Positions 1 to 64,000 of a stretch of 64,000 nucleotides of DNA are shown here, piece after piece. A model generated the notes under the pieces. That model saw only the letters and a program-made list of their open reading frames with translations. It was not told the origin of the DNA and did no database searches. The DNA is from Serratia marcescens (lineage in GTDB: Bacteria; Pseudomonadota; Gammaproteobacteria; Enterobacterales; Enterobacteriaceae): assembly GCF_006715005.1 (NCBI RefSeq), contig NZ_VFMJ01000001.1:558001-622000 (forward strand), given 5' to 3'. A program made the translations under genes and the position numbers. Each line of letters begins with the position of its first letter. Position 1 is the first letter of the stretch.

Positions 1-447
1 CCGGAGGCGGTGGCGTCTATCCGGCGCGAGCTGTTGCCGCTGGTATCGATCATTACGCCGAACCTGCCGGAAGCGGCGGCGCTGCTGGCGTGCGCGCCGG
101 CGGAAGATGAAGCGCAGATGCGCGAGCAGGGGCGGGCGCTGCTGGCGATGGGCTGCCGGGCGGTGCTGATGAAGGGCGGCCACCTGAGCGAAAGCGAGAG
201 CCCGGACTGGCTGTTTACCGCAGAAGGCGAGCAGCGCTTTACCGCGCCGCGCGTCGCCACCCGCCACACCCACGGCACAGGTTGCACGCTCTCGGCCGCG
301 CTGGCGGCGCTGCGCCCGCGCCATGCCGATTGGGCGGCCACGGTGGCCGCCGCCAAGGACTACCTGCAACAAGCGCTGCAACAGGCGGACACGCTGGAAG
401 TGGGGCACGGCATCGGGCCGGTGCATCATTTTCACGCTTGGTGGTGA
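1..447 (+). CDS. thiD: Hydroxymethylpyrimidine/phosphomethylpyrimidine kinase (C-terminal part)
   Basis: The reading frame is open from the first base, so the 5' part lies outside the window; 148 residues remain of a family usually about 266 long. ThiD phosphorylates HMP and then HMP-P to give the pyrimidine pyrophosphate used in thiamine synthesis. Visible hallmarks are the ribokinase-fold segment ITPNLPEAAALL, the VLMKGGHL strand and the anion-hole motif HTHGTGCTLSAAL near the C-terminus, which carries the catalytic cysteine. An internal GTG at base 10 is not the real start, because family homology continues upstream. Assignment to ThiD rather than another PfkB kinase rests on the NLPEA and GTGCTLS motifs. 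Confidence 0.88.
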   Translation, partial: PEAVASIRRELLPLVSIITPNLPEAAALLACAPAEDEAQMREQGRALLAMGCRAVLMKGGHLSESESPDWLFTAEGEQRFTAPRVATRHTHGTGCTLSAALAALRPRHADWAATVAAAKDYLQQALQQADTLEVGHGIGPVHHFHAWW

Positions 448-531
448 GTCAACTTTTTGCCGCAGCCGTGGTCTGACTAGTTCAGGCCCGGTTTGACGGG
501 CGAAACCTGATTTAACCTAGGGAGAAGGACT

Positions 532-990
532 ATGACGGGACACCAGGCGCTGCGTTGCGCCCTCTTCGGCGCACTGCTCAGCTTCAGCGCGGGCAGCTTT
601 GCCCAGCAGATCGTCACCACGTCGGATTTGATTCAGCAGCCGGGGTACCAGGCCAGCTGGCAAAACATGGTGAAAGGCCAGGCGCGGATGCCGGGCTGGG
701 CGCGCAAGGGCGTCGGCACCTCTACGCCGGCGCAAAACTTGAGCTGGAAGGGCAAAGAGTATCTGGTCGGCAATCTGTGCAAACCGCACGACTGCGGCAA
801 CAACTTTTTGATCGTGGCGTTCAGCGCAGATAAATCCCAGGCCTGGGGCGTGCGGGTGGAAGTGGAAGATCGGCCGGAAGCCGTCGATCATCCGAAGAAG
901 TATGCCAAGTACCAGTGGCTCGGCAAGCCGAATGACGACATGAAGGCGCTGCTGAAGCAGCAGTTCGAGAACAATCCTGACTGGAAATGA
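532..990 (+). CDS. ivy: Periplasmic inhibitor of vertebrate lysozyme (Ivy family)
   Basis: This 152-residue protein starts with an ATG eight bases after a GAAGGA ribosome site. It has a Sec signal peptide (hydrophobic residues 10-22, probable cleavage after SFA at 24). The diagnostic loop CKPHDC is at residues 83-88; in Ivy proteins this loop, closed by a disulfide, inserts into the lysozyme active site. The likely role is protecting peptidoglycan from C-type lysozyme in the periplasm. It is monocistronic, between thiD and the convergent srl operon, with a strong shared hairpin downstream. The family call is firm; the target spectrum is inferred. Confidence 0.9.
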   Translation: MTGHQALRCALFGALLSFSAGSFAQQIVTTSDLIQQPGYQASWQNMVKGQARMPGWARKGVGTSTPAQNLSWKGKEYLVGNLCKPHDCGNNFLIVAFSADKSQAWGVRVEVEDRPEAVDHPKKYAKYQWLGKPNDDMKALLKQQFENNPDWK

Positions 991-995
991 TCTGA

Positions 996-1023
996 CCGGG
1001 GGCGCCGGTGATGGCGCCCCCGG
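996..1023. terminator. GC-rich hairpin between convergent ivy and gutQ
   Basis: An 11-bp perfect stem (CCGGGGGCGCC paired with GGCGCCCCCGG) with a 6-base loop lies between two convergent genes. There is no long T-run, so it is a plausible bidirectional terminator or mRNA-end stabiliser rather than a textbook intrinsic terminator. Confidence 0.6.
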
Positions 1024-1029
1024 CGTTGA

Positions 1030-2001
1030 TCAGCCGATGCCGGCCTGATGCAGATCGTGCAGGTTGAGCGCCCCCACCAGCACGCCGTCCATATCGACCA
1101 CCGGGGCCGCGCTGATGTGCTGTTCGTGCAGCGCTTCCAGCGCCTCGCCGGCGCGCCATTGCTCCGGCAGCCGATAGCCGGGGCGGGTGATCGCCGGGCT
1201 GAGCGGATCCTGCAGGCTGTTGCCCTTCACCAGCCAGCGGCGCAGGTCGCCGTCGGTAAACACGCCCACCACCCGCTGCTGCGCGTCGCAGACCGCCACT
1301 AACCCGAGCCCGGTGCGGCTCAGCTCCAGCATCGCTTCCATCACGTTGGCGCTTTCGCTCACGCGCGGCAGGCGATCGCCGGTGCGCATCAGGTGATGCA
1401 CGCGGTTCAGCAGGCGCGCCCCCAGGCTGCCGCCCGGGTGCGAGCGGGCGAAGTCTTCCGCGTTGAAACCGCGCTGGCGCATCAGCGCCATCGCCAGGGC
1501 GTCGCCCATCATCAGCGTGTTGACCGCGCTGGAGGTGGGCGCCAGCCCCATCGGGCAGGCTTCGCGCTCGACGCCGATATCCAGCACGCAGGCGGCGGCC
1601 AGCGCCAGCGGCGACTCTTTGCCGCCGGTGACGGCGATCACCGGAATGCCGTTCTCCGCCAGCAGCGGCAGGATCAGATCCAGCTCTTTGGCGCGACCGG
1701 AGTAGGAGATGAACACCACCACGTCGTCGGCGCCGATCATACCGAGATCGCCGTGCAGCGCCTCGGCCGGGTGCACGAAGAACGACGGCGTGCCGGTACT
1801 GGCCAGCGACGCGGCGATCTTCTTGCCGATATGGCCGGATTTGCCGATGCCGGAAATCACCGCCTTGCCACGGCAGTTCAGCAGCAGTTCGCAGGCGCAG
1901 ACGAAGTTGTCGTCCAGGCGCGCCAGCAGGCGTTGCGCTTCGGTCAGCTCGATCTCCAGCGTTTCGCGGGCGAAGGCGAGCAGGGCGTTGGCGTTACTCA
2001 T
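1030..2001 (-). CDS. gutQ: D-arabinose 5-phosphate isomerase GutQ
   Basis: This 323-residue KpsF/GutQ family protein interconverts D-ribulose 5-phosphate and D-arabinose 5-phosphate, the Kdo precursor. An N-terminal SIS domain (about residues 30-165) carries the signature [13 protein letters not shown] and the HGDLGMI segment. Two CBS domains follow (about 205-320). It is the last gene of the sorbitol operon, and its ATG overlaps the end of srlR by 8 bp, so the two are translationally coupled. The same position at the end of the srl (gut) operon is known in E. coli, which separates it from the paralogue KdsD. Confidence 0.93.
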
Positions 2002-2767
2002 CGGGGTCTCCTACCAGAAGGATATTGATGCCTTTCGCCTGCAGGGCGGCGAGGTAATCGGGGTTGATGTCTCGGTCGGTGATCAGCGTGTCGACGGCGC
2101 TGAGTTCGCACACCACGTTCGGGCTCTTACGGCCGAATTTCGAGGAGTCTACCAACAGAATAATGCGGCCGGCGGCTTCGCACATCGCTTTGCTGACGTT
2201 GTGCACTTCGTTGAAGGTGGTGACGCCGGCGTTGAGATCGACGCCGTCCGCGCCGATAAACAGCTTGTCGAAGCTGAACTGCTGGAACGCCGATTCGGCC
2301 AGGCTGCCGTGGAACGAGGCCGATTTTTTGCGGTAGGTGCCGCCGGGCATCAGGATGGTCTGATCGTTGTCCAGCTCCACCAGCGCGTTGACGATGGTCA
2401 GGCTGTTGGTCATCACCGTGATGTTATTGAACTGCGCCAGGTGCGGCACCATCTGCAGCACCGTGCTGCCGGCGTCGAAGATCAGCGAGTCCCCGTCGGC
2501 GATCAGCGCCACAGCGGCGCTGGCGATGTGGCGCTTTTTCTCGGTATTGATATGGGTTTTGCGGTCGATCGGCTGATCGCCGTCGTCGCGGCTGAGCACC
2601 ACGCCGCCGTAGGTGCGGATCACCTCGCCTTCTTCTTCCAGCAGGGTGAGATCCTTGCGGATGGTGGTGCCGGTGGTGGAGAAATGCTCGGCCAGGGCGT
2701 CCACTGCCGTTTTGCCATGCCGCTGCAGATATTCAAGGATAGCGGCCTGCCGCTGCTTTGGTTTCAT
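1994..2767 (-). CDS. srlR: Glucitol (sorbitol) operon repressor, DeoR family
   Basis: At 257 residues it has the same length as E. coli SrlR (GutR). The N-terminal DeoR helix-turn-helix (about residues 5-55, including [17 protein letters not shown]) is followed by the sugar-phosphate sensing domain with the [12 protein letters not shown] and FIGADGVD motifs. It represses the srl operon in the absence of sorbitol 6-phosphate. It lies inside the operon it is expected to control, downstream of gutM after an 83-bp gap and overlapping gutQ. Confidence 0.93.
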
Positions 2768-2850
2768 CGCGATTCCCGTTCACAAGAGTGGGGCATTTTC
2801 CCTCGCTGAATAATTCACTATGAAAGGTAATGCCTTTTAATGTGAAAATA

Positions 2851-3207
2851 TCACGATTTGGGTTCAATCGCTAACGATAGTGCAGACTGGCATGCGCGAT
2901 CCTCGGGGAAGATCACATCCGGGCGCAAATCCCGCTGATGCAAACCGTGCAATCGAGGCAGCGGGCGGGGCCGGGCGAAAACGGTCAGGCCGCGCAGCAA
3001 CAGGCTGCCGCACACCCGCCGATCGGCATCGAAGGCCAGCGCCAGCACCACCCGCGGGCGGAAACGGCCGCCGGAACGGCCGACGCCGACGGCGCCCAGT
3101 TGGCACAGGCCGTCGAAGGCGCGATTGAAGCGCTGCAGTTGCCACCAGCCGAAGGCGATTTGCAGCAGCCAGGCCAGCAGCGCGAAGGCGATCAGAGCTT
3201 GAGTCAT
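2851..3207 (-). CDS. gutM: Glucitol operon activator GutM
   Basis: This 118-residue protein (E. coli GutM has 119) has one N-terminal hydrophobic helix (residues 3-22). The family-typical segments RFNRAFDGLCQLG, RVVLALAFDADRRV and LRPDVIFPEDRACQSALSL follow. GutM acts as a positive regulator of the sorbitol operon in enteric bacteria; the mechanism is poorly known. An AGGAG site lies 7 bases before the ATG. It sits between srlD and srlR. Confidence 0.88.
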   Translation of the reverse strand: MTQALIAFALLAWLLQIAFGWWQLQRFNRAFDGLCQLGAVGVGRSGGRFRPRVVLALAFDADRRVCGSLLLRGLTVFARPRPLPRLHGLHQRDLRPDVIFPEDRACQSALSLAIEPKS

Positions 3208-3253
3208 GGGATTCTCCTTAGGCCCCCTTCGGCGGAAGGGGGCGTCGATGGCG

Positions 3254-4033
3254 TCAGAACATCACCTGGCCGCCGGTGATGTTGATCGACTGGCCGGTGC
3301 AGTAAGAGGCCTTGTCGCTGGCGTAGAACAGCAGGGTGTTCAGCACGTCCTGGTAGTCGCAGCCGCGTTTCAGCGGCACCTTGTCGATGTAGTACTGCTC
3401 CACCTGTTCCGGCGCGATGCCCAGTTTTTGCGCGTACTGCGGCAGCAGCGACTGGAACATCGGCGATTTCAGCAGGTTGCCGAGCATCAGCGAATGCACG
3501 GTGATGCCGTACTCCGCCAGATCGAGCGCCAGCGACTGCGTCAGCCCCACGCCGCCGAACTTGGCGGCGCTGTAGCCGGAGTTGTGCTTGCTGCCGACCT
3601 TGCCGGACTTGGAGTTGATCTGAATGATGCGCCCGGCGATGCCGTCACGGATCATCAGGCGCGAGAATTCGCGGGCGCAGAGGAAATAACCCACCAGGTT
3701 CACCTGCAGCGAGCGGTCGAAGTCGCCCAGCGGGAAGTCGGTGATCGGCGCCGCCTTGGCGATGCCGGCGCTGTACACCAGCAGGTTGGCCTGGCCGAAT
3801 GTCCGGTCAACCGCCGCCGCCAGCGCGATCACGCTTTGTTCGTCGGTGGCGTCGACCTGAAAACCGCAGGCGCTGCCTGCGCCAAACGCTTCGTTGATCT
3901 GCTGTGCCACCTGATTGGCATTGTCGGCGTTCAGATCGGCCACCGCCACCCGATAACCGGCCTGCGCCAGCCCGTGGGACAAAAAGGCGCCTAACGTTTG
4001 GCCGCCGCCAATCACTACAGCTACTTCAGACAT
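3254..4033 (-). CDS. srlD: Sorbitol-6-phosphate 2-dehydrogenase
   Basis: This 259-residue classical short-chain dehydrogenase oxidises sorbitol 6-phosphate to fructose 6-phosphate with NAD+. The nucleotide-binding loop GGGQTLGAFL is at residues 9-18, the NAG-like SAG motif is at 88-90, and the catalytic pair is Tyr154 and Lys158 in GYSAAKFG. An AGGAG site lies 6 bases before the ATG. Together with SrlAEB it completes entry of sorbitol into glycolysis; the product feeds the fructose-phosphate pool that the neighbouring FbaB also serves. Confidence 0.95.
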   Translation of the reverse strand: MSEVAVVIGGGQTLGAFLSHGLAQAGYRVAVADLNADNANQVAQQINEAFGAGSACGFQVDATDEQSVIALAAAVDRTFGQANLLVYSAGIAKAAPITDFPLGDFDRSLQVNLVGYFLCAREFSRLMIRDGIAGRIIQINSKSGKVGSKHNSGYSAAKFGGVGLTQSLALDLAEYGITVHSLMLGNLLKSPMFQSLLPQYAQKLGIAPEQVEQYYIDKVPLKRGCDYQDVLNTLLFYASDKASYCTGQSINITGGQVMF

Positions 4034-4043
4034 GGTCTACTCC

Positions 4044-4406
4044 TTATGCGATAAATGACAGCGTGCTGCCCAACGGGATATCGGTCGGCGTCGGGCCGGA
4101 TACGTGGATCGAGCCGGGGAATTCGGCTTCGGCTTCGCCGTCGAAGCGCACGGTGATGTGGCCCAGCTCGCGCAGATTCTGCGTGGCAACGCTGCCGACG
4201 GCGGTGATGGCGTAGCGCTGCTGCGCCAGTTCCATCACGCCGCCGACCTGCAGCTCACCGGCGGTCGCGCCGTGGCGGTGGATGAAGCAGAACTCTTCGA
4301 TATCCGCCGGCGCGCCTTCACGGAAGGTGATCAGCATGTTGTCCAGCAACGCGTCGCGGGCGCAGCCGCCGATCTGCGTGATGGTGGTATGAAAAATGGT
4401 GTGCAT
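4044..4406 (-). CDS. srlB: PTS sorbitol-specific enzyme IIA
   Basis: The 120-residue glucitol EIIA accepts phosphate from HPr. The start at 4406 (MHTIFHTT) is chosen over an in-frame ATG 21 bp upstream because GGGAG lies 5-6 bases before it and the protein then aligns end to end with E. coli SrlB. The phosphorylated histidine should be His43 in the CFIHRHG segment. The C-terminal half retains AVGSVATQNLRELGHITVRFD-type family sequence. Confidence 0.92.
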   Translation of the reverse strand: MHTIFHTTITQIGGCARDALLDNMLITFREGAPADIEEFCFIHRHGATAGELQVGGVMELAQQRYAITAVGSVATQNLRELGHITVRFDGEAEAEFPGSIHVSGPTPTDIPLGSTLSFIA

Positions 4407-4428
4407 AAACGTCTCCCTGGGAATCAAA

Positions 4429-5406
4429 TTATTGATAAATAAAGGCCGAGGCGGCCCAGGCGATCAACACCGTCGGCGCGCCGGTCAGGAAGCGGCCGAC
4501 CAGCACCGAGGGTACGCCGACCCGCACGGTGTCCTGCTTGGCTTCCGCCAGCGACAGGCCGACCGGAATGAAGTCGCAGGCGGCCTGCGCGTTGATGGCG
4601 AACAGCGCGGGCAGCGCCAGCTGCGGCGGAATATGGCCGAGGCCGATCTGCACCCCGACCAGCACGCCGATCACCTGGGCGATAACCGCGCCGGGGCCGA
4701 GGAACGGCGACAGCAGCGGGAATGAGCAGATCAGCGCCAGCGTCACCAGGCCGATCGGGCTGTTGGCGAGCGGCGTCAGGCCGTGAGCGATAAAGTCCCC
4801 GAGGCCGGAGGCCATGATGATGCCGATCAAGGCCGAGACGAACGCCATAAACGGCAGGATGGTCTTCAGCACGGTGTCGATGGTGTCGCGCCCGGCCTGG
4901 AAGAACACCGCCACCACCGATCCCATGCCCATGCCGACCTTCGCCAGCAGCCCGTCGCTTTGCTCGGTGATCTTCTTGCTGGTGTCGTAGTCGCGCGCCT
5001 TGGGCGGTGCTGCAACGGCGGCGGATTGGCTATCTGCCGCTTCGATTCGGCTGATGTTGTGGTCGCGCACGCCGGAGACATAGATGTCTTCGAGGATAAA
5101 CTGCGCCAGCGGGCCGGACTGGCCGGTGGCGTGGATGTTGACCGTCGGAATGCGGCGTTTCGGGTACAGGCCGCAGCGCAGGGTGCCACCGCAGTCGATC
5201 ACCGCCACGCCGATCTCTTCCGCCGGCGGCTCGCCCTCTTTGAAACCGTCGACGGCCGGCCAGCCGGTCAATTCGCTGAGGCGATCGACGATCGAAGGCC
5301 GGGTGCCGGCGGTGATGTACACCACTTTCTTGCCGGGCTCTATCGGCAGCTCCAGGGGGCCACCCCAGCCGCTGGCGCCTTTTTCAATACGGATATAAGC
5401 ACTCAT
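4429..5406 (-). CDS. srlE: PTS sorbitol-specific enzyme IIBC
   Basis: This 325-residue protein combines the cytosolic IIB domain (residues 1-120, with the phosphorylatable cysteine expected in [11 protein letters not shown], Cys72/Cys78) and a membrane IIC part. Membrane helices cluster from about residue 185 to the end ([20 protein letters not shown] and [16 protein letters not shown]). The start [10 protein letters not shown] at 5406 is preceded by GGAG and matches E. coli SrlE, whereas the longer in-frame start adds non-homologous residues. srlB follows after 22 bp. Confidence 0.94.
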
Positions 5407-5421
5407 GCTGCACTCCACGAA

Positions 5422-6054
<633 letters not shown>

Positions 6055-6058
6055 TTAT

Positions 6059-6080
6059 TTGTTTTAAATAGATCACAATT
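6059..6080 (-). promoter_or_regulatory. Candidate CRP site of the srl promoter
   Basis: On the minus strand AAATTGTGATCTATTTAAAAC contains a perfect left CRP half (TGTGA) in an AT-rich setting; the right half is poor. A TACTGT hexamer at 6040-6035 could be the -10, giving a transcription start near 6028 and a site centred at about -41, the class II position. Catabolite control of srl is established in E. coli; the site here is inferred. Confidence 0.5.
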
Positions 6081-6160
6081 TGAAAGATAAATATTTTATT
6101 TTGAAAGTTTAAAGTGAAAGAAAGAGAAGTTCTGTGGCAGGAGGGGGAGAAAGCGGGCAC

Positions 6161-6184
6161 AAAAAAGCCCGGCGAGCCGGGCTT
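6161..6184 (-). terminator. Intrinsic terminator of fbaB
   Basis: On the minus strand the stem AAAGCCCGGC/GCCGGGCTTT with a short loop is followed by a run of six T. It lies 22 bp downstream of the fbaB stop and separates it from the srl promoter. Confidence 0.85.
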
Positions 6185-6205
6185 TGGGACAGACGGTCCG
6201 TCACA

Positions 6206-7255
6206 TCAGGCGATAGTGACCTTCTTGTCCAGGTAGGCGTCTTGCACGGCGTTGATCAGCGCCACGCCGTCTTTCATCGATTTCTTGAACGCCTTGCGCC
6301 CCAGGATCAGGCCCATGCCGCCGGCGCGTTTGTTGATCACCGCGGTGCGCACCGATTCCTGCAGGTCGTTCTCACCGGCGGCGCCGCCGGAGTTGATCAG
6401 CCCAGCGCGGCCCATGTAGCAGTTGGCCAGCTGGTAGCGCACCAGATCGATAGGGTGATCGGTGGTCAGTTTGTTGTAGACGCGATCGTCGGTATAGCCG
6501 AATTTCACCGCACGGTAGCCGCCGTTGTTTTCCGCCATTTTCTGTTTGACGATGTCGGCGCCGATGGTGGCGGCGATGTGGTTAGCCTGGCCGGTCAGAT
6601 CGGCGCTGGAGTGGTAGTCCACGCCGTCCTTGGTGAACGCCGGGTTACGCAGATAGGCCCACAACACGGTGACCATGCCCAGCTCATGCGCGCGCTCGAA
6701 GGCGATCGAGATCTCTTCGATCTGGCGGCGCGACTGCTCGGAGCCGAAGTAAATGGTGGCGCCGACCGCCACCGCGCCCATGTTGAACGCCTGCTCGACG
6801 CTGGCGTACAGGGTCTGGTCGTACTGGGTCGGGTAGCTCAGCGTTTCGTTGTGGTTGAGTTTGACCAGGAACGGGATCTTGTGCGCGTAGCGGCGCGATA
6901 CCGACGCCAGCACGCCGTAAGTGGAGGCGACGCAGTTACAGCCAGCTTCAATCGCCAGCTCGACGATGTTCTTCGGATCGAAATACAGCGGGTTGGCGGC
7001 GAACGAGGCGGCGGCGGAGTGCTCGATGCCCTGATCGACCGGCAGGATCGACAGGTAGCCGGTGCCGGCCAGGCGGCCGTGGTTGAACAGGGTTTGCATC
7101 GAACGCAGCACGCTGTTGGGACGGTTGTTATCGATCATTACGCGGTCGACGAAGTCGGCGCCCGGCAGGTAGAGATTCTCGGCGGGGATAGTGGTACAGC
7201 GGTGTTGCAGCAGATCTTCCGCTTCCTTTCCTAGCAACTGCACAATATCAGTCAT
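6206..7255 (-). CDS. fbaB: Class I fructose-bisphosphate aldolase
   Basis: This 349-residue DhnA-type aldolase cleaves fructose 1,6-bisphosphate to DHAP and glyceraldehyde 3-phosphate through a Schiff base. The expected lysine is Lys237 in GADIVKQKM, the same number as in E. coli FbaB. The phosphate-binding [11 protein letters not shown] and the VDQGIEHS motif near residue 73 are also present. A GGGAG site lies 6 bases before the ATG. It is monocistronic with its own terminator. In E. coli FbaB is the gluconeogenic, non-metal enzyme. Confidence 0.94.
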
Positions 7256-7461
7256 GATTCACTCCCGATTAAGCTTCTTCATACACCGGCAATGCAAGGG
7301 TTTTTGACCACCGGCGAAGTAAAAAAGCGGTGATTGAAGCTGTAAAGCGATACTACCGAACTTGATCCGGCAAGGACAAACAATAGATGCGATTGAGAGG
7401 AAATGCCATTTGCGAGGCCAAATACGCGGGGACGATCGCCCCCGGCGCGCTAAACGATTGA

Positions 7462-8148
7462 TTATTCGATCTCGAACCACTCGGTGTTCTGCAGGGCGAT
7501 CGGGGTGATGGAGTAGATCATCTCCTGCAGGTGATCGTGGATGGCGCGCTCCGCCGCCTCGGCATCGCGCGCTTTCAGCGCCTCGTAGATGCGGTAGTGC
7601 TGCTTGATCAGGCTCTCCGGCGGCGAGACTTCGCTCAGGCTGAGGAAACGCACCCGATCCATGGTGGCCTTGATGGTTTCGATGGTCTCCCACGCCAGCG
7701 GGCAGTCGGCGAACTGGGTCAGCAGCTGGTGGAATTCATCGTCCAGCGCCAGAAACTCGCGCGTCTGCCCATTCTGCGCCGCCAGCGCCTGACGGTGCAG
7801 GTTATGCTCCAGCGTCATCAGCTGCGCCGGGGTGGCGCGCTCCGCTGCGCGGCGCACGATGGCGCATTCCACCGCCTGACGAATAAAGCGCCCGTCGGCC
7901 ACGCGCTTGGCGGAGATTTTCATCACGAAGGTGCCGCGCTGCGGCAGGATCTGCACCAGGCCGGCCTCCGCCAGCTTGATGAAGGCTTCGCGCACCGGCT
8001 GGCGCGAAACGCAAAAGCGCGTGGAAATCTCTTTCTCGGACAACAGGGTGCCGGGGGGGATGGTGCAGTCGACGATATCCTTGCGCAGGAAGCGATAGAT
8101 CTGCTGGTTGACCGGGACGTTATTGGTGAGACTGTACGTTTCAGACAT
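7462..8148 (-). CDS. rspR: GntR-family (FCD) repressor, RspR-like
   Basis: This 228-residue FadR-subfamily regulator has an N-terminal winged helix (about residues 15-80, with LLSEKEISTRFCVSRQPVREAF) and an all-helical FCD ligand domain (about 90-215) whose metal-binding residues would include the Asp and His of ALDDEFHQLL and HYRIYEAL. It resembles E. coli RspR (YdfH), which represses rspAB. It lies in the same block of minus-strand genes as the rsp cluster, after a 98-bp gap behind the MFS gene. The gene symbol is by similarity plus context. Confidence 0.75.
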   Translation of the reverse strand: MSETYSLTNNVPVNQQIYRFLRKDIVDCTIPPGTLLSEKEISTRFCVSRQPVREAFIKLAEAGLVQILPQRGTFVMKISAKRVADGRFIRQAVECAIVRRAAERATPAQLMTLEHNLHRQALAAQNGQTREFLALDDEFHQLLTQFADCPLAWETIETIKATMDRVRFLSLSEVSPPESLIKQHYRIYEALKARDAEAAERAIHDHLQEMIYSITPIALQNTEWFEIE

Positions 8149-8246
8149 GGCGACAATCAGGCATCTGGCTGGAATTCGAATGCCACCATACTAGCAGATT
8201 ATTGGTTGAGGGCGGGGGGATAAATCCACCCGCCGGGTAGGGTAAC

Positions 8247-9578
8247 TCAGTGATGCCAATCCTGATATTCCTGCTTGCGCCGCCCCGGCGCGGTTTCCGG
8301 CATCAGGCTCAGGCCGATGGCCGACACCACGCCCAGCACCATCATGTACCCCGCCAGCCCGTAGTAGTGGCCGCCGGTCACCTGCAGGATCTTCACCGCC
8401 AGCAGCCCCAGAATGCCGCTGCCGATCAGCGATCCTATCTGCCAGATCAGCGCGATGCCGCTGCAGCGCACGCGGGTGGGGAACAGCTCCGGGAAGTAGG
8501 AGGCCTGTGGCGCGTAGCACATGCTGTGGCCGAAGGTCAGCACCACGATCATGGCGATCTGCGTCACCCAGAAACTATCGAGGTTGATCGCCATAAAGAA
8601 CGGCACGATGCACACCACCTGCAGCAGCGCGCCGGCGATGTACACCGGTTTGCGCCCCAGCCGATCGGAGAGGCGGCCCATCAGCGGAATGGCGAAAATC
8701 TCCAGCAGCACCGCCACGATCATCGCCTCCAGCAGAATGCTTTCGTTGAGGTGGTTGGCCTTGCCATAGGCCAGCACGATCACCGTGAACATGGCGAAGG
8801 CGCAGGCTTCAATCAGCTTGGCGCACACCCCTTTGCCGATAAGGCCGGGGTAGCGGCGGGCTACTTCCACCACTGGCCGGCTCTCCACCGCCTTGGTGGC
8901 GCGGATCTGGGTAAACACCGGCGACTCGTCGATCTTCAGGCGAATAAACAGCCCGACGATCACCAGCAGCAGGCTGAGCAGGAACGGAATGCGCCAGCCC
9001 CAGTCCAGCATCTGCGCCGGCGACAGCACGGCGGTCAGCAGCGCGAACAGCCCCGATGGCAGCAGGAAACCGGCGGGCGCGCCGATCTGTACCCAGCTGG
9101 CGTAGAAACCGCGCCGCGGCGCCGGTGCGTATTCGGCGGTCATCAGCACCGCGCCGGCCTGTTCGCCGCCGACGCCGAAGCCCTGCAGCACGCGGATAAA
9201 GATCAGCGCGAGCGGCGCCCAGATGCCGATCTGCTCATAGGTGGGCAGCAGGCCGATGCAGAAGGTGCCGAGGCCGACGATCAGGATGGTGATCACCAGT
9301 GCCTTCTTGCGGCCGACCTTGTCGCCGATGTGGCCGAACACGATGCCGCCCAGCGGGCGCGCCAGGAAACCGACCGCGTAGGTGGCGAAGGCCGCCAGCG
9401 TGCTGATCAGCGGATCGGCGCTGGGGAAAAACAGCTGGCCGAAGAACAGCACCGCGGCGGTGCCGTAAGCGAAGAAATCATAATATTCGGCGGCGGTGCC
9501 GATGGCCGAAGCGCTGGCGACTCGCCGCAGCAGCGGTTGATTGCCGGTATTGACGGCGTTATGCGTGGTGACGGTCAT
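8247..9578 (-). CDS. MFS metabolite:H+ symporter (YdfJ/ShiA-like)
   Basis: This 443-residue protein has 12 predicted membrane segments. The motif [14 protein letters not shown] follows helix 2 and [13 protein letters not shown] lies in the second half; both are duplicated MFS loop-2/3 signatures. The N-terminal [20 protein letters not shown] is typical of the metabolite:H+ symporter (ShiA/YhjE/YdfJ) subfamily. A GGGAGG site precedes the ATG, which lies inside the 3' end of the upstream dehydrogenase (20-bp overlap). It probably imports a hexonate or polyol for the cluster; the substrate is not known. Confidence 0.8.
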
Positions 9579-11064
9579 CGGAAACCTCCCGGTCGGTAAG
9601 CGGCAGAGCGGCGACGGCGGCTTTGGCCCCCAGGCTCAGCAGTTGATGATAAGCGTGGCTGACGGCGCGGACGAAGTCAGGCGAATCGGGCAGATCCTGG
9701 CCGAAGACGCTGTCGAGCTGCAGCAGCGCCAGGACGCGGGGCCGGCCTTCCTCGCTGCCGGCGACCAACGCGGCGAGGCGCTCGCGCAGCGGATCGCTGA
9801 TGTCGATCGGCGCGCCTTGCTCATCGCGGCCGCCGACGTAGCGCATCCAGCCGGCGACGCCCAGCGCCAGGCAGTCGAAGCGGCTGCCGCGCGCCAGATG
9901 CCAGCGGATCGCATCCAGCAGCCGCTGGGGCAGCTTCTGCGTGCCGTCCATGGCGATCTGCGCGGTGCGGTGCTTCAGCACGCGGTTGCGGTAACGCTGC
10001 AGCAGCGAGTCGGCATACTGCGCCAAATCGACGTTCGGCACCTGCAGAGTCGGCGCCTGTTCCGCCAGCATCAGGTGACGGGCGGCGCGGACAAAATCCG
10101 CATCCAGCATACAGTCGCCGACGTGCTGATAACCGGCCAGATAGCCGAGGTAGGCGAGGAACGAATGGCTGCCGTTCAGCATGCGCAGCTTCATCTCCTC
10201 ATACGGCAGCACGTCGCTCACCAGCTCGGCGCCGACCTTTTCCCAGGCCGGTCGCCCCTGGGGAAAGCAGTCCTCAATGACCCACTGGCTGAACGGCTCG
10301 CAGGCCACGCCGACCTCATCCTCGACGCCGCCCAGCCAGGCGTGCAACTGCCGGCGGGTCTCCGGCGTTACTGCCGGCACAATGCGATCCACCATGGTGG
10401 AAGGGAAGGCGACCTCTTGACGCACCCAGTCGGCCAGCGCCGGATCCTGCCGCTGCGCCAGGTCGAGCAGCACCTGGCGCGTGACCCGGCCGTTGGCCGG
10501 CATATTGTCGCAGGACATCACGGCGAAGGGCGGCAGCCCGCGTTCGCGGCGCAGGCGCAGCGCCGCCAGCAGCAGCCCCGGCGCCGACTGTGGCTGTGCC
10601 GGGTGGGCGATATCATGCGCGATCGCCGGATGTTCCGCCATCAGCCGGCCGCTGGCGGGGTGGTGGCAATAGCCCTTTTCGCTGATGGTCAGCGAGACGA
10701 TGGCGATCTCAGGCTGCGTCAGGGCCGCCAGCACCGCCGCCAGCCCGTCGGTTTGCAGGTGCAGCGCCTGGCGCACCACGCCGATGATCCGGCCCCGCCA
10801 GCCGTCGTCGTCCATCTCCGCCACCGAGAACAGCAGGTCCTGTTGCCGTAGATCGGCGATCTTTTGCTGGCCGTGCTGTATGCTGATTTCGCAGTAGCCC
10901 CAGTCGCTGCCATGCTCGCTGGCCAGCCTGTCGGCGTACACCGCCTGGTGCGCGCGGTGAAACGCGCCGAAGCCGATATGCACCATGCGCGGTTTCACGC
11001 GCTCACGTGCGTAGCCGGGCCGGATAACGGCGGCCGGCAGCCCGCTGTGGTCGGAAAGTCTCAT
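9559..11064 (-). CDS. Mannitol dehydrogenase-family oxidoreductase (YdfI/UxuB-like)
   Basis: This 501-residue polyol-specific long-chain dehydrogenase has the NAD-binding entry [17 protein letters not shown] near residue 30. The catalytic-domain signature [19 protein letters not shown] carries the catalytic lysine and the N/H pair typical of fructuronate and mannitol dehydrogenases. The start at 11064 (MRLSDHSGL) has AGGGA nine bases upstream; a longer TTG start is less likely. E. coli carries a relative (ydfI) beside rspB-rspA. The reaction is probably ketouronate/hexonate or polyol interconversion; the exact substrate is not evident. Confidence 0.8.
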
Positions 11065-11092
11065 GTTCAATGTCCCTGGAGAGGTAAGCAAA

Positions 11093-11108
11093 GGGGCGAA
11101 GCCGCCCC
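11093..11108 (-). terminator. Short hairpin between MFS and dehydrogenase genes
   Basis: GGGGCG-AAGC-CGCCCC forms a 6-bp stem with a tetraloop just after the stop of the upstream MFS gene. There is no T-run, so it may attenuate or stabilise message ends within the cluster rather than stop transcription. Confidence 0.4.
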
Positions 11109-11116
11109 GTCTGGCG

Positions 11117-12406
11117 TTAGGGTTTTAAGATTTGCACGCCCGCCGTTGCGCGCGGCGCCTTGATCACCAGCAGCACCAGCAGCGCGCCCAGCGCGGCGAC
11201 GCCGCCCGCCAGCATAAAGGCGCTGTCGAATTTGCCGGTGTTCTGTACGATGTAGCCGGTGACGATCGGCCCGATGATGCCGGAGACGCTGCCGATCAAA
11301 TGAATGAACCCGCTGGCGCCGCCGACCCGGGATTTATGCACCACGTCCTGGATGATCGCCCAGTAGAGGGCGCCGGTGATGTAAAGGAAGAAGATCGACA
11401 CCGACATCAGCATCACCGCCGGCACCACGCTGCTGACGGTGCCTGCCAACGCCACGCACACCGCCGCCGCCAGCAGGCTGGTGACCAGCACGATCTTGCG
11501 CGACAGCAGCAATTTGCCGGTGATGTTAAAGATTTTGTCGGAAATATAGCCGCCGAGTGCCAGCCCGACGAAGCCGACGATCCACGGGATCATCGTGGTC
11601 AGGCTCATCTCTTTGATGTTCAGGTTGTGCGCCTGCACCAGATACGAAGGGAACCAGCTCAGGAAGAAGAACAGAATGTAGTTGTAGCAGAAGAAGGCGA
11701 AGGCGGTGACCAGAATGATCGGCTGCTTCAGGTAGTAACCCAGCCCGTGAGCGGCGTCGCTCAGCGCGCTTTCCTCGCCGAGATTTTCCTGTTTCAACTG
11801 TGCGATCAGCGCCCGTTCTTCGTTGCTGACGCGTTGGCTTTTCGCCGGGTTATCCGCCACCACGAAGAACCACACCAGCATCCAGACGATGCCGATGGCG
11901 CAGATGATCATAAACGCCGGCCGCCAGCCGAACGCCAGCGCCAGATAGCCGACGATCGGCCCGGCCACCGCGCCGCCTAATGGCGAACCTGCGCTGAGCA
12001 GGCCCATGGCGGTCGCCGCCTGCTTCTTCGGGAACCAGCCGTTGATCATCTTGTTGGCCGAGGCGCAGATCGGCCCTTCGGCCATGCCGAACAGGACGCG
12101 CAGGATCAGCATCGAGTAAAAACCGGTGGCGATCGCCGTCATGCCGCAGAAGAGAGACCACAGGCCGACCGCCACGCCCAGCACCAGCGTCGGGCCGAAA
12201 CGGTCGACCGCCAGCCCGCCGACGAAGTTGAAGATGGCGTAGCCGAAGAAGAAGCTGCCGAAGATCAGGCCGAACTGTTCGGCGTTCAGCATCAGATCCT
12301 GTTCGATCATCGGCACGGTGATCGACAGCGCCACGCGATCGAGGTAGTTGATCATGTAGACCATGAACAGCAGGAACACGATGGTCCAACGCAGGTTTTT
12401 AAACAT
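11117..12406 (-). CDS. MFS anion:cation symporter (ExuT/GudP-like)
   Basis: This 429-residue MFS protein has the subfamily N-terminal signature [17 protein letters not shown] and about 12 membrane helices. ATG 12406 (MFKNLRW) is taken as the start because GGAG lies 8 bases upstream; an in-frame GTG at 12418 overlaps that ribosome site. The ACS subfamily carries hexuronates, glucarate and galactonate, which suits a neighbourhood of RspA (mannonate-dehydratase fold) and sugar dehydrogenases. The exact substrate is unknown. Confidence 0.82.
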
Positions 12407-12497
12407 AAAGCACTCCACTGGGTGTTGTTTTAATCGTGATGCTTCGTTGTTTGCACGGGCGGCGGGGGCCGCCCAATGCCCCGATGCTGCCGTGACG

Positions 12498-13532
12498 TTA
12501 CTCGAACTGCAGCAGTACCTTGCAGCAGGTGCGCTGATCCCGCTCGAACATCAGCATCGCCCGTTCGACGTCGTCGGCGGGCACGCAGTGGGTGAGCAGC
12601 CGCTCCGGGTCTAGCTTGCCGTCCGCCATCCAGGCGATCACCTGCGGGAAGCGCGCGCTGTTCAGGCGCGAGGAGAAGATCGACAGCTCCTTGCTGGTAA
12701 TACTCTGCTGGGTCAGGGTGCAGGCCTCGCCGGAAAAGCCCATGATGCCGATGCGCGCCGCCGGCGACGCCAGCGCGATCGCCTCCGGTAAAATGGCGGG
12801 GTGGCAGGCGGCATCGACGATCAGCGTCGGCTGAATGCCGCGCTGCTGCAGCGCCTGCGGCAATGCGGCCTCGGCGTTGTTGAACACTTCATCAGCACCG
12901 TTGGCGCGCGCCATGTCCAACCGCTCGGCGATGCGATCGACGACCCACACCTGCTTGACGCCGTACACGCCTTTCAGCGTCTGGATCACCGTGAGCCCCA
13001 TCGGCCCGGCGCCGTAGATCAGCGCGATGTCGTCGGGGCGCGGTTGCAGATGGGCGGTGATGTTGGCGGCGATGCTGAACGGTTCGATCATCGCGGCGTG
13101 GCGATCGCTGATGGCGGGTGGAACCGGGTAGGCGTTGCGCGCCGGCACGCAGGCGTAGTCGCTGAAGCCGCCGTCGCGGTGCACGCCGATCACCTGCAGC
13201 GAGGTGCAGACGTTGGGGCGGCCGACCGAACAGGGATAGCAGTGGCCGCAGCTCACCACCGGGTCTACCGAGACGCGTTCGCCGAGGCGGGCCGGATCGA
13301 CGCCTTCGCCCAGCGCCTCGATCAGGCCGAAGAACTCGTGGCCGATCACCCGTGGGTAGCGGGCGAACGGGTTATGGCCGTGATAGATGTGGACGTCGGA
13401 GCCGCAGATGCCGGCGAATTTCACCTTGACCCGCACCTCGCCGGCCGTCGGCTGCGGCAGCGCGCGCGTCTGCAGCGCCAGGCGCCCGGGCTGTTCGATC
13501 ACGACGCTGCGCATGGTGTTTACCAATTCCAT
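12498..13532 (-). CDS. rspB: Zinc-dependent alcohol dehydrogenase RspB
   Basis: This 344-residue medium-chain dehydrogenase shows catalytic zinc residues in [15 protein letters not shown] and GHEFFG, the structural zinc cysteines in [18 protein letters not shown], and a Rossmann segment [10 protein letters not shown]. It closely matches E. coli RspB, whose start corresponds to the internal ATG at 13514. The longer start at 13532 has GGAGG ten bases upstream and overlaps the rspA stop by 13 bp, so coupled translation from either is possible. It is believed to oxidise a sugar acid or polyol related to the RspA substrate. Confidence 0.88.
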
Positions 13533-14734
13533 AAGGTGCCATCCTCCAGACGTGCGACCGGCAGGTAGGCCGGTTCATACGGGTAACGGGCCGCCAGCTT
13601 CTCATCGAATTCGATGCCGATGCCCGGCTTGTCGCCCGGATGCATATAGCCGTCGTCGAACGTCCAGCTGTGCGGAAACACCTCGAGCATCTGCTCGGAA
13701 TAGCCCATGTATTCCTGCACGCCGAAGTTCGGCACCCACAGATCGAAATGCAGCGCCGCCGCCATGCAGATCGGCGACAGATCGGAAGGGCCGTGGGAGC
13801 CGGTACGCACCTGATACAGCGAGGCGAAGTCGGCGATGCGCCGCATGCCGGTAATGCCGCCCGCGTGCGTCAGGGTGGTGCGGATATAGTCGATCAGATG
13901 CTCTTCAATCAGCTGTTTGCAGTCCCAGATGCTGTTGAACACCTCGCCGACGGCGATCGGCGTGACGGTATGCTGGCGGATCAGGCGGAAACAGGCCTGA
14001 TTTTCCGCCGGCGTCGGATCTTCCATCCAGAACAGGCGATACGGTTCGGCGCTTTTGCCGAAGCGCGCCGCTTCAATTGGCGTCAGGCGATGGTGCATGT
14101 CGTGCAGCAGATGCTCGTTGAAGCCGAACTTGTTGCGCACCGCGTCGAACAGTTTGGGGGTGAAATCGAGGTATTTTTCCGTCGACCATAGCTGTTCTTC
14201 CGGCCAGTCACCCTTGGTGGCCGGCTCATAGGCCTGGCCTTTGCCCTTGGCCATGCCGTAGGTGGTTTTCATGCCCGGCACGCCGCATTGAACGCGGATC
14301 GCCTTGAAGCCTTGCTCTTTATGTTTGGCGTAGTCGTCGAGCACCTCGTCGATCGAGTGGCCGGTAGTGTGGCAATACACCATCACCCCCGAACGCGATG
14401 CGCCGCCCAGCAACTGATACAGCGGCATGTTGGCGGCCTTGGCCTTGATGTCCCACAGCGCCATGTCGACGGCAGAAATGGCCGACATGGTCACCGGGCC
14501 GCGCCGCCAGTAAGCGCCTTTGTAGAAGAATTGCCAGAGGTCTTCGATCCGCTGTGCGTCGCGGCCGATCAGCTGCGGGCAGAGATGATCTTTCAGGTAA
14601 GAGGCCACCGGCAATTCACGCCCGTTCAGCGTGGCGTCACCGAGGCCGATGATGCCCTCATCGGTGGTGATCTTCAGCGTGACAAAATTGCGCCCCGGGC
14701 AGGTGACGAACACCTCGGCGTTGACGATTTTCAT
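13520..14734 (-). CDS. rspA: Enolase-superfamily dehydratase RspA (starvation-sensing protein)
   Basis: With 404 residues it has the same length as E. coli RspA and is near identical in long blocks such as [36 protein letters not shown] and [10 protein letters not shown]. It has the mannonate/altronate dehydratase-type enolase fold: N-terminal capping domain, then barrel with acidic metal ligands. E. coli RspA was reported to lower homoserine-lactone-dependent starvation signalling; catalytic activity there is weak. ATG 14734 is the family start, with AAGG upstream; an in-frame extension to 14833 is non-homologous. It is the first gene of the rsp block. Confidence 0.92.
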
Positions 14735-14793
14735 AACCTTCACATCCTGTAGCTGCGGAGAGATAGCGCGAAAATACGCCATGAACAAACTAC

Positions 14794-14805
14794 CATACAA
14801 GTATG
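14794..14805. promoter_or_regulatory. Palindromic operator candidate upstream of rspA
   Basis: CATACAAGTATG is a perfect inverted repeat (arms CATAC/GTATG) 60 bp before the rspA ATG. It resembles short GntR/FadR-type operators and is the natural candidate for the RspR-like repressor encoded at the far end of the cluster. A weak CRP half-site (TGTGATCC on the minus strand, near 14838) lies just upstream. Confidence 0.45.
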
Positions 14806-14901
14806 AATTAATGGATTTGCCGGAGAGGATCACATTTGATCGCGAGCGGAAGCAGATAAACGGGGGGAAGATGCGGGGCGCAGCGGCTGCGCCCGACAGA
14901 A

Positions 14902-15807
14902 TTAGCCCAGCAGAGCGCAGTTAGGCGGCAGGCGACATTCGATGGCCTGCGGCAACACTTCGATGCGGAAATGACGGCCTTTGAGCGGTTCGCCGTCGAG
15001 GTTGAAGGTGATCTCATGCGGCGCGTCGATCTCGAGCCACGGCAGCGCCGCGCTGAGGATGCTGTTGCTCTCTTCGTCGTTGAACAGGGCAGCGACCAGC
15101 GCCGGCAGCAGCTCATCGGCGATCAGCAGGCGCAGCTGCAGCAGGCCGTCGTTGATCAGCGCTGTGGGGCACAGTTCCTGGCCGCCGCCGGCCTGTTTGC
15201 CGTTGCCGATACCGATCACCAGCGCGTCGCCGGCCCAGTGGAAGTTCGGCCCGCGGATTTCACAGCGGTCGGCCTGCAGCGTATCCATGCGCAGCAAGCC
15301 GTGAACGAAGTAGGACACGCCGCCCAACGCCGCCTTCAGCTTCTCCGGCGTTTCGGTGGTGATGCGGGTGCCGAAGCCGCCGGTGGCCATGTTGATGAAG
15401 TAGCGCTCGCCGTTGACCTTGGCCAGATCGATCGGCACCGAGCGGCCCTTGATCGCCAGCTGTAGCGCCTGTTCCGGCGACGGGGGAATATTGCAGGCCA
15501 TGGCGAAATCGTTGGCGGTGCCGAGCGGCAGGATGCCCAGCGCCGGCCGGTTATGCGCCGGCAGCTGCACCAGCGCGGCGGCCACTTCGTTGATGGTGCC
15601 GTCACCGCCGCCGGCGACGACGGTGCCGACGCCAAGCTGTGCGGCTTCCGCGACGTAGCGCGCGGCGTCGCCGTGCTCCCAGGTGACGCGTACGTGCAGC
15701 GTTACCTGCTCTTCGCGCAGCCGTGTGACCGCCTGACGCAGTTCTTCGTTGCCGGCGCCCTTGCCGTTGAGAATAAGCAGGGCGGCTGCATGTGAGTGTT
15801 GAGGCAT
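14902..15807 (-). CDS. yegS: Lipid kinase YegS
   Basis: This 301-residue diacylglycerol-kinase-fold protein starts at 15807 ([11 protein letters not shown]), preceded by GGAGGAG. The catalytic-domain signatures are [11 protein letters not shown], the nucleotide loop [17 protein letters not shown] and [11 protein letters not shown]; the C-terminal domain contains [20 protein letters not shown]. coli YegS phosphorylates phosphatidylglycerol in vitro; the physiological substrate is uncertain. It is monocistronic. Confidence 0.93.
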
Positions 15808-16097
15808 TGCCGATCTCCTCCGGCGGAAAACCAAGAATGCCTCAAGATAAACCAGCTGCCGCCGTCAGGCCATCAGAATATTCAGCTAATTCCGCTTATA
15901 TCCCGCATCGCAGTGAATAGGGTGATGGTACGAATTTATCTGAATTTTGCAGGATAATAAGAGAAGTTTTTATGACGGAGGGATTATTCGCTGTAGCGTT
16001 ATTTATATATCGATGTGACGTTATTATTCTTATTTAAATGGATAACGGGAAAAGATAATGGAAATAGGCGCAGCGAAAAAATAGGCGCACCCATAAA

Positions 16098-16187
16098 GAA
16101 AAAGCCAGCCCAAGGGAGATTGGGCCGGCTAAGGAGGTGGTTCCTAGTATTGCTATGCAAATATTTTCGTTGTTCGTTTTAAGCAGC
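16098..16187 (-). ncRNA. cyaR: CyaR (RyeE) small RNA
   Basis: On the minus strand the core GGAACCACCTCCTTAGCC (16144-16127) matches the E. coli CyaR seed region that base-pairs with ribosome sites of ompX, nadE, luxS and yqaE. It is followed by a stem-loop whose loop keeps AATCTCCCTT, and then a T-rich end near 16098. A TACTAT -10 at 16196-16191 places the 5' end at about 16184-16187, giving about 88 nt like the E. coli RNA (87 nt). It sits between yegS and trhP (yegQ), the expected neighbourhood. It is an Hfq-dependent repressor of outer-membrane and metabolic genes. Confidence 0.93.
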
Positions 16188-16217
16188 GTGATAGTAACCA
16201 AGCTGCGCGCACATTGA

Positions 16218-16233
16218 TGTGATCCAATTCTAA
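16218..16233 (-). promoter_or_regulatory. CRP site for cyaR
   Basis: TGTGA-TCCAAT-TCTAA (read on the plus strand) has a perfect left half and 3 of 5 matches in the right half of the CRP consensus. It is centred about 38-42 bp upstream of the predicted cyaR start, and there is no good -35. CRP activation of cyaR is established in E. coli. Confidence 0.65.
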
Positions 16234-16241
16234 TATTTGCT

Positions 16242-16268
16242 AAAAATCGCCGCCGAATGACGGCGATT
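16242..16268 (-). terminator. Intrinsic terminator of trhP
   Basis: Minus-strand stem AATCGCCG/CGGCGATT with an 8-base loop is followed by TTTTT; it begins 6 bp after the trhP stop and abuts the cyaR CRP site, insulating the sRNA promoter. Confidence 0.8.
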
Positions 16269-16273
16269 CGTTT

Positions 16274-17626
16274 TTATGCCACGACGCTATTTTCTTCCGC
16301 CAAATTGCGGATCAGCAACGCATAATTGAGATCGATATCCTGCGGGATCGGCAAATAAACGATATGGCCGTTGCCCGGCGCCACCTCAATCGGCTCGCCT
16401 TTCTTATTTTGCATGCTTTCGAGGGTGAAGACCACGTTGCCGCCCGGCGTCATCATTTCGACGCTGTCACCGAGTGCGAACTTATTCTTCACGTCGACTT
16501 CCGCCCAGCCATCACGGCGCACGCCGGTGAATTCGCCGACGAACTGCTGGCGTTCGGAGAGCGAGGAACCGTAGTCGTAATTCTGCTGCGCTTCGTGCAC
16601 GTGGCGGCGCAGGAAGCCTTCGGTATAGCCGCGGTGTGCCAGGCCTTCCAGCGTGGTGAGCAGGGTCGCATCGAACGGTTTGCCGGCGGCCGCGTCGTCG
16701 ATGGCGCGACGGTAGACCTGGGCGGTGCGGGCGCAGTAGTAGAAGGACTTGGTGCGGCCTTCGATCTTCAGCGAGTGCACGCCGAGCTGTGTCAGACGCT
16801 CCACGTGCTGGATGGCGCGCAGATCCTTGGAGTTCATGATATAGGTGCCGTGCTCGTCTTCGAAGGCGCTCATATATTCGCCTGGTTTTTGCGCTTCAGA
16901 CAGCATGAACACCTTGTCAGTCGGCGCGCCGATGCCCAGCGTCGGCTCGACGGTTTGCACCGGGATCGGCTCGTGCAGGTGCACGATATTGCCGGTGTCG
17001 TCCTCTTTGCCTTCTTCAGCCTTATACTGCCAGCGGCAGGCATTGGTGCAGGTACCCTGGTTAGGATCGCGCTTGTTGATATAGCCCGACAGCAGGCAGC
17101 GGCCGGAGTAGGCCATGCACAGTGCGCCGTGGACGAAGATTTCCAGCTCCATGTCCGGCACTTCGGCGCGGATCTCGGCGATCTCTTCCAGCGACAGCTC
17201 GCGCGAGAGGATCACGCGGGTCAGGCCCATTTGCTTCCAGAACTTCACCGTCGCCCAGTTAACGGCGTTGGCCTGCACCGACAGGTGGATGTCCATCTGC
17301 GGGAAGGCTTCGCGCACCATCATGATAAGGCCGGGATCGGACATGATCAGCGCATCCGGGCCCATATCGATAACCGGCTTCAGATCGCGCAGAAAGGTTT
17401 TCAGCTTGGCGTTGTGCGGGGCGATGTTCACCACCACGTAGAATTTTTTGCCCAGCGCATGCGCTTCGTTGATGCCCTGCGCCAGGTTCTCGTGGTTGAA
17501 CTCGTTGTTGCGCACCCGCAGGCTGTAGCGCGGCTGGCCGGCGTAAACCGCATCGGCGCCATAGGCGAAGGCGTAACGCATGTTTTTCAGCGTTCCGGCC
17601 GGGGAGAGAAGTTCCGGTGTAAACAT
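16274..17626 (-). CDS. trhP: Prephenate-dependent tRNA uridine(34) hydroxylase TrhP (YegQ)
   Basis: This 450-residue U32 peptidase-family protein is nearly collinear with E. coli YegQ, now known as TrhP, which makes 5-hydroxyuridine at tRNA position 34 as the first step of cmo5U formation. The U32 signature ELEIFVHGALCMAYSGRCLLS and the cysteine set of GRCLLSGYINKRDPNQGTCTNACRW are present; these cysteines are expected to bind an iron-sulfur cluster. KIEGRTKSFYYCARTAQVYR follows. It is not a true protease despite the family name. Confidence 0.93.
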   Translation of the reverse strand: MFTPELLSPAGTLKNMRYAFAYGADAVYAGQPRYSLRVRNNEFNHENLAQGINEAHALGKKFYVVVNIAPHNAKLKTFLRDLKPVIDMGPDALIMSDPGLIMMVREAFPQMDIHLSVQANAVNWATVKFWKQMGLTRVILSRELSLEEIAEIRAEVPDMELEIFVHGALCMAYSGRCLLSGYINKRDPNQGTCTNACRWQYKAEEGKEDDTGNIVHLHEPIPVQTVEPTLGIGAPTDKVFMLSEAQKPGEYMSAFEDEHGTYIMNSKDLRAIQHVERLTQLGVHSLKIEGRTKSFYYCARTAQVYRRAIDDAAAGKPFDATLLTTLEGLAHRGYTEGFLRRHVHEAQQNYDYGSSLSERQQFVGEFTGVRRDGWAEVDVKNKFALGDSVEMMTPGGNVVFTLESMQNKKGEPIEVAPGNGHIVYLPIPQDIDLNYALLIRNLAEENSVVA

Positions 17627-17804
17627 AGTGTGTCTCGGTCTGATTTCAGGTCAGCACCGCGCCACCTGATGGCGCAGTAAAAGCGGGGGATTGTAGCCGC
17701 AGCGCGGCAAGAAATCAGCAGTTAACCGGATTTATTCAAGGGAGATTGATCCCGGTCAAACGGGAAACGCGCGATGGCGGCCACCGCGCGGGCGAAACGA
17801 GGGG

Positions 17805-18143
17805 TCAGGCGCTCAAATCGCGGATATCGGTGGTCGGGCCGTTTTTTATCACCGACTGGATACCGTTTTTGGCGGCGCTTTCGGAGCTATACATTTCGCT
17901 GACGCCGATCACCTGATGGTTCTTGGCCTTCAGCACAAAATAGGGCTGATTGCTGGTGCTGTGTTTCAGTTCAAACTGCGCTTCGTGCGGCGAGTTGGTC
18001 TGCACCGAAGCGATACCGTTCTCCGCCGACGCTTTGCTGGCGTACATCTCGCTGGCCAGAATGATCTCGCCGTTACTGGCTTTCAGGTTGAAGTGGTACT
18101 GTCCGTTCTTTGCTTTTTTCAGCTCGTAATGACCGATTGCCAT
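17805..18143 (-). CDS. yegP: YegP family protein (duplicated DUF1508)
   Basis: This 112-residue protein is made of two DUF1508 repeats (about residues 5-55 and 56-105), each with F/Y-x-L-K, GE/QVI and SEMYxSxxxAxNGI motifs. The start at 18143 (MAIGHYELKKAKNG) has AGGAGAAG upstream; a longer start is not homologous. The function is unknown; in E. coli yegP is the neighbour of baeR and is reported in the BaeR regulon. Here it is separated from baeR by vapBC. Confidence 0.88.
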   Translation of the reverse strand: MAIGHYELKKAKNGQYHFNLKASNGEIILASEMYASKASAENGIASVQTNSPHEAQFELKHSTSNQPYFVLKAKNHQVIGVSEMYSSESAAKNGIQSVIKNGPTTDIRDLSA

Positions 18144-18430
18144 GGTTCTTCTCCTGTAGGTTCCGATTCGTGATGTAAGTGTAGCCAATCGCTTGAAAAT
18201 CGGCGGCTAAACCTCACAGCAGCTTAGTCTAAAAAATGCGCAGTTTTTTTGCGCCGGCGCGGAGTTTTCATCCGAGCCGCCCGGCGCCGCACGGGAAGCT
18301 AAGGGAAGGCGTGGTGATTGCGCAGTGCGCCGCATAATGACAATTACGTGGTTTCATCGAGCAGCATTGCGCGTTACCGTTTGCCCGCTACGTAAAGGTG
18401 AGTGAAAAGTGAGCGATAGATCTTGGCATC
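18144..18430. other. Intergenic region between yegP and the vapBC leader
   Basis: These 287 bases hold no convincing gene. They must contain the yegP promoter (minus strand) and part of the vapBC promoter (plus strand); no strong -10/-35 pair could be assigned by eye. Confidence 0.5.
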
Positions 18431-18477
18431 GACACGCTGCAGGCATATGCTTTGGCCTATGCCTGCTGTGGAGTGTC
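18431..18477. promoter_or_regulatory. Extended palindrome in the vapBC leader (operator or RBS hairpin)
   Basis: An inner inverted repeat GCAGGCATA (18439-18447) pairs with TATGCCTGC (18458-18466), and an outer GACAC (18431-18435) pairs with GTGTC (18473-18477). The outer arms flank the GGAG ribosome site of vapB (18470-18473). The element could be the DNA operator for the VapBC complex, an mRNA hairpin, or both. Confidence 0.6.
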
Positions 18478-18480
18478 GAG

Positions 18481-18744
18481 ATGGAAAGAATCGCCAAGCT
18501 GTTTAAAAACGGTAGAAATCAGGCGGTGAGGTTACCGGTGGAGTTTGAATTTGATACGGATCGTGTGTATATCCGTCGCGATCGGGAGGGAAACGTGATT
18601 TTATCCAAATATCCGGCAAAGCCGGACAGCTGGGCACCGCTGCTGAGCATTATCGCCCAAACGCCGGTGCCGCAAGAGTTTCTTGGCGCGGAAGATCGTC
18701 AGCAAGGGGTTGCAGAGCGCGATCCTTTCTCAGAGGAAGAGTAG
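18481..18744 (+). CDS. vapB: VapB-type antitoxin (AbrB/MazE-like DNA-binding)
   Basis: This 87-residue protein begins MERIAKLFKNGRNQAVRLP, the classic swapped-hairpin AbrB/VapB DNA-binding strand set; the acidic tail (DPFSEEE) fits the toxin-binding part. The start at 18481 is preferred because GGAG lies 7 bases upstream and the upstream in-frame extension (from 18409) runs through the palindromic leader. The vapC ATG follows three bases after the stop. Expected to neutralise VapC and autoregulate the operon. Confidence 0.88.
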   Translation: MERIAKLFKNGRNQAVRLPVEFEFDTDRVYIRRDREGNVILSKYPAKPDSWAPLLSIIAQTPVPQEFLGAEDRQQGVAERDPFSEEE

Positions 18745-18747
18745 GCG

Positions 18748-19137
18748 ATGTACATGTTTGATACCAATACCGTCAGCCACCTGTTTCGGCAGCATCCGCA
18801 GGTGCTAAGCATCATGGAAAAGCTTCCGCCTTCTGCCGTGTGCATTTCCAGCGTAACGGAAGCGGAACTGCTTTACGGTGTGGCTAAACGGCGGAACAAG
18901 GGGTTGCAAAGCATGGTCGAGGCCTTTCTGGCCGCAGTGACGGTCTATGCATGGGATAGCGAGGCCGCCCGCTGCTACGGTGAAATGCGCGCGAACATGG
19001 AGAGAAAGGGCAAAATCATGGGCGCGCTGGATCAACTGATCGCCGCTCACGCGCAGAGCCGTGGCGCGACGCTGGTGACCAACGATCGCGCATTTGCCAT
19101 GGTGCCCGGGTTGGCGGTCGAAGACTGGACGCGCTGA
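18748..19137 (+). CDS. vapC: VapC-type PIN-domain ribonuclease toxin
   Basis: This 129-residue PIN domain has the acidic site Asp5 (MFDTNT), Glu40 (TEAELLYG), Asp95 (GALDQLIAAHA) and Asp113 (VTNDRAF), complete for Mg2+-dependent RNA cleavage. Enterobacterial VapC (MvpT) cleaves initiator tRNA in the anticodon loop; the target here is inferred. The pair is inserted between yegP and baeR, neighbours in E. coli, which suggests acquisition. The toxin looks intact. Confidence 0.9.
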   Translation: MYMFDTNTVSHLFRQHPQVLSIMEKLPPSAVCISSVTEAELLYGVAKRRNKGLQSMVEAFLAAVTVYAWDSEAARCYGEMRANMERKGKIMGALDQLIAAHAQSRGATLVTNDRAFAMVPGLAVEDWTR

Positions 19138-19145
19138 TTTCCCCC

Positions 19146-19862
19146 CTAAACCCCATTCACCAGCCGGCAGGGCTCGGCCTCCCAGCGGTAGCCCACGCCA
19201 TATACCGAGCGGATAAAAGATTTTTCCCCGTCGATCAGTTCCAGCTTGCGGCGCAGGTTTTTGATGTGGCTGTCTATGGTGCGATCGGTGACCACCCGGT
19301 AGTCGTCATACAGGTTGTTCAGCAGCTGCTCGCGTGAAAACACGTTGCCCGGCTGGCTGGCCAGCGTTTTCAGCAGGCGGAATTCCGCCGGCGTCAGATC
19401 CAGCAACTGCCCCTGATAGCTGGCCTGGAAACGCGGCTCATCGATGTGCAGCAGGTCATCTTCCCGCGCGCTCTCCTGCGGCCGATAGCTGCGACGCAGG
19501 ATGGTTTTCACTCGCGCCACCACTTCGCGCGGGCTGTAGGGTTTGCAGATGTAATCGTCGGCGCCGATCTCCAGCCCCAGCAGGCGATCGATCTCTTCGA
19601 TTTTCGCCGTCACCATGACGATAGGCACGTCGCTGAAGCGGCGCAGCTCGCGGCACACCGTCAGACCGTCGGCACCCGGCAACATCAGGTCGAGCAAGAT
19701 CAGCGCCGGCGGATGCTGGTGCACGGTCGGCACCACCTCGTTGCCGTTGGTCAGCCAGCGGGTGGCGTAACCCGCCGCCTGCAGATAATCCACCAGCAGC
19801 TGGCCCAGTTTGGGCTCATCTTCAACAATCATGATCTGCACGGGGTGATTCTGAATGTCCAT
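19146..19862 (-). CDS. baeR: Response regulator BaeR
   Basis: This 238-residue OmpR-family regulator has a receiver domain with phosphoacceptor Asp58 in [13 protein letters not shown] and acidic pocket VEDEP. A winged-helix DNA-binding domain follows (about residues 140-230, with [17 protein letters not shown] and [17 protein letters not shown]). With BaeS it senses envelope stress (indole, flavonoids, zinc, misfolded proteins) and activates mdtABCD and spy-type genes. Its ATG overlaps the baeS stop by 1 bp (TGATG). It lies at the end of the mdtABCD-baeSR operon. Confidence 0.95.
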
Positions 19863-21244
19863 CAGGGCGCCTTATTTTTTATCGGGGTAGCAAATTCTAC
19901 TGTAATGCGCACGCCGCCTAAAGGCGAATGCTCGGCGCGGATTTTCCCGTCGTGGGCTTCCACGATGTTGTGGCAGATCGCCAGCCCCAGCCCGGAACCG
20001 CCGCTGGCACGGTTACGCGAGCCTTCCGCCCGGTAGAAACGTTCGAAAATGCGCGTCAGCTGCTGATCGCTGATGCCCGGCGCGCTGTCCTGCCAGTAGA
20101 GGAACAGCCGCCCCGGCTGCAGCTCGGCGCTGATTTCCAGCCGGCCGCCGGCGTCGGTGTAGCGCAGGCTGTTTTCCAGCAGGTTATTGAACAGCTGGTT
20201 CAGGCGATCGGGATCGCCGAACAGCGGCGCCTGGGCCGGCAGTTGCGTAACGATCTCCAGCCCTTTGGCGCGGAAGCGTTCGCGGAAGGCGGCGACGGCG
20301 ATCTGCAGCAGGTGCACGCAGTCCACTGACGATTTGCGATAGGCCAGCGCACCGAGATCGGAAAGCGACAGCTGGTGCAGATCGTCGACCAGTTTAGTCA
20401 GGGTAGACACCTCGGCCTGCAGAGAACTGAGCGATGCCGGCGTCGGCTGGCGCACGCCGTCCTGCAGCGCCTCCAGCTCGCCGCGTAGCACCGCCAGCGG
20501 CGTGCGCAGCTCGTGCGATACGTCGGCCATAAAGGCGCGGCGCATCTGCTCGTTTTTTTCCAGCGAGGTGGCCAGCTGGTTGAAGTCGTGCGCCAGCCGG
20601 CCCAGTTCATCCTGGCTGCTGACCGCCACGCGGGTGGTGAAATCCCCCGCCGCCAGGCGGTGGGTGCCCGCCACCAGGCGCTTGACCGGGGCCAGCATGC
20701 CGCGTGACAGCAGCCAGGTCACCGCCGCCGCCAACAGGGTGGAGAGCGCAACGATAATCCAGCTGGTGCGCCGCTGCTGGCGATCGAAGTTGATGTCGGT
20801 ATTGCGCGTCAGGCGCTCGACCGGGGTGGTGAGCACCCAGCCGACGATCTCGTTGTTGTAGCGGATCGGGTGGCGAGGCCCCTCTTTCGGCAAGGGACCC
20901 GAATGCCCGACCAGCCGATTGAACTGGCTGTCCACCACCCAAAACTGGGTGCGCCAACCCTTGGGCGGCAGGTTGTGGCTGCTGTCGCTGTTCTGCTCGA
21001 ACGAACGCATGATTTGGTAGACCACCTGATCGTTGTTGCGCAGGAATACCCAGTTGCCGTGGTGGCTGTACTGTTCCTCCAGCGCTTCGCTCAGCATGTT
21101 GATGCGCTGTTCGTTACTGCTCTTGATGTAGTCGATAAAGCCGCGCTCAAAGCTGACGCGCACCCCCCAATGCATGGTGATTAACACCAGCATACAGGCG
21201 GCGAAAATGGCCAGGAACAGCTTCCCGGTAATGCCTATCTTCAT
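19862..21244 (-). CDS. baeS: Sensor histidine kinase BaeS
   Basis: The 460-residue kinase has an N-terminal membrane helix (residues 8-28), a periplasmic loop, a second helix (about 162-182), HAMP (183-235) and the phosphoacceptor His244 in [14 protein letters not shown]. The N box [14 protein letters not shown] and glycine boxes [12 protein letters not shown] complete the ATPase domain. The start overlaps the mdtD stop by 4 bp. It phosphorylates BaeR in response to envelope stress. Confidence 0.95.
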
Positions 21245-22671
21245 TGCAACCTCGTTGAGCCGGTTCCCGGCTCTTTGGTCAGCGTGCGGTTGGGCGCGCT
21301 ATCGGCCGGCACGCGCGCGAAGGCCAGCGCGGGCAGGGCGATAATCAACGCCATACAGCAGTAGCTGTAAATAAATGCGCTGTGGATGGCCGGGCTGTCG
21401 GCCACCACCTGGTGATGGGCGAAGCTGCCGATCAAAATGCCGGCAACGCTGACGCCGAGGCTCATCGACAGTTGCATGACCATCGACAGCAGGCTGTTGC
21501 CGCTGCTGGCCAGCCGGTCCGGCAGATCTTTCAGCGTCAGGGTGTTCATCGCCGAGAAGCGCAGCGAGTTGACCATCCCCTGGAAGAACAGCACCACCGG
21601 CAGCAGCCACAGCCAGCCGAGCATCGCCACCAGCAGGAAGCTCAGGCTGACCAGCGCCAGCAGCAGCGTGGCGGCCACCAGCACGTTGCGGTAGCCGAAG
21701 CGATTGACCACCTGCACCACGATGCGTTTCATGCCCATGCTGCCGATGATCATCGGGATCATCATCAGCCCGGCGTGGAATGGCGTGAAACCCATGCCCA
21801 CCTGCAGGAACAGCGGCGTCATGAACGGCAGCATGCCGCTGCCGATGCGCCCCAGCAGGCTGGCCAGCAGCCCGATCTTGTAAGTCGGGGTGCGCAACAG
21901 CCGCAGTGAGAACAGGGCGCGGCTATTGCCGTAGGCATGCCAAACATACCCCAACAGCGCCGCTACGCCCAGCGCCACCAGGCCGGCGATGGCGCTGCCG
22001 GACAGCCCCATGCCTTTGTGGCCGTCGAGCGCCAGCGTCAGCGACGCCATGCCGATCGCCAACAGGATAAAGCCGCTGACGTCGAAGCGTCGGGTCTGCA
22101 TTTGGTAGTTGGGCATCAGCAGCAGCGTGGCGATGGCGCCCACGATGCCTACCGGAATATTGATCAGGAAAATCCAGTGCCAGCTGGCGTATTGCACCAG
22201 AAAGCCGCCCAGCGCCGGCCCCATCAGCGGGCCGATCTGGCCCGGCAGCGTCACGAAGGTCATCGCTGCCATGTACTGTTCGCGCGGCACGATCTTCATC
22301 ACCGTCAGACGGCCGACCGGCACCATCATCGCGCCGCCGACGCCCTGAAGCACGCGCGAGGCGATCAGTTCGTTCAGGGTTTCCGAACGGGCGCAGAGAA
22401 TGGAGCCGAGGGTGAACAGCACGATGGCGCTGAAAAACACCCGCTGTACGCCGACCTTGTCCGCCAGCCAGCCGCTGGCCGGCAGCGTTACCGCCACCGT
22501 CAGCACATAGGAGACGATCACCGACTGCATGCGCAGCGGGTTCTCCCCCAGGCTGGCGGCCATCGAGGGCAGGGCGGTGTTGACGATAGTGGTATCCAGC
22601 GTCTGCATAAAGAAGCCGAACGCCACTATCCAGAGTTGCCAGCGTACCGTGGCGGTGTGTTTCATCAGCAT
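21241..22671 (-). CDS. mdtD: MFS transporter MdtD
   Basis: This 476-residue DHA2-type (14-helix) MFS protein begins with [28 protein letters not shown] and carries [14 protein letters not shown] and [22 protein letters not shown]. In E. coli MdtD is cotranscribed with mdtABC but is not needed for MdtABC-mediated resistance and has been linked to iron-citrate export. It starts 10 bp after mdtC and overlaps baeS. Confidence 0.92.
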
Positions 22672-22681
22672 CGGTCGGCCA

Positions 22682-25600
22682 TTAATGGGGCAGTGGGGCC
22701 AGTTGCTTACTGCGGCGGAACTTCGCCTGCAGCCGGTCGAAGTAAAGATAGACCACCGGCGTGGTGTACAGCGTCAGCAGCTGGCTCATCACCAGACCGC
22801 CGGCGATGGTGATGCCGAGCGGCTGGCGCAGCTCGGCGCCATCGCCGCTGGCCAGCACCAGCGGCAGCGCGCCGAACAACGCCGCCAGCGTGGTCATCAT
22901 GATCGGCCGGAAACGCAGCAGGCTGGCCTGGAAAATCGCCTCGCGGGCGCTGATGCCGCCGTTGCGCTGCGCTTCGAGCGCGAAGTCGACCATCATGATG
23001 GCGTTTTTCTTCACGATACCGATCAACAGCATGATGCCGATCAGCGCGATCAGGCTGAACGGCGCGCCGAACAGCTCGAGCGCCAGCAGCGCGCCCACGC
23101 CCGCGGAAGGCAGCGTGGAGAGGATGGTCAGCGGATGGATATAGCTCTCGTACAGCACGCCGAGCACGATGTACACCGTGGCGATCGCCGCCAGGATCAG
23201 GATCACCTGCGATTTCAGGGTATCCTGGAACACTTGGGCGGTGCCGGCGAAAGCGCCGCGTACCGCGGGCGGCACGCCGAGCTGGGTCATGGTGCGGGTG
23301 ACGGCGTCAGTGGCGTCTCCCAGGCTGACACCGAGCGGCAGGTTGAACGAGATGGTGGAGGCGGCGGACAGACCCTGGTGATTCACCGCCAGCGGCGTAT
23401 TGGCCGGCTGCCAGTGCGCGAAGTAGGAGAGCGGTATCGCCTTGCCTTCGCTGTTGATGATGAACATTTTGTCCAGTGAACTCACGTCCTGGGTGTAGGG
23501 CGGCGCCACTTCCATCACCACCTTATATTGGTTGAGTGGCTGATAGATGGTCGAGATCTGGCGCTGACCGAAGGCGTTGTTCAACAGGTTGTTGGCGTCG
23601 GACACCGAGATGCCGAGGCGGGACATGGTGTCGCGATCGTAAATCAGATCCATCTCCGAGCCTTTATCCTGCTGATCCGAGTTGACGTCTGCCAGCTCCG
23701 GCAGGGCGGCCAGCGCGGTGCGGATTTTCGGTTCCCAGGTGCGCAGGGCGCTCAAATCGTCCGACAGCAGCGTGTACTGGTAGCTGGCGTTGGCCTGCCG
23801 GCCGCCGACGCGGATATCTTGCACCGCCATCAGGAACAGACTGGCACCGGGCTCTTTTGCCAGCTTGGTGCGCAGGCGGGCGATCACCTGCTGCGCGCTG
23901 TCCTTACGTTCGGACAGCGGCTTGAGCGAGATGAACATCGAGCCGCTGTTGGTGCGCGAGCCGCCGGTAAAGCCGGTGACGTTATCCACCGCCGGATCGT
24001 CGCGCACGATGGTCATGAAATCCTGCAGCTTTTGGCGCATCGCCTGGAACGAGATGCTCTGATCGGCCTGAATGGAGCCCATCAGGCGGCCGGTATCCTG
24101 TTCCGGGAAGAAGGTTTTCGGGACGCTGATATACAGCCAGACGTTCAGCGCTACCGTCGCCAGCAGGATCGCCAGCACCCAGCGGGCATGATCGAGCACC
24201 CAGTGCAGCGAGCGGCCATAGCCCTGCTGCAGTTTCAGCAACAGCTTGCCGAAGCCGCGCACGCGCTGCTGCGCGCGTTCCGTTTGCGGGCGCAGCAGGT
24301 AGGCGCACATCATTGGCGTGAGCGTCAGCGAGATGATCAGCGACAGCCCGATAGACACCGACAGGGTAACGGCGAACTCGCGGAACAGGCGCCCCGGCAG
24401 CCCCTCCATCAGCAGCAGCGGAATGAACACCGCCACCAGCGACATGCTCATCGAAAGCACGGTAAAGCCGACCTCGCGTATCCCTTGCAGCGCCGCCTGC
24501 AGCGGCTTGATGCCGGCTTCCACGTGGCGGGAAATGTTTTCCAGCACCACGATGGCGTCGTCCACCACGAAGCCGGTGGCGATGGTCAGCGCCATCAGCG
24601 ACAGGTTGTTGAGGCTAAAGCCGCACAGATACATGGCGGCAAAGGTGCCGATCAACGACACCGGCACCGCGACGGCGGGGATCAGCGTGGCGCGGCCGGA
24701 GCGCAGGAAGGCGAACACCACCAGGATCACCAGCGCGATGGCGATGACCAGCGATTGCTCCACTTCCGCCAGCGAGGCGCGAATGGTCGGCGAACGATCC
24801 TGCGCGATGTTCAGCTTGATCGAGGCCGGAATGCTGGCCTGCAGATCGGGCAGTTCGGCGCGGATGCGATCGACGGTGGCGATGATGTTGGCGTCCGGCG
24901 AACGGCTGACCACCAGCAGGATCGCCGGTTGGGCGTTGGTCATCCCGGCGTTGCGCACGTCCTGCACCGAGTCGATGACGTTGGCGACGTCGCTCAGCCG
25001 GACGGCGGAGCCGTTGTTGTAATGCACGATCAGCGGCTTGTAGCCCTCGGCCTTCTTGATCTGGTCGTTGCTCTGGATCTGCCAGCGCTTGTCCTGGCTT
25101 TCGGTCGAGCCGAGCGGCGTGCGCAGGTTGGCGTTGCTGATGGCCTGGCGCACGCTGTCCAGCGAGACGCCCTGGTTAAACAGCGCGGAAGGGTTCAGCT
25201 CCACCCGCACCGCAGGCAGCGAGCTGCCGCCGACGGTGACGTCGCCGACGCCCTCGGTTTGAGCGATCTTCTGCGCCAGCTGGGTGGAGGCGAAGTCGTA
25301 AAGTTGCCCCTGGCTGTAGGTGTCGGAGGTGAGCGTCAGGATCATGATCGGCGCGTCCGACGGGTTCATCTGCCGATAGGTGGGTCGGCTCGGCATGCCG
25401 GAAGGCAACAGGCTTTGCGCGGCGTTGATCGCCGCCTGCACGTCGCGCGCGGCGCCGTTGATGTCGCGGCTGAGATCGAACTGCAGGACAACGCGGGTGC
25501 TGCCGAGCGAGCTCATCGAGGTCATTTCGTTAACCCCGGCGATGCGGCTGAGCGCGCGCTCCAGCGGGGTGGCGACCGAGGTCGCCATGGTTTCCGGATC

Positions 25601-25762
25601 GGCGCCCGGCAAAGTTGCGGTGACGGAGATTACCGGGTAGTCCACCTGTGGCAGCGGCGCGACGGGCAGCAGGCTGAAGCCCAACGCGCCCGCCAGCGCA
25701 ATCGCCAGCGTCAGCAGGGTGGTGGCCACCGGCCGGAAGATAAACAGCGAGAAGAATTTCAC
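22682..25762 (-). CDS. mdtC: RND multidrug efflux pump subunit MdtC
   Basis: This 1026-residue inner-membrane RND transporter has helix 1 at residues 10-30, two large periplasmic loops and a central block of helices with [17 protein letters not shown] (proton-relay Asp pair). The C-terminal [23 protein letters not shown] repeats the pattern. It forms the heterotrimer MdtB2MdtC with MdtB and works with MdtA and TolC to expel bile salts, novobiocin and similar drugs. Its ATG overlaps mdtB by 4 bp. Confidence 0.96.
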
Positions 25763-28700
25763 GGTGTCTCCCGCGCTTCGTCTTTTTTGGCGTGGGTATT
25801 GCGCGCCAGTTTATCGAACAGCAGGTAGATCACCGGGGTGGTGAACAGCGTCAGCATCTGACTCATGATCAGGCCGCCGACCATGCAGATGCCGAGCGGC
25901 CGGCGCAGCTCCGCGCCGACGCCGGTGCTGAGCATCAGGGGCAGCGCGCCGAGCAGGGCGGCCAGCGTGGTCATCAGGATCGGCCTAAAACGCAGCAGGC
26001 AGGCCTGATAGATGGCGTCATAGGGCTTCATGCCCTGCTCGCGTTCGGCGGCCAGGGCGAAGTCGATCATCATGATGGCGTTTTTCTTCACGATGCCGAT
26101 CAGCAGGATGATGCCGATGATGGCGATCACGTCCAGTTCGCTGCCTGCCAGCATCAGCGCCAGCAGCGCGCCGACCCCGGCGGTCGGCAGGGTGGAGAGG
26201 ATGGTCACCGGATGAATGAAGCTTTCATACAGCACGCCCAGCACGATATACATCGCCACCACCGCCGCCAGGATCAGCCACAGCGTGCTGCCGAGCGCCG
26301 CCTGGAAGGCCAGGGTCGCGCCCTGGAATTTGGTGGTGATGTCTTTCGGCATCGCCAGGGTCTTCTCGACCTGGGTGATGGCGTTGACCGCTTCTTCCAG
26401 CGAATAGCCCTCCGCCACGTTGAAGGAGACCGTGGTCGACGGGAATTGGTCGAGATGGTTGATCGCCAGCGGCCCGTTGCGCTGTTCTATTTTGGCGATG
26501 GTATTCAGCGGCACCACGGCGCCGCTGCTGCTGGTCAGCCGGATGTCGTTCAGCGCCGCCAGCCCCGGCGTCGCCTGCACGTCATGCTCAAGCACCACGC
26601 GGTACTGGTTGGCCTGGGTATAGATGGTGGAGATCAGGCGCTGGCCGAAGGCGTTGTATAGCGCGCTGTCCACGTCGCTCATCTGGATACCGAGGCGCGA
26701 AGCCGAGTCGCGATCGACGTTGATATAGGCCTCCAGCCCCTGATCCTGCCAGTCGCTGCTGACGTCCTGCAGTTCAGGCGTCTGTTGCAGTTCGTCGACC
26801 AGCTGCGGCACCCATTGGCTGAGCTGCTCGAGGGACATCGCCTGCAGGGTGAACTGGTACTGCGTGCGGCTGACCTGGGTATCGATGGTCAGATCCTGCA
26901 CCGGCTGCAGGTAGAGCTTCAGGCCGGGCAGCGTCGCCGCTTTTTCCTGCATCCGGTCGATGATGCTTTGCAGGCTGCCGCTGCGTTCGCTCAACGGTTT
27001 CAGGTTGATCTGCAGCCGGCCGCTGTTGAGCGCGGCGTTAGTGCCGTCGACGCCGATAAACGAGGTCAGGCTCTCTACCGCCGGATCTTGCAGCACCTGC
27101 GCGGCGACCTGCTGTTGCAGTGCCGCCATTTTGCTGAACGATACCGACTGCGGCGCTTCCAGCGTGCCCTGGATCAGGCCGTTATCCTGGATCGGGAAGA
27201 AGCCCTTGGGGATGAACAAATAGAGCAGCACGGTGATCGCCAGGGTGCTCAACGCCACGCACAGCGTCAGCCACTGGTGGGCGAGCACCACTTTCAGCCA
27301 GCGGCCGTAGCCGGCGATCACGCGTTCGAAGAAGCGCTCGGAGGCAGCGGAGAAACGGTTCTGTTTGCGCAGCGACTCGTGGCTCAACAGGCGGGCGCAC
27401 ATCATCGGCGTCAGCGTCAGCGACACCACGGCGGAGATCAGAATCGCCACCGCCAACGTCACGGCGAACTCGCGGAACAGGCGGCCGACGATGTCGCCCA
27501 TGAACAGCAGCGGGATCAGCACCGCCACCAGCGAGAAGGTCAGCGAGATGATGGTGAAGCCGATTTCGCCGGCCCCTTTCAGCGCGGCGTCGAGCGGTTT
27601 TTCGCCTTTCTCGATGTAACGCGAGATGTTCTCGATCACCACGATGGCGTCGTCCACCACGAAGCCGGTGGCGATGGTCAGCGCCATCAGCGTCAGGTTG
27701 TTGATGGAGAAACCGAGGAAGTACATGGCGGCGAAGGTGCCGACCAGCGACAGCGGCACCGCCACGCTGGGGATAATGGTTGCCGGCACGTTGCGCAGGA
27801 ACACGTAAATCACCATCACCACCAGCGCGATCGCCAGCAGCAGCTCGAACTGCACGTCGCTGACCGAGGCGCGAATGGTGGTGGTGCGGTCGGTCAGCAC
27901 CTTGACGTCGACCGACTTGGGCAGGCTTTTAATCAGTGTCGGCAGCATTTCGCGAATGCTGTCGGCGGTGGTGATGACGTTGACGCCGGGCTGGCGCTGA
28001 ATGTTCAGCACGATCGCCGGCTGCTTGTTGGCCCAGGCCGCCAGCCGGGTGTTTTCCGCACCCTGTTCGACGGTGGCGATGTCCTGCAGGCGGATCGGCG
28101 CGCCGTTTTTGTAGGCGACGATCAGCCGCCGGTACTCATCGGCAGATTTCATCTGATCGTTGGCGGACAGGGTGACCGAGTGGGTCGGGCCGTCCAGGCT
28201 GCCTTTGGCGGAGTTGACGTTGGCGGCCGTGATGGCGGTGCGCACGGTTTCGCTGTCGAGTCCGTTGGCCGCCATCGCCGGCGCGTTGAGCTTCACGCGC
28301 ACCGCCGGGCGCTGGCCGCCGGAAAGGGTAACCAGGCCGACGCCGGTCACCTGGGAAATCTTCTGCGCCACGCGCGTTTCCACCATGTCTTCCACCTGCG
28401 TCATCGGCATGGCGGTGGAGGTGACGGCCAGCGTCAGGATCGGTGGATCGGCGGGGTTAACCTTGCTGTAGATCGGCGGGTAGGGCAGATCGGTCGGCAG
28501 CAGGTTGGTGGCGGAGTTGATCGCCGCCTGCACCTCCTGCTCGGCGACATCCAGCGACAGCGCCAGCTGAAACTGCAGGGTGATCACCGAGGCGCCGCCG
28601 GAGTTTTGCGACAGCATCTGTTTGAGGCCGGACATTTGCCCGAACTGGCGCTCCAGCGGCGCGGTGATGGCAGAGGTCACCACGTCCGGGCTGGCGCCGG

Positions 28701-28881
28701 GGTACAGCGTCACCACCTGAATGGTCGGATAATCGACCTCCGGCAGGGCGGAAACAGGCAGCGCGCGGTAGCCGATGATCCCCGCCAGCAGGATCGCCAC
28801 CATCAGCAGCGTAGTGGCGACCGGGCGCAGGATAAACAGGCGGGACGGCCCGCCGCCGGGGTTCGGCGTCATCACCTGCAT
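25759..28881 (-). CDS. mdtB: RND multidrug efflux pump subunit MdtB
   Basis: At 1040 residues it has the same length and order of motifs as E. coli Mdt[21 protein letters not shown] (helix 1), [21 protein letters not shown] and [19 protein letters not shown]. It is the partner RND subunit of MdtC; the two are unequal in the complex (2:1). Its ATG overlaps the mdtA stop by one base (TGATG), indicating coupled translation. Confidence 0.96.
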
Positions 28882-30119
28882 CAGGCTTTCTCCCGCTTGG
28901 CGTGCGGTGTGGCGTTGCCGCCGGCCGCCGGGGTCTGCGGCGTCACCACCTCGACCTTCATGCCCTCCGTCAGTTGATCGATGCCGTCGGTCACCACACG
29001 CTGCCCGGCGTTCAGGCCGCTGGCGATGACCACGTTCTGGCTGTCTTCAATGCCGATGGTGACCAGGCGTTTGCTGACCTTGTTCTCATCGTCCATCGTC
29101 CAGACGAAGTTGCCTTCGTTACCCATTTGCACCGCGGCGGTCGGCACCACGATGGCGTTTTGCAACGTGGCGACTTTCAGCCGCGCATTGACGAACTGAT
29201 TGGGGAACAGCGCATCGTCCTGGTTGGCGTACTGCGCCTTCAGCTTGATGGTGCCGGTGGTGGTGTCTATCTGGTTGTCCAGGCTGAGCAGGTTGCCCTG
29301 CGCCAGCAGGGTCTTGTTGGTGCGCCCCCAGGCTTCGACGCTGACCGGCCCTGTTTTCTGTGCCTTCATGATTTCGCTGATGTTGCCTTCCGGCAGGGTG
29401 AACACCACCTCGATCGGGTGCGTTTGCGTGATCACCACGATGGCCGTGGTGCCGCTGGTGATGTAGTTGCCCATATCGACCTGCTTGAGACCCACGCGAC
29501 CGGAGATCGGCGCGATGATTTTGCTGTAGGTCAGCTGCAGCTGAGCGCTGTCCACCGCGCCCTGATCGGCCTTGATTGACCCTTCGGTCTGCTGCACCAG
29601 TGAGGCCTGCGTATCCAGCTCCTGGCGGGAAACCAGGTTGGTTTTCACCAGTTGCTGATAGCGCGCCAGATCGCGCCGGGCGTTGGCCAGCGTTGCCTGG
29701 TCTTTTGCCAGCTGCCCTTGCGCCTGTGTCAGCTGCACCTGGAAGGGCCGCGGATCGATCTCTGCCAGCAGATCGCCGGCTTTCACCTGTTGCCCTTCGG
29801 TGAAGTGCAGCGTCATCAATTGGCCATCGACCCGGCTGGTGACGGTAACGGTATTGGCAGCGGTGACGGTACCCAGCCCGATCAGATAGCTTGGCACCGA
29901 TTGCTGCGTGGCCGTGGCCACCTGAACCGGCGACAGATTGCCGCGTCGTTTGCCACCGGCCGCCCCTTTGCCTCCACCGGCAGGACGGGCAGCCGCCGGT
30001 GTTTCAGCGGCCGGCGGTGCGGTATTGAAATGGCGCCAAATCAGTACGGCGGCAATGGCCACGATGGCGACAACCAGCAGGCGCAGCATCAGGGAACGAC
30101 GTTGGGGTTTTGCATTCAT
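28881..30119 (-). CDS. mdtA: Membrane fusion protein MdtA
   Basis: This 412-residue periplasmic adaptor (E. coli MdtA has 415) has an N-terminal membrane anchor (about residues 10-28) after MNAKPQRRS and a biotinyl-lipoyl/alpha-hairpin region (about 90-200, with [20 protein letters not shown]). Barrel domains follow, and the tail is Ala/Gly-rich. The start at 30119 is chosen on homology; the in-frame extension to 30218 encodes a Cys-rich stretch unlike the family. It is the first gene of the mdtABCD-baeSR operon. Confidence 0.94.
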
Positions 30120-30205
30120 GGCGGCGAAAATTCTCTCCAAAGGACAAGCGTGCGGGCACGCGTTGCCACAAAAATAGCACTCCTTACAGAATACTAGTTT
30201 AGCTA

Positions 30206-30223
30206 GCCAAAGCGGCATAAAAA
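30206..30223 (-). promoter_or_regulatory. Candidate BaeR box upstream of mdtA
   Basis: On the minus strand TTTTTATGCCGCTTTGGC keeps the TTTTT and TTGGC ends of the published E. coli BaeR box (TTTTTCTCCATNATTGGC), matching about 12 of 17 defined positions, 87 bp upstream of the mdtA start. This is inference from visual alignment. Confidence 0.45.
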
Positions 30224-30390
30224 TGAAGGAAATAAGGAGGAACCGTCAGCATTTTCCGAATAAGTTAACGATTGTTGCCTGCTATGTTTATAAGCGTTGG
30301 CTTTTAACTTATAGCCAATGTGTTTTAACGACTTTCTGCATTCAGCGCTAATAATTAACGAGCAAATCATTTAACCCATGGAGCCTTATA

Positions 30391-31344
30391 ATGAGCAAGA
30401 AACAACTGGGCCGTTCGGGCATCCAGGTGCCGGCGTTGACCTTCGGCGGCAACGTGTTCGGCTGGACGGCGGATCAAGCGACCTCTTTCAGCCTGCTGGA
30501 TGCGCTGGTGGACAATCAGCTCAACTTTATCGACACCGCCGATGTCTATTCCAGCTGGGCGCCGGGCAACCGGGGCGGCGAATCGGAAACCGTCATCGGC
30601 GAATGGCTCAAGAAGAGCGGCAAGCGCGACCAGGTGATCATCGCCACCAAGGTGGGCAAACCGATGGGCGAAGGCAAACAGGGGCTGTCGCCGCGCTATA
30701 TTCAGCAGGCGGTGGAAGATTCGCTGCGCCGCCTGCAAACGGATTATATCGATCTTTATCAGTCGCACGATGATGACCGCGATACGCCGTTGGAAGAGAC
30801 GCTGGCGGCGTTCGATGCGCTGATCAAGGCCGGCAAGGTGCGGGCGATCGGCGCCTCCAACTATCAGGCGGATCGCCTGGAAGAAGCGCTGCGGGTGAGC
30901 GAAAGCAACGGGCTGGCGCGTTATGAAACCCTGCAGCCGGAGTACAACCTGTATGCGCGTGAAGGGTATGAAGCCGAGCTGGAAGGTGTGGCGCAGCGCC
31001 ATGGCCTCGGGGTGATCAATTTCTTCGCGCTGGCCAGCGGCTTCCTGACCGGCAAATATCGCAGCAAAGCGGACGAGGGCAAAAGCCAGCGTGGCGATCG
31101 CATCGTCGAACGCTACCTTAATCCGCGCGGCTTCCGCATTCTGGCGGCGCTGGATCAGGTGGCGGGCAAGCACGGCAGCTCCCCGGCGCAGGTCTCGCTG
31201 GCCTGGCTGATAGCGCGCCCGAGCATCACCGCGCCGATCGTCAGCGCGACCTCGTTGCCGCAGCTGGATGAGTTGGTCAGCGCCACCCAGCTGACGCTGG
31301 ATGCGGACGACATTCAGGCGCTGAACGACGCCAGCGCCGAGTAG
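30391..31344 (+). CDS. Aldo/keto reductase
   Basis: This 317-residue (beta/alpha)8 NADPH-dependent reductase keeps the tetrad Asp (FIDTADVYS, about residue 48), Tyr (about 53), Lys (IATKVGKPMG, about 88) and His (YQSHDDD, about 125). C-terminal SITAPIVSATSLPQLDEL provides NADP contacts. It belongs to the YajO/YghZ-like group acting on aldehydes including methylglyoxal; the substrate is not assignable. GGAG lies about 8 bases before the ATG. It is divergent from mdtA with a 271-bp shared upstream region. Confidence 0.85.
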   Translation: MSKKQLGRSGIQVPALTFGGNVFGWTADQATSFSLLDALVDNQLNFIDTADVYSSWAPGNRGGESETVIGEWLKKSGKRDQVIIATKVGKPMGEGKQGLSPRYIQQAVEDSLRRLQTDYIDLYQSHDDDRDTPLEETLAAFDALIKAGKVRAIGASNYQADRLEEALRVSESNGLARYETLQPEYNLYAREGYEAELEGVAQRHGLGVINFFALASGFLTGKYRSKADEGKSQRGDRIVERYLNPRGFRILAALDQVAGKHGSSPAQVSLAWLIARPSITAPIVSATSLPQLDELVSATQLTLDADDIQALNDASAE

Positions 31345-31412
31345 GGGGCGTTACCCGGCGGCGATTTTGCTCTATGCTGAAGGGGTCAACATGGCCCATT
31401 CAGGAAACCGCA

Positions 31413-32030
31413 ATGTCTGGTGATACCATCAACGACCTCGCGACGCTGGAACAGCTGTACGGCAAACCCGCCGCGCCCTCGGTTTTTAAAGAAGTCAGCT
31501 ATATCCACCCGGCGTACCGCCCGTTTATCGAGGCGGCGCCGTTTGCCGCTCTCTCGACGGTCGGGCCGGACGGCATGGATGTCTCGCCACGCGGCGATCC
31601 GGCCGGTTTTATCCATATCGAAGACGAGAAAACCTTGCTGCTGCCGGACCGGCGCGGCAATAACCGCATCGATAGCCTGCGCAATATCCTGCACGACAAC
31701 CGGGTAGCGCTGCTGTTGCTGATCCCCGGCATCGGTGAAACGCTGCGGATTAACGGGCGGGCGGAGATCGTGGTGGCGCCGGCGGTGCTGCAACGCTTCG
31801 CCCACCGCAATCAGCTGCCGCGTTCGGTGCTGCGGATTCGGGTGGAGGCGGTGTTCTTCCAGTGCAGCCGGGCGATCTTGCGTTCGGGACTCTGGGAAGA
31901 GGGCAGCCGCCTCGAACGTTCGGCGCTGCCCAGCCCCGGCCATATTTTGGCCGCGGTGAGCCAAACGCGCTTCGACGGTGAGGAGTATGACAGCGCGTTG
32001 CCGCAGCGACTGAAGGATACGCTGTATTAA
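31413..32030 (+). CDS. Pyridoxamine 5'-phosphate oxidase-family FMN-binding protein
   Basis: This 205-residue split-barrel flavin-binding protein starts at 31413 (MSGDTINDL) with AGGA 8 bases upstream. Visible family parts are FAALSTVGPDGMDVSPRGDPAGF, LLLPDRRGNNRIDSLRNIL and GIGETLRINGRAEI. The pattern fits the MSMEG_1061-like PPOX subgroup; no pyridoxal role is implied. The stop overlaps the convergent acetyltransferase gene by 4 bp. Confidence 0.75.
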   Translation: MSGDTINDLATLEQLYGKPAAPSVFKEVSYIHPAYRPFIEAAPFAALSTVGPDGMDVSPRGDPAGFIHIEDEKTLLLPDRRGNNRIDSLRNILHDNRVALLLLIPGIGETLRINGRAEIVVAPAVLQRFAHRNQLPRSVLRIRVEAVFFQCSRAILRSGLWEEGSRLERSALPSPGHILAAVSQTRFDGEEYDSALPQRLKDTLY

Positions 32031-32593
32031 TCGCCGTGGCGTTCGCGCCACGTTTGCCGGTTCAGCCGGTACAAGACGTGCTTTTGCAGCGGATGGCCCG
32101 TCGGCAGGCGCGGGTGCAGGAAGGTTTCGCCGTCAAACTGCATACCGATGCGCGTCATTACCCGGCGCGACGGCTGGTTATTTTCGGCGGTGAAGGACAC
32201 CACTTCCGGCAAGTGCAGCGTGTCGAAGGCGCACGCCAGCACAGCGCGTGCCGCTTCAGCGGCGTAGCCGTTGCCCCAGTGGGCCGCCGCCAGCCGCCAG
32301 CCAATCTCTACGCAGGGGGAGCAAGGCAGATCGTCGCCCGGCCGCGCCAGCCCGACAAAACCGATAAAAGGCGCGCCGCCTTTCACTTCCACCGCCCATA
32401 GCCCCCAGCCATGTTGTTGCATGAAGGCGCGGATGCGTTCGGCCTGCGCGTGGCTTTCCTCGGCCGTCATCGTCGCCGGGAAATAGCGCATCACCTGCGG
32501 ATCGGCGTTAAGCGCGGCGAAGGCCGGCAGATCGTCGTCGCGCCAGGCGCGCAGCCGCAGCCTGGTGCTGTCGAGGGTAAGGATGGTTGACAT
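32027..32593 (-). CDS. GNAT-family N-acetyltransferase (RimJ/RimL-like)
   Basis: This 188-residue protein shows the RimJ/RimL pattern: TLDSTRLRLRAWRDDDLPAF at the N-terminus, then EIGWRLAAAHWGNGYAAEAARA, which is the acetyl-CoA pyrophosphate loop, and SRRVMTRIGMQFDGE. The acceptor (protein N-terminus or small molecule) cannot be told from sequence. Confidence 0.82.
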   Translation of the reverse strand: MSTILTLDSTRLRLRAWRDDDLPAFAALNADPQVMRYFPATMTAEESHAQAERIRAFMQQHGWGLWAVEVKGGAPFIGFVGLARPGDDLPCSPCVEIGWRLAAAHWGNGYAAEAARAVLACAFDTLHLPEVVSFTAENNQPSRRVMTRIGMQFDGETFLHPRLPTGHPLQKHVLYRLNRQTWRERHGD

Positions 32594-32613
32594 GATGCAT
32601 AGCCTCCAATGAG

Positions 32614-32639
32614 CAAGGGCGCGGCGAACCGCGCCCTTG
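32614..32639 (-). terminator. Strong GC hairpin downstream of yegD
   Basis: An 11-bp stem (CAAGGGCGCGG/CCGCGCCCTTG) closed by a CGAA tetraloop begins 6 bp after the yegD stop. It lacks a T-run; a role as terminator or 3' stabiliser is inferred. Confidence 0.6.
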
Positions 32640-32644
32640 GGCTG

Positions 32645-33997
32645 TCAACGGAACAGCGTTTGCGCCCAGCGCGCCAGCCCGGCGGTGACCGAGCCGAAGT
32701 CGTTGCCGCCGACGATCGGAATGCCCGGCAGCTGCTGTTGCAGCGCGGCGCGCAGCAGCGGTGAGCGCGCGCTGCCGCCGGTCAGGTAGATTACCTGCGG
32801 TGCGGTCTGGCTGCTGGCCAGCGCGGCGCTGACCTGCTCCTGAATGCGCATCAACGGCTGCGAGATGGCGTCGGCGAGCTGGGCCTGGCTGATGCTCTCC
32901 GCCAGATCGGCCTGCACGAAGCTGAGCGGCGCGCTGATGGCCGTTTGGCCGGACAGGGCTATCTTACTCTCTTCGGCCGCGCGCACCAGTCGGTAGCTCA
33001 GGCGCTGCTGGTACACTTTCAGCAGGCGTTTGACCTTTTCCGGCTCCGCCGCGTCGAGGATCAGATCGCGCAGCACGCGGCCGTTGGCGGCGCTGTAGAA
33101 GTCGTTTTGCGCCGGCACGTCGTTGGTCGCCACCGCGTTCCAGTAAGGCAGCGCTGGCAGGGCGATGCCTTTCCCGGTTTCGCCGCCCAGGCCGAACAGC
33201 GGCATCAGCTGTTTGAAGGCCAGCATGATGTCCAGATCGTTACCGCCGACCCGGCAGCCGCTGTGGCCCAGCAGGCTCTGCTGACGATCGGCGCGGTCGC
33301 GCCACTGCGGCCCCATCAGCAGCACCGAGCAGTCGGTGGTGCCGCCGCCGATGTCCACTACCAGCACGGTTTGTTCTTCGCTCAGCGTCGCCTCGAAGTC
33401 CAGCCCGGCTGCCACCGGCTCGAACTGGAATTCAATGGCTTTGAAACCGGCGCGTTCGGCGGCGCGCTGCAAAATGCCCTGCGCCTGCCGGTTGGCTTCG
33501 TCGCCGCCGATGCCCTGGAAGTTGATCGGCCGGCCGATCACCGCCTGATCGATGCCGGTCTGCAGCACGTTTTCCGCCTGGCGCTTGATGTGGAACATCA
33601 TGGCGCACACCAGGTCTTCGAACAGCGCGATCTGCTGCGGTTTCAGGCCGTTGGCGCCGAGAAAGGACTTCGGCGAGCGCACGAAGTACACTTCTTCCGG
33701 ATCTTCCATGTAGTGCGCCAGCGCCTGCAGGCCGAACAGCACGCTGTCGCCGTTGACCGGGATGTCTTCTTCGCGGTTGTAACTGATGGCGCGGCGCAGC
33801 AGCTGCTGGTTTTCTTCGCTGCCGGTCGGCACCTGCCAATGGCGGTGCAGGCATTCGCTCACCGCTTCGCGGGTCGGCGCGCACAGCATCGAAGGCAGAT
33901 ACGGTTCGTTGTTTTCCAGCGTCAGCAGCTCGGGGCCGTGGTCGCGCATCACCGCGACGGAACAGTTGGCTGTCCCATAGTCGAATCCAATAAACAT
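32645..33997 (-). CDS. yegD: Hsp70-family chaperone-like protein YegD
   Basis: With 450 residues it equals E. coli YegD. It has only the actin-like ATPase fold of Hsp70: phosphate loop MFIGFDYGTANCSVAVM, second phosphate loop VLVVDIGGGTTDCSVLLM and adenosine motif VIYLTGGSARSPLLR. The substrate-binding domain of DnaK is absent, so the client mechanism is unknown. The start at 33997 is homologous with the E. coli protein; a longer frame to 34060 is not. It is divergent from the alkA-like gene. Confidence 0.92.
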   Translation of the reverse strand: MFIGFDYGTANCSVAVMRDHGPELLTLENNEPYLPSMLCAPTREAVSECLHRHWQVPTGSEENQQLLRRAISYNREEDIPVNGDSVLFGLQALAHYMEDPEEVYFVRSPKSFLGANGLKPQQIALFEDLVCAMMFHIKRQAENVLQTGIDQAVIGRPINFQGIGGDEANRQAQGILQRAAERAGFKAIEFQFEPVAAGLDFEATLSEEQTVLVVDIGGGTTDCSVLLMGPQWRDRADRQQSLLGHSGCRVGGNDLDIMLAFKQLMPLFGLGGETGKGIALPALPYWNAVATNDVPAQNDFYSAANGRVLRDLILDAAEPEKVKRLLKVYQQRLSYRLVRAAEESKIALSGQTAISAPLSFVQADLAESISQAQLADAISQPLMRIQEQVSAALASSQTAPQVIYLTGGSARSPLLRAALQQQLPGIPIVGGNDFGSVTAGLARWAQTLFR

Positions 33998-34191
33998 CTC
34001 TTTTTTATCCCCATGCCAATGAAGGGGGGCGACTTTACCCGAGACGGGGCCGGTGGGCAATGCGCCGATGCGCGAGTGTCGAAAAATTTAGCGGGCGTGG
34101 CATCGGCATGCTTAACTTAATGTCCGAATTCCGCACGTCAGCGCGCCAGCCGAGCCTCATAATGCAGAAAAAACCGAACCCGAGCGTTGCC

Positions 34192-35652
34192 ATGAATACT
34201 CAACAGCAAGCGTTGTACGACGCGCTGCGCGCGCGTGACCGCAAATTCGACGGCCGCTTTTTCGTCGGCGTCTCCTCCACCGGCATTTATTGCCGCCCGG
34301 TGTGCAGCGCCCGCACGCCAAAGCTGGAAAATTGCACCTTCTATCCGAGCGCGGCGGCGGCCGAACTGGCGGGCTTTCGCCCCTGCCTTAAATGCCGGCC
34401 GGAACTGGCGCCCGGTCTGGCGCTGATCGATCTGGGCAACCGCTATGCGCAGGTGGCGGTGCAGCTCATCGAGCAGGGCTATCTGTCCGAACACAGTTGC
34501 GAAGCGCTGGCGGCGCGGCTCGGCATTTCCGATCGCCACCTGCGGCGTATCTTCGCCGAGCAGTTTGGCGCTTCGCCGATCGATTACGCGCAGTCGCACC
34601 GGCTGCTGCAGGCCAAGCGCCTGTTGGCGGATACCGACCTGCCGCTCAGCGAGGTGGCGTTCGCCGCCGGTTTCGGCAGCCTGCGGCGTTTCAACGAGCT
34701 GTTCAAGGCGCGCTACCGCCTGATCCCGTCGGCGCTGCGCAGCGGCGGCGCGCGTGGTGAACGGGCGGCCGCCAGCGGCCTGGTGTTCCACCTGGGCTAT
34801 CGGCCGCCCTATGACTGGGATCGCATGCTGAACTTCTTGCAGGCGCGCGCCGTGCAGGGCGTAGAGCGGGTCGAGGGACGCCGCTACCTGCGCTCGATCG
34901 CCGTCAGCCAGGCCGGCACGGAGTATTGCGGCTGGGTCAGCGTACAGCCGGAAGAAGCGCGCAACCGGGTCAGGGTCGAGATCGCGCCTGCGCTCAGTCT
35001 GGTGACGACGGAGGTGTTGCGCCGCGTACGCTTGCTGTTCGATTTGGACGCCGCGCCGGATCGCATCAACGAGGCGCTGGGTTCGCTGGCGGCCGATGCG
35101 CCGGGATTGCGCCTGCCGGGCTGCGTGAACAGTTTCGAGCAGGCGGCGCGTGCGGTGCTGGGCCAGTTGGTCAGCGTGAAAATGGCGGCGACCTTCGCCG
35201 GGCGGATGGCCGAACGCTGGGGGGAAGCCCTGGCAACGCCGCATGAGGGCATCACCCATGTCTTCCCCACCGCAGAACGGGTGGCGCAGCTGCAGCCCGA
35301 AGAACTGCGCCCGCTCGGGGTGCAGGTGAAGCGTGCGGCGGCGCTGATCGAGATCGCCCGCGCACTGGGCGAAGGACGGCTGCAGCTCGATAACGTGCTG
35401 GATATTGAACAGGGCATCAAGGCGCTGACCGCGCTGCCGGGCATCGGCAGCTGGACCGCCAGCTATATCGCCATGCGCGCCTGGTCGTGGCCGGACGTGT
35501 TCCTGGCGGGCGATTACCTGATCAAACAGCGTTTCCCCGGCATGACGCCGCGCCAGATCGAACGCTATGCCGAGCGTTGGCGCCCGTGGCGCTCTTACGC
35601 CACGCTGCACCTGTGGCATAACGACGGTTGGGCGCCGGAAGGGGAGGATTAA
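34192..35652 (+). CDS. alkA: Ada-AlkA fusion: methyl-sensing activator with 3-methyladenine DNA glycosylase
   Basis: This 486-residue fusion has an Ada N-terminal zinc domain (residues 10-75) with all four zinc cysteines, Cys34/Cys38 in YCRPVC and Cys65/Cys68 in FRPCLKC; one of these is the methyl-phosphotriester acceptor in Ada. An AraC-type helix-turn-helix follows (about 85-185). The AlkA glycosylase (about 195-480) has the helix-hairpin-helix LPGIGSWTASYIAMRAW and catalytic Asp in GDYLIKQRFPGM. The O6-methylguanine transferase domain of Ada is missing. It probably senses methylated DNA and removes alkylated bases. The start is uncertain (34162 also possible); ribosome sites are weak. Confidence 0.92.
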   Translation: MNTQQQALYDALRARDRKFDGRFFVGVSSTGIYCRPVCSARTPKLENCTFYPSAAAAELAGFRPCLKCRPELAPGLALIDLGNRYAQVAVQLIEQGYLSEHSCEALAARLGISDRHLRRIFAEQFGASPIDYAQSHRLLQAKRLLADTDLPLSEVAFAAGFGSLRRFNELFKARYRLIPSALRSGGARGERAAASGLVFHLGYRPPYDWDRMLNFLQARAVQGVERVEGRRYLRSIAVSQAGTEYCGWVSVQPEEARNRVRVEIAPALSLVTTEVLRRVRLLFDLDAAPDRINEALGSLAADAPGLRLPGCVNSFEQAARAVLGQLVSVKMAATFAGRMAERWGEALATPHEGITHVFPTAERVAQLQPEELRPLGVQVKRAAALIEIARALGEGRLQLDNVLDIEQGIKALTALPGIGSWTASYIAMRAWSWPDVFLAGDYLIKQRFPGMTPRQIERYAERWRPWRSYATLHLWHNDGWAPEGED

Positions 35653-35661
35653 GGTTTCGGG

Positions 35662-36015
35662 CTAGCGGGGGGCGTCGATTAGCTGCAGCAGGCGGCTCAT
35701 GCCTTCGCGCATCAGGAACGCCAGCAGCTTTTCCCGCTCGGCCGGCGTCAGATGGTAGTAATATTCGATCCAGACCCGAACCGGATCCTGGCGTTTGATG
35801 TCGTAGTCCGGATGGTCGGCCTCGCGCAAGGCCGACAGGCTGCGCGCGCCGAACGGCAGGCTGTCGATATGGTATTCCAGCGCTTTACCCTGCACGCCGC
35901 TGCGGCGGCGGCTGACCCAGCCTTCGCGCCGGGCCATCAGATTGACCCCTTGCGGGGTCGAGGGCAACCCTGCTTTCCCCATCAGTTCCCTGGCGGAAAA
36001 CCATTTCTTTTCCAT
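35662..36015 (-). CDS. Small DNA-binding protein with a MuA-type N-terminal helix-turn-helix
   Basis: This 117-residue protein begins with a HTH Mu-type module (about residues 1-60): WFSARELMGKAGLPSTPQGV, NLMARREGWVSRRRSGVQGK and ALEYHIDSLPFGARSL. The remainder is helical (LTPAEREKLLAFLMREG). Free-standing copies of the Mu transposase/repressor DNA-binding domain are common in enterobacteria as small regulators; there is no transposase here. The function is unknown. The ribosome site AAGGGACT abuts the ATG. It is convergent with alkA, 9 bp away. Confidence 0.75.
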   Translation of the reverse strand: MEKKWFSARELMGKAGLPSTPQGVNLMARREGWVSRRRSGVQGKALEYHIDSLPFGARSLSALREADHPDYDIKRQDPVRVWIEYYYHLTPAEREKLLAFLMREGMSRLLQLIDAPR

Positions 36016-36170
36016 AGTCCCTTATCCCTGAGCTATCACATGTCGAGGAAAATCAACGGATACGTCGATGTCCGCATGGGAGCTTCATCTTACTTAATCG
36101 TTTAAGCTTCAGGTGTTATTTATATCACTAATCTCGTATGGGTTAACATAATGTGAAAGACGAGACGTGC

Positions 36171-36193
36171 GGCGCCGCCCGGGAGACGGCGCC
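36171..36193 (-). terminator. Hairpin downstream of dgcE
   Basis: GGCGCCG pairs with CGGCGCC around a 9-base loop, 15 bp after the dgcE stop; there is no T-run, so the terminator function is tentative. Confidence 0.35.
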
Positions 36194-36207
36194 GGCGAGG
36201 GAAGGCG

Positions 36208-39200
36208 TTAGCGGATGCCGAAGTAGCCGTCGCTGAGTAGAACCGCCAACGGCTGCTCCAGCGCCACCTGGTCGCCGTCTGCCAGATCGACGCCGACATC
36301 GCGCAGCGCCTGCAGCGTCACCGGCTGGTGGGCCGGCCCGGCGAGCGTCTGCGCCTTGATCCGATGCGCCGCGCCGTTGAGCATCGAGACCATCAGTTCA
36401 TCCATCTGGTTGCAGTGCACGTTGGTGATAAAGCGTTCATCGATGCGAATGATGTCTATCTTCTGATCGCCCAACTCATCGAAGGCATTGATGTTATGCC
36501 CAAAGCCGTTGACGATCAGTCGGCAGCCCAGCTGCTGCAGCTCGCGGAGAAATGCCCGGCACTGCGCGGCATGTTCCAGCACCGCAGCCTCATCGACGCT
36601 AAACAGCAGTGCCTGCGGCGGCAGCGAGGAGGCGCGCACCGTTTCCGTCAGGTAGCGCTGGAAGTCGGTGCTTAGCAGGCTGTCGGTGGCCAGCGGCAAC
36701 GCGAGCGACAGCCCCTTGCGCTTGATGTCGTCGGCGCACGATACCAGCAGCTGCGCCACCGCCCAGCGGTCGATATCCGGCATCAGGCCGTACAGCTGCG
36801 CGGCGGCGATGAACGCCTCGTGCGGCAGCGGCCGATCGTCCGGTGCCATCACCTGCAGCTTCACCTGGTGGAACGCGGCCGACAGCGGCGTCGCCGGCGG
36901 CGCGACCGCGTGGGTCAGCAGCCGCAGTTGCCCCTCGCTGATGATGGCCTGTACCTCCTGCGAGTTCAGCAATTCATGCTGCCGTTCCAGCAGCTGTTTT
37001 TGCCGCGTTTCGTATAGATAAACCTGGCCGCGCCCGTGGTGTTTGGCGGTGTAGCAGGCGATGTCGGCCTGCGCCAACAGTTCGCTGCTTTTGGCGTCGC
37101 CGCTGATGCGCGTGATGCCGGCGCTGGCGCCGACGCGGTAAATTTTTCCTTCCCAATAGAACGGATGCTGGCTGATTTGGTTGACCACCTGCTGTACCAG
37201 CGATTTGGCCTGTTCCAGCCGGCAGTCGAACAGGATCAGACCGAACTCGTCGCCACCCAACCGAGCCAGGCAGTCGCTATTGCGCAGCTGGTGCCGCATC
37301 AACTGAGCGATGTCGCGCAGCAAGGCATCGCCCGCCGCATGGCCGGCGGTGTCGTTCACCGCCTTGAACCGATCCAGATCGAGGAATACCAGCGAATGCG
37401 GCGGCGACGGTTCCCCGGTGGCGGCGATCGCCGCCTTCAGCTGCTTCTCGAAGCGGGTGCGGTTCGGCAACCCGGTCAGCGCGTCGTGTGAGGCGCTATA
37501 GCTGAGCTTTTTCATCAGTTCGCGCGAGGCGGTGACGTCCTGCAGCACCATGACTGCGCCCATGGTTTCGCCGTCGAGAGTTTTCAGCGGTGAGACCGAC
37601 TGCTGCACGTCGAAATAACGCCCGTCACGGCTGTGCAGCACCAGCGCATAGTCCGCCGGCCATTGCCGCGGGTATTGCGTGAGGTTTTCGATTTCCGGGC
37701 CGTCTTTGCCGTTGGTCAGGCGCACCACGCCGGCGACCGGCATGCCGATCGCCAGGTCGAGCGGCCAGCCGCACATTTGCTCGGCCACCGGGTTCATAAA
37801 GGTGATGCGCAGGTGGCCGTCGGTGGAGATCACCCCTTCGCCGATGGCGTCGAGAGTGATGTGCAGACGCTCTTTTTCTTCGTGCAGCGCCTCGGCGAGG
37901 ATCTTGAGCTCGGTCATGTCGATATTGGTGCCGATCATACGTAGCGGCCGGCCGTGGTCGTCGAGGATCACGTTGCCCTGGCCGCGAATATGGCGCAATT
38001 TGCCGGCGCGCGTGGTAATGCGAAATTCCATGATGAACGGCCGCGGCTGCGCCAGGATCTCGGCCAGTTCGCGATCGGTGCGCTCGCGATCTTCCGGCAC
38101 CAGCAGGCTGCGCCACAGCGCCAGCGTCGGCGTTTGGTCGGGATTGAGATCGTAGAGTTCGAACATACGCTGATCCCAGGTGAAGTTTTCCTGGTTCATC
38201 ACCCATTCCCAGATGCCGACGCCGCCCACCTGGTTGGCCAGTGTAATGCGCTCCACCAGCCGGTTGTTCTCCGCCTCGCTGCGTTTGAGGCCGCTGATGT
38301 CCTCGACCTGAGAGATGAAGTACAGCGGTTGCCCTTCGGCGTCGCGCACCAGCGAGACGGCCAATAGCGCCCAAACGGTCTGGCCGTCGCTGCGGATATA
38401 GCGTTTCTCCATGGTGTAGCTGCTGATGTGGCCGTCGAGCAGATCGTGCAGCTGGCTGAGATCGGCGTTGAGGTCGTCCGGGTGGGTGATCGCCTGGAAC
38501 GTCAGGCGATGCAGCCCTTCCGGCGTATAGCCGAGCAGTTTGCACAGCGCCTGATTGACCTGTAGCCATTTGCCCTCCGGCGACACCAGCGCCATGCCGA
38601 TGGCGGAATACTCCAGCGCGCTGCGAAACCGGCTCTCGCTCTCGACGATGTGCTGTTTCTCCACCCGGAAGGTGTGCATCACCATCGCCATCGCGTGCGC
38701 CGGGATCAGGATCAGCAGCATCGGCAAGTACAGGCCGAGCTCACCGAAGACGTGTGCAGAGGCCTGCAGGTGCAGCACGCCCAGCGAGATCAGCACCGTG
38801 ATCAGCAGCAGGGTGCAGAAACAGACGGCGAAGGCTTCGAAGCGCGGCAGCGCGATGGCGGCCCACAGCAGCGGCAGGATGACGAAGGTGAACGGGAACG
38901 GCAGATAGGTCAGCGCCAGGTAGCTGAAGGCCAGGGAGCCCATCAGCGTGAGCAGCAGCGGGTAGGGGTTCAGCGCCGCCAATGTGCGGCGGTGATAGGT
39001 GAGGCCGAGCGGCGCCAGCGACAGCACCCCTATCGCTTCGGAGATGAACCAGATGCCGAACGATTGCCAGAACGTTTGATCCGGCGTGGGCGAGAGCCCG
39101 GCGGCCAGCAGCGCGCTGAACAGCGGGGTGAAGATCACCGCGCACACCACAAAGCGCAGCCAGCAGCCCAGATCGCTCAGCGGATCGTTCACCGGCAGTG

Positions 39201-39534
39201 TGCGGCGCAGCAGCAGGGCGCAAACCGCCGCTTCCAGCAGGTTGATGGCGGCCAGCTTGACGGGAGTGGCGCTGACGCCGAACAGCAAGAAACTGGCGAG
39301 CACGATGCCGAGGCCGCTGGCCAGCAGCGGCAGGCCCCAGTGGCGCGGGGCGTGGCGGAACAGCACGGCGATCGCGGCGGCGGTCGGGAACCACAGCGGC
39401 GTGAAGTGGCGGGCTTCGCTGGACAGCGACAGGCTCAGCAAGGCGAGCAGAAACGTCGCCAACGCCACGAACAGGGAATGCGTCAGCATGACGCCTTTGT
39501 GGGTGCCGAACGTGTTCGGCGCGCTGATCTCCAT
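36208..39534 (-). CDS. dgcE: Diguanylate cyclase DgcE (YegE-like): MASE1-PAS-GGDEF-degenerate EAL
   Basis: This 1108-residue inner-membrane sensor makes cyclic di-GMP from GTP. N-terminal MASE1 has about 8-10 membrane helices (residues 10-300); three PAS modules follow (about 300-665), then the GGDEF domain (about 675-850) with an intact GGDEF motif near residue 760 and SHDALTGLPNRTRFE at its start. The C-terminal EAL-like domain (about 880-1100) lacks the EAL triad, as in E. coli DgcE, which drives curli and biofilm control. ATG 39534 is preferred to GTG 39540 because AAGG lies 6 bases from the ATG. Confidence 0.92.
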   Translation of the reverse strand: MEISAPNTFGTHKGVMLTHSLFVALATFLLALLSLSLSSEARHFTPLWFPTAAAIAVLFRHAPRHWGLPLLASGLGIVLASFLLFGVSATPVKLAAINLLEAAVCALLLRRTLPVNDPLSDLGCWLRFVVCAVIFTPLFSALLAAGLSPTPDQTFWQSFGIWFISEAIGVLSLAPLGLTYHRRTLAALNPYPLLLTLMGSLAFSYLALTYLPFPFTFVILPLLWAAIALPRFEAFAVCFCTLLLITVLISLGVLHLQASAHVFGELGLYLPMLLILIPAHAMAMVMHTFRVEKQHIVESESRFRSALEYSAIGMALVSPEGKWLQVNQALCKLLGYTPEGLHRLTFQAITHPDDLNADLSQLHDLLDGHISSYTMEKRYIRSDGQTVWALLAVSLVRDAEGQPLYFISQVEDISGLKRSEAENNRLVERITLANQVGGVGIWEWVMNQENFTWDQRMFELYDLNPDQTPTLALWRSLLVPEDRERTDRELAEILAQPRPFIMEFRITTRAGKLRHIRGQGNVILDDHGRPLRMIGTNIDMTELKILAEALHEEKERLHITLDAIGEGVISTDGHLRITFMNPVAEQMCGWPLDLAIGMPVAGVVRLTNGKDGPEIENLTQYPRQWPADYALVLHSRDGRYFDVQQSVSPLKTLDGETMGAVMVLQDVTASRELMKKLSYSASHDALTGLPNRTRFEKQLKAAIAATGEPSPPHSLVFLDLDRFKAVNDTAGHAAGDALLRDIAQLMRHQLRNSDCLARLGGDEFGLILFDCRLEQAKSLVQQVVNQISQHPFYWEGKIYRVGASAGITRISGDAKSSELLAQADIACYTAKHHGRGQVYLYETRQKQLLERQHELLNSQEVQAIISEGQLRLLTHAVAPPATPLSAAFHQVKLQVMAPDDRPLPHEAFIAAAQLYGLMPDIDRWAVAQLLVSCADDIKRKGLSLALPLATDSLLSTDFQRYLTETVRASSLPPQALLFSVDEAAVLEHAAQCRAFLRELQQLGCRLIVNGFGHNINAFDELGDQKIDIIRIDERFITNVHCNQMDELMVSMLNGAAHRIKAQTLAGPAHQPVTLQALRDVGVDLADGDQVALEQPLAVLLSDGYFGIR

Positions 39535-39687
39535 AGACACCCTTACCGATGGCCTCTGTCAGTGATTGGATTCATGACGTGGATGAATTAAGACGATTTA
39601 TTGGCAAAGGGTAGTACAGCGCGAGAGGAAAACCTACCGGGAAGGCCGACTTTACTGCGTTAACGCCAGCCCGGCGGCAGAATGACG

Positions 39688-39714
39688 AAAAAGCCGGCGC
39701 GAGGCCGGCTTTTG
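39688..39714 (-). terminator. Intrinsic terminator of mgtE
   Basis: Minus-strand stem AAAGCCGGC/GCCGGCTTT with a short loop and trailing T-run begins 6 bp after the mgtE stop. Confidence 0.85.
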
Positions 39715-39719
39715 GCGTA

Positions 39720-41153
39720 TTACAGCAGGAACAGGGTGGCGAGGCCGAGGAAGATGAAAAAGCCGCCGGTGTCGGTCAGCGCGGTGATGAGCACGCTCGA
39801 GCCGACCGCCGGATCGCGGCCCAGTTTGAGCATGGTCATCGGGATTACCACGCCCATCAGCGCCGCCAGCAGCAGGTTGAGCAGCATCGCCAGCGTCATC
39901 ACGCCGCCCATCGCCGCGTCGCCGTACAGCAGCCAGGTGATCACGCCCATGATGCCGCCCCACACCACGCCGTTGATGATGGCGACGCCCAGCTCCCTGA
40001 GCATCAGGCGCGAGATGTTGCCGACTTCAATCTGGTGCAGCGCCAGTGCGCGCACAATCATGGTGATGGTTTGGTTGCCGGTGTTGCCGCCGATGCCGGC
40101 GACGATCGGCATCAGCGCCGCCAGCGCCACCAGCTGGGAAATGGTGTGTTCGAACAGGCCAATCACGCGCGAGGCGACGAACGCGGTGCAGAGGTTGATC
40201 GCCAGCCAGGCCCAGCGGGTCTTGACCGCCTTGCTGACCGGGGCGAACACGTCTTCTTCCGGGCTCAAACCGCCCATGCGGCGCAGGTTGGTGTCGCTCT
40301 CTTCGTTGACGGCGTCGACGATCTCTTCGATGGTCAGGCGGCCCATCAGTTTGCCCTTGGCGTCAACCACCGGGGCGCTGATCAGGTCGTAACGTTCGAA
40401 CGCGCCGGCCGCTTCATCGGCCTTGTCTTCGGGCTGAAAGGTGGCGGGATCGCTGTCCATCACGTCGCGCACCGGGATCTCCGGATCGTTCAGCAGCACT
40501 GCGGTCAGCGGCAGCTCGCCCAGCAGGGTGTTTTTGCGGTCGGTGACGAACAGTTTATCGGTGGCGTCGGGAATGGTTTTGCGCATGCGCAAGAAACGAT
40601 GCACCGCGCCGAGCGTGACGTCCGGCCGCACCGTCACCAGTTCGAAATCCATCATCCAGCCGACGCTGTCTTTGGCGTACTGGCTCATCTCGCGCACCTG
40701 GGCGCGCTGCTCCGGTTCCAGCGAGGTCAGCAGCCGGCCCATCAGGTTACGCGGCAGGTATTGCGCCAGATAGGCCTGTTCGTCGACGTCCAGCGTTTTG
40801 ATCGCTTTGAGCAGGTCTTTGTCGCTCATTTCCTCGATCAGGCTGTCCCAGACCGGCTCGGCGACTTCCACCAGCGTCTGGCCGCGCTTGCTGTTGCCCA
40901 CCAGCCGCCACAGCGCCATACGTTCGTCCTGCGGCAGCGCTTCCAGCAGGTCCGCCAGGTCGGCGGCGTGCATATCGTCCAACAGGCCGGTGATTTCCGC
41001 CGTTTGGTTCAGCCGTTCGCTTTGGCTGAGAGCGTGTTCATCGCCTGGCCGGCCGAGAATGCCGTCGACCAATTCCTTATTGTTCAACAGCAGAGTGAGA
41101 ATGCGCTGGCGGTGTTCAGCGACTTTTTTGACGTTATGGGTTGCGGCTGACAT
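39720..41153 (-). CDS. mgtE: Magnesium transporter MgtE
   Basis: The 477-residue channel has a cytosolic N domain (residues 35-155), paired CBS domains (about 160-285; VRDVMDSDPATFQPEDKADE and LISAPVVDAKGKLMGRLTIEEI), a plug helix and five membrane helices (about 310-475). The pore motif PIVAGIGGNTGNQTITMIVR carries the acidic/Asn residues typical of Mg2+ selectivity. The gate closes when cytosolic Mg2+ is high. It is monocistronic, with its own terminator. Confidence 0.94.
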   Translation of the reverse strand: MSAATHNVKKVAEHRQRILTLLLNNKELVDGILGRPGDEHALSQSERLNQTAEITGLLDDMHAADLADLLEALPQDERMALWRLVGNSKRGQTLVEVAEPVWDSLIEEMSDKDLLKAIKTLDVDEQAYLAQYLPRNLMGRLLTSLEPEQRAQVREMSQYAKDSVGWMMDFELVTVRPDVTLGAVHRFLRMRKTIPDATDKLFVTDRKNTLLGELPLTAVLLNDPEIPVRDVMDSDPATFQPEDKADEAAGAFERYDLISAPVVDAKGKLMGRLTIEEIVDAVNEESDTNLRRMGGLSPEEDVFAPVSKAVKTRWAWLAINLCTAFVASRVIGLFEHTISQLVALAALMPIVAGIGGNTGNQTITMIVRALALHQIEVGNISRLMLRELGVAIINGVVWGGIMGVITWLLYGDAAMGGVMTLAMLLNLLLAALMGVVIPMTMLKLGRDPAVGSSVLITALTDTGGFFIFLGLATLFLL

Positions 41154-41256
41154 GGTGTTCCTTAACGGGCGCTCGGCGTTCCTGACGCAGGCTCATTAAA
41201 AGATAGAGCATAGCGGGTGCCGGAGTCATTTTTATGAAACGGACGGGGCGCGGCGG

Positions 41257-41439
41257 TTATTCAGAGGAGGCGTCCTGTTGCGGCGCGCTGACTTCGGCGG
41301 CGTTTTGCGCAGCGGCCTGCTTTTTTTCCTGATGATGAGGCACCGCCACCACGGCGGCGTACAGCAGTCGGCCGACTAAAATGATAAAGCTGATAAACAA
41401 CACTATCTTCGTCATCTGTCCGGTGGTTTTCTTGCGCAT
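41257..41439 (-). CDS. yfgG: Small membrane protein YfgG (DUF2633 family)
   Basis: This 60-residue protein has a basic N-terminus (MRKKTTGQMTKIV), one membrane helix (residues 10-30) and a polar Gln/Ala-rich tail with PHHQEKKQAAAQ. It matches E. coli YfgG (DUF2633), whose deletion affects nickel and cobalt sensitivity. It lies downstream of ppx as in E. coli, but yfgF is absent and a terminator separates it from ppx. Confidence 0.8.
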   Translation of the reverse strand: MRKKTTGQMTKIVLFISFIILVGRLLYAAVVAVPHHQEKKQAAAQNAAEVSAPQQDASSE

Positions 41440-41589
41440 ATATCACCCGGTATGCCGGTGTCCTGTGTTATTCGCTCGAGAATTTGTAACCGGATTTTAG
41501 GCGCTGATGACAAAAGTTGTCCATTTTTTTCCGGCGTGCGGCACGGCGCATTAGGGTTTCGTTTAGGTTGACGGGGCGAAGGCGGAAAG

Positions 41590-41613
41590 AAAAACCCCCT
41601 GTCTGGCAGGGGG
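41590..41613 (-). terminator. Intrinsic terminator of the ppk-ppx operon
   Basis: Minus-strand CCCCCTG/CAGGGGG stem with a 5-base loop followed by TTTTTCTTT, 7 bp after the ppx stop. Confidence 0.88.
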
Positions 41614-41620
41614 CGGGGGA

Positions 41621-43171
41621 TCAGGCGGAGCGCTGTTCGTCTTGCGAGCCTTCTTCGTCTATCAGCAGCTTCCAGCCGACGACGTCGTTCCAGTAGGCCT
41701 GCTCGCGTTCGAAATCCAGCTGCACCAGGTTGTTCTGCGCCAGGTAGCCGGCCGGGAAGCGCAGCGTCCAGTGGTTGTCGTCGGTGGTCAGGCGCAGCGT
41801 TTCCGGCGTGGTGGTCGACTGACGCTGGTTGTTGAGCAGGGTGCTCAGACGCAGCAGCTGGATCAGCGGCAGGTAGTGTTTCTTCTTGAACAGGTTAAGG
41901 CGCGGCAGCTCTTCCAGCTTGATCGCCTTGCGGTGGAAGCGTACCAGCGCCGCCAGCAGCAGCTGCTGTTCCTGGTTGAAGCCAGGCAGGTTGGAGTTTT
42001 GCAGAATGTAGGCCGAATGGCGGTGCATGCCGCTGTGGTTGATGCTCAGCCCCACCTCGTGCAGCATGGCGGCCCATTTCAGCAGGGCCTCCAGCTGCGG
42101 ATGCGCCAGCTTGGTGTTTTGCGCCATCCACTGCGAGTAGAGCAACTCGGTGGTTTCCAGCACTCGTTTGGCCTGCTCGCGGTCGATGTTGTAGTGATCG
42201 GCCAGGCTCTTGGCGGTGCGGCTGCGGATGTCCTGGTGGCGGAAACGGCCTTCCATTTCATACAGCACGCCTTCGCGCAGCGCGCCGTCGGACAGGCGCA
42301 GATCGCGGATCGCCAGCGCATCGAACACGCCGCACAGGATAGCCAGCCCCGGCACGAATACCGATTGGCGGTCTTCCGACAGCCCCGGCAGGCTCAGCGA
42401 GCCGAAGCTTTTGAACTGCAGCACCTGTTCGGTGAGCATTTCCAGACGTTCCAGGGTGATGAGACCGTCTTTTTCTCCCATCGCCACCAGCACTTCGTGG
42501 GCGGCCTTGATGGTGCCCGAGGCGCCCAGCGCATACTGCCAACCTTGAATGCGGTACTGCCAGGCCAGCGTTTCCAGCTTCTGCGCCGCCGCCAGCCGCG
42601 CGCGGCGGAAGTTGTTTTTGCTGATCTCGCCACCCGGGAAGAACAGCTGGGCGAAGCTGACGCAGCCCATGCGGCGGCTTTCCGCCAGCAGCGGCTCGAA
42701 GTCTTCGCCGATCACCAGCTCGGTGGAGCCGCCGCCGATGTCGATCACCAGCTTGCGGCCTTTCTCTGGCTGGGTGTGTTCCACGCCCATGAAGATCAGA
42801 CGCGCTTCTTCCTGACCTGCGATGATTTCGATCGGGTAGGGGATCACTTTGGCGGCGCGCTTGAGGAATACTTCGGCGTTCACCGCCTGGCGCAGGGTGT
42901 GTGTCCCAACGATGGTGACGTTATCCGCCGGGAAGCCCTGCAGCCGTTCGGCAAACAGCGCCAGGCAGGCCAGGCCGCGTTCTATTGCCTCTTCACTGAG
43001 TACGTTGTTGCTGTCCAATCCGTCGGCGAGATGCACCCGTTGTTTTAAACGGCCCAATACCTGTAAGGCGCCGTTGACGACGCGGGCGATCACCATGTGG
43101 AAACTGTTCGACCCGAGGTCGATGGCGGCGATTTCCTGCGGTTTGTTCGTTGCAGTGTTTTTTAGCGGCAT
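41621..43171 (-). CDS. ppx: Exopolyphosphatase
   Basis: The 516-residue enzyme removes terminal phosphate from polyphosphate and belongs to the Ppx/GppA family of the actin-like ATPase fold. Motifs are [17 protein letters not shown] (phosphate 1), [15 protein letters not shown] (phosphate 2) and a C-terminal HD-like helical domain with [20 protein letters not shown]. The ATG is 10 bp downstream of the ppk stop, so ppk and ppx form an operon that makes and degrades polyphosphate. Confidence 0.95.
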
Positions 43172-43181
43172 AGTTGCTGGC

Positions 43182-45245
43182 CTACTGTCCTGGTTGTTCC
43201 AGAGCTTTTAAGTACTCGTAAATAGCCACCTGGGCACGCACTTTGCGACGGTTGCCGCGCGGCACGTACTGGTTGCTCAGTTCTTTATCCACATAACGGG
43301 CCTTGACCGTGTCGCTGAACAGGATCTCCAGAATATCCAGAACGCGCTGTTTCAGCGCCGGATCCAGCAGCGATACCGCCACTTCGATACGGTAATCTAT
43401 GTTGCGGGTCATCCAGTCGGCGGAGGACAGATACACCCGTTTGTCACCTTTATTGTCGAAAACGTAAACCCGATCGTGTTCCAAAAAGCGATCGACGATG
43501 CTGATCACCTGAATATTGTCGCTGATCCCCGGCAGGTTGGGAATCAGGGAACACATGCCCCGCACCAGCAGGCGGATCTTCACGCCAGCGCCGGACGCGG
43601 TATATAACCGATCTACCAGCCCTTTATCCACCAGATTATTTATTTTCAACATAATGCCGGCCTGTTCCCCGGCCTGCGCGTTGGCGATTTCGTTGTCGAT
43701 CAGCTCATACAGCTTCAGGCGCGAGTTCTGCGGCGACACCATCAGGTTGTCGAAGGTGACCGGCCGGTAGGGGTTCTCGATAAAGTTGAATACCCGGCGC
43801 ACCTCGTTGGTGATGCGTGAATCGGCGGTCAACAGCGAATAGTCGGTGTAGATGCGCGCGGTTTTTTCGTTAAAGTTGCCGGTGCCGATATGAGCATAGC
43901 GCACAATGTCATCGCCTTCACGGCGTGAAATCAGGAACAGCTTGGCGTGGATTTTCAGGCCCGGCGCGGAGAAGATCACGTGTACGCCGGCTTCGGTCAG
44001 GCGCTTCGCCCAGTGAATGTTGGCCTCTTCGTCGAAGCGCGCCTGCAGCTCGACCACCACCGTGACCTTTTTACCGTTGTGCGCGGCGTGGATCATCGAT
44101 TCGATGATGCGCGAATCTTTCGCCACTCGGTAGATGTTGATTTTGATCGCCAACACGCTCGGATCGAACGACGCCTGGCGCAGCAGCTCCAGCACGTGCT
44201 CGAAGGTGTGGTACGGGTAGTAGAGCAGCACGTCTTTTTCACGAATGGCGTCGAAGCCGTTGCGGAAACCGTCGAACCAGATGTGGCGCAGGCGCGGCAG
44301 CGGCTTGTTGACCAGGTTGGCTTTGCCGACGTTCGGGAAGCTGATGAAATCTTTAAAGTTGTGGTAGCGGCCGCCGGCGATCACCGAATCGTAGTTGGAG
44401 ATGCCCAGCTTGCCGCGCAGCAGCTCCACCATTTCGTTCGGCATGTCACGCTGATACACGAAGCGCACCGGCTCGGCGGTCAGGCGCTGTTTCAGGCTGG
44501 AGGACATCAGTTCCAGCAGGCTGGATTCCATTTCGGTGACCAGATCGTACTCCGCGTCGCGGGTCATTTTCATCGAGTAGGCGTTGAGCGCGTCGTAGTC
44601 GAAGAAGCCCTTGAAGATATCGTCCAGGCAGTAACGCAGAATGTTGTCCAGCAGGATCATCGGCTTACGGCGGCGCGGCGCTTCCGGCGGCAGATTGACG
44701 AAGCGCGGCACCTTGTCGGACGGGATCTCCAGCAGCGCATAGTCGATGCGCGCGCCGCGGATGATCTCCACCGCCAGATAGGTGTAATCGTCTTTCAGGA
44801 ACTGCACCAGGTTGGTGTCGTGGTTGATCAGGATCGGTGTGATGTGCTGGCGCAGATGCTGTTTGAAATATTGCCGCAGCCAGATTTGCTGGTTCTCGGA
44901 CACCTGGCGCTCGTTGATCAGGAAGATCTGGTTACGCGCCATTTCCAGCAGCAGATCGTTGTACAGGCCGTCGAACTCCTGATCGGTTTTCAGCACCTTG
45001 GCCTGGATCTTTTTCAGCAAATGGCGCGAGGAACCGGCGGAGCCTTGCTCTTCGCTGATCAGGATGCGCCGTTTGAGATCGGCGAAGCGGACCTTATAGA
45101 ACTCGTCGAGGTTGTTGGAGTAAATGCCCAGAAAACGCATACGTTCAATCAGGGGATTGCTCTTATCTGCGGCTTCCTGCAACACACGTTCATTAAAGGA
45201 TAACCAGCTTAGTTCTTTTTCGATGTAGAGCTTTTCCTGACCCAT
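43182..45245 (-). CDS. ppk: Polyphosphate kinase 1
   Basis: The 687-residue membrane-associated enzyme reversibly transfers the ATP gamma-phosphate to polyphosphate. The phosphorylated histidine is His433 in [10 protein letters not shown] (E. coli His435); [18 protein letters not shown] and [15 protein letters not shown] are further active-site blocks. ATG 45245 (MGQEKLY) is chosen because GGAG sits 6 bases upstream and the family starts there; GTG at 45251 is less likely. The gene is divergent from a Pho-box-controlled pstCAB. Confidence 0.96.
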
Positions 45246-45463
45246 TGCCACTCCAGTTCAAATTTAGAATAGGATCCGGGACGCAGCGCCCGGATGCCGC
45301 TCTAGTGTCCTTCATCATTATTGCGAGAGATTGACAGGAAAGTCCAACATATCCACTGCGTTGGCGCGCGGCGTTTTTCGGCGGCAATAAATTTTCGCCG
45401 AGGCGGGATGTTCGGCAGTGAAGTGATTAGCATGAAATGACGGTTAGCAGGCTTATTTTTGGC

Positions 45464-45492
45464 ATTATAAAGCGTGTTTGTGGTCATTTTTC
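45464..45492 (-). promoter_or_regulatory. Candidate ppk promoter
   Basis: A perfect TATAAT lies on the minus strand at 45469-45464, with TGAAAA at 45492-45487 spaced 17 bp as a weak -35. The leader to the ppk ATG would be about 210 nt. The 396-bp ppk-pstC gap (45246-45641) otherwise holds only this, the Pho box and AT-rich sequence; no gene was seen. Confidence 0.45.
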
Positions 45493-45556
45493 AGCAATAT
45501 ATCAACTTCATATTGTCTGTTTGTAGCGTAAAAAACCTGGGTTAGGGTGGGTAACT

Positions 45557-45588
45557 TTGTCATGCAAACGTCATAAAACTGACATAAG
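45557..45588 (+). promoter_or_regulatory. Pho box (PhoB sites) of pstCAB
   Basis: Three 11-bp-spaced repeats TTGTCATGCAA, ACGTCATAAAA and CTGACATAAGA match the PhoB direct-repeat pattern (TGTCA with an AT-rich spacer). A TTATCT hexamer at 45597-45602 is suitably placed for the -10. This indicates induction by phosphate starvation. Confidence 0.75.
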
Positions 45589-45641
45589 ATGCCCGGTTAT
45601 CTTACGGCGCAAGCCCGATTACATCAGCGACAGCGAGACAC

Positions 45642-47813
45642 ATGACTCAGACGACGGCAAATCAACATCCCCGAGATCGCCTGCGCGGGCGCATCGACCG
45701 TGGCGTGCAGGCGGCAGTGACCGCCAGCGGGCTGATGGTGCTGATGACGTTGATGCTGATCTTCGTTTATCTGCTGTTTGCAGTGCTGCCGCTGTTCAAA
45801 CCGGCCTCGCTCGGCCAGGCGCAGCCGCTGCCGATCGCGGTGTCGGCCCCGGCGCTGGCGTTGGGCATGGACGTGCAGCAGCGCGTCGGTTACCGCATCG
45901 ACGCGCAGGGCGCGGGGCAATTTTATCGCCTGACGCCGGCGCCGAACGGCCAGCCACAGACGCCGCTGGCACAGCAGACGCTGCTGGCCAAACCGGCACT
46001 GCTCGCGCAGGCCGCCGGAGAGCGCGATCTGTTCGCACTGGCGCAGGCCGATGGCCGGCTGGTGGTGGCGCGCGCGGATTTCGCCACGGCGGAAAACGGC
46101 CGGCCGCAGTGGCTGTTCCCGCTTGGGCAACAGCCGTTGGCGCTGGAGCCGCAGCGCAAGCCGCTGAAGCTGCTGTCGCTGGCGGATGCGCATCGCGGGC
46201 AGTATCTGCTGGCCGGGGTGACCGACGATCGGCGGCTGGTGTTCGGCCGTTTCAGCCCTGACCGGCCGCCGCAGTTCAGCGAGCGGCCGCTGGAGCACGA
46301 CGCAGAACAACTGGTGCTGACGCCAGATGGCCGGCAGCTTTACCTGCTGACCGGCAACCGGCTGGCGCGTTATGAAATCGACGGCGCACAGCTGCAACTG
46401 CGTGAAACGCGTACCCTTGGCGAACACGCCCCGTATCAGATGACGGCGCTGCCCGGCGGCAGCGCGCTGCTGATCAAGGGCGCCGACGGCAATCTGCGCG
46501 AGTGGTTCGAAGTAGAAAAAGAGCAGCGCTGGCGCCTGACGCCGGTGCAGCATTTCGACCACGGCGCTGACGGGCAAGAGCTGACGGTGGCGGAGCCCTA
46601 TCGCCGGGTGTTCGCCACCCTACGGCCCGATGGTGGCTTCTCGTTATTCTCCACTATTCAACCGCAGCCGCTGCTGAATACCCGTTTGGGCGCCGAGGTG
46701 CGGCAGATGGCGTTCGCGCCGCGCGGCGATGGTCTGCTGCTGGAGAGTGCACAGGGCTGGCAGCGCTATGCGCTCGACAACCCGTATCCGGACGTTACCT
46801 GGCGTTCGCTGTGGGGCAAGGTGTGGTATGAAAACTACCCGCAGCCGGCCTACGTCTGGCAGTCCACCTCTGGTGAAGACAGCTACCAACCCAAATTCAG
46901 CCTGATGCCGGTGATCTTCGGCACCTTCAAGGCGGCGGCTTACGCGATGCTGTTCGCCATTCCCTTGGCCTTGGCCGGCGCCATCTATACCGCTTACTTT
47001 ATGACGCCGGGGCTACGGCGGGTGATCAAACCGGCTATCGAAGTGATGGGCGCGCTGCCGACGGTGGTGATCGGGCTGGTGGCCGGCATTTGGCTGGCGC
47101 CGATCATCGAGCAGTATCTGTTGGCGGTGCTGGCGTTGCCGCTGTTGCTGGCGGCGGCGGTGCTGCTGTGCGGCGCGTTGACCCATCGCTTTATGCCGCG
47201 CTGCCGGCCGGGCGTCGATCTGCTGTTGCTGTTGCCGCTGCTGGCGTTGACGGTGTGGCTGGCGCTCAGCCTGGGGCCGCGGCTGGAAGTGGTGCTGTTC
47301 GGTGAGCCGCTGCATTTCTGGCTGGGGGATAATTACGACCAGCGCAATGCGCTGGTGGTGGGCGTGGCGATGGGCTTCGCGCTGGTGCCGATCATCTTCT
47401 CGCTGGCGGAGGACGCGCTGTTCAGCGTGCCGGCCACCCTGAGTCAGGGTTCGTTGGCGCTGGGCGCCACCCAATGGCAGACGGTGGTCAAGGTGTTGCT
47501 GCCTTCCGCCAGCGCCGGCATTTTCTCCGCGCTGATGATCGGCTTTGGCCGTGCGGTGGGGGAAACCATGATCGTGCTGATGGCCACCGGCAACACGCCG
47601 ATTATCGACGGCAGCCTGTTCCAGGGGCTGCGGGCGCTGGCGGCCAACATCGCCATTGAAATGCCGGAGGCGGTCTCCGGCAGCAGCCATTACCGCGTGC
47701 TGTTCTTGACCGCACTGGTGCTGTTTGTCTTCACCTTCGTGTTCAACACGCTGGCGGAGGCGGTGCGCCTGCGGCTGCGCAAGCGTTACACGCCGAATCA
47801 GGAGGCGCCATGA
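45642..47813 (+). CDS. pstC: Phosphate ABC transporter permease, long PstC type
   Basis: This 723-residue permease (usual PstC is about 320) has helix 1 (about residues 27-50) and an inserted extracytoplasmic region (about 60-400) rich in beta-propeller-like repeats (AEQLVLTPDGRQLYLLTGN). The permease core is from about 425 on, with GTFKAAAYAMLFAIPLALAG and the EAA loop LSQGSLALGATQWQTVVKVLLP. It resembles the second, PstS-less Pst permeases of Proteobacteria. It overlaps the next gene by 4 bp (ATGA). The role in phosphate import is inferred from PstB and the Pho box. Confidence 0.85.
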   Translation: MTQTTANQHPRDRLRGRIDRGVQAAVTASGLMVLMTLMLIFVYLLFAVLPLFKPASLGQAQPLPIAVSAPALALGMDVQQRVGYRIDAQGAGQFYRLTPAPNGQPQTPLAQQTLLAKPALLAQAAGERDLFALAQADGRLVVARADFATAENGRPQWLFPLGQQPLALEPQRKPLKLLSLADAHRGQYLLAGVTDDRRLVFGRFSPDRPPQFSERPLEHDAEQLVLTPDGRQLYLLTGNRLARYEIDGAQLQLRETRTLGEHAPYQMTALPGGSALLIKGADGNLREWFEVEKEQRWRLTPVQHFDHGADGQELTVAEPYRRVFATLRPDGGFSLFSTIQPQPLLNTRLGAEVRQMAFAPRGDGLLLESAQGWQRYALDNPYPDVTWRSLWGKVWYENYPQPAYVWQSTSGEDSYQPKFSLMPVIFGTFKAAAYAMLFAIPLALAGAIYTAYFMTPGLRRVIKPAIEVMGALPTVVIGLVAGIWLAPIIEQYLLAVLALPLLLAAAVLLCGALTHRFMPRCRPGVDLLLLLPLLALTVWLALSLGPRLEVVLFGEPLHFWLGDNYDQRNALVVGVAMGFALVPIIFSLAEDALFSVPATLSQGSLALGATQWQTVVKVLLPSASAGIFSALMIGFGRAVGETMIVLMATGNTPIIDGSLFQGLRALAANIAIEMPEAVSGSSHYRVLFLTALVLFVFTFVFNTLAEAVRLRLRKRYTPNQEAP

Positions 47814-49459
47814 AGAACTGGGTGAAGAGCGGATCGCCGTGGATATGGCTGACCGCCGGTTCGGTGGCCGTCAGCCTGTTGGCGCTGGTCGGCATTCTGT
47901 TGCTGCTGGCCGGGCAGGGGATGCGCTATTTCTGGCCGAGCCCGGTTTATCAGTTCGAGCTGAATCAGAACGGCGCCGGGGCGGTGACGGTGATCGGCGA
48001 GCTGTATCAACAGCAAAGCATTTCACGTCGCCAGCTGACGGAGGCGGGCGTGGCGCCGCCGGGCGAGGCGCAGAGCGTCGAACGTTATCTGATTAAGGTC
48101 GGCAACCGCGAGCGCGAGGGGCAGGATTTCCGCACGCTGCTGGCCAGCGACATCCGCAGCCAAAGCGCGCCGCGCAGCCTGCTGGTGCTGGAGCGGAACA
48201 GCCACGGCACCGCCTACGGATATCTGGCGGGCATGCTGGAAGACGGGCAACCGCTGACCGGCCGCAATCTGGGGCAGGCGTTGCAGCAGCGGCTGCCGCA
48301 AATCGCTGCGCTCTCGCGCCAGGCGCACGACATCCAATTCCGCGATATGGCGCGCATTAATCAGCAGTTTGACGCGCTGCGGCTGCGGGAAAAGCGCCTG
48401 CAGCGCGACGCTAAGCTGGACGCCCGCGCGCAGGACGCCATCAAGGCCGAGCGGCTGGCGTTGCAGCGGCAATACCAGCTGCTGTCCGAACGCCTGGCGG
48501 GGCTGAATCGCGATCGCCAGCGCGATGCGCTGCTGCTGCGCGACATGCACGGCCAAACGTTGACCATTCCGCTCAGCCAGGTGCGCGATGCCTGGTACCC
48601 GAACGCCATGAGCACCACCGAGAAACTGACGCACTGGGGCGAGCAGGTGAAGAAGTTCCTCACCGACAGCCCGCGCGAGGCGAATACCGAAGGCGGGGTG
48701 TTCCCGGCCATTTTCGGCACGGTGTTGATGGTGATCCTGATGTCGATCGTGGTGATGCCGTTTGGCGTGATTGCGGCGGTGTACCTGCACGAGTATGCCG
48801 GCAACAATCTGCTGACGCGGGTGATCCGCATTGCGGTGGTCAACCTGGCCGGCGTGCCCTCGATCGTCTACGGCGTCTTCGGCCTCGGCTTTTTCGTTTA
48901 TATGATAGGCGGCACGCTCGACCAGCTGTTCTACCCTGAATCCCTGCCTAACCCGACCTTCGGCACGCCTGGCGTGCTGTGGGCGGCGCTGACGCTGGCG
49001 CTGCTGACGCTGCCGGTGGTGATCGTCGCCACCGAGGAAGGGCTGTCGCGCATTCCCACTTCGCTGCGGCAGGGCTCGATGGCGCTGGGCGCCAGCCGGG
49101 CCGAGACGCTGTGGCGCATCGTGCTGCCGATGGCTGCGCCGGCGATGATGACCGGCCTGATCCTGGCGGTGGCGCGCGCCGCCGGGGAGACCGCGCCGCT
49201 GATGCTGGTGGGGGTAGTGAAATCGGTGCCGGTGCTGCCGGTGGACGAGATTTTCCCGTATCTGCACCTGGAACGGAAGTTTATGCATTTGAGCTTCCAG
49301 ATCTACGATATGGCATTCCAGAGCCCGAGCGTAGAGGCGGCCCGGCCGCTGGTGTTCGCCACCGCCTTCCTGCTGGTGACGATCGTGGTGAGTTTGAATC
49401 TGGCGGCGATGGGTATCCGCCATTCGTTGAGGGAGCGGTACCGAGCATGGTCGCAGTAA
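47810..49459 (+). CDS. pstA: Phosphate ABC transporter permease, long PstA type
   Basis: This 549-residue protein has an N-terminal membrane helix (about 12-38), a soluble insertion (about 40-290) with a coiled-coil stretch (residues about 180-235, [20 protein letters not shown]) and the permease core (about 300-545). The core contains [41 protein letters not shown] and the EAA loop [22 protein letters not shown]. It is a partner of the long PstC; extra-long permeases on both sides may replace the missing binding protein's docking surface. Translation is coupled to pstC. Confidence 0.87.
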
Positions 49460-49487
49460 CAATGACGCTATTTTTGGGGAGTGCGTA

Positions 49488-50300
49488 ATGGGTTTGATGA
49501 CGCCAGGCAGTTTGCCCCGGCTGGATGTCCAGCATCTCGACGATGAACAGACCGCGCTGGCGGTCAACGGCCTGAACCTGTTTTATGGCGACAAACAGGT
49601 GCTGCATGATATTTCGCTGCGCATTCCGAAACACCGGGTGACGGCCCTGATCGGCCCTTCGGGCTGCGGTAAATCGACGCTGCTGCGCTGTTTCAACCGC
49701 ATGAACGATCTGGTGGACAACTGCCGCATCGAGGGCGATCTGCAGCTGAACGGCGCGGCGATCTCCGGCGCGCAGATCGACGTGGCGGCGCTGCGGCGGC
49801 GGGTGGGCATGGTGTTCCAGCGGCCGAACCCGTTCCCGAAATCGATCTATGAAAACGTGGTGTACGGCCTGCGGCTGCAGGGCGTGCGCGACCGGCGTTT
49901 GCTGGATGAAGCGGTGGAGCGTTCGCTGCGCGCCGCCGCTCTGTGGCATGAGGTGAAGGACCGGCTGCGCGAAAATGCGTTCCGCTTGTCCAGCGGCCAG
50001 CAGCAGCGCCTGGTGATCGCGCGCGCCATCGCCATCGAACCGGAAGTATTGCTGCTCGACGAGCCGACCTCGGCGCTCGATCCGATTTCCACGCTGACCA
50101 TCGAAGAGCTGATTTCCGCGCTGAAGCAGCGTTACAGCGTGGTGCTGGTGACGCACAACATGCAGCAGGCGGCGCGCGTCTCCGACTACACCGCCTTTAT
50201 TCATCAGGGCCGGCTGGTGGAGTACAACGACACCGACGCCATTTTCACGTCGCCGCGCCAGCGCCGCACCGAGGATTATATTACCGGGCGGTATGGGTGA
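49488..50300 (+). CDS. pstB: Phosphate ABC transporter ATPase PstB
   Basis: The 270-residue ATPase has Walker [10 protein letters not shown] (residues 56-64), the PstB-typical [19 protein letters not shown], a signature LSSGQQQRL and Walker [19 protein letters not shown] lies 7 bases before the ATG. PstB-specific motifs (RPNPFP, NDLVD) give the phosphate assignment for the whole set. The operon ends here with a terminator; there is no phoU and no pstS. Confidence 0.93.
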
Positions 50301-50306
50301 GTTCTG

Positions 50307-50333
50307 GGGGGCGTTGCATACGGCGCCCCTTTT
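50307..50333 (+). terminator. Intrinsic terminator of pstCAB
   Basis: GGGGCG/CGCCCC stem with a 10-base loop followed by TTTTCCC, 7 bp after pstB. Confidence 0.75.
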
Positions 50334-50404
50334 CCCGTCTTTGTGTTTCCTCCGATTATTCTCGCTAACACGCCAAGCACGTCTTTTCACTGGCTACATT
50401 AATA

Positions 50405-50451
50405 AAAATAATTCTCATTTGCATGGACGGAGCCAGCGAATTGTTTATAAT
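50405..50451 (+). promoter_or_regulatory. cdiBA promoter with Fur-box-like element
   Basis: A perfect TATAAT lies at 50446-50451. Just upstream, AAATAATTCTCATTTGCAT (50405-50423) resembles a Fur box and would overlap the -35 region. Iron repression of two-partner secretion genes is known for the Serratia ShlBA hemolysin; whether it applies here is inference. Confidence 0.45.
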
Positions 50452-50491
50452 TCGCCAATCTGTGTAAATCAGTGTAAATGGATGTGTTTGA

Positions 50492-52159
50492 ATGTGTGCA
50501 TGGAGGCTTGGCGCCTGGTCGCTATTATTAGCGTTTTGCAGCTCGGCGTGGTGCGCGGAAATCACCAGCCCTGCCGATCGCGACAGCATTACCCAACAGC
50601 AGAAAACGTTGCTGGAACAGGCCCAGCAGCAACGCGAGGCGCTGCAAAATAACGTTGAACTGCCGGCGTTACCGCTGCCTGAGCCGGCCGCCGCAGGGGC
50701 GGTTTGCCAACCGGTGCGGCAGATCGTTTTTCAGGGCGCCGAACATCTTTCCTGGTCGGTAAAAGAAAGCCTGGCCCGCCCGTATCAGGGGCGCTGCCTG
50801 ACGCTGGAGCACATCAACCGTCTGGTGCGCGAAACCACCAATGCTTATCTGCAACGCGGCTATGTCACTTCGCAGGCCTGGCTGCAGGAGCAGGATATCT
50901 CCCGCGGCGTGTTGACCGTCAGCGCCAGCGAAGGGCGAATCGAGTCCATCACGCAAAACGGTGAGCAGACGCTGGCGTTGAAGATGGCGTTTCCCGATCG
51001 GGTTGGTGACGTATTGAATCTGCGCGATATCGAGCAGGGCATGGAGCAGCTCAACCGCCTGCCGTCGCAACAGGTGACTATCGATATTCAACCTGGCGAG
51101 CAACCCGGCTTTTCCAAAGTGGTTTTGCTGCGCGGCGCCACGCGCGCACCGGTCTCTTTCTCTTTTGGGGCCGATAACAGCGGCCAGAAAAGCACTGGCA
51201 CCGGGCAGATGAACGCCGCCTTCTCGCTGGATAATCCGCTGCGTCTCGCCGATCAATGGTCGCTTTCCGCAGCGCGCAATAACGATTTCAGCCCGCATCA
51301 TCGCAGCCGTAGCCTGAACGGCAGCGTCACCTTACCCTATGGCTATTGGCTGTTCAGCTACCAGTATGCCTGGAACGACTTTTTCCAGCAGGTGCCGTTC
51401 AACGGTGCCGCTTACCGCTATCAGGGCAACAACCAGACCCAGCGTTTGGGCGCCAACCGCACGTTGCTGCGGGATAGCAAACGTAAGCTGGCCGTCGATA
51501 TCGGGCTGGCGCGGCGCACCACGGAAAATAGGCTGGCGGGGGAACGGTTGGGTGTCAGCAGCCCGACGCTCAGCATCGCCAGCCTGGGCCTCAATTACAG
51601 TGCGGTCGCGGGCGGCGGCTATATGACGCTGAACCCGACGGTAAGCCGCGGGCTGCACATGCTGGGCGCTACCGTCGACGATCCTGAGCGCAACGGGGCG
51701 CCGCGCAGCGAGTTCCGCAAGCTTGGCCTCAGCGCCAGTTATTTCTATCCGCTCGCACCCTCTCTCTACTACCTGACCTCGGCCTACGGACAAACCAGCG
51801 CAGACAACCTGTATGCCGGCGAGCGCATTTCCATCGGCGGGCAATACTCGGTGCGTGGCTTTAAAGAGCAGTACCTGACCGGTAATCGCGGCGCCTACTG
51901 GCGCAATGAACTCAACTGGCAATGGCGGACGTTGCCGGGGTTGGGGGCGCTTTCTTTGACCGGCGCGTTAGACGCCGGCTGGCTGCAGGGGCGCGCCGGG
52001 CAGATAGACGGCGGCAGCGTCGTTGGTGCGGCGCTGGGCACCACGTTAAGCGGCCGTTGGTTCAATCAGGCGATCACCGTTGGTAAATCGCTGACGCACC
52101 CAGACAGCCTGCAACCGGATCGTTGGGTGGCCTACTGGCAAGCCACCGTCACCTTATAA
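50492..52159 (+). CDS. cdiB: Two-partner secretion outer-membrane transporter (CdiB/TpsB, FhaC-ShlB family)
   Basis: This 555-residue TpsB has a signal peptide MCAWRLGAWSLLLAFCSSAWCA, a Gln-rich linker helix (residues 33-55), POTRA domains (about 70-225, including QIVFQGAEHLSWSVKESLARP and INRLVRETTNAYLQRGYVTS) and a 16-strand barrel. The barrel carries the conserved lid motif VRGF at 454-457. It exports the TpsA partner through the outer membrane in an unfolded state. cdiA follows after 60 bp. The ATG lies in an AT-rich leader without a strong ribosome site. ShlB-type hemolysin transporters are the alternative; the downstream toxin structure favours CdiB. Confidence 0.9.
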   Translation: MCAWRLGAWSLLLAFCSSAWCAEITSPADRDSITQQQKTLLEQAQQQREALQNNVELPALPLPEPAAAGAVCQPVRQIVFQGAEHLSWSVKESLARPYQGRCLTLEHINRLVRETTNAYLQRGYVTSQAWLQEQDISRGVLTVSASEGRIESITQNGEQTLALKMAFPDRVGDVLNLRDIEQGMEQLNRLPSQQVTIDIQPGEQPGFSKVVLLRGATRAPVSFSFGADNSGQKSTGTGQMNAAFSLDNPLRLADQWSLSAARNNDFSPHHRSRSLNGSVTLPYGYWLFSYQYAWNDFFQQVPFNGAAYRYQGNNQTQRLGANRTLLRDSKRKLAVDIGLARRTTENRLAGERLGVSSPTLSIASLGLNYSAVAGGGYMTLNPTVSRGLHMLGATVDDPERNGAPRSEFRKLGLSASYFYPLAPSLYYLTSAYGQTSADNLYAGERISIGGQYSVRGFKEQYLTGNRGAYWRNELNWQWRTLPGLGALSLTGALDAGWLQGRAGQIDGGSVVGAALGTTLSGRWFNQAITVGKSLTHPDSLQPDRWVAYWQATVTL

Positions 52160-52219
52160 CGCCAGCACACAGCAGGAGCGCCTCGGCGTTCAAAACAACA
52201 TCCTTTCGAAGGAATGAAT

Positions 52220-55200
52220 ATGGATAAGCTCAACCCTCCGTTGGCGCGCGGCGCCAGCTATTTGCTGATCTACCTGACGGCTTTCCAGCCGTTGCACCCG
52301 GCGTTCGCCGCCGGCATTACCGCCGCCAACGGCAATACGCAGGTGGTTATCAAGCCGGGCGACGTGCCGGTGGTGAATATTGCCACGCCGAACGGTGCGG
52401 GCATCTCCCACAACACCTATAAAGATTTCAACGTTGGGCCACAGGGCGCCGTGTTGAATAACGCCACTCACGGCGGCAAAACGCAGCTGGGCGTGGAGAT
52501 CTACAGCGCGCAGGGCAACACCTACCTGAAGGGAAAACCGGCGGAGTTGATCATCAACGAGGTGATCGGCGGCAGTCGTTCCGAGCTGCAGGGCAAGCTC
52601 GAGGTGTTCGGCAACAAGGCCAATGTGATGATCGCCAACCCGAATGGCATCACCTGCGACGGCTGCGGCTTTATCAACGCGCCGGGCGTGACGCTGACCA
52701 CCGGCAAACCGCAGTTCGACAAGCAGGGCGCGCTGGAAGCGCTGGAGGTGAAAAAAGGCGGCGTCACCATCGGCGGCAAAGGGCTGGACGGCAGCGGCGC
52801 CGACTATGTCGATATCATCAGCCGCGCCACCGAGCTGAACGGCAAAATCAACGCACAAAATCTGTCGCTGACCCAGGGCGCCAACCGCATTAGCTTCAAG
52901 GACGCCAGCATCAAACCGATCGCCGGTGAAGGCGCAAAACCTGTGCTGGCGGTGGATACCAAGGCGCTGGGCGGCATGTACGCCAACAAAATCCGCCTGG
53001 TGGCCAATGAGGATGGGGTGGGGGTGAACCTGAAAGACCTCACCAGCAAACAGCGGGATATTACGCTGAGCGTTAACGGTAACCTGGTGCTTAACGGCAC
53101 CACGCACAGCAAAGGTGACCTCAATGTCAGCGCCAAGGAATTGCACATTACGCCAGGCGCTGTCGTGCAGGCGGACGGCAACGCCACGCTGGCAGCAACG
53201 ACGCTAGTGAATGACGGGCAAACCAGCACCAGTGGCGATATGCGTATCTTTGGCGACCATATCCGCAACGCCGGGGAAAATGCCAAGCTGCACGCCAATA
53301 AAAATATGTGGATCCAAAAGGATGCGCAGGGCAACAAGGCTAAATCCGTCGAGAACCGTTCGGCGAAAATCCTGACCAACAGCGGCGATTTGGTGATACG
53401 TGCCGAACAGGTTCGCAATAAAAGAGATGTCGAGAGTATTAGTAAAACCAAGCTAATACCGACATCAACTGATAAAAATATGCAAGTGGCGAATGTCATG
53501 GCAGAAACCGGTGATTATCCGGTAATTATTACCGCTGAGTTGACGTCGCCATTACCTGAAAAATGGTTTGGAAAAGCGGATTTTAGCAATATTGAGCGGG
53601 GGGTATTGGTTAACGACCAGCAGACTCGGTTTGATGTGGAGGGAAGTTCAGCACCTGCAGAGATCTCTTCTGGTAAGCACCTTTATATCTATGGAGATGA
53701 ATTAGATAATAATAACAGTGTGTTGAGTGCTAATTTAGACCTTATTTTGACGGGTCAGCGCTTTGTCAATACGCAAACTTCCACAGGCACGTTATTGAAT
53801 TACATTCGCTATATTCCTGATGAAAAAGCCAATAAAGAAAATGGGGGAGTGACATTTAATCCATTAACGGCAAAAGAGTTACGTATAACCAATTACTTTA
53901 CCCGAGGTGATAGTGTTCAAGCTTGGCATTCTGTAGGCTACGTTTTACAGCGTATCAGTTTAAGTGCTGGAAAAAGTTTGGTGGCGGATTTCAAAGATAA
54001 AATAGAGATAAAAAACCAAACGCCAGAAGAAAATAAACCCTATGAAGTGAGAGCATTACAACGTCCTGAAACCTTAAAGGCGCAGAACATTTTTCTGCAT
54101 GCTGCGAATATCATCAATACTGACATAATTCGTGCTGACGGCAATATCACCGCGATTGCCGAAGATCGGATTGTTCTTGGGCAAGGCATTTTGGCCGCCG
54201 GAAAAGAACTGTCTCTGACGGCAGTCAACGCTATCGACGCATGGCAAAGTGAGCTGAAAGGGCAGGACGTCACGTTAAACGCCAAAAACGGTGATATAAA
54301 AATACATTCCAGTGAGAAACCTCATTACTTCCGCCCTGACGGCTCTCGCTGGTTGGGCAGCCTTGAGGCTTCACGCGATTTGTCTCTCACGGCTGGCAGC
54401 ACCATTACGTTGCTGAATACGCTGTTGGCGCCGCAAAGCCGCAATATCGCTATGACGGCTAACGGCAGCATTGCCATCGTCAAAAACAGCGCGTTGTTGG
54501 AGGGGCCGCTATTAGGGGGGCCGGTTTCTCCGGCTAAACGGCAAGAATATTTCAACCAACTGTTGGCCAGTGGCCAAATGAGGGCAACGGGTTCGGTGCT
54601 GCTTAATAGCGGTGGCTATCTGGCGCTACGCGGCACCAAGATTAATGCGGACAAGGACGTTACGCTGTTAGCCGCCCATAACGCCGATCTTAATTACCGT
54701 GAACTTGACGGCCGATTCAATGCGCTTTTCCCTGTGTCCCGCACGCCTGAACTGGGCAGCCGGGTACACGCCGGCGGCAATTTGCTGATTAACTCGGCTC
54801 GCGACATCGGCACCCAGGGCGGCGCGCTTTCCGCTAACGGCAACATCACGTTGCTGGCCGGGCAGAATCTATGGTTATCGAATCTGGCCTATTCCGCCAT
54901 TGATGCCGCCAACGACAACAATAAAGACGACCGCCATGTGGTCACTACTCTCAGCGCCGGGAAAAACCTGACCGCGGCGGCGAATAACCAACTGCTGACT
55001 TACGGCGCCAGGTTGACTTCGGGCGCCAATATGACGCTATCCTCCGGCGGTGATATGCGCTTCGAGGCGGTGCAAAACCACACTTACCGAGAAGGTGGCA
55101 ACGAATTTACCGAAACTCGCACCCAGCAAGGGACCGAGCTGAATGCCGGCGGCCTTATGGCGGTGATTTCCGGCGGCAGCATTCTCTTTCAGGCCACCAA

Positions 55201-58200
55201 ACTCCTGTCTAAGGGACAACTTGGACAGATAGGTATTTCTATTGACCTTTCTGGGGTTGACTCTGCATTTTCAATGGCTGAACGCCGGGTTCAGGAGGCT
55301 AGGCAGCGACTTGAACAGACGATAAATAATAGGTCTAAGACCGAAAACCAACTAAATGCAAGTAAACACGCATTGGGTAGCGCACGTCAGCACCCTGATA
55401 CCTTGTCGTTATTTGATGCTGCCGCACATCCAATTACGTCATCATCATCCCGGTTCGTTTCAGTGCCGGTTTATAGCGGAGGGGGCGTTCACTTTGACGC
55501 TTCGGCATTGATTGATAATCAGGCACACCTCGAGCGGTTATTACGAGAAGGGGGCCGGGCGTTTGTTAATAATGTCCTTCAATGGGGAGATGTCACTGCA
55601 CCGACTCAAGACGGCGTCAAAGTCGGTAACGCGATAAAAGAAGCGACCATAGAAGAATATGACAAGATTCGTCAGCGTTTAATAGACCGCCAGAATGCGA
55701 TAAATAACGCGCAAAGTGCGCTAAATGCATCCCAACATGCATTTGACCAGGCCCAGCAGCAGACTCTACAACAGACGAAAGAAAAAAATGATGCCGAAAA
55801 TCAACTTAACGTGGCTCTGGCAGCAAAACAGCGCCAACATGATGCGGAAAGACAACGTAAAGAGCAGGAAGATGCTCGAAATCGTGAACTGGCGATCCGC
55901 ACCGGTTCCTTGGATATCGCCGCCAAGGGCGGCTATCTCTACGCCCAGGCGATGGAAGAGTCCAGCCACTACGAGAAAAAGGAAACCAAGCGCAAATGGT
56001 GGGGCAAGAAAACCGAGGTTAAGCAGACCCGCCATGACGTGACCAACAAGGTTACCGAGTTTACCGCCGCCGGCAATATCACGCTGATGAGCCGCGACGA
56101 CAGCACCTATGAAGCCAGCAAAATCGCCGCCGGGCAAAACGCGCGCCTGACCAGCTCCCGTGGACAGGTTAACTTCCGCGCGGTGAAAAACACCTCTTTC
56201 GAACAGACCGTCAGCAATTCGAAAGGCTTCTTTATCAAGCAGGCCAATAAAGGGTACGAAGACAATAAGTGGGTGCTGCCGAGCATCCATACCGGTGGCG
56301 CCTTGACCGTAGAGGCCGCCAAGGGTGTTAACGCCGATGTGAAGGTGAAAAACGGCCAGGCGCTGCAAAGCGCCATCGATGCCCTGGGCAATACGCCGGG
56401 CACCACCTGGGTCAAAGATCTGAACAAGCGCAACGACGTGCAGTGGAGCAAGGTCAAAGACGCTTACGACAGCTGGGATTACAAGAGCCAGCACCTGAAC
56501 CCGGCGGTGGCGGCGGTGATCGCCATTGCGGCCGCGGCGGTGACCGCAGGCAGTTCACTGGCGGCCACGGCGGCCTCCAGCGTTTCCGGCGCCGTGGGCG
56601 GCGGGGTGGTAACCAGCGGCGCGGTCACGGCCGGGATGTCTTCTCTGGCCTCCCAGGCGGCGGTCGCGCTGGTTGAGAATCAAGGCAACCTGTCGAAAAC
56701 GCTGCAGGCGCTGGGCAGCAATGAAAACGTCAGGGCGACCGCCACGGCGATGGCGATCGGCGGAGCGCTCAACGGCTTCGACAGCGCGATGGGCTGGAGC
56801 AAGGATGCGGCGGGCAAACCGCTCAATCCAAATAACGTCAAACTGCCGCAGCTGAGCAACGGCGACTGGAGCAAAGTGGCGCAGCGGGTGGCCGGGCAAT
56901 CGGTCATCAGCTCCAGCCTGAATACCGCCATCAATGGCGGCAGCTTCAAGGACAACCTGACCAATGCGCTGCTGGCGAACATCGGCAGCCAGGTTCAGGC
57001 CGAGGGCGCCAACCTGATTGGGGATAACGGTCAGGTTCTTGATATACCGGGCCGGGCCGTAAGCCATGCCGTTCTGGCGGGCATCAGCGCGGAAATCGGC
57101 AAGGGGAATGCCAAAGGCGCGGCGGCAGGGGCGCTGGCGGCGGAGCTGGCCGGGGTGATCATCAATGATAATCTGGTCAGAAGTGAAGGCTGGCAAGAGC
57201 GTCAGGCTCAAATCAGCCGCGTAGCGGGCGCCTTTGCAGGGGCCATCGTAACCGCCAAAGCCGCAGGTGCCACCAGCGGTGCAAATGCGGGTGAGTTTGT
57301 CGAGCGTTTCAATCGACAGCTGCACCAGGAAGAACTCAACGCCATTAAAGCGTTGGCTAAGGGCGACAAGGAAAAAGAAGCGCGTCTGATGGCCGCATCC
57401 TGCCGAAAAGTCGCCTGCACCACGCAGGAAGCGCTAAACTCAGATGAGCGCAAGCAGTTTGAAGCCCTGATGAATAAGTATCCGTCAACGCGGGATGAAG
57501 ACGGCCTTATTGCCAACTACTGGGTACAAAAAGAGCGTCAGCGCTTCGGCAACTATCCGGTGTTTGCCGGCTATGACAGCGAAAAGTTATTCACGTATGA
57601 TTTGGGCGACCAGATAACCGACGGCCAGCTGTTTGCTCGCAACCAGCAGATAGAACAAATCAGCAAGTTGACCGGGTGGTCGCCGGACTGGGTGAATGCC
57701 TCGGTGATGGCGGTCTCTATTGCCAACACATTTGCCGGTATGGGTAAAGCAAACGTCGGCAACCAATACCTGTCATCCAAATTGGTAGGCCCAACCAGCG
57801 CCTGGAAAGGGTATCTGGTCAATGAGAAGACGGTTCAGCAGGCTGCTGCATTCAAAAACCAGGTTACAGAACTGAGGGCTGGTCTACCATCAGACTGGAA
57901 ACGTGGTGGCAACGTTGCCGTGGCCAATATTGATATATCTGGAATGCCAAAGACACTTGCGGGTCACAATCTCATAAATGTTGAAGGGAAAGGTTTTGTT
58001 GGAAAGGGAAAAGAAAATTTCAAATATGAGACTTTGCTTACTGATGATGGTAGACCAGTACCAAGACGTATAGACTCTGAATATAAAATATTGGATAACT
58101 TAGCTGATAAATTAGGAAGTAATTATTCTGCTAAAGGTTCTGTTACTATTTTTACAGAAAAACCTGCCTGCGACAGTTGCTTGGGCGTTGTTAAACAATT

Positions 58201-58279
58201 CGAGAGTAGGTACCCTGGGGTGAAAATTAACGTTTTGGACAATAACGGAGTGCGTTTGATTCCGGGAAGAGGTAAATAA
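52220..58279 (+). CDS. cdiA: Contact-dependent inhibition exoprotein CdiA with C-terminal deaminase-like toxin
   Basis: The 2019-residue TpsA protein starts at 52220: AAGGA is 6 bases before this ATG and 0 bases before the ATG at 52214. Domains: signal peptide to about residue 30; TPS secretion domain (35-300) with NPNGITCDGCGF near 140-151; AT-rich insert of unlike codon use (about 393-630); FHA-type repeats (640-990); coiled-coil insert (about 1010-1225); ESSHYEKKETK repeat block (about 1240); hydrophobic pretoxin segment (1425-1465) and pretoxin region to about 1880. The toxin tip (about 1880-2019) carries a deaminase-like zinc site Asp1952-Ser-Glu1954 plus Pro-Ala-Cys1984-x-x-Cys1987. The tip is AT-rich and probably exchanged. 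The target (nucleic acid or nucleotide) is unknown. Confidence 0.9.
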   Translation: MDKLNPPLARGASYLLIYLTAFQPLHPAFAAGITAANGNTQVVIKPGDVPVVNIATPNGAGISHNTYKDFNVGPQGAVLNNATHGGKTQLGVEIYSAQGNTYLKGKPAELIINEVIGGSRSELQGKLEVFGNKANVMIANPNGITCDGCGFINAPGVTLTTGKPQFDKQGALEALEVKKGGVTIGGKGLDGSGADYVDIISRATELNGKINAQNLSLTQGANRISFKDASIKPIAGEGAKPVLAVDTKALGGMYANKIRLVANEDGVGVNLKDLTSKQRDITLSVNGNLVLNGTTHSKGDLNVSAKELHITPGAVVQADGNATLAATTLVNDGQTSTSGDMRIFGDHIRNAGENAKLHANKNMWIQKDAQGNKAKSVENRSAKILTNSGDLVIRAEQVRNKRDVESISKTKLIPTSTDKNMQVANVMAETGDYPVIITAELTSPLPEKWFGKADFSNIERGVLVNDQQTRFDVEGSSAPAEISSGKHLYIYGDELDNNNSVLSANLDLILTGQRFVNTQTSTGTLLNYIRYIPDEKANKENGGVTFNPLTAKELRITNYFTRGDSVQAWHSVGYVLQRISLSAGKSLVADFKDKIEIKNQTPEENKPYEVRALQRPETLKAQNIFLHAANIINTDIIRADGNITAIAEDRIVLGQGILAAGKELSLTAVNAIDAWQSELKGQDVTLNAKNGDIKIHSSEKPHYFRPDGSRWLGSLEASRDLSLTAGSTITLLNTLLAPQSRNIAMTANGSIAIVKNSALLEGPLLGGPVSPAKRQEYFNQLLASGQMRATGSVLLNSGGYLALRGTKINADKDVTLLAAHNADLNYRELDGRFNALFPVSRTPELGSRVHAGGNLLINSARDIGTQGGALSANGNITLLAGQNLWLSNLAYSAIDAANDNNKDDRHVVTTLSAGKNLTAAANNQLLTYGARLTSGANMTLSSGGDMRFEAVQNHTYREGGNEFTETRTQQGTELNAGGLMAVISGGSILFQATKLLSKGQLGQIGISIDLSGVDSAFSMAERRVQEARQRLEQTINNRSKTENQLNASKHALGSARQHPDTLSLFDAAAHPITSSSSRFVSVPVYSGGGVHFDASALIDNQAHLERLLREGGRAFVNNVLQWGDVTAPTQDGVKVGNAIKEATIEEYDKIRQRLIDRQNAINNAQSALNASQHAFDQAQQQTLQQTKEKNDAENQLNVALAAKQRQHDAERQRKEQEDARNRELAIRTGSLDIAAKGGYLYAQAMEESSHYEKKETKRKWWGKKTEVKQTRHDVTNKVTEFTAAGNITLMSRDDSTYEASKIAAGQNARLTSSRGQVNFRAVKNTSFEQTVSNSKGFFIKQANKGYEDNKWVLPSIHTGGALTVEAAKGVNADVKVKNGQALQSAIDALGNTPGTTWVKDLNKRNDVQWSKVKDAYDSWDYKSQHLNPAVAAVIAIAAAAVTAGSSLAATAASSVSGAVGGGVVTSGAVTAGMSSLASQAAVALVENQGNLSKTLQALGSNENVRATATAMAIGGALNGFDSAMGWSKDAAGKPLNPNNVKLPQLSNGDWSKVAQRVAGQSVISSSLNTAINGGSFKDNLTNALLANIGSQVQAEGANLIGDNGQVLDIPGRAVSHAVLAGISAEIGKGNAKGAAAGALAAELAGVIINDNLVRSEGWQERQAQISRVAGAFAGAIVTAKAAGATSGANAGEFVERFNRQLHQEELNAIKALAKGDKEKEARLMAASCRKVACTTQEALNSDERKQFEALMNKYPSTRDEDGLIANYWVQKERQRFGNYPVFAGYDSEKLFTYDLGDQITDGQLFARNQQIEQISKLTGWSPDWVNASVMAVSIANTFAGMGKANVGNQYLSSKLVGPTSAWKGYLVNEKTVQQAAAFKNQVTELRAGLPSDWKRGGNVAVANIDISGMPKTLAGHNLINVEGKGFVGKGKENFKYETLLTDDGRPVPRRIDSEYKILDNLADKLGSNYSAKGSVTIFTEKPACDSCLGVVKQFESRYPGVKINVLDNNGVRLIPGRGK
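56802..57044 (+). repeat. Conserved pretoxin segment, intact copy inside cdiA
   Basis: This 243-bp segment of cdiA (DAAGKPLNPNNVKLPQ to NGQVLD) is repeated at 58798-59039 with over 90% visible identity. It is the likely homology arm for recombinational swapping of toxin tips. Confidence 0.9.
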
Positions 58280-58281
58280 CA

Positions 58282-58656
58282 ATGAGTGTGATGAATTATG
58301 ATGAGATAAGAAATAGCTTTGCCCATTCAAGTTACGTTTATTGCAGGGAGATAATTGACCTATTGAAAGATGGGGATAACCATGGGGTTTGTGATACATC
58401 TGATCAGGCGTTTGCGTATGAGTCATTAGAAGGTTCGTTTGAAGAACCTATAGAATGCCTCATGCTTGAGCTAGTGACGCTCATCTTTATGGCTGGTCGA
58501 TGTAGTGATAAAACAGTAAAGTTCCACACAGATATCATATTAAAAATTTTATCCGAAAATGATTTATTCGAAATGCTTAAGGATGTAACTGAAGATGAAA
58601 AAAACGAAATTTTAAACGATCTTCGATTGCTTGGCTTTATCGATATGCCTGAATAA
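58282..58656 (+). CDS. cdiI: CDI immunity protein (cognate to the cdiA deaminase tip)
   Basis: This acidic 124-residue protein has no recognised family. The ATG is 2 bp after the cdiA stop, with a purine-rich ribosome site (GGAAGAGG) inside the end of cdiA, so expression is coupled. Position, small size, acidity (C-terminal DVTEDEKNEIL) and low GC matching the toxin tip argue for the immunity partner. No signal or membrane segment is seen, fitting cytosolic neutralisation. The function is inferred from context alone. Confidence 0.75.
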   Translation: MSVMNYDEIRNSFAHSSYVYCREIIDLLKDGDNHGVCDTSDQAFAYESLEGSFEEPIECLMLELVTLIFMAGRCSDKTVKFHTDIILKILSENDLFEMLKDVTEDEKNEILNDLRLLGFIDMPE

Positions 58657-58689
58657 AAGGATGCTCGTGTGGATTTATGTGTTTTGTCT

Positions 58690-58731
58690 ATCGTCTGGAT
58701 CCATGACAGCGGCTATGAAGATTGGATCTAA
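58690..58731 (+). pseudogene. 3' remnant of a DUF596-type immunity gene
   Basis: The last 13 codons before TAA (58729-58731) read IVWIHDSGYEDWI, matching the end of the intact DUF596 gene nearby (LVWIHENGYQDWT, ending at 60253). No upstream part of such a gene is in frame here. This is a deletion scar of an earlier toxin/immunity cassette. Confidence 0.7.
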
Positions 58732-58742
58732 CCCGCACACAG

Positions 58743-58770
58743 AAACGGCTCTTCGGAGCCGTTTTCTCTT
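58743..58770 (+). terminator. Tetraloop terminator, copy 1
   Basis: AAACGGCTC-TTCG-GAGCCGTTT with following T-rich sequence; the same hairpin occurs at 59677-59700. Confidence 0.88.
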
Positions 58771-58797
58771 TATGTTGTATTCCATATAAACGCCGAT

Positions 58798-59039
58798 AGG
58801 ACGCGGCGGGCAAACCGTTCAATCCAAACAACGTCAAACTGCCGCAGCTGAGCAACGGCGACTGGAGCAAGGTGGCGCAGGGGTGGCTGGGCAATCGGTC
58901 ATCAGCTCCAGCCTGAATACCGCCATCAATGGCGGCAGCTTCAAAGACAACCTGACCAATGCACTGCTGGCGAACATCGGCAGCCAGGTTCAGGCCGAGG
59001 GAGCTAATTTGATTGCGGATAACGGTCAGGTTCTCGATA
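58798..59039 (+). repeat. Displaced copy of the cdiA pretoxin segment
   Basis: This 242-bp copy of cdiA 56802-57044 has scattered substitutions and one missing C in the stretch after GTGGCGCAG (near 58880), which shifts the frame. It joins directly to the orphan toxin tip at GGTTCTCGAT. It marks the orphan module as derived from a former cdiA 3' end. Confidence 0.9.
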
Positions 59040-59324
59040 AAAACAGTTGATGGACGCCAATACGCACGTATAGGTGATCGTCTTTACTCTCAACATGCCG
59101 TTGACAGAATGCAACCAACAAGCTTAGGTTCCCCAGCAGGAACCATTGGACCTGGAAAAAACATTTCGCCAAATATAGTTGAACATGTAATTAAAACAGG
59201 TGTTACTGAAACAAGCATATCCAATGGTATTCAAAGGACAATTTATCGGGCTGGTGACATTGGTGTGGTTACTGAAAACAATGGTAACATCATAATCACA
59301 ATTCTTCGTAGGAGTGAGAAATGA
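58798..59324 (+). pseudogene. Orphan cdiA C-terminal module (cdiA-CT o1), frameshifted
   Basis: The conserved pretoxin copy is followed by a toxin tip reading DGRQYARIGDRLYSQHAVDRM to the stop at 59324. The tip's HAVDRM and ISPNIVEHVIKTG patterns resemble DUF4258-like RNase-type domains (tentative). The repeat has a 1-base deletion near 58880. An A5 run at 59039-59043 has one base too many, so the two shifts cancel; each alone leads to stops. There is no start codon, ribosome site or secretion domain. The tip ORF alone is open from about 59013, and its TGA overlaps the immunity gene by 4 bp. Confidence 0.8.
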
Positions 59325-59587
59325 GTGAGTGGATTTATCCCGATGTAATTAAAAAACTTAGGTTTTCCTGTGCGGCCTTTTTAGAGGGAAAACTATCTGT
59401 GGCTGAAGTTCAATCAGAAATAGATAACGCAGGTAACAGTATTGTAGCGATAGAGGAAAAATGGTTACGGCAGGTGCTACTTGATGCGGAAAGCGATATT
59501 GAACTTTTGATCTTCACTATTGACAATGAAAAATTGACAGAGGCTGTCACACCTATCGTACAGAATATTATCAAGGCAATAAGTTAG
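59321..59587 (+). CDS. Orphan CDI immunity protein (partner of orphan tip o1)
   Basis: This 88-residue acidic protein (MSEWIYPDVIKKLRF...) has an ATG overlapping the end of the orphan toxin tip by 4 bp (ATGA), the usual arrangement for cdiA-CT/cdiI. GGAG (GTAGGAGTGAGAA) is close upstream. No family was recognised. It may still protect against sibling strains that carry this toxin tip. Confidence 0.7.
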   Translation: MSEWIYPDVIKKLRFSCAAFLEGKLSVAEVQSEIDNAGNSIVAIEEKWLRQVLLDAESDIELLIFTIDNEKLTEAVTPIVQNIIKAIS

Positions 59588-59676
59588 GATATGGCTTTGC
59601 CCCTATTTCAGCAACGTGTTATGCATCATAAATAGGCACATAATACCGTTTATGGAGGCTGCTGACCCACGCATGG

Positions 59677-59700
59677 AAACGGCTCTTCGGAGCCGTTTTA
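59677..59700 (+). terminator. Tetraloop terminator, copy 2
   Basis: Second copy of AAACGGCTC-TTCG-GAGCCGTTT with flanking TTTA, between the orphan immunity gene and the next toxin fragment. Confidence 0.88.
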
Positions 59701-59702
59701 CT

Positions 59703-59882
59703 CGGTTAGAGGGAGTGTGGAGCTTTCATATACAGATACCTAAAATAATAAAAATGATAAATTACTCTATAAATACATCAGGGTGTGTGTATCGGTGTTC
59801 TATTGATGTTATTGGGAATAAGGATATAAAAAAGTATCGAATCTCTCCGATAGCAAGTTTAAAATCAAGTTTAGATAGGTGA
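59703..59882 (+). pseudogene. Fragment of a second orphan toxin tip
   Basis: After the terminator an AT-rich open frame runs to TGA 59880-59882 (ending SPIASLKSSLDR). It has no start of its own, no homology arm and lies 5 bp before an immunity gene, as the last codons of a cdiA-CT would. The N-terminal boundary is uncertain; the toxin family was not recognised. The longer frame from 59616 merely runs through the terminator. Confidence 0.45.
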
Positions 59883-59887
59883 TCTAT

Positions 59888-60253
59888 ATGCTTACAATAG
59901 AGCAATATGAAAATAGGAAGGAAGCTCTTGTGGGAGCATCGATGGTGACTATTTGGGAAAATATTCATCCGGATAGTCTATCAGGTAAGATCTGCCTTTC
60001 TTTTTATGAGGAAAAAGAGTTATTCCTCTGGTTTATCGAGCATTTGATGAATGAGGGGATAGTAAAACTTGGCAACGGGGGCGAGTTCTTGAAGGGAACA
60101 GTGAAAGAGCAGGTCGATAAATTTAGAGCCAGTTTTCCTAATACTCCTGAAGAGATGGAGTATGGCGCTTTTAATGGATACTGGTTTTTATCTGATGCAT
60201 GCCCCGCTGGCCTTGTCTGGATTCACGAAAACGGTTATCAAGATTGGACTTAG
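59888..60253 (+). CDS. DUF596-family CDI immunity protein
   Basis: This 121-residue protein starts at 59888 (MLTIEQYENRKEALV). The pattern LTxEQYxx, the LFLWFIEHLMNEGIVKLGNGGEFLKGT block and the ending GYWFLSDACPAGLVWIHENGYQDWT are typical of the DUF596 family found next to CdiA/Rhs toxin tips. It is a probable immunity partner of the toxin fragment just upstream. It is low in GC and has its own terminator. Confidence 0.75.
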   Translation: MLTIEQYENRKEALVGASMVTIWENIHPDSLSGKICLSFYEEKELFLWFIEHLMNEGIVKLGNGGEFLKGTVKEQVDKFRASFPNTPEEMEYGAFNGYWFLSDACPAGLVWIHENGYQDWT

Positions 60254-60297
60254 ATGCTGTTATTATAAATAGTGTGTAATATTATTGTTTAACTGCT

Positions 60298-60321
60298 AAA
60301 AACCCGCTGTTGCGGGTTTTT
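60298..60321 (+). terminator. Intrinsic terminator ending the CDI cassette array
   Basis: AAAACCCGC-TGTT-GCGGGTTTTT stem-loop followed by a T-rich tract; it closes the plus-strand CDI region. Confidence 0.88.
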
Positions 60322-60462
60322 AGTTTTTTTTAAACTTATATCTATTCCCTCTCGGTTGCTATAAGTGATTCTGTTAGAGTACATATGCGTTACAAAGTAC
60401 TCTTTTTGATAATACGTCTCGCGCATAACTTGTTCTACGATATCTGTGATGAAAGTTGGCCT

Positions 60463-60678
60463 TTAACGTCCCCGCCCCGAAATTCGCAGCACCACCCCCA
60501 CCAGCAGCAGTGCAGCCCCCGAGGCATAGAGCGGGAACCAGCGCGTCCACCAGAGCGGGGAAAACAGCGGGGTGCTATTGGGATCTGCAGGCGCGTAGCC
60601 GCTATAGGTATTCAGGCCGGCGGCGATGGCGAGCATCGTCAGGCCGATAAAAAGCAGCAGGTTTGAGACGGTTGTCAT
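60463..60678 (-). CDS. Small hypothetical inner-membrane protein
   Basis: This 71-residue protein has two predicted membrane helices (residues 5-23 and 48-66) separated by a polar loop NTYSGYAPADPNSTPLF, and ends in a basic ISGRGR. AAGGA lies 8 bases before the ATG and codon use is like the chromosome. No family was recognised. It lies between the CDI array and speG. Confidence 0.65.
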   Translation of the reverse strand: MTTVSNLLLFIGLTMLAIAAGLNTYSGYAPADPNSTPLFSPLWWTRWFPLYASGAALLLVGVVLRISGRGR

Positions 60679-60837
60679 GGCATTTTTCCTTTGTAGAGGC
60701 AGAGGGTAACTCTCACTATCACTATTAATTATTGTTCGATTAATTATCTCGGATGAATATTATTTATTTCCGCATTCATCAGGCTATTTCCTGACGATAA
60801 AATAGCATCCATTAATACTAGTCGCTTATTTTCCAAT

Positions 60838-60862
60838 AAAAAACCCGCTTTCGCGGGTTTTC
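60838..60862 (-). terminator. Intrinsic terminator of speG
   Basis: Minus-strand AAAACCCGC-GAAA-GCGGGTTTTTT hairpin with T-run, 19 bp after the speG stop. Confidence 0.88.
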
Positions 60863-60880
60863 TCTTTTTCTTGCCGATCG

Positions 60881-61432
60881 TCACTTCACCAGCGGCTTAT
60901 CATTGGGCGTTTTGAACTTCGCCAGATATTGCGGCTGGAAGATGCACATGCGCAGCACGGTGCGGTATTCGCCGTTGACGAAGAACTCGTCGATCAGTTC
61001 GCCTTCCACGTTGAAGCCCAGCTTGCTGTAGATGTGGATCGCCTTCGGGTTCTCCTTGTCGACGATCAGGTACAGCTTGTACAGGTTCAACACCGAGAAA
61101 CCGTAGTCCATCGCCAGACGGGCGGCGGTGCTGGCGTAGCCTTTGCCCTGGTGGGCGGGATCGATGATGATCTGGAACTCAGCGCGACGGTGGATGTGAT
61201 CGATCTCCACCAGCTCCACCAGGCCGACCTTGGCGCCTTCGTGCTCGATGATAAAGCGGCGCTCGCTCTGATCGTGGATGTGTTTGTCGTAAAGATCGGA
61301 AAGCTCGACAAAGGCTTCGTAGGGTTCTTCAAACCAATAGCGCATGACGCTGGCGTTGTTGTCCATCTGGTGGACGAACGACAGATCGTCCCGTTCCAAT
61401 GGGCGTAACCTGACGCTGGCAGTGCTGGACAT
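60881..61432 (-). CDS. speG: Spermidine N-acetyltransferase
   Basis: The 183-residue GNAT enzyme acetylates spermidine and spermine at N1 or N8, relieving polyamine excess. It is strongly similar to E. coli SpeG across [20 protein letters not shown] and [20 protein letters not shown], with the acetyl-CoA loop [14 protein letters not shown]. The protein forms an allosteric dodecamer in related species. It is monocistronic with a terminator; in E. coli speG is located elsewhere. Confidence 0.95.
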
Positions 61433-61491
61433 GTGGGCTCCTCTGTGCCGTGAAATTGTGCAAAGTATAACTTCACAGAATGGATGAAGGC

Positions 61492-61524
61492 GAAAAAAAA
61501 ACGGCGCCGCGTGGGCGCCGTTTA
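61492..61524 (-). terminator. Intrinsic terminator of purMN
   Basis: Minus-strand AAACGGCGCC/GGCGCCGTTT stem with loop CACGC and a following T9 run, 22 bp after the purN stop. Confidence 0.92.
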
Positions 61525-61546
61525 GGCAAGGTTCAGGCTGCGCGCA

Positions 61547-62185
61547 TCAGTCGGCGGCGTGACCTTGCTCAGGCAGGCGTTCGCCGTCCAGCCAGGCGGC
61601 GCCATCGCGCATTGCCAGGCGGCCATCGACGAACCAGCTCACCACCAGCGGGTAGATCGTGTGTTCCTGGGTTTGCACCCGTTCAATCACGTCATCTTCT
61701 TCGTCGTCAGCGAAAATTGGCACCTTGGCCTGCAAAATCACCGGGCCGCCGTCGAGCTGTTCGGTCACGAAGTGCACCGAGGTGCCGTGTTCGCTGTCGC
61801 CGTTGTCGATGGCCTGACGGTGGGTATGCAGACCCGGGTATTTCGGCAGCAGGGAAGGGTGGATGTTCAGCATGCGGCCGGCATAGCGCTGCACGAACTG
61901 CGGGCTGAGGATGCGCATGTAGCCGGCCAGCACCACCAGATCGGGCTGGTACTGGTCGATGGCGTCCGCCAACGCGGCGTCGAACGCCGCGCGATCGGCG
62001 TAAGCCTTGGCATCCAGCGCCTGGGCGGCGATGCCCGCCGCTTCGGCGCGTTGCAGGCCGTAAGCCTGCGCCTTGTTGCTGAACACCGCCACGATCTCGG
62101 CGGCGATGCGGCCCTGCTGGCAGGCGTCAATCAGCGCCTGGAGATTGCTCCCCTGGCCGGAGACCAACACCACGATCTTTTTCAT
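61547..62185 (-). CDS. purN: Phosphoribosylglycinamide formyltransferase
   Basis: The 212-residue enzyme transfers a formyl group from 10-formyl-THF to GAR in purine synthesis. Signatures are VVLVSGQGSNLQALID, VVLAGYMRILSPQFVQRYAGRMLNIHPSLLPKYPG (active-site Asn/His) and GTSVHFVTEQLDGGPVILQA (catalytic Asp). Its ATG overlaps the purM stop by one base. Confidence 0.96.
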   Translation of the reverse strand: MKKIVVLVSGQGSNLQALIDACQQGRIAAEIVAVFSNKAQAYGLQRAEAAGIAAQALDAKAYADRAAFDAALADAIDQYQPDLVVLAGYMRILSPQFVQRYAGRMLNIHPSLLPKYPGLHTHRQAIDNGDSEHGTSVHFVTEQLDGGPVILQAKVPIFADDEEDDVIERVQTQEHTIYPLVVSWFVDGRLAMRDGAAWLDGERLPEQGHAAD

Positions 62186-63222
62186 CAGTTGATGACCACT
62201 TGTTGTTCGGCGGAAGAGGCGGTCAGTTTACCGATTTTCCACGCTTTTTCACCTGCCGCGGTCAGCAGCGCGATGGCCGCTTCCACTTCGGCTTCCGGCA
62301 GGGCGATGACCATGCCTACGCCGCAGTTGAAGGTGCGGTACATTTCATGACGGCTGACGTTGCCGGCCTGCTGCAGCCAGGTGAACACTGCCGGCCACTG
62401 CCAGCTGGCTTCGTCGATCACCGCCTGCATGCCTTCCGGCAGCACGCGTGGAATGTTTTCCCAGAAGCCGCCGCCGGTGAGGTGAGCGATGGCGTGTACG
62501 TCCGCCTTCTCGATCAGCTCCAGCACGGACTTCACGTAAATTTTGGTCGGCGCCAGCAGGTGGTCGGCCAGCGGTTTGCCTTCCAGCTGGGTGGCGGTCG
62601 GATCGGTGTTGCTCACTTCCAGGATTTTGCGCACCAGCGAGTAGCCGTTGGAGTGCGGGCCGGAAGCGCCCAGGGCGATCAGCGCGTCGCCGGACTGCAC
62701 TTTGCTGCCGTCGATGATCTCGGATTTTTCGACCACGCCGACGCAGAAACCGGCCACGTCGTAGTCTTCGCCGTGGTACATGCCTGGCATTTCAGCGGTT
62801 TCGCCACCCACCAGCGCACAACCGGACTGTTTGCAGCCTTCGGCGATGCCGGTGATCACGCTGGCCGCGGTGTCCACATCTAGCTTGCCGGTGGCGTAGT
62901 AGTCGAGGAAGAACAGCGGCTCGGCGCCCTGAACCACCAGATCGTTGACGCACATCGCCACCAGATCGATGCCGATGGTGTCGTGGCGTTTCAGATCCAT
63001 CGCCAGACGCAGCTTGGTGCCCACGCCGTCGGTACCGGAAACCAGCACCGGCTCGCGGTATTTCTGCGGCAACGCACACAGGGCGCCAAACCCGCCCAGA
63101 CCGCCCATCACTTCCGGGCGACGGGTCTGTTTAACTACACCTTTGATGCGATCTACCAATGCGTTGCCTGCATCGATATCGACACCTGCGTCTTTATAGC
63201 TGAGAGAGGTTTTGTCGGTCAC
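62185..63222 (-). CDS. purM: Phosphoribosylformylglycinamidine cyclo-ligase
   Basis: The 345-residue AIR synthetase uses ATP to close FGAM to AIR. It begins with a GTG at 63222 ([13 protein letters not shown]), preceded by GGGGAA; E. coli purM also uses GTG. Longer ATG frames upstream run through the PurR box and are non-homologous. Key blocks are [33 protein letters not shown] and [16 protein letters not shown]. It is the first gene of purMN. Confidence 0.96.
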
Positions 63223-63307
63223 TGCGCGATTCCCCACGACGATTTGCGGTTTGAAAACTGTGCTTCCGATGTTGATTCCGGAATAAGGCGCGGCAATTCT
63301 AACAGCG

Positions 63308-63323
63308 CAGGCAAACGTTTGCG
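63308..63323 (-). promoter_or_regulatory. PurR operator of purMN
   Basis: AGGCAAACGTTTGCGA contains the perfect palindromic core GCAAACGTTTGC and differs little from the 16-bp PurR consensus. It lies 86 bp upstream of the purM GTG, between the divergent upp and purM promoters. Confidence 0.9.
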
Positions 63324-63427
63324 AGCGGCTTGTGAACCGGCTCTGCTTTTTCGTCATCTATACTGATATTCAAACTTTTGTTGATCCCGATCGGGCTATT
63401 GTGGGTGGCGCGGCGAAAAAAAGGAGG

Positions 63428-63433
63428 TATAAT
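63428..63433 (+). promoter_or_regulatory. upp promoter -10 element
   Basis: Perfect TATAAT 45 bp upstream of the upp start; no clear -35 was assigned. Confidence 0.6.
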
Positions 63434-63477
63434 CCCGCGATTTTTTTGGCCGCAACCACCTTAATAGGAGAAAAATG

Positions 63478-64000
63478 ATGAAGATCGTTGAGGTGAAACA
63501 CCCGCTGGTAAAACACAAGCTTGGCCTGATGCGCGAAAATGACATCAGCACCAAACGCTTCCGTGAGCTGGCCTCAGAAGTGGGTAGTTTACTGACCTAT
63601 GAAGCGACCGCCGATCTGGAGACGGAAAAAGTCACCATCGAAGGCTGGTGCGGGCCAGTTGAAGTGGAACAGATCAAAGGGAAAAAGATTACCGTGGTGC
63701 CGATCCTGCGTGCAGGCCTGGGCATGATGGAAGGGGTGCTGGAGCACGTGCCGAGCGCGCGCATCAGCGTGGTGGGCGTTTACCGCGACGAAGAAACCCT
63801 GGAGCCGGTGCCGTACTTCCAGAAATTGGTTTCCAACATCGAAGAGCGCATGGCGCTGGTTGTCGACCCGATGCTGGCCACCGGCGGTTCGATGATCGCC
63901 ACTATCGATCTGCTGAAGAAAGCCGGCTGCCACAGCATCAAGGTGCTGGTCCTGGTGGCGGCGCCGGAAGGCATCGCCGCGCTGGAGAAAGCGCACCCGG
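63478..64000 (+). CDS. upp: Uracil phosphoribosyltransferase (N-terminal part)
   Basis: The gene runs off the window end; 174 of about 208 residues are present. It salvages uracil with PRPP to UMP. Identity with E. coli Upp is very high: [30 protein letters not shown] and the PRPP loop [12 protein letters not shown]. Of two tandem ATGs (63475 and 63478) the second is the family start, 7 bases after AGGAG. It is divergent from purM, as in E. coli. Confidence 0.95.

Follow-up and report, generated by a model that had tools for sequence, protein, structure and literature searches.

Closest described systems

The published motifs of toxin deaminases are [HCD]xE and CxxC. BURPS668_1122 deaminases (PF14424) are partnered in beta- and gammaproteobacteria by Imm2, an all-alpha immunity protein with acidic and hydrophobic residues, and in Firmicutes by Imm3, as described by Zhang et al. 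2012 (PMC3482391). A PF14424 tip with an Imm2 partner is likewise reported for the Pseudomonas aeruginosa LESB58 CDI protein PALES_28341 and its CdiI (PMC4725963), and Salmonella is listed with a small BURPS668_1122 member whose partner is SUKH_5 (PMC10469887). The type 17 CDI toxins of E. coli are also CdiA-delivered predicted deaminases but belong to another family, MafB19 (PF14437), and are described as uncharacterised, with a predicted activity (PMC11630599). The characterised deaminase effectors that a 2023 review names are DddA and SsdA (PMC9990079). For the PF14424 family itself, the literature searched, which covers the field in part and from which a published test may be missing, yielded no biochemical test.

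Here we describe a CDI locus in a 64,000-nucleotide stretch of Serratia marcescens DNA, which we call the window. The locus is likely to be a type V (two-partner) CDI system in which the CdiA tip is a BURPS668_1122-family deaminase and the partner an Imm2-family immunity protein. Because the two families have been known, and known as partners, since 2012 (PMC3482391), the pair itself is expected.

Organization of the CDI locus

Three consecutive genes make up the system:

50492..52159, + strand: cdiB, two-partner outer-membrane exporter, ShlB with POTRA_2 and POTRA_3 (PF03865 E 2.5e-91, PF08479 E 1.8e-22, PF17287 E 1.6e-22)
52214..58279, + strand: cdiA, filamentous effector, open reading frame of 2021 amino acids plus stop
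58282..58656, + strand: cdiI, Imm2-family immunity protein, 124 amino acids (PF14426 E 2.6e-13, 50.2 bits against a cut-off of 35.7)

The gene order is that of two-partner (type Vb) CDI, with the CdiB exporter adjoining a CdiA that carries a TPS domain and a C-terminal toxin, followed after a gap of 2 bp by the immunity gene. The string VENN precedes the toxin in many enterobacterial CdiA proteins; it is absent from all 2021 residues of this CdiA, and since other classes do without VENN it does not define CDI. Pfam profile search placed the TPS secretion domain PF05860 at CdiA residues 44–292 (E 2.6e-49) and DUF637 (PF04830) at residues 1470–1640 (E 5.3e-55), whereas the corresponding table column in PMC4725963 gives 'none' for the LESB58 system. 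As the earlier note on this DNA had observed, the toxin and immunity pair is AT-rich, with a GC content of 0.378 over 57850–58656 compared to 0.547 for 52214–57850 and 0.606 for the whole window. The locus is flanked by phosphate-transport genes on one side (47810–50300) and by speG, purN and purM on the other (60881–63357); the PstA and PstB models scored over their cut-offs.

The CdiA tip is a predicted BURPS668_1122-family deaminase

The C-terminal end of CdiA contains one domain and, within it, two short motifs:

57863..58246, + strand: toxin-deaminase domain, CdiA residues 1884–2011 (PF14424 E 2e-25, 90.1 bits against a cut-off of 29.6, profile positions 1–146 of 146)
58073..58081, + strand: D1954-S1955-E1956, predicted first zinc ligand and catalytic Glu (D codon at 58073)
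58163..58180, + strand: P1984-A-C1986-D-S-C1989, predicted second and third zinc ligands (C1986 codon at 58169)

The proposal that this CdiA ends in a BURPS668_1122-like deaminase was borne out by the Pfam search, in which the tip matched the whole PF14424 profile over its cut-off; neither MafB19 (PF14437) nor SCP1.201/DddA was among the Pfam families reported for the tip at E ≤ 1. Both published motifs of toxin deaminases are present. E1956 lies 30 residues before the first cysteine, C1986, so that the D-S-E / P-A-C-x-x-C motif and its spacing stand as originally described, while the residue numbers then given (D1952, E1954 and C1984) were two too low.

Structure prediction agreed with the family assignment. 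The AlphaFold2 model of the tip is confident (pLDDT 90.8) and has a deaminase fold, in which D1954-S-E1956 sits at the start of model helix 76–88 and the C1986/C1989 motif at the start of helix 108–120. All 50 of the VIA-align matches listed for the model are deaminases, with SsdA (BaDTF2) of Pseudomonas syringae at the top. SsdA differs from the tip in being a T6SS toxin of the DYW-like subfamily with another immunity protein, and is 13% identical to it over the aligned part. DddA (SCP1.201, BaDTF1) belongs to another family, and its absence among the 50 matches listed proves nothing. Compared to members of PF14424, the tip shows no difference in kind: it is alike in the whole-profile match, in D-x-E and C-x-x-C, and in its C-terminal position in a polymorphic toxin, and it is 52% identical to a member from Pseudomonas sp. 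HMWF032.

The toxin gave a dN/dS of 0.127 relative to L020, a relative with 87% identity, which indicates purifying selection on the tip. Against the 99% identical L019, the toxin had a dN/dS of 0.142 and the immunity gene one of 0.847, values from 3 and 9 changes that are too few to weigh. Judged by their E values (2e-25 for PF14424 and 2.6e-13 for PF14426), both family matches exceed chance, and we regard the assignments to PF14424 and Imm2 as virtually certain. The pair is real and intact, and its deaminase toxin is probably active.

Aspartate at the first zinc-ligand position

Classic cytidine deaminases have a histidine or cysteine where the tip has D1954, and the aspartate had been singled out as unusual. 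If it marked a degenerate or differently acting site, the tip would either lack zinc deaminase chemistry or be decayed, and broken relatives are indeed known, including L017 and L030. We consider this very improbable, because the reading frame of the tip is open, its dN/dS is low as given above, and D occurs at the motif in all 17 of the over-cut-off PF14424 matches that reach it. These loci are the window, L003, L004, L005, L007, L011–L018 and L067–L070, of which L014 and L018 share one genome; the over-cut-off matches L006, L010 and L076, which begin past the motif, and every match below the cut-off were left out. Loci found with the Pfam profile are the fair sample for this residue because the profile does not search for the motif itself. 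C-x-x-C is present in 16 of the 17; L017, the one exception, is interrupted by an internal stop as well.

Similar results were obtained with alignment A4, in which D and E, as well as both cysteines, occur in 29/29 rows. A4 consists of 26 of 34 relative loci together with the window, L003 and L007, and one pattern used to find the 34 itself contains DSE. Four loci with a stop within the stretch (L030, L045, L047 and L048) and four partial ones (L046, L050, L051 and L052) are outside A4; of these eight, L046 shows D-S-K at the motif, and the stop of L030 falls at the first cysteine. Given 17/17 loci and a published [HCD]xE motif that already allows aspartate (PMC3482391), the aspartate is not unusual. 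As far as these sequences go, D-x-E is the rule within the PF14424 family and not a peculiarity of this tip.

The partner protein belongs to Imm2

The small acidic protein that had been noticed 2 bp after cdiA is CdiI, whose 124 residues include 27 Asp/Glu and 10 Lys/Arg, for a calculated pI of 4.27. Its similarity to Imm2 (PF14426) lies in the over-cut-off match, its acidity and its place directly after a PF14424 toxin, in this case 2 bp downstream of a BURPS668_1122 deaminase. It differs from the Pfam model in that the profile covers residues 61–119 only, leaving the first 60 residues outside the match. Additionally, NCBIfam returned no family for CdiI at E ≤ 1. The short coverage and the silence of NCBIfam may make the protein look unrecognised, and the earlier note had taken it for a new immunity family beside an unusual deaminase variant. 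That combination is improbable in the extreme. CdiI scores over the Pfam cut-off (50.2 vs 35.7 bits), and the suggested protein search returned seven proteins including CdiI itself, six of which have an Imm2 Pfam label, with one relative (P0126) named 'Imm2 family immunity protein' by its source record; the pairing of PF14424 with Imm2 was moreover already in print (PMC3482391, PMC4725963). As stated, the proposal was rejected on two grounds, the score of CdiI over the Imm2 cut-off and the published pairing with BURPS668_1122.

A total of 34 ORFs (that of the window and 33 downstream of relatives) were scanned at E ≤ 0.01, of which 21 matched Imm2, 2 matched Imm3 and at least 11 matched neither. 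L047, in which the locus stops at a contig end and no downstream ORF was found, was left out of this set (A3). In two Clostridium loci, L048 and L049, the PF14424-like tip contains D-S-E and C-S-S-C, and the ORF that comes next does not resemble Imm2; the two Imm3-matching ORFs are presumably those downstream of these tips. Across 27 loci, toxin and immunity identities covary (r 0.758, with 0 of 2000 permutations as high), a correlation to which shared ancestry contributes. Mean pairwise identity was 0.52 for the toxins and 0.34 for the immunity proteins.

Distribution of relatives

PF14424 and Imm2 each occur once in the genome of the window. Counting that genome in every sample, PF14424 was found over its cut-off in 8/30 same-genus genomes, 7/394 of the order sample, 1/369 of the class sample and 6/398 of the phylum sample. 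Identical tips are present in public Serratia records, under the names S. marcescens and S. nevei, and named relatives extend from Serratia, Pectobacterium, Pseudomonas, Photorhabdus and Haemophilus on to Burkholderia and Clostridium. In two genomes, G413 (L014/L018) and G334 (L005/L010), a second, shortened PF14424 copy lies about 1 kb from the first, each copy being followed by its own small ORF. The shortened second copies appear to be orphan deaminase modules arranged in tandem.

The segment before the toxin and an orphan module after it

Five further features surround the pair:

57326..57847, + strand: 174-amino-acid CdiA segment directly before the toxin, candidate cytoplasm-entry region
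58798..59039, + strand: duplicated cdiA fragment heading an orphan module, copy of 56802–57044 (blastn 94.2% over 243 columns, E 1e-105)
59013–59324, + strand: orphan CdiA-CT-like ORF of an unnamed family (18 proteins at E ≤ 0.001, counting itself)
59321–59587, + strand: small ORF overlapping the end of the CT-like ORF, unnamed family, sub-threshold Pfam match only
59879..60253, + strand: DUF596 small protein after the orphan module (PF04591 E 3e-15)

The 174-residue segment, which may serve entry into the cytoplasm, was found in 7/30 same-genus genomes (own included) at 94–100% identity. The same seven genomes are those with a full-length PF14424 tip, and the tips among them drop to ~61% identity; in this small sample the segment therefore travels with the deaminase. 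In the orphan module, neither Pfam nor NCBIfam gave a family for the CT-like ORF at E ≤ 1, and the duplicated cdiA fragment is in a different reading frame from that ORF. The DUF596 protein is probably the product of another orphan immunity gene.

Proposed mechanism and target

CdiB, which has the domains of an exporter, would export CdiA. By analogy with other CDI systems, CdiA would then bind a neighbouring cell and its C-terminal region would enter the cytoplasm. There D1954, C1986 and C1989 are predicted to hold a zinc ion while E1956 would shuttle protons, leading to hydrolytic deamination of a base in the nucleic acid of the target. In the producer and its siblings, the Imm2 protein would probably cover the active site. 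Zinc-dependent deamination of nucleic acid by the tip is, in our judgement, a probable activity.

Among targets we place DNA cytosine first, at roughly even chances, by analogy with the toxins SsdA, DddA and BaDTF3; it is preferred because the toxins of de Moraes et al. 2021 (PMC7901873) deaminate cytosine in DNA. The lethal target of a deaminase tip could instead be a free nucleotide or RNA, perhaps rRNA or tRNA, which we regard as less probable than DNA: BaDTF1, 2 and 3, the families whose activity that study showed, mutate DNA (PMC7901873), and SsdA is the toxin that tops the structural matches of the tip model. A broader departure appears unlikely, in which the PF14424 family, with aspartate as its presumed first zinc ligand in 17/17 copies, would differ in chemistry or substrate from the DNA-mutating toxins that have been characterised and act, for instance, on a specific RNA or on some base that is not cytosine.

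Deaminase toxins can mutate surviving cells (PMC7901873), and some have been turned into base editors. The interest of the Serratia pair lies in the substrate of PF14424, for which a compact toxin and immunity pair is usable as a test case. If the chemistry or substrate of PF14424 does differ, the difference could conveniently be sought in this Serratia CDI pair.
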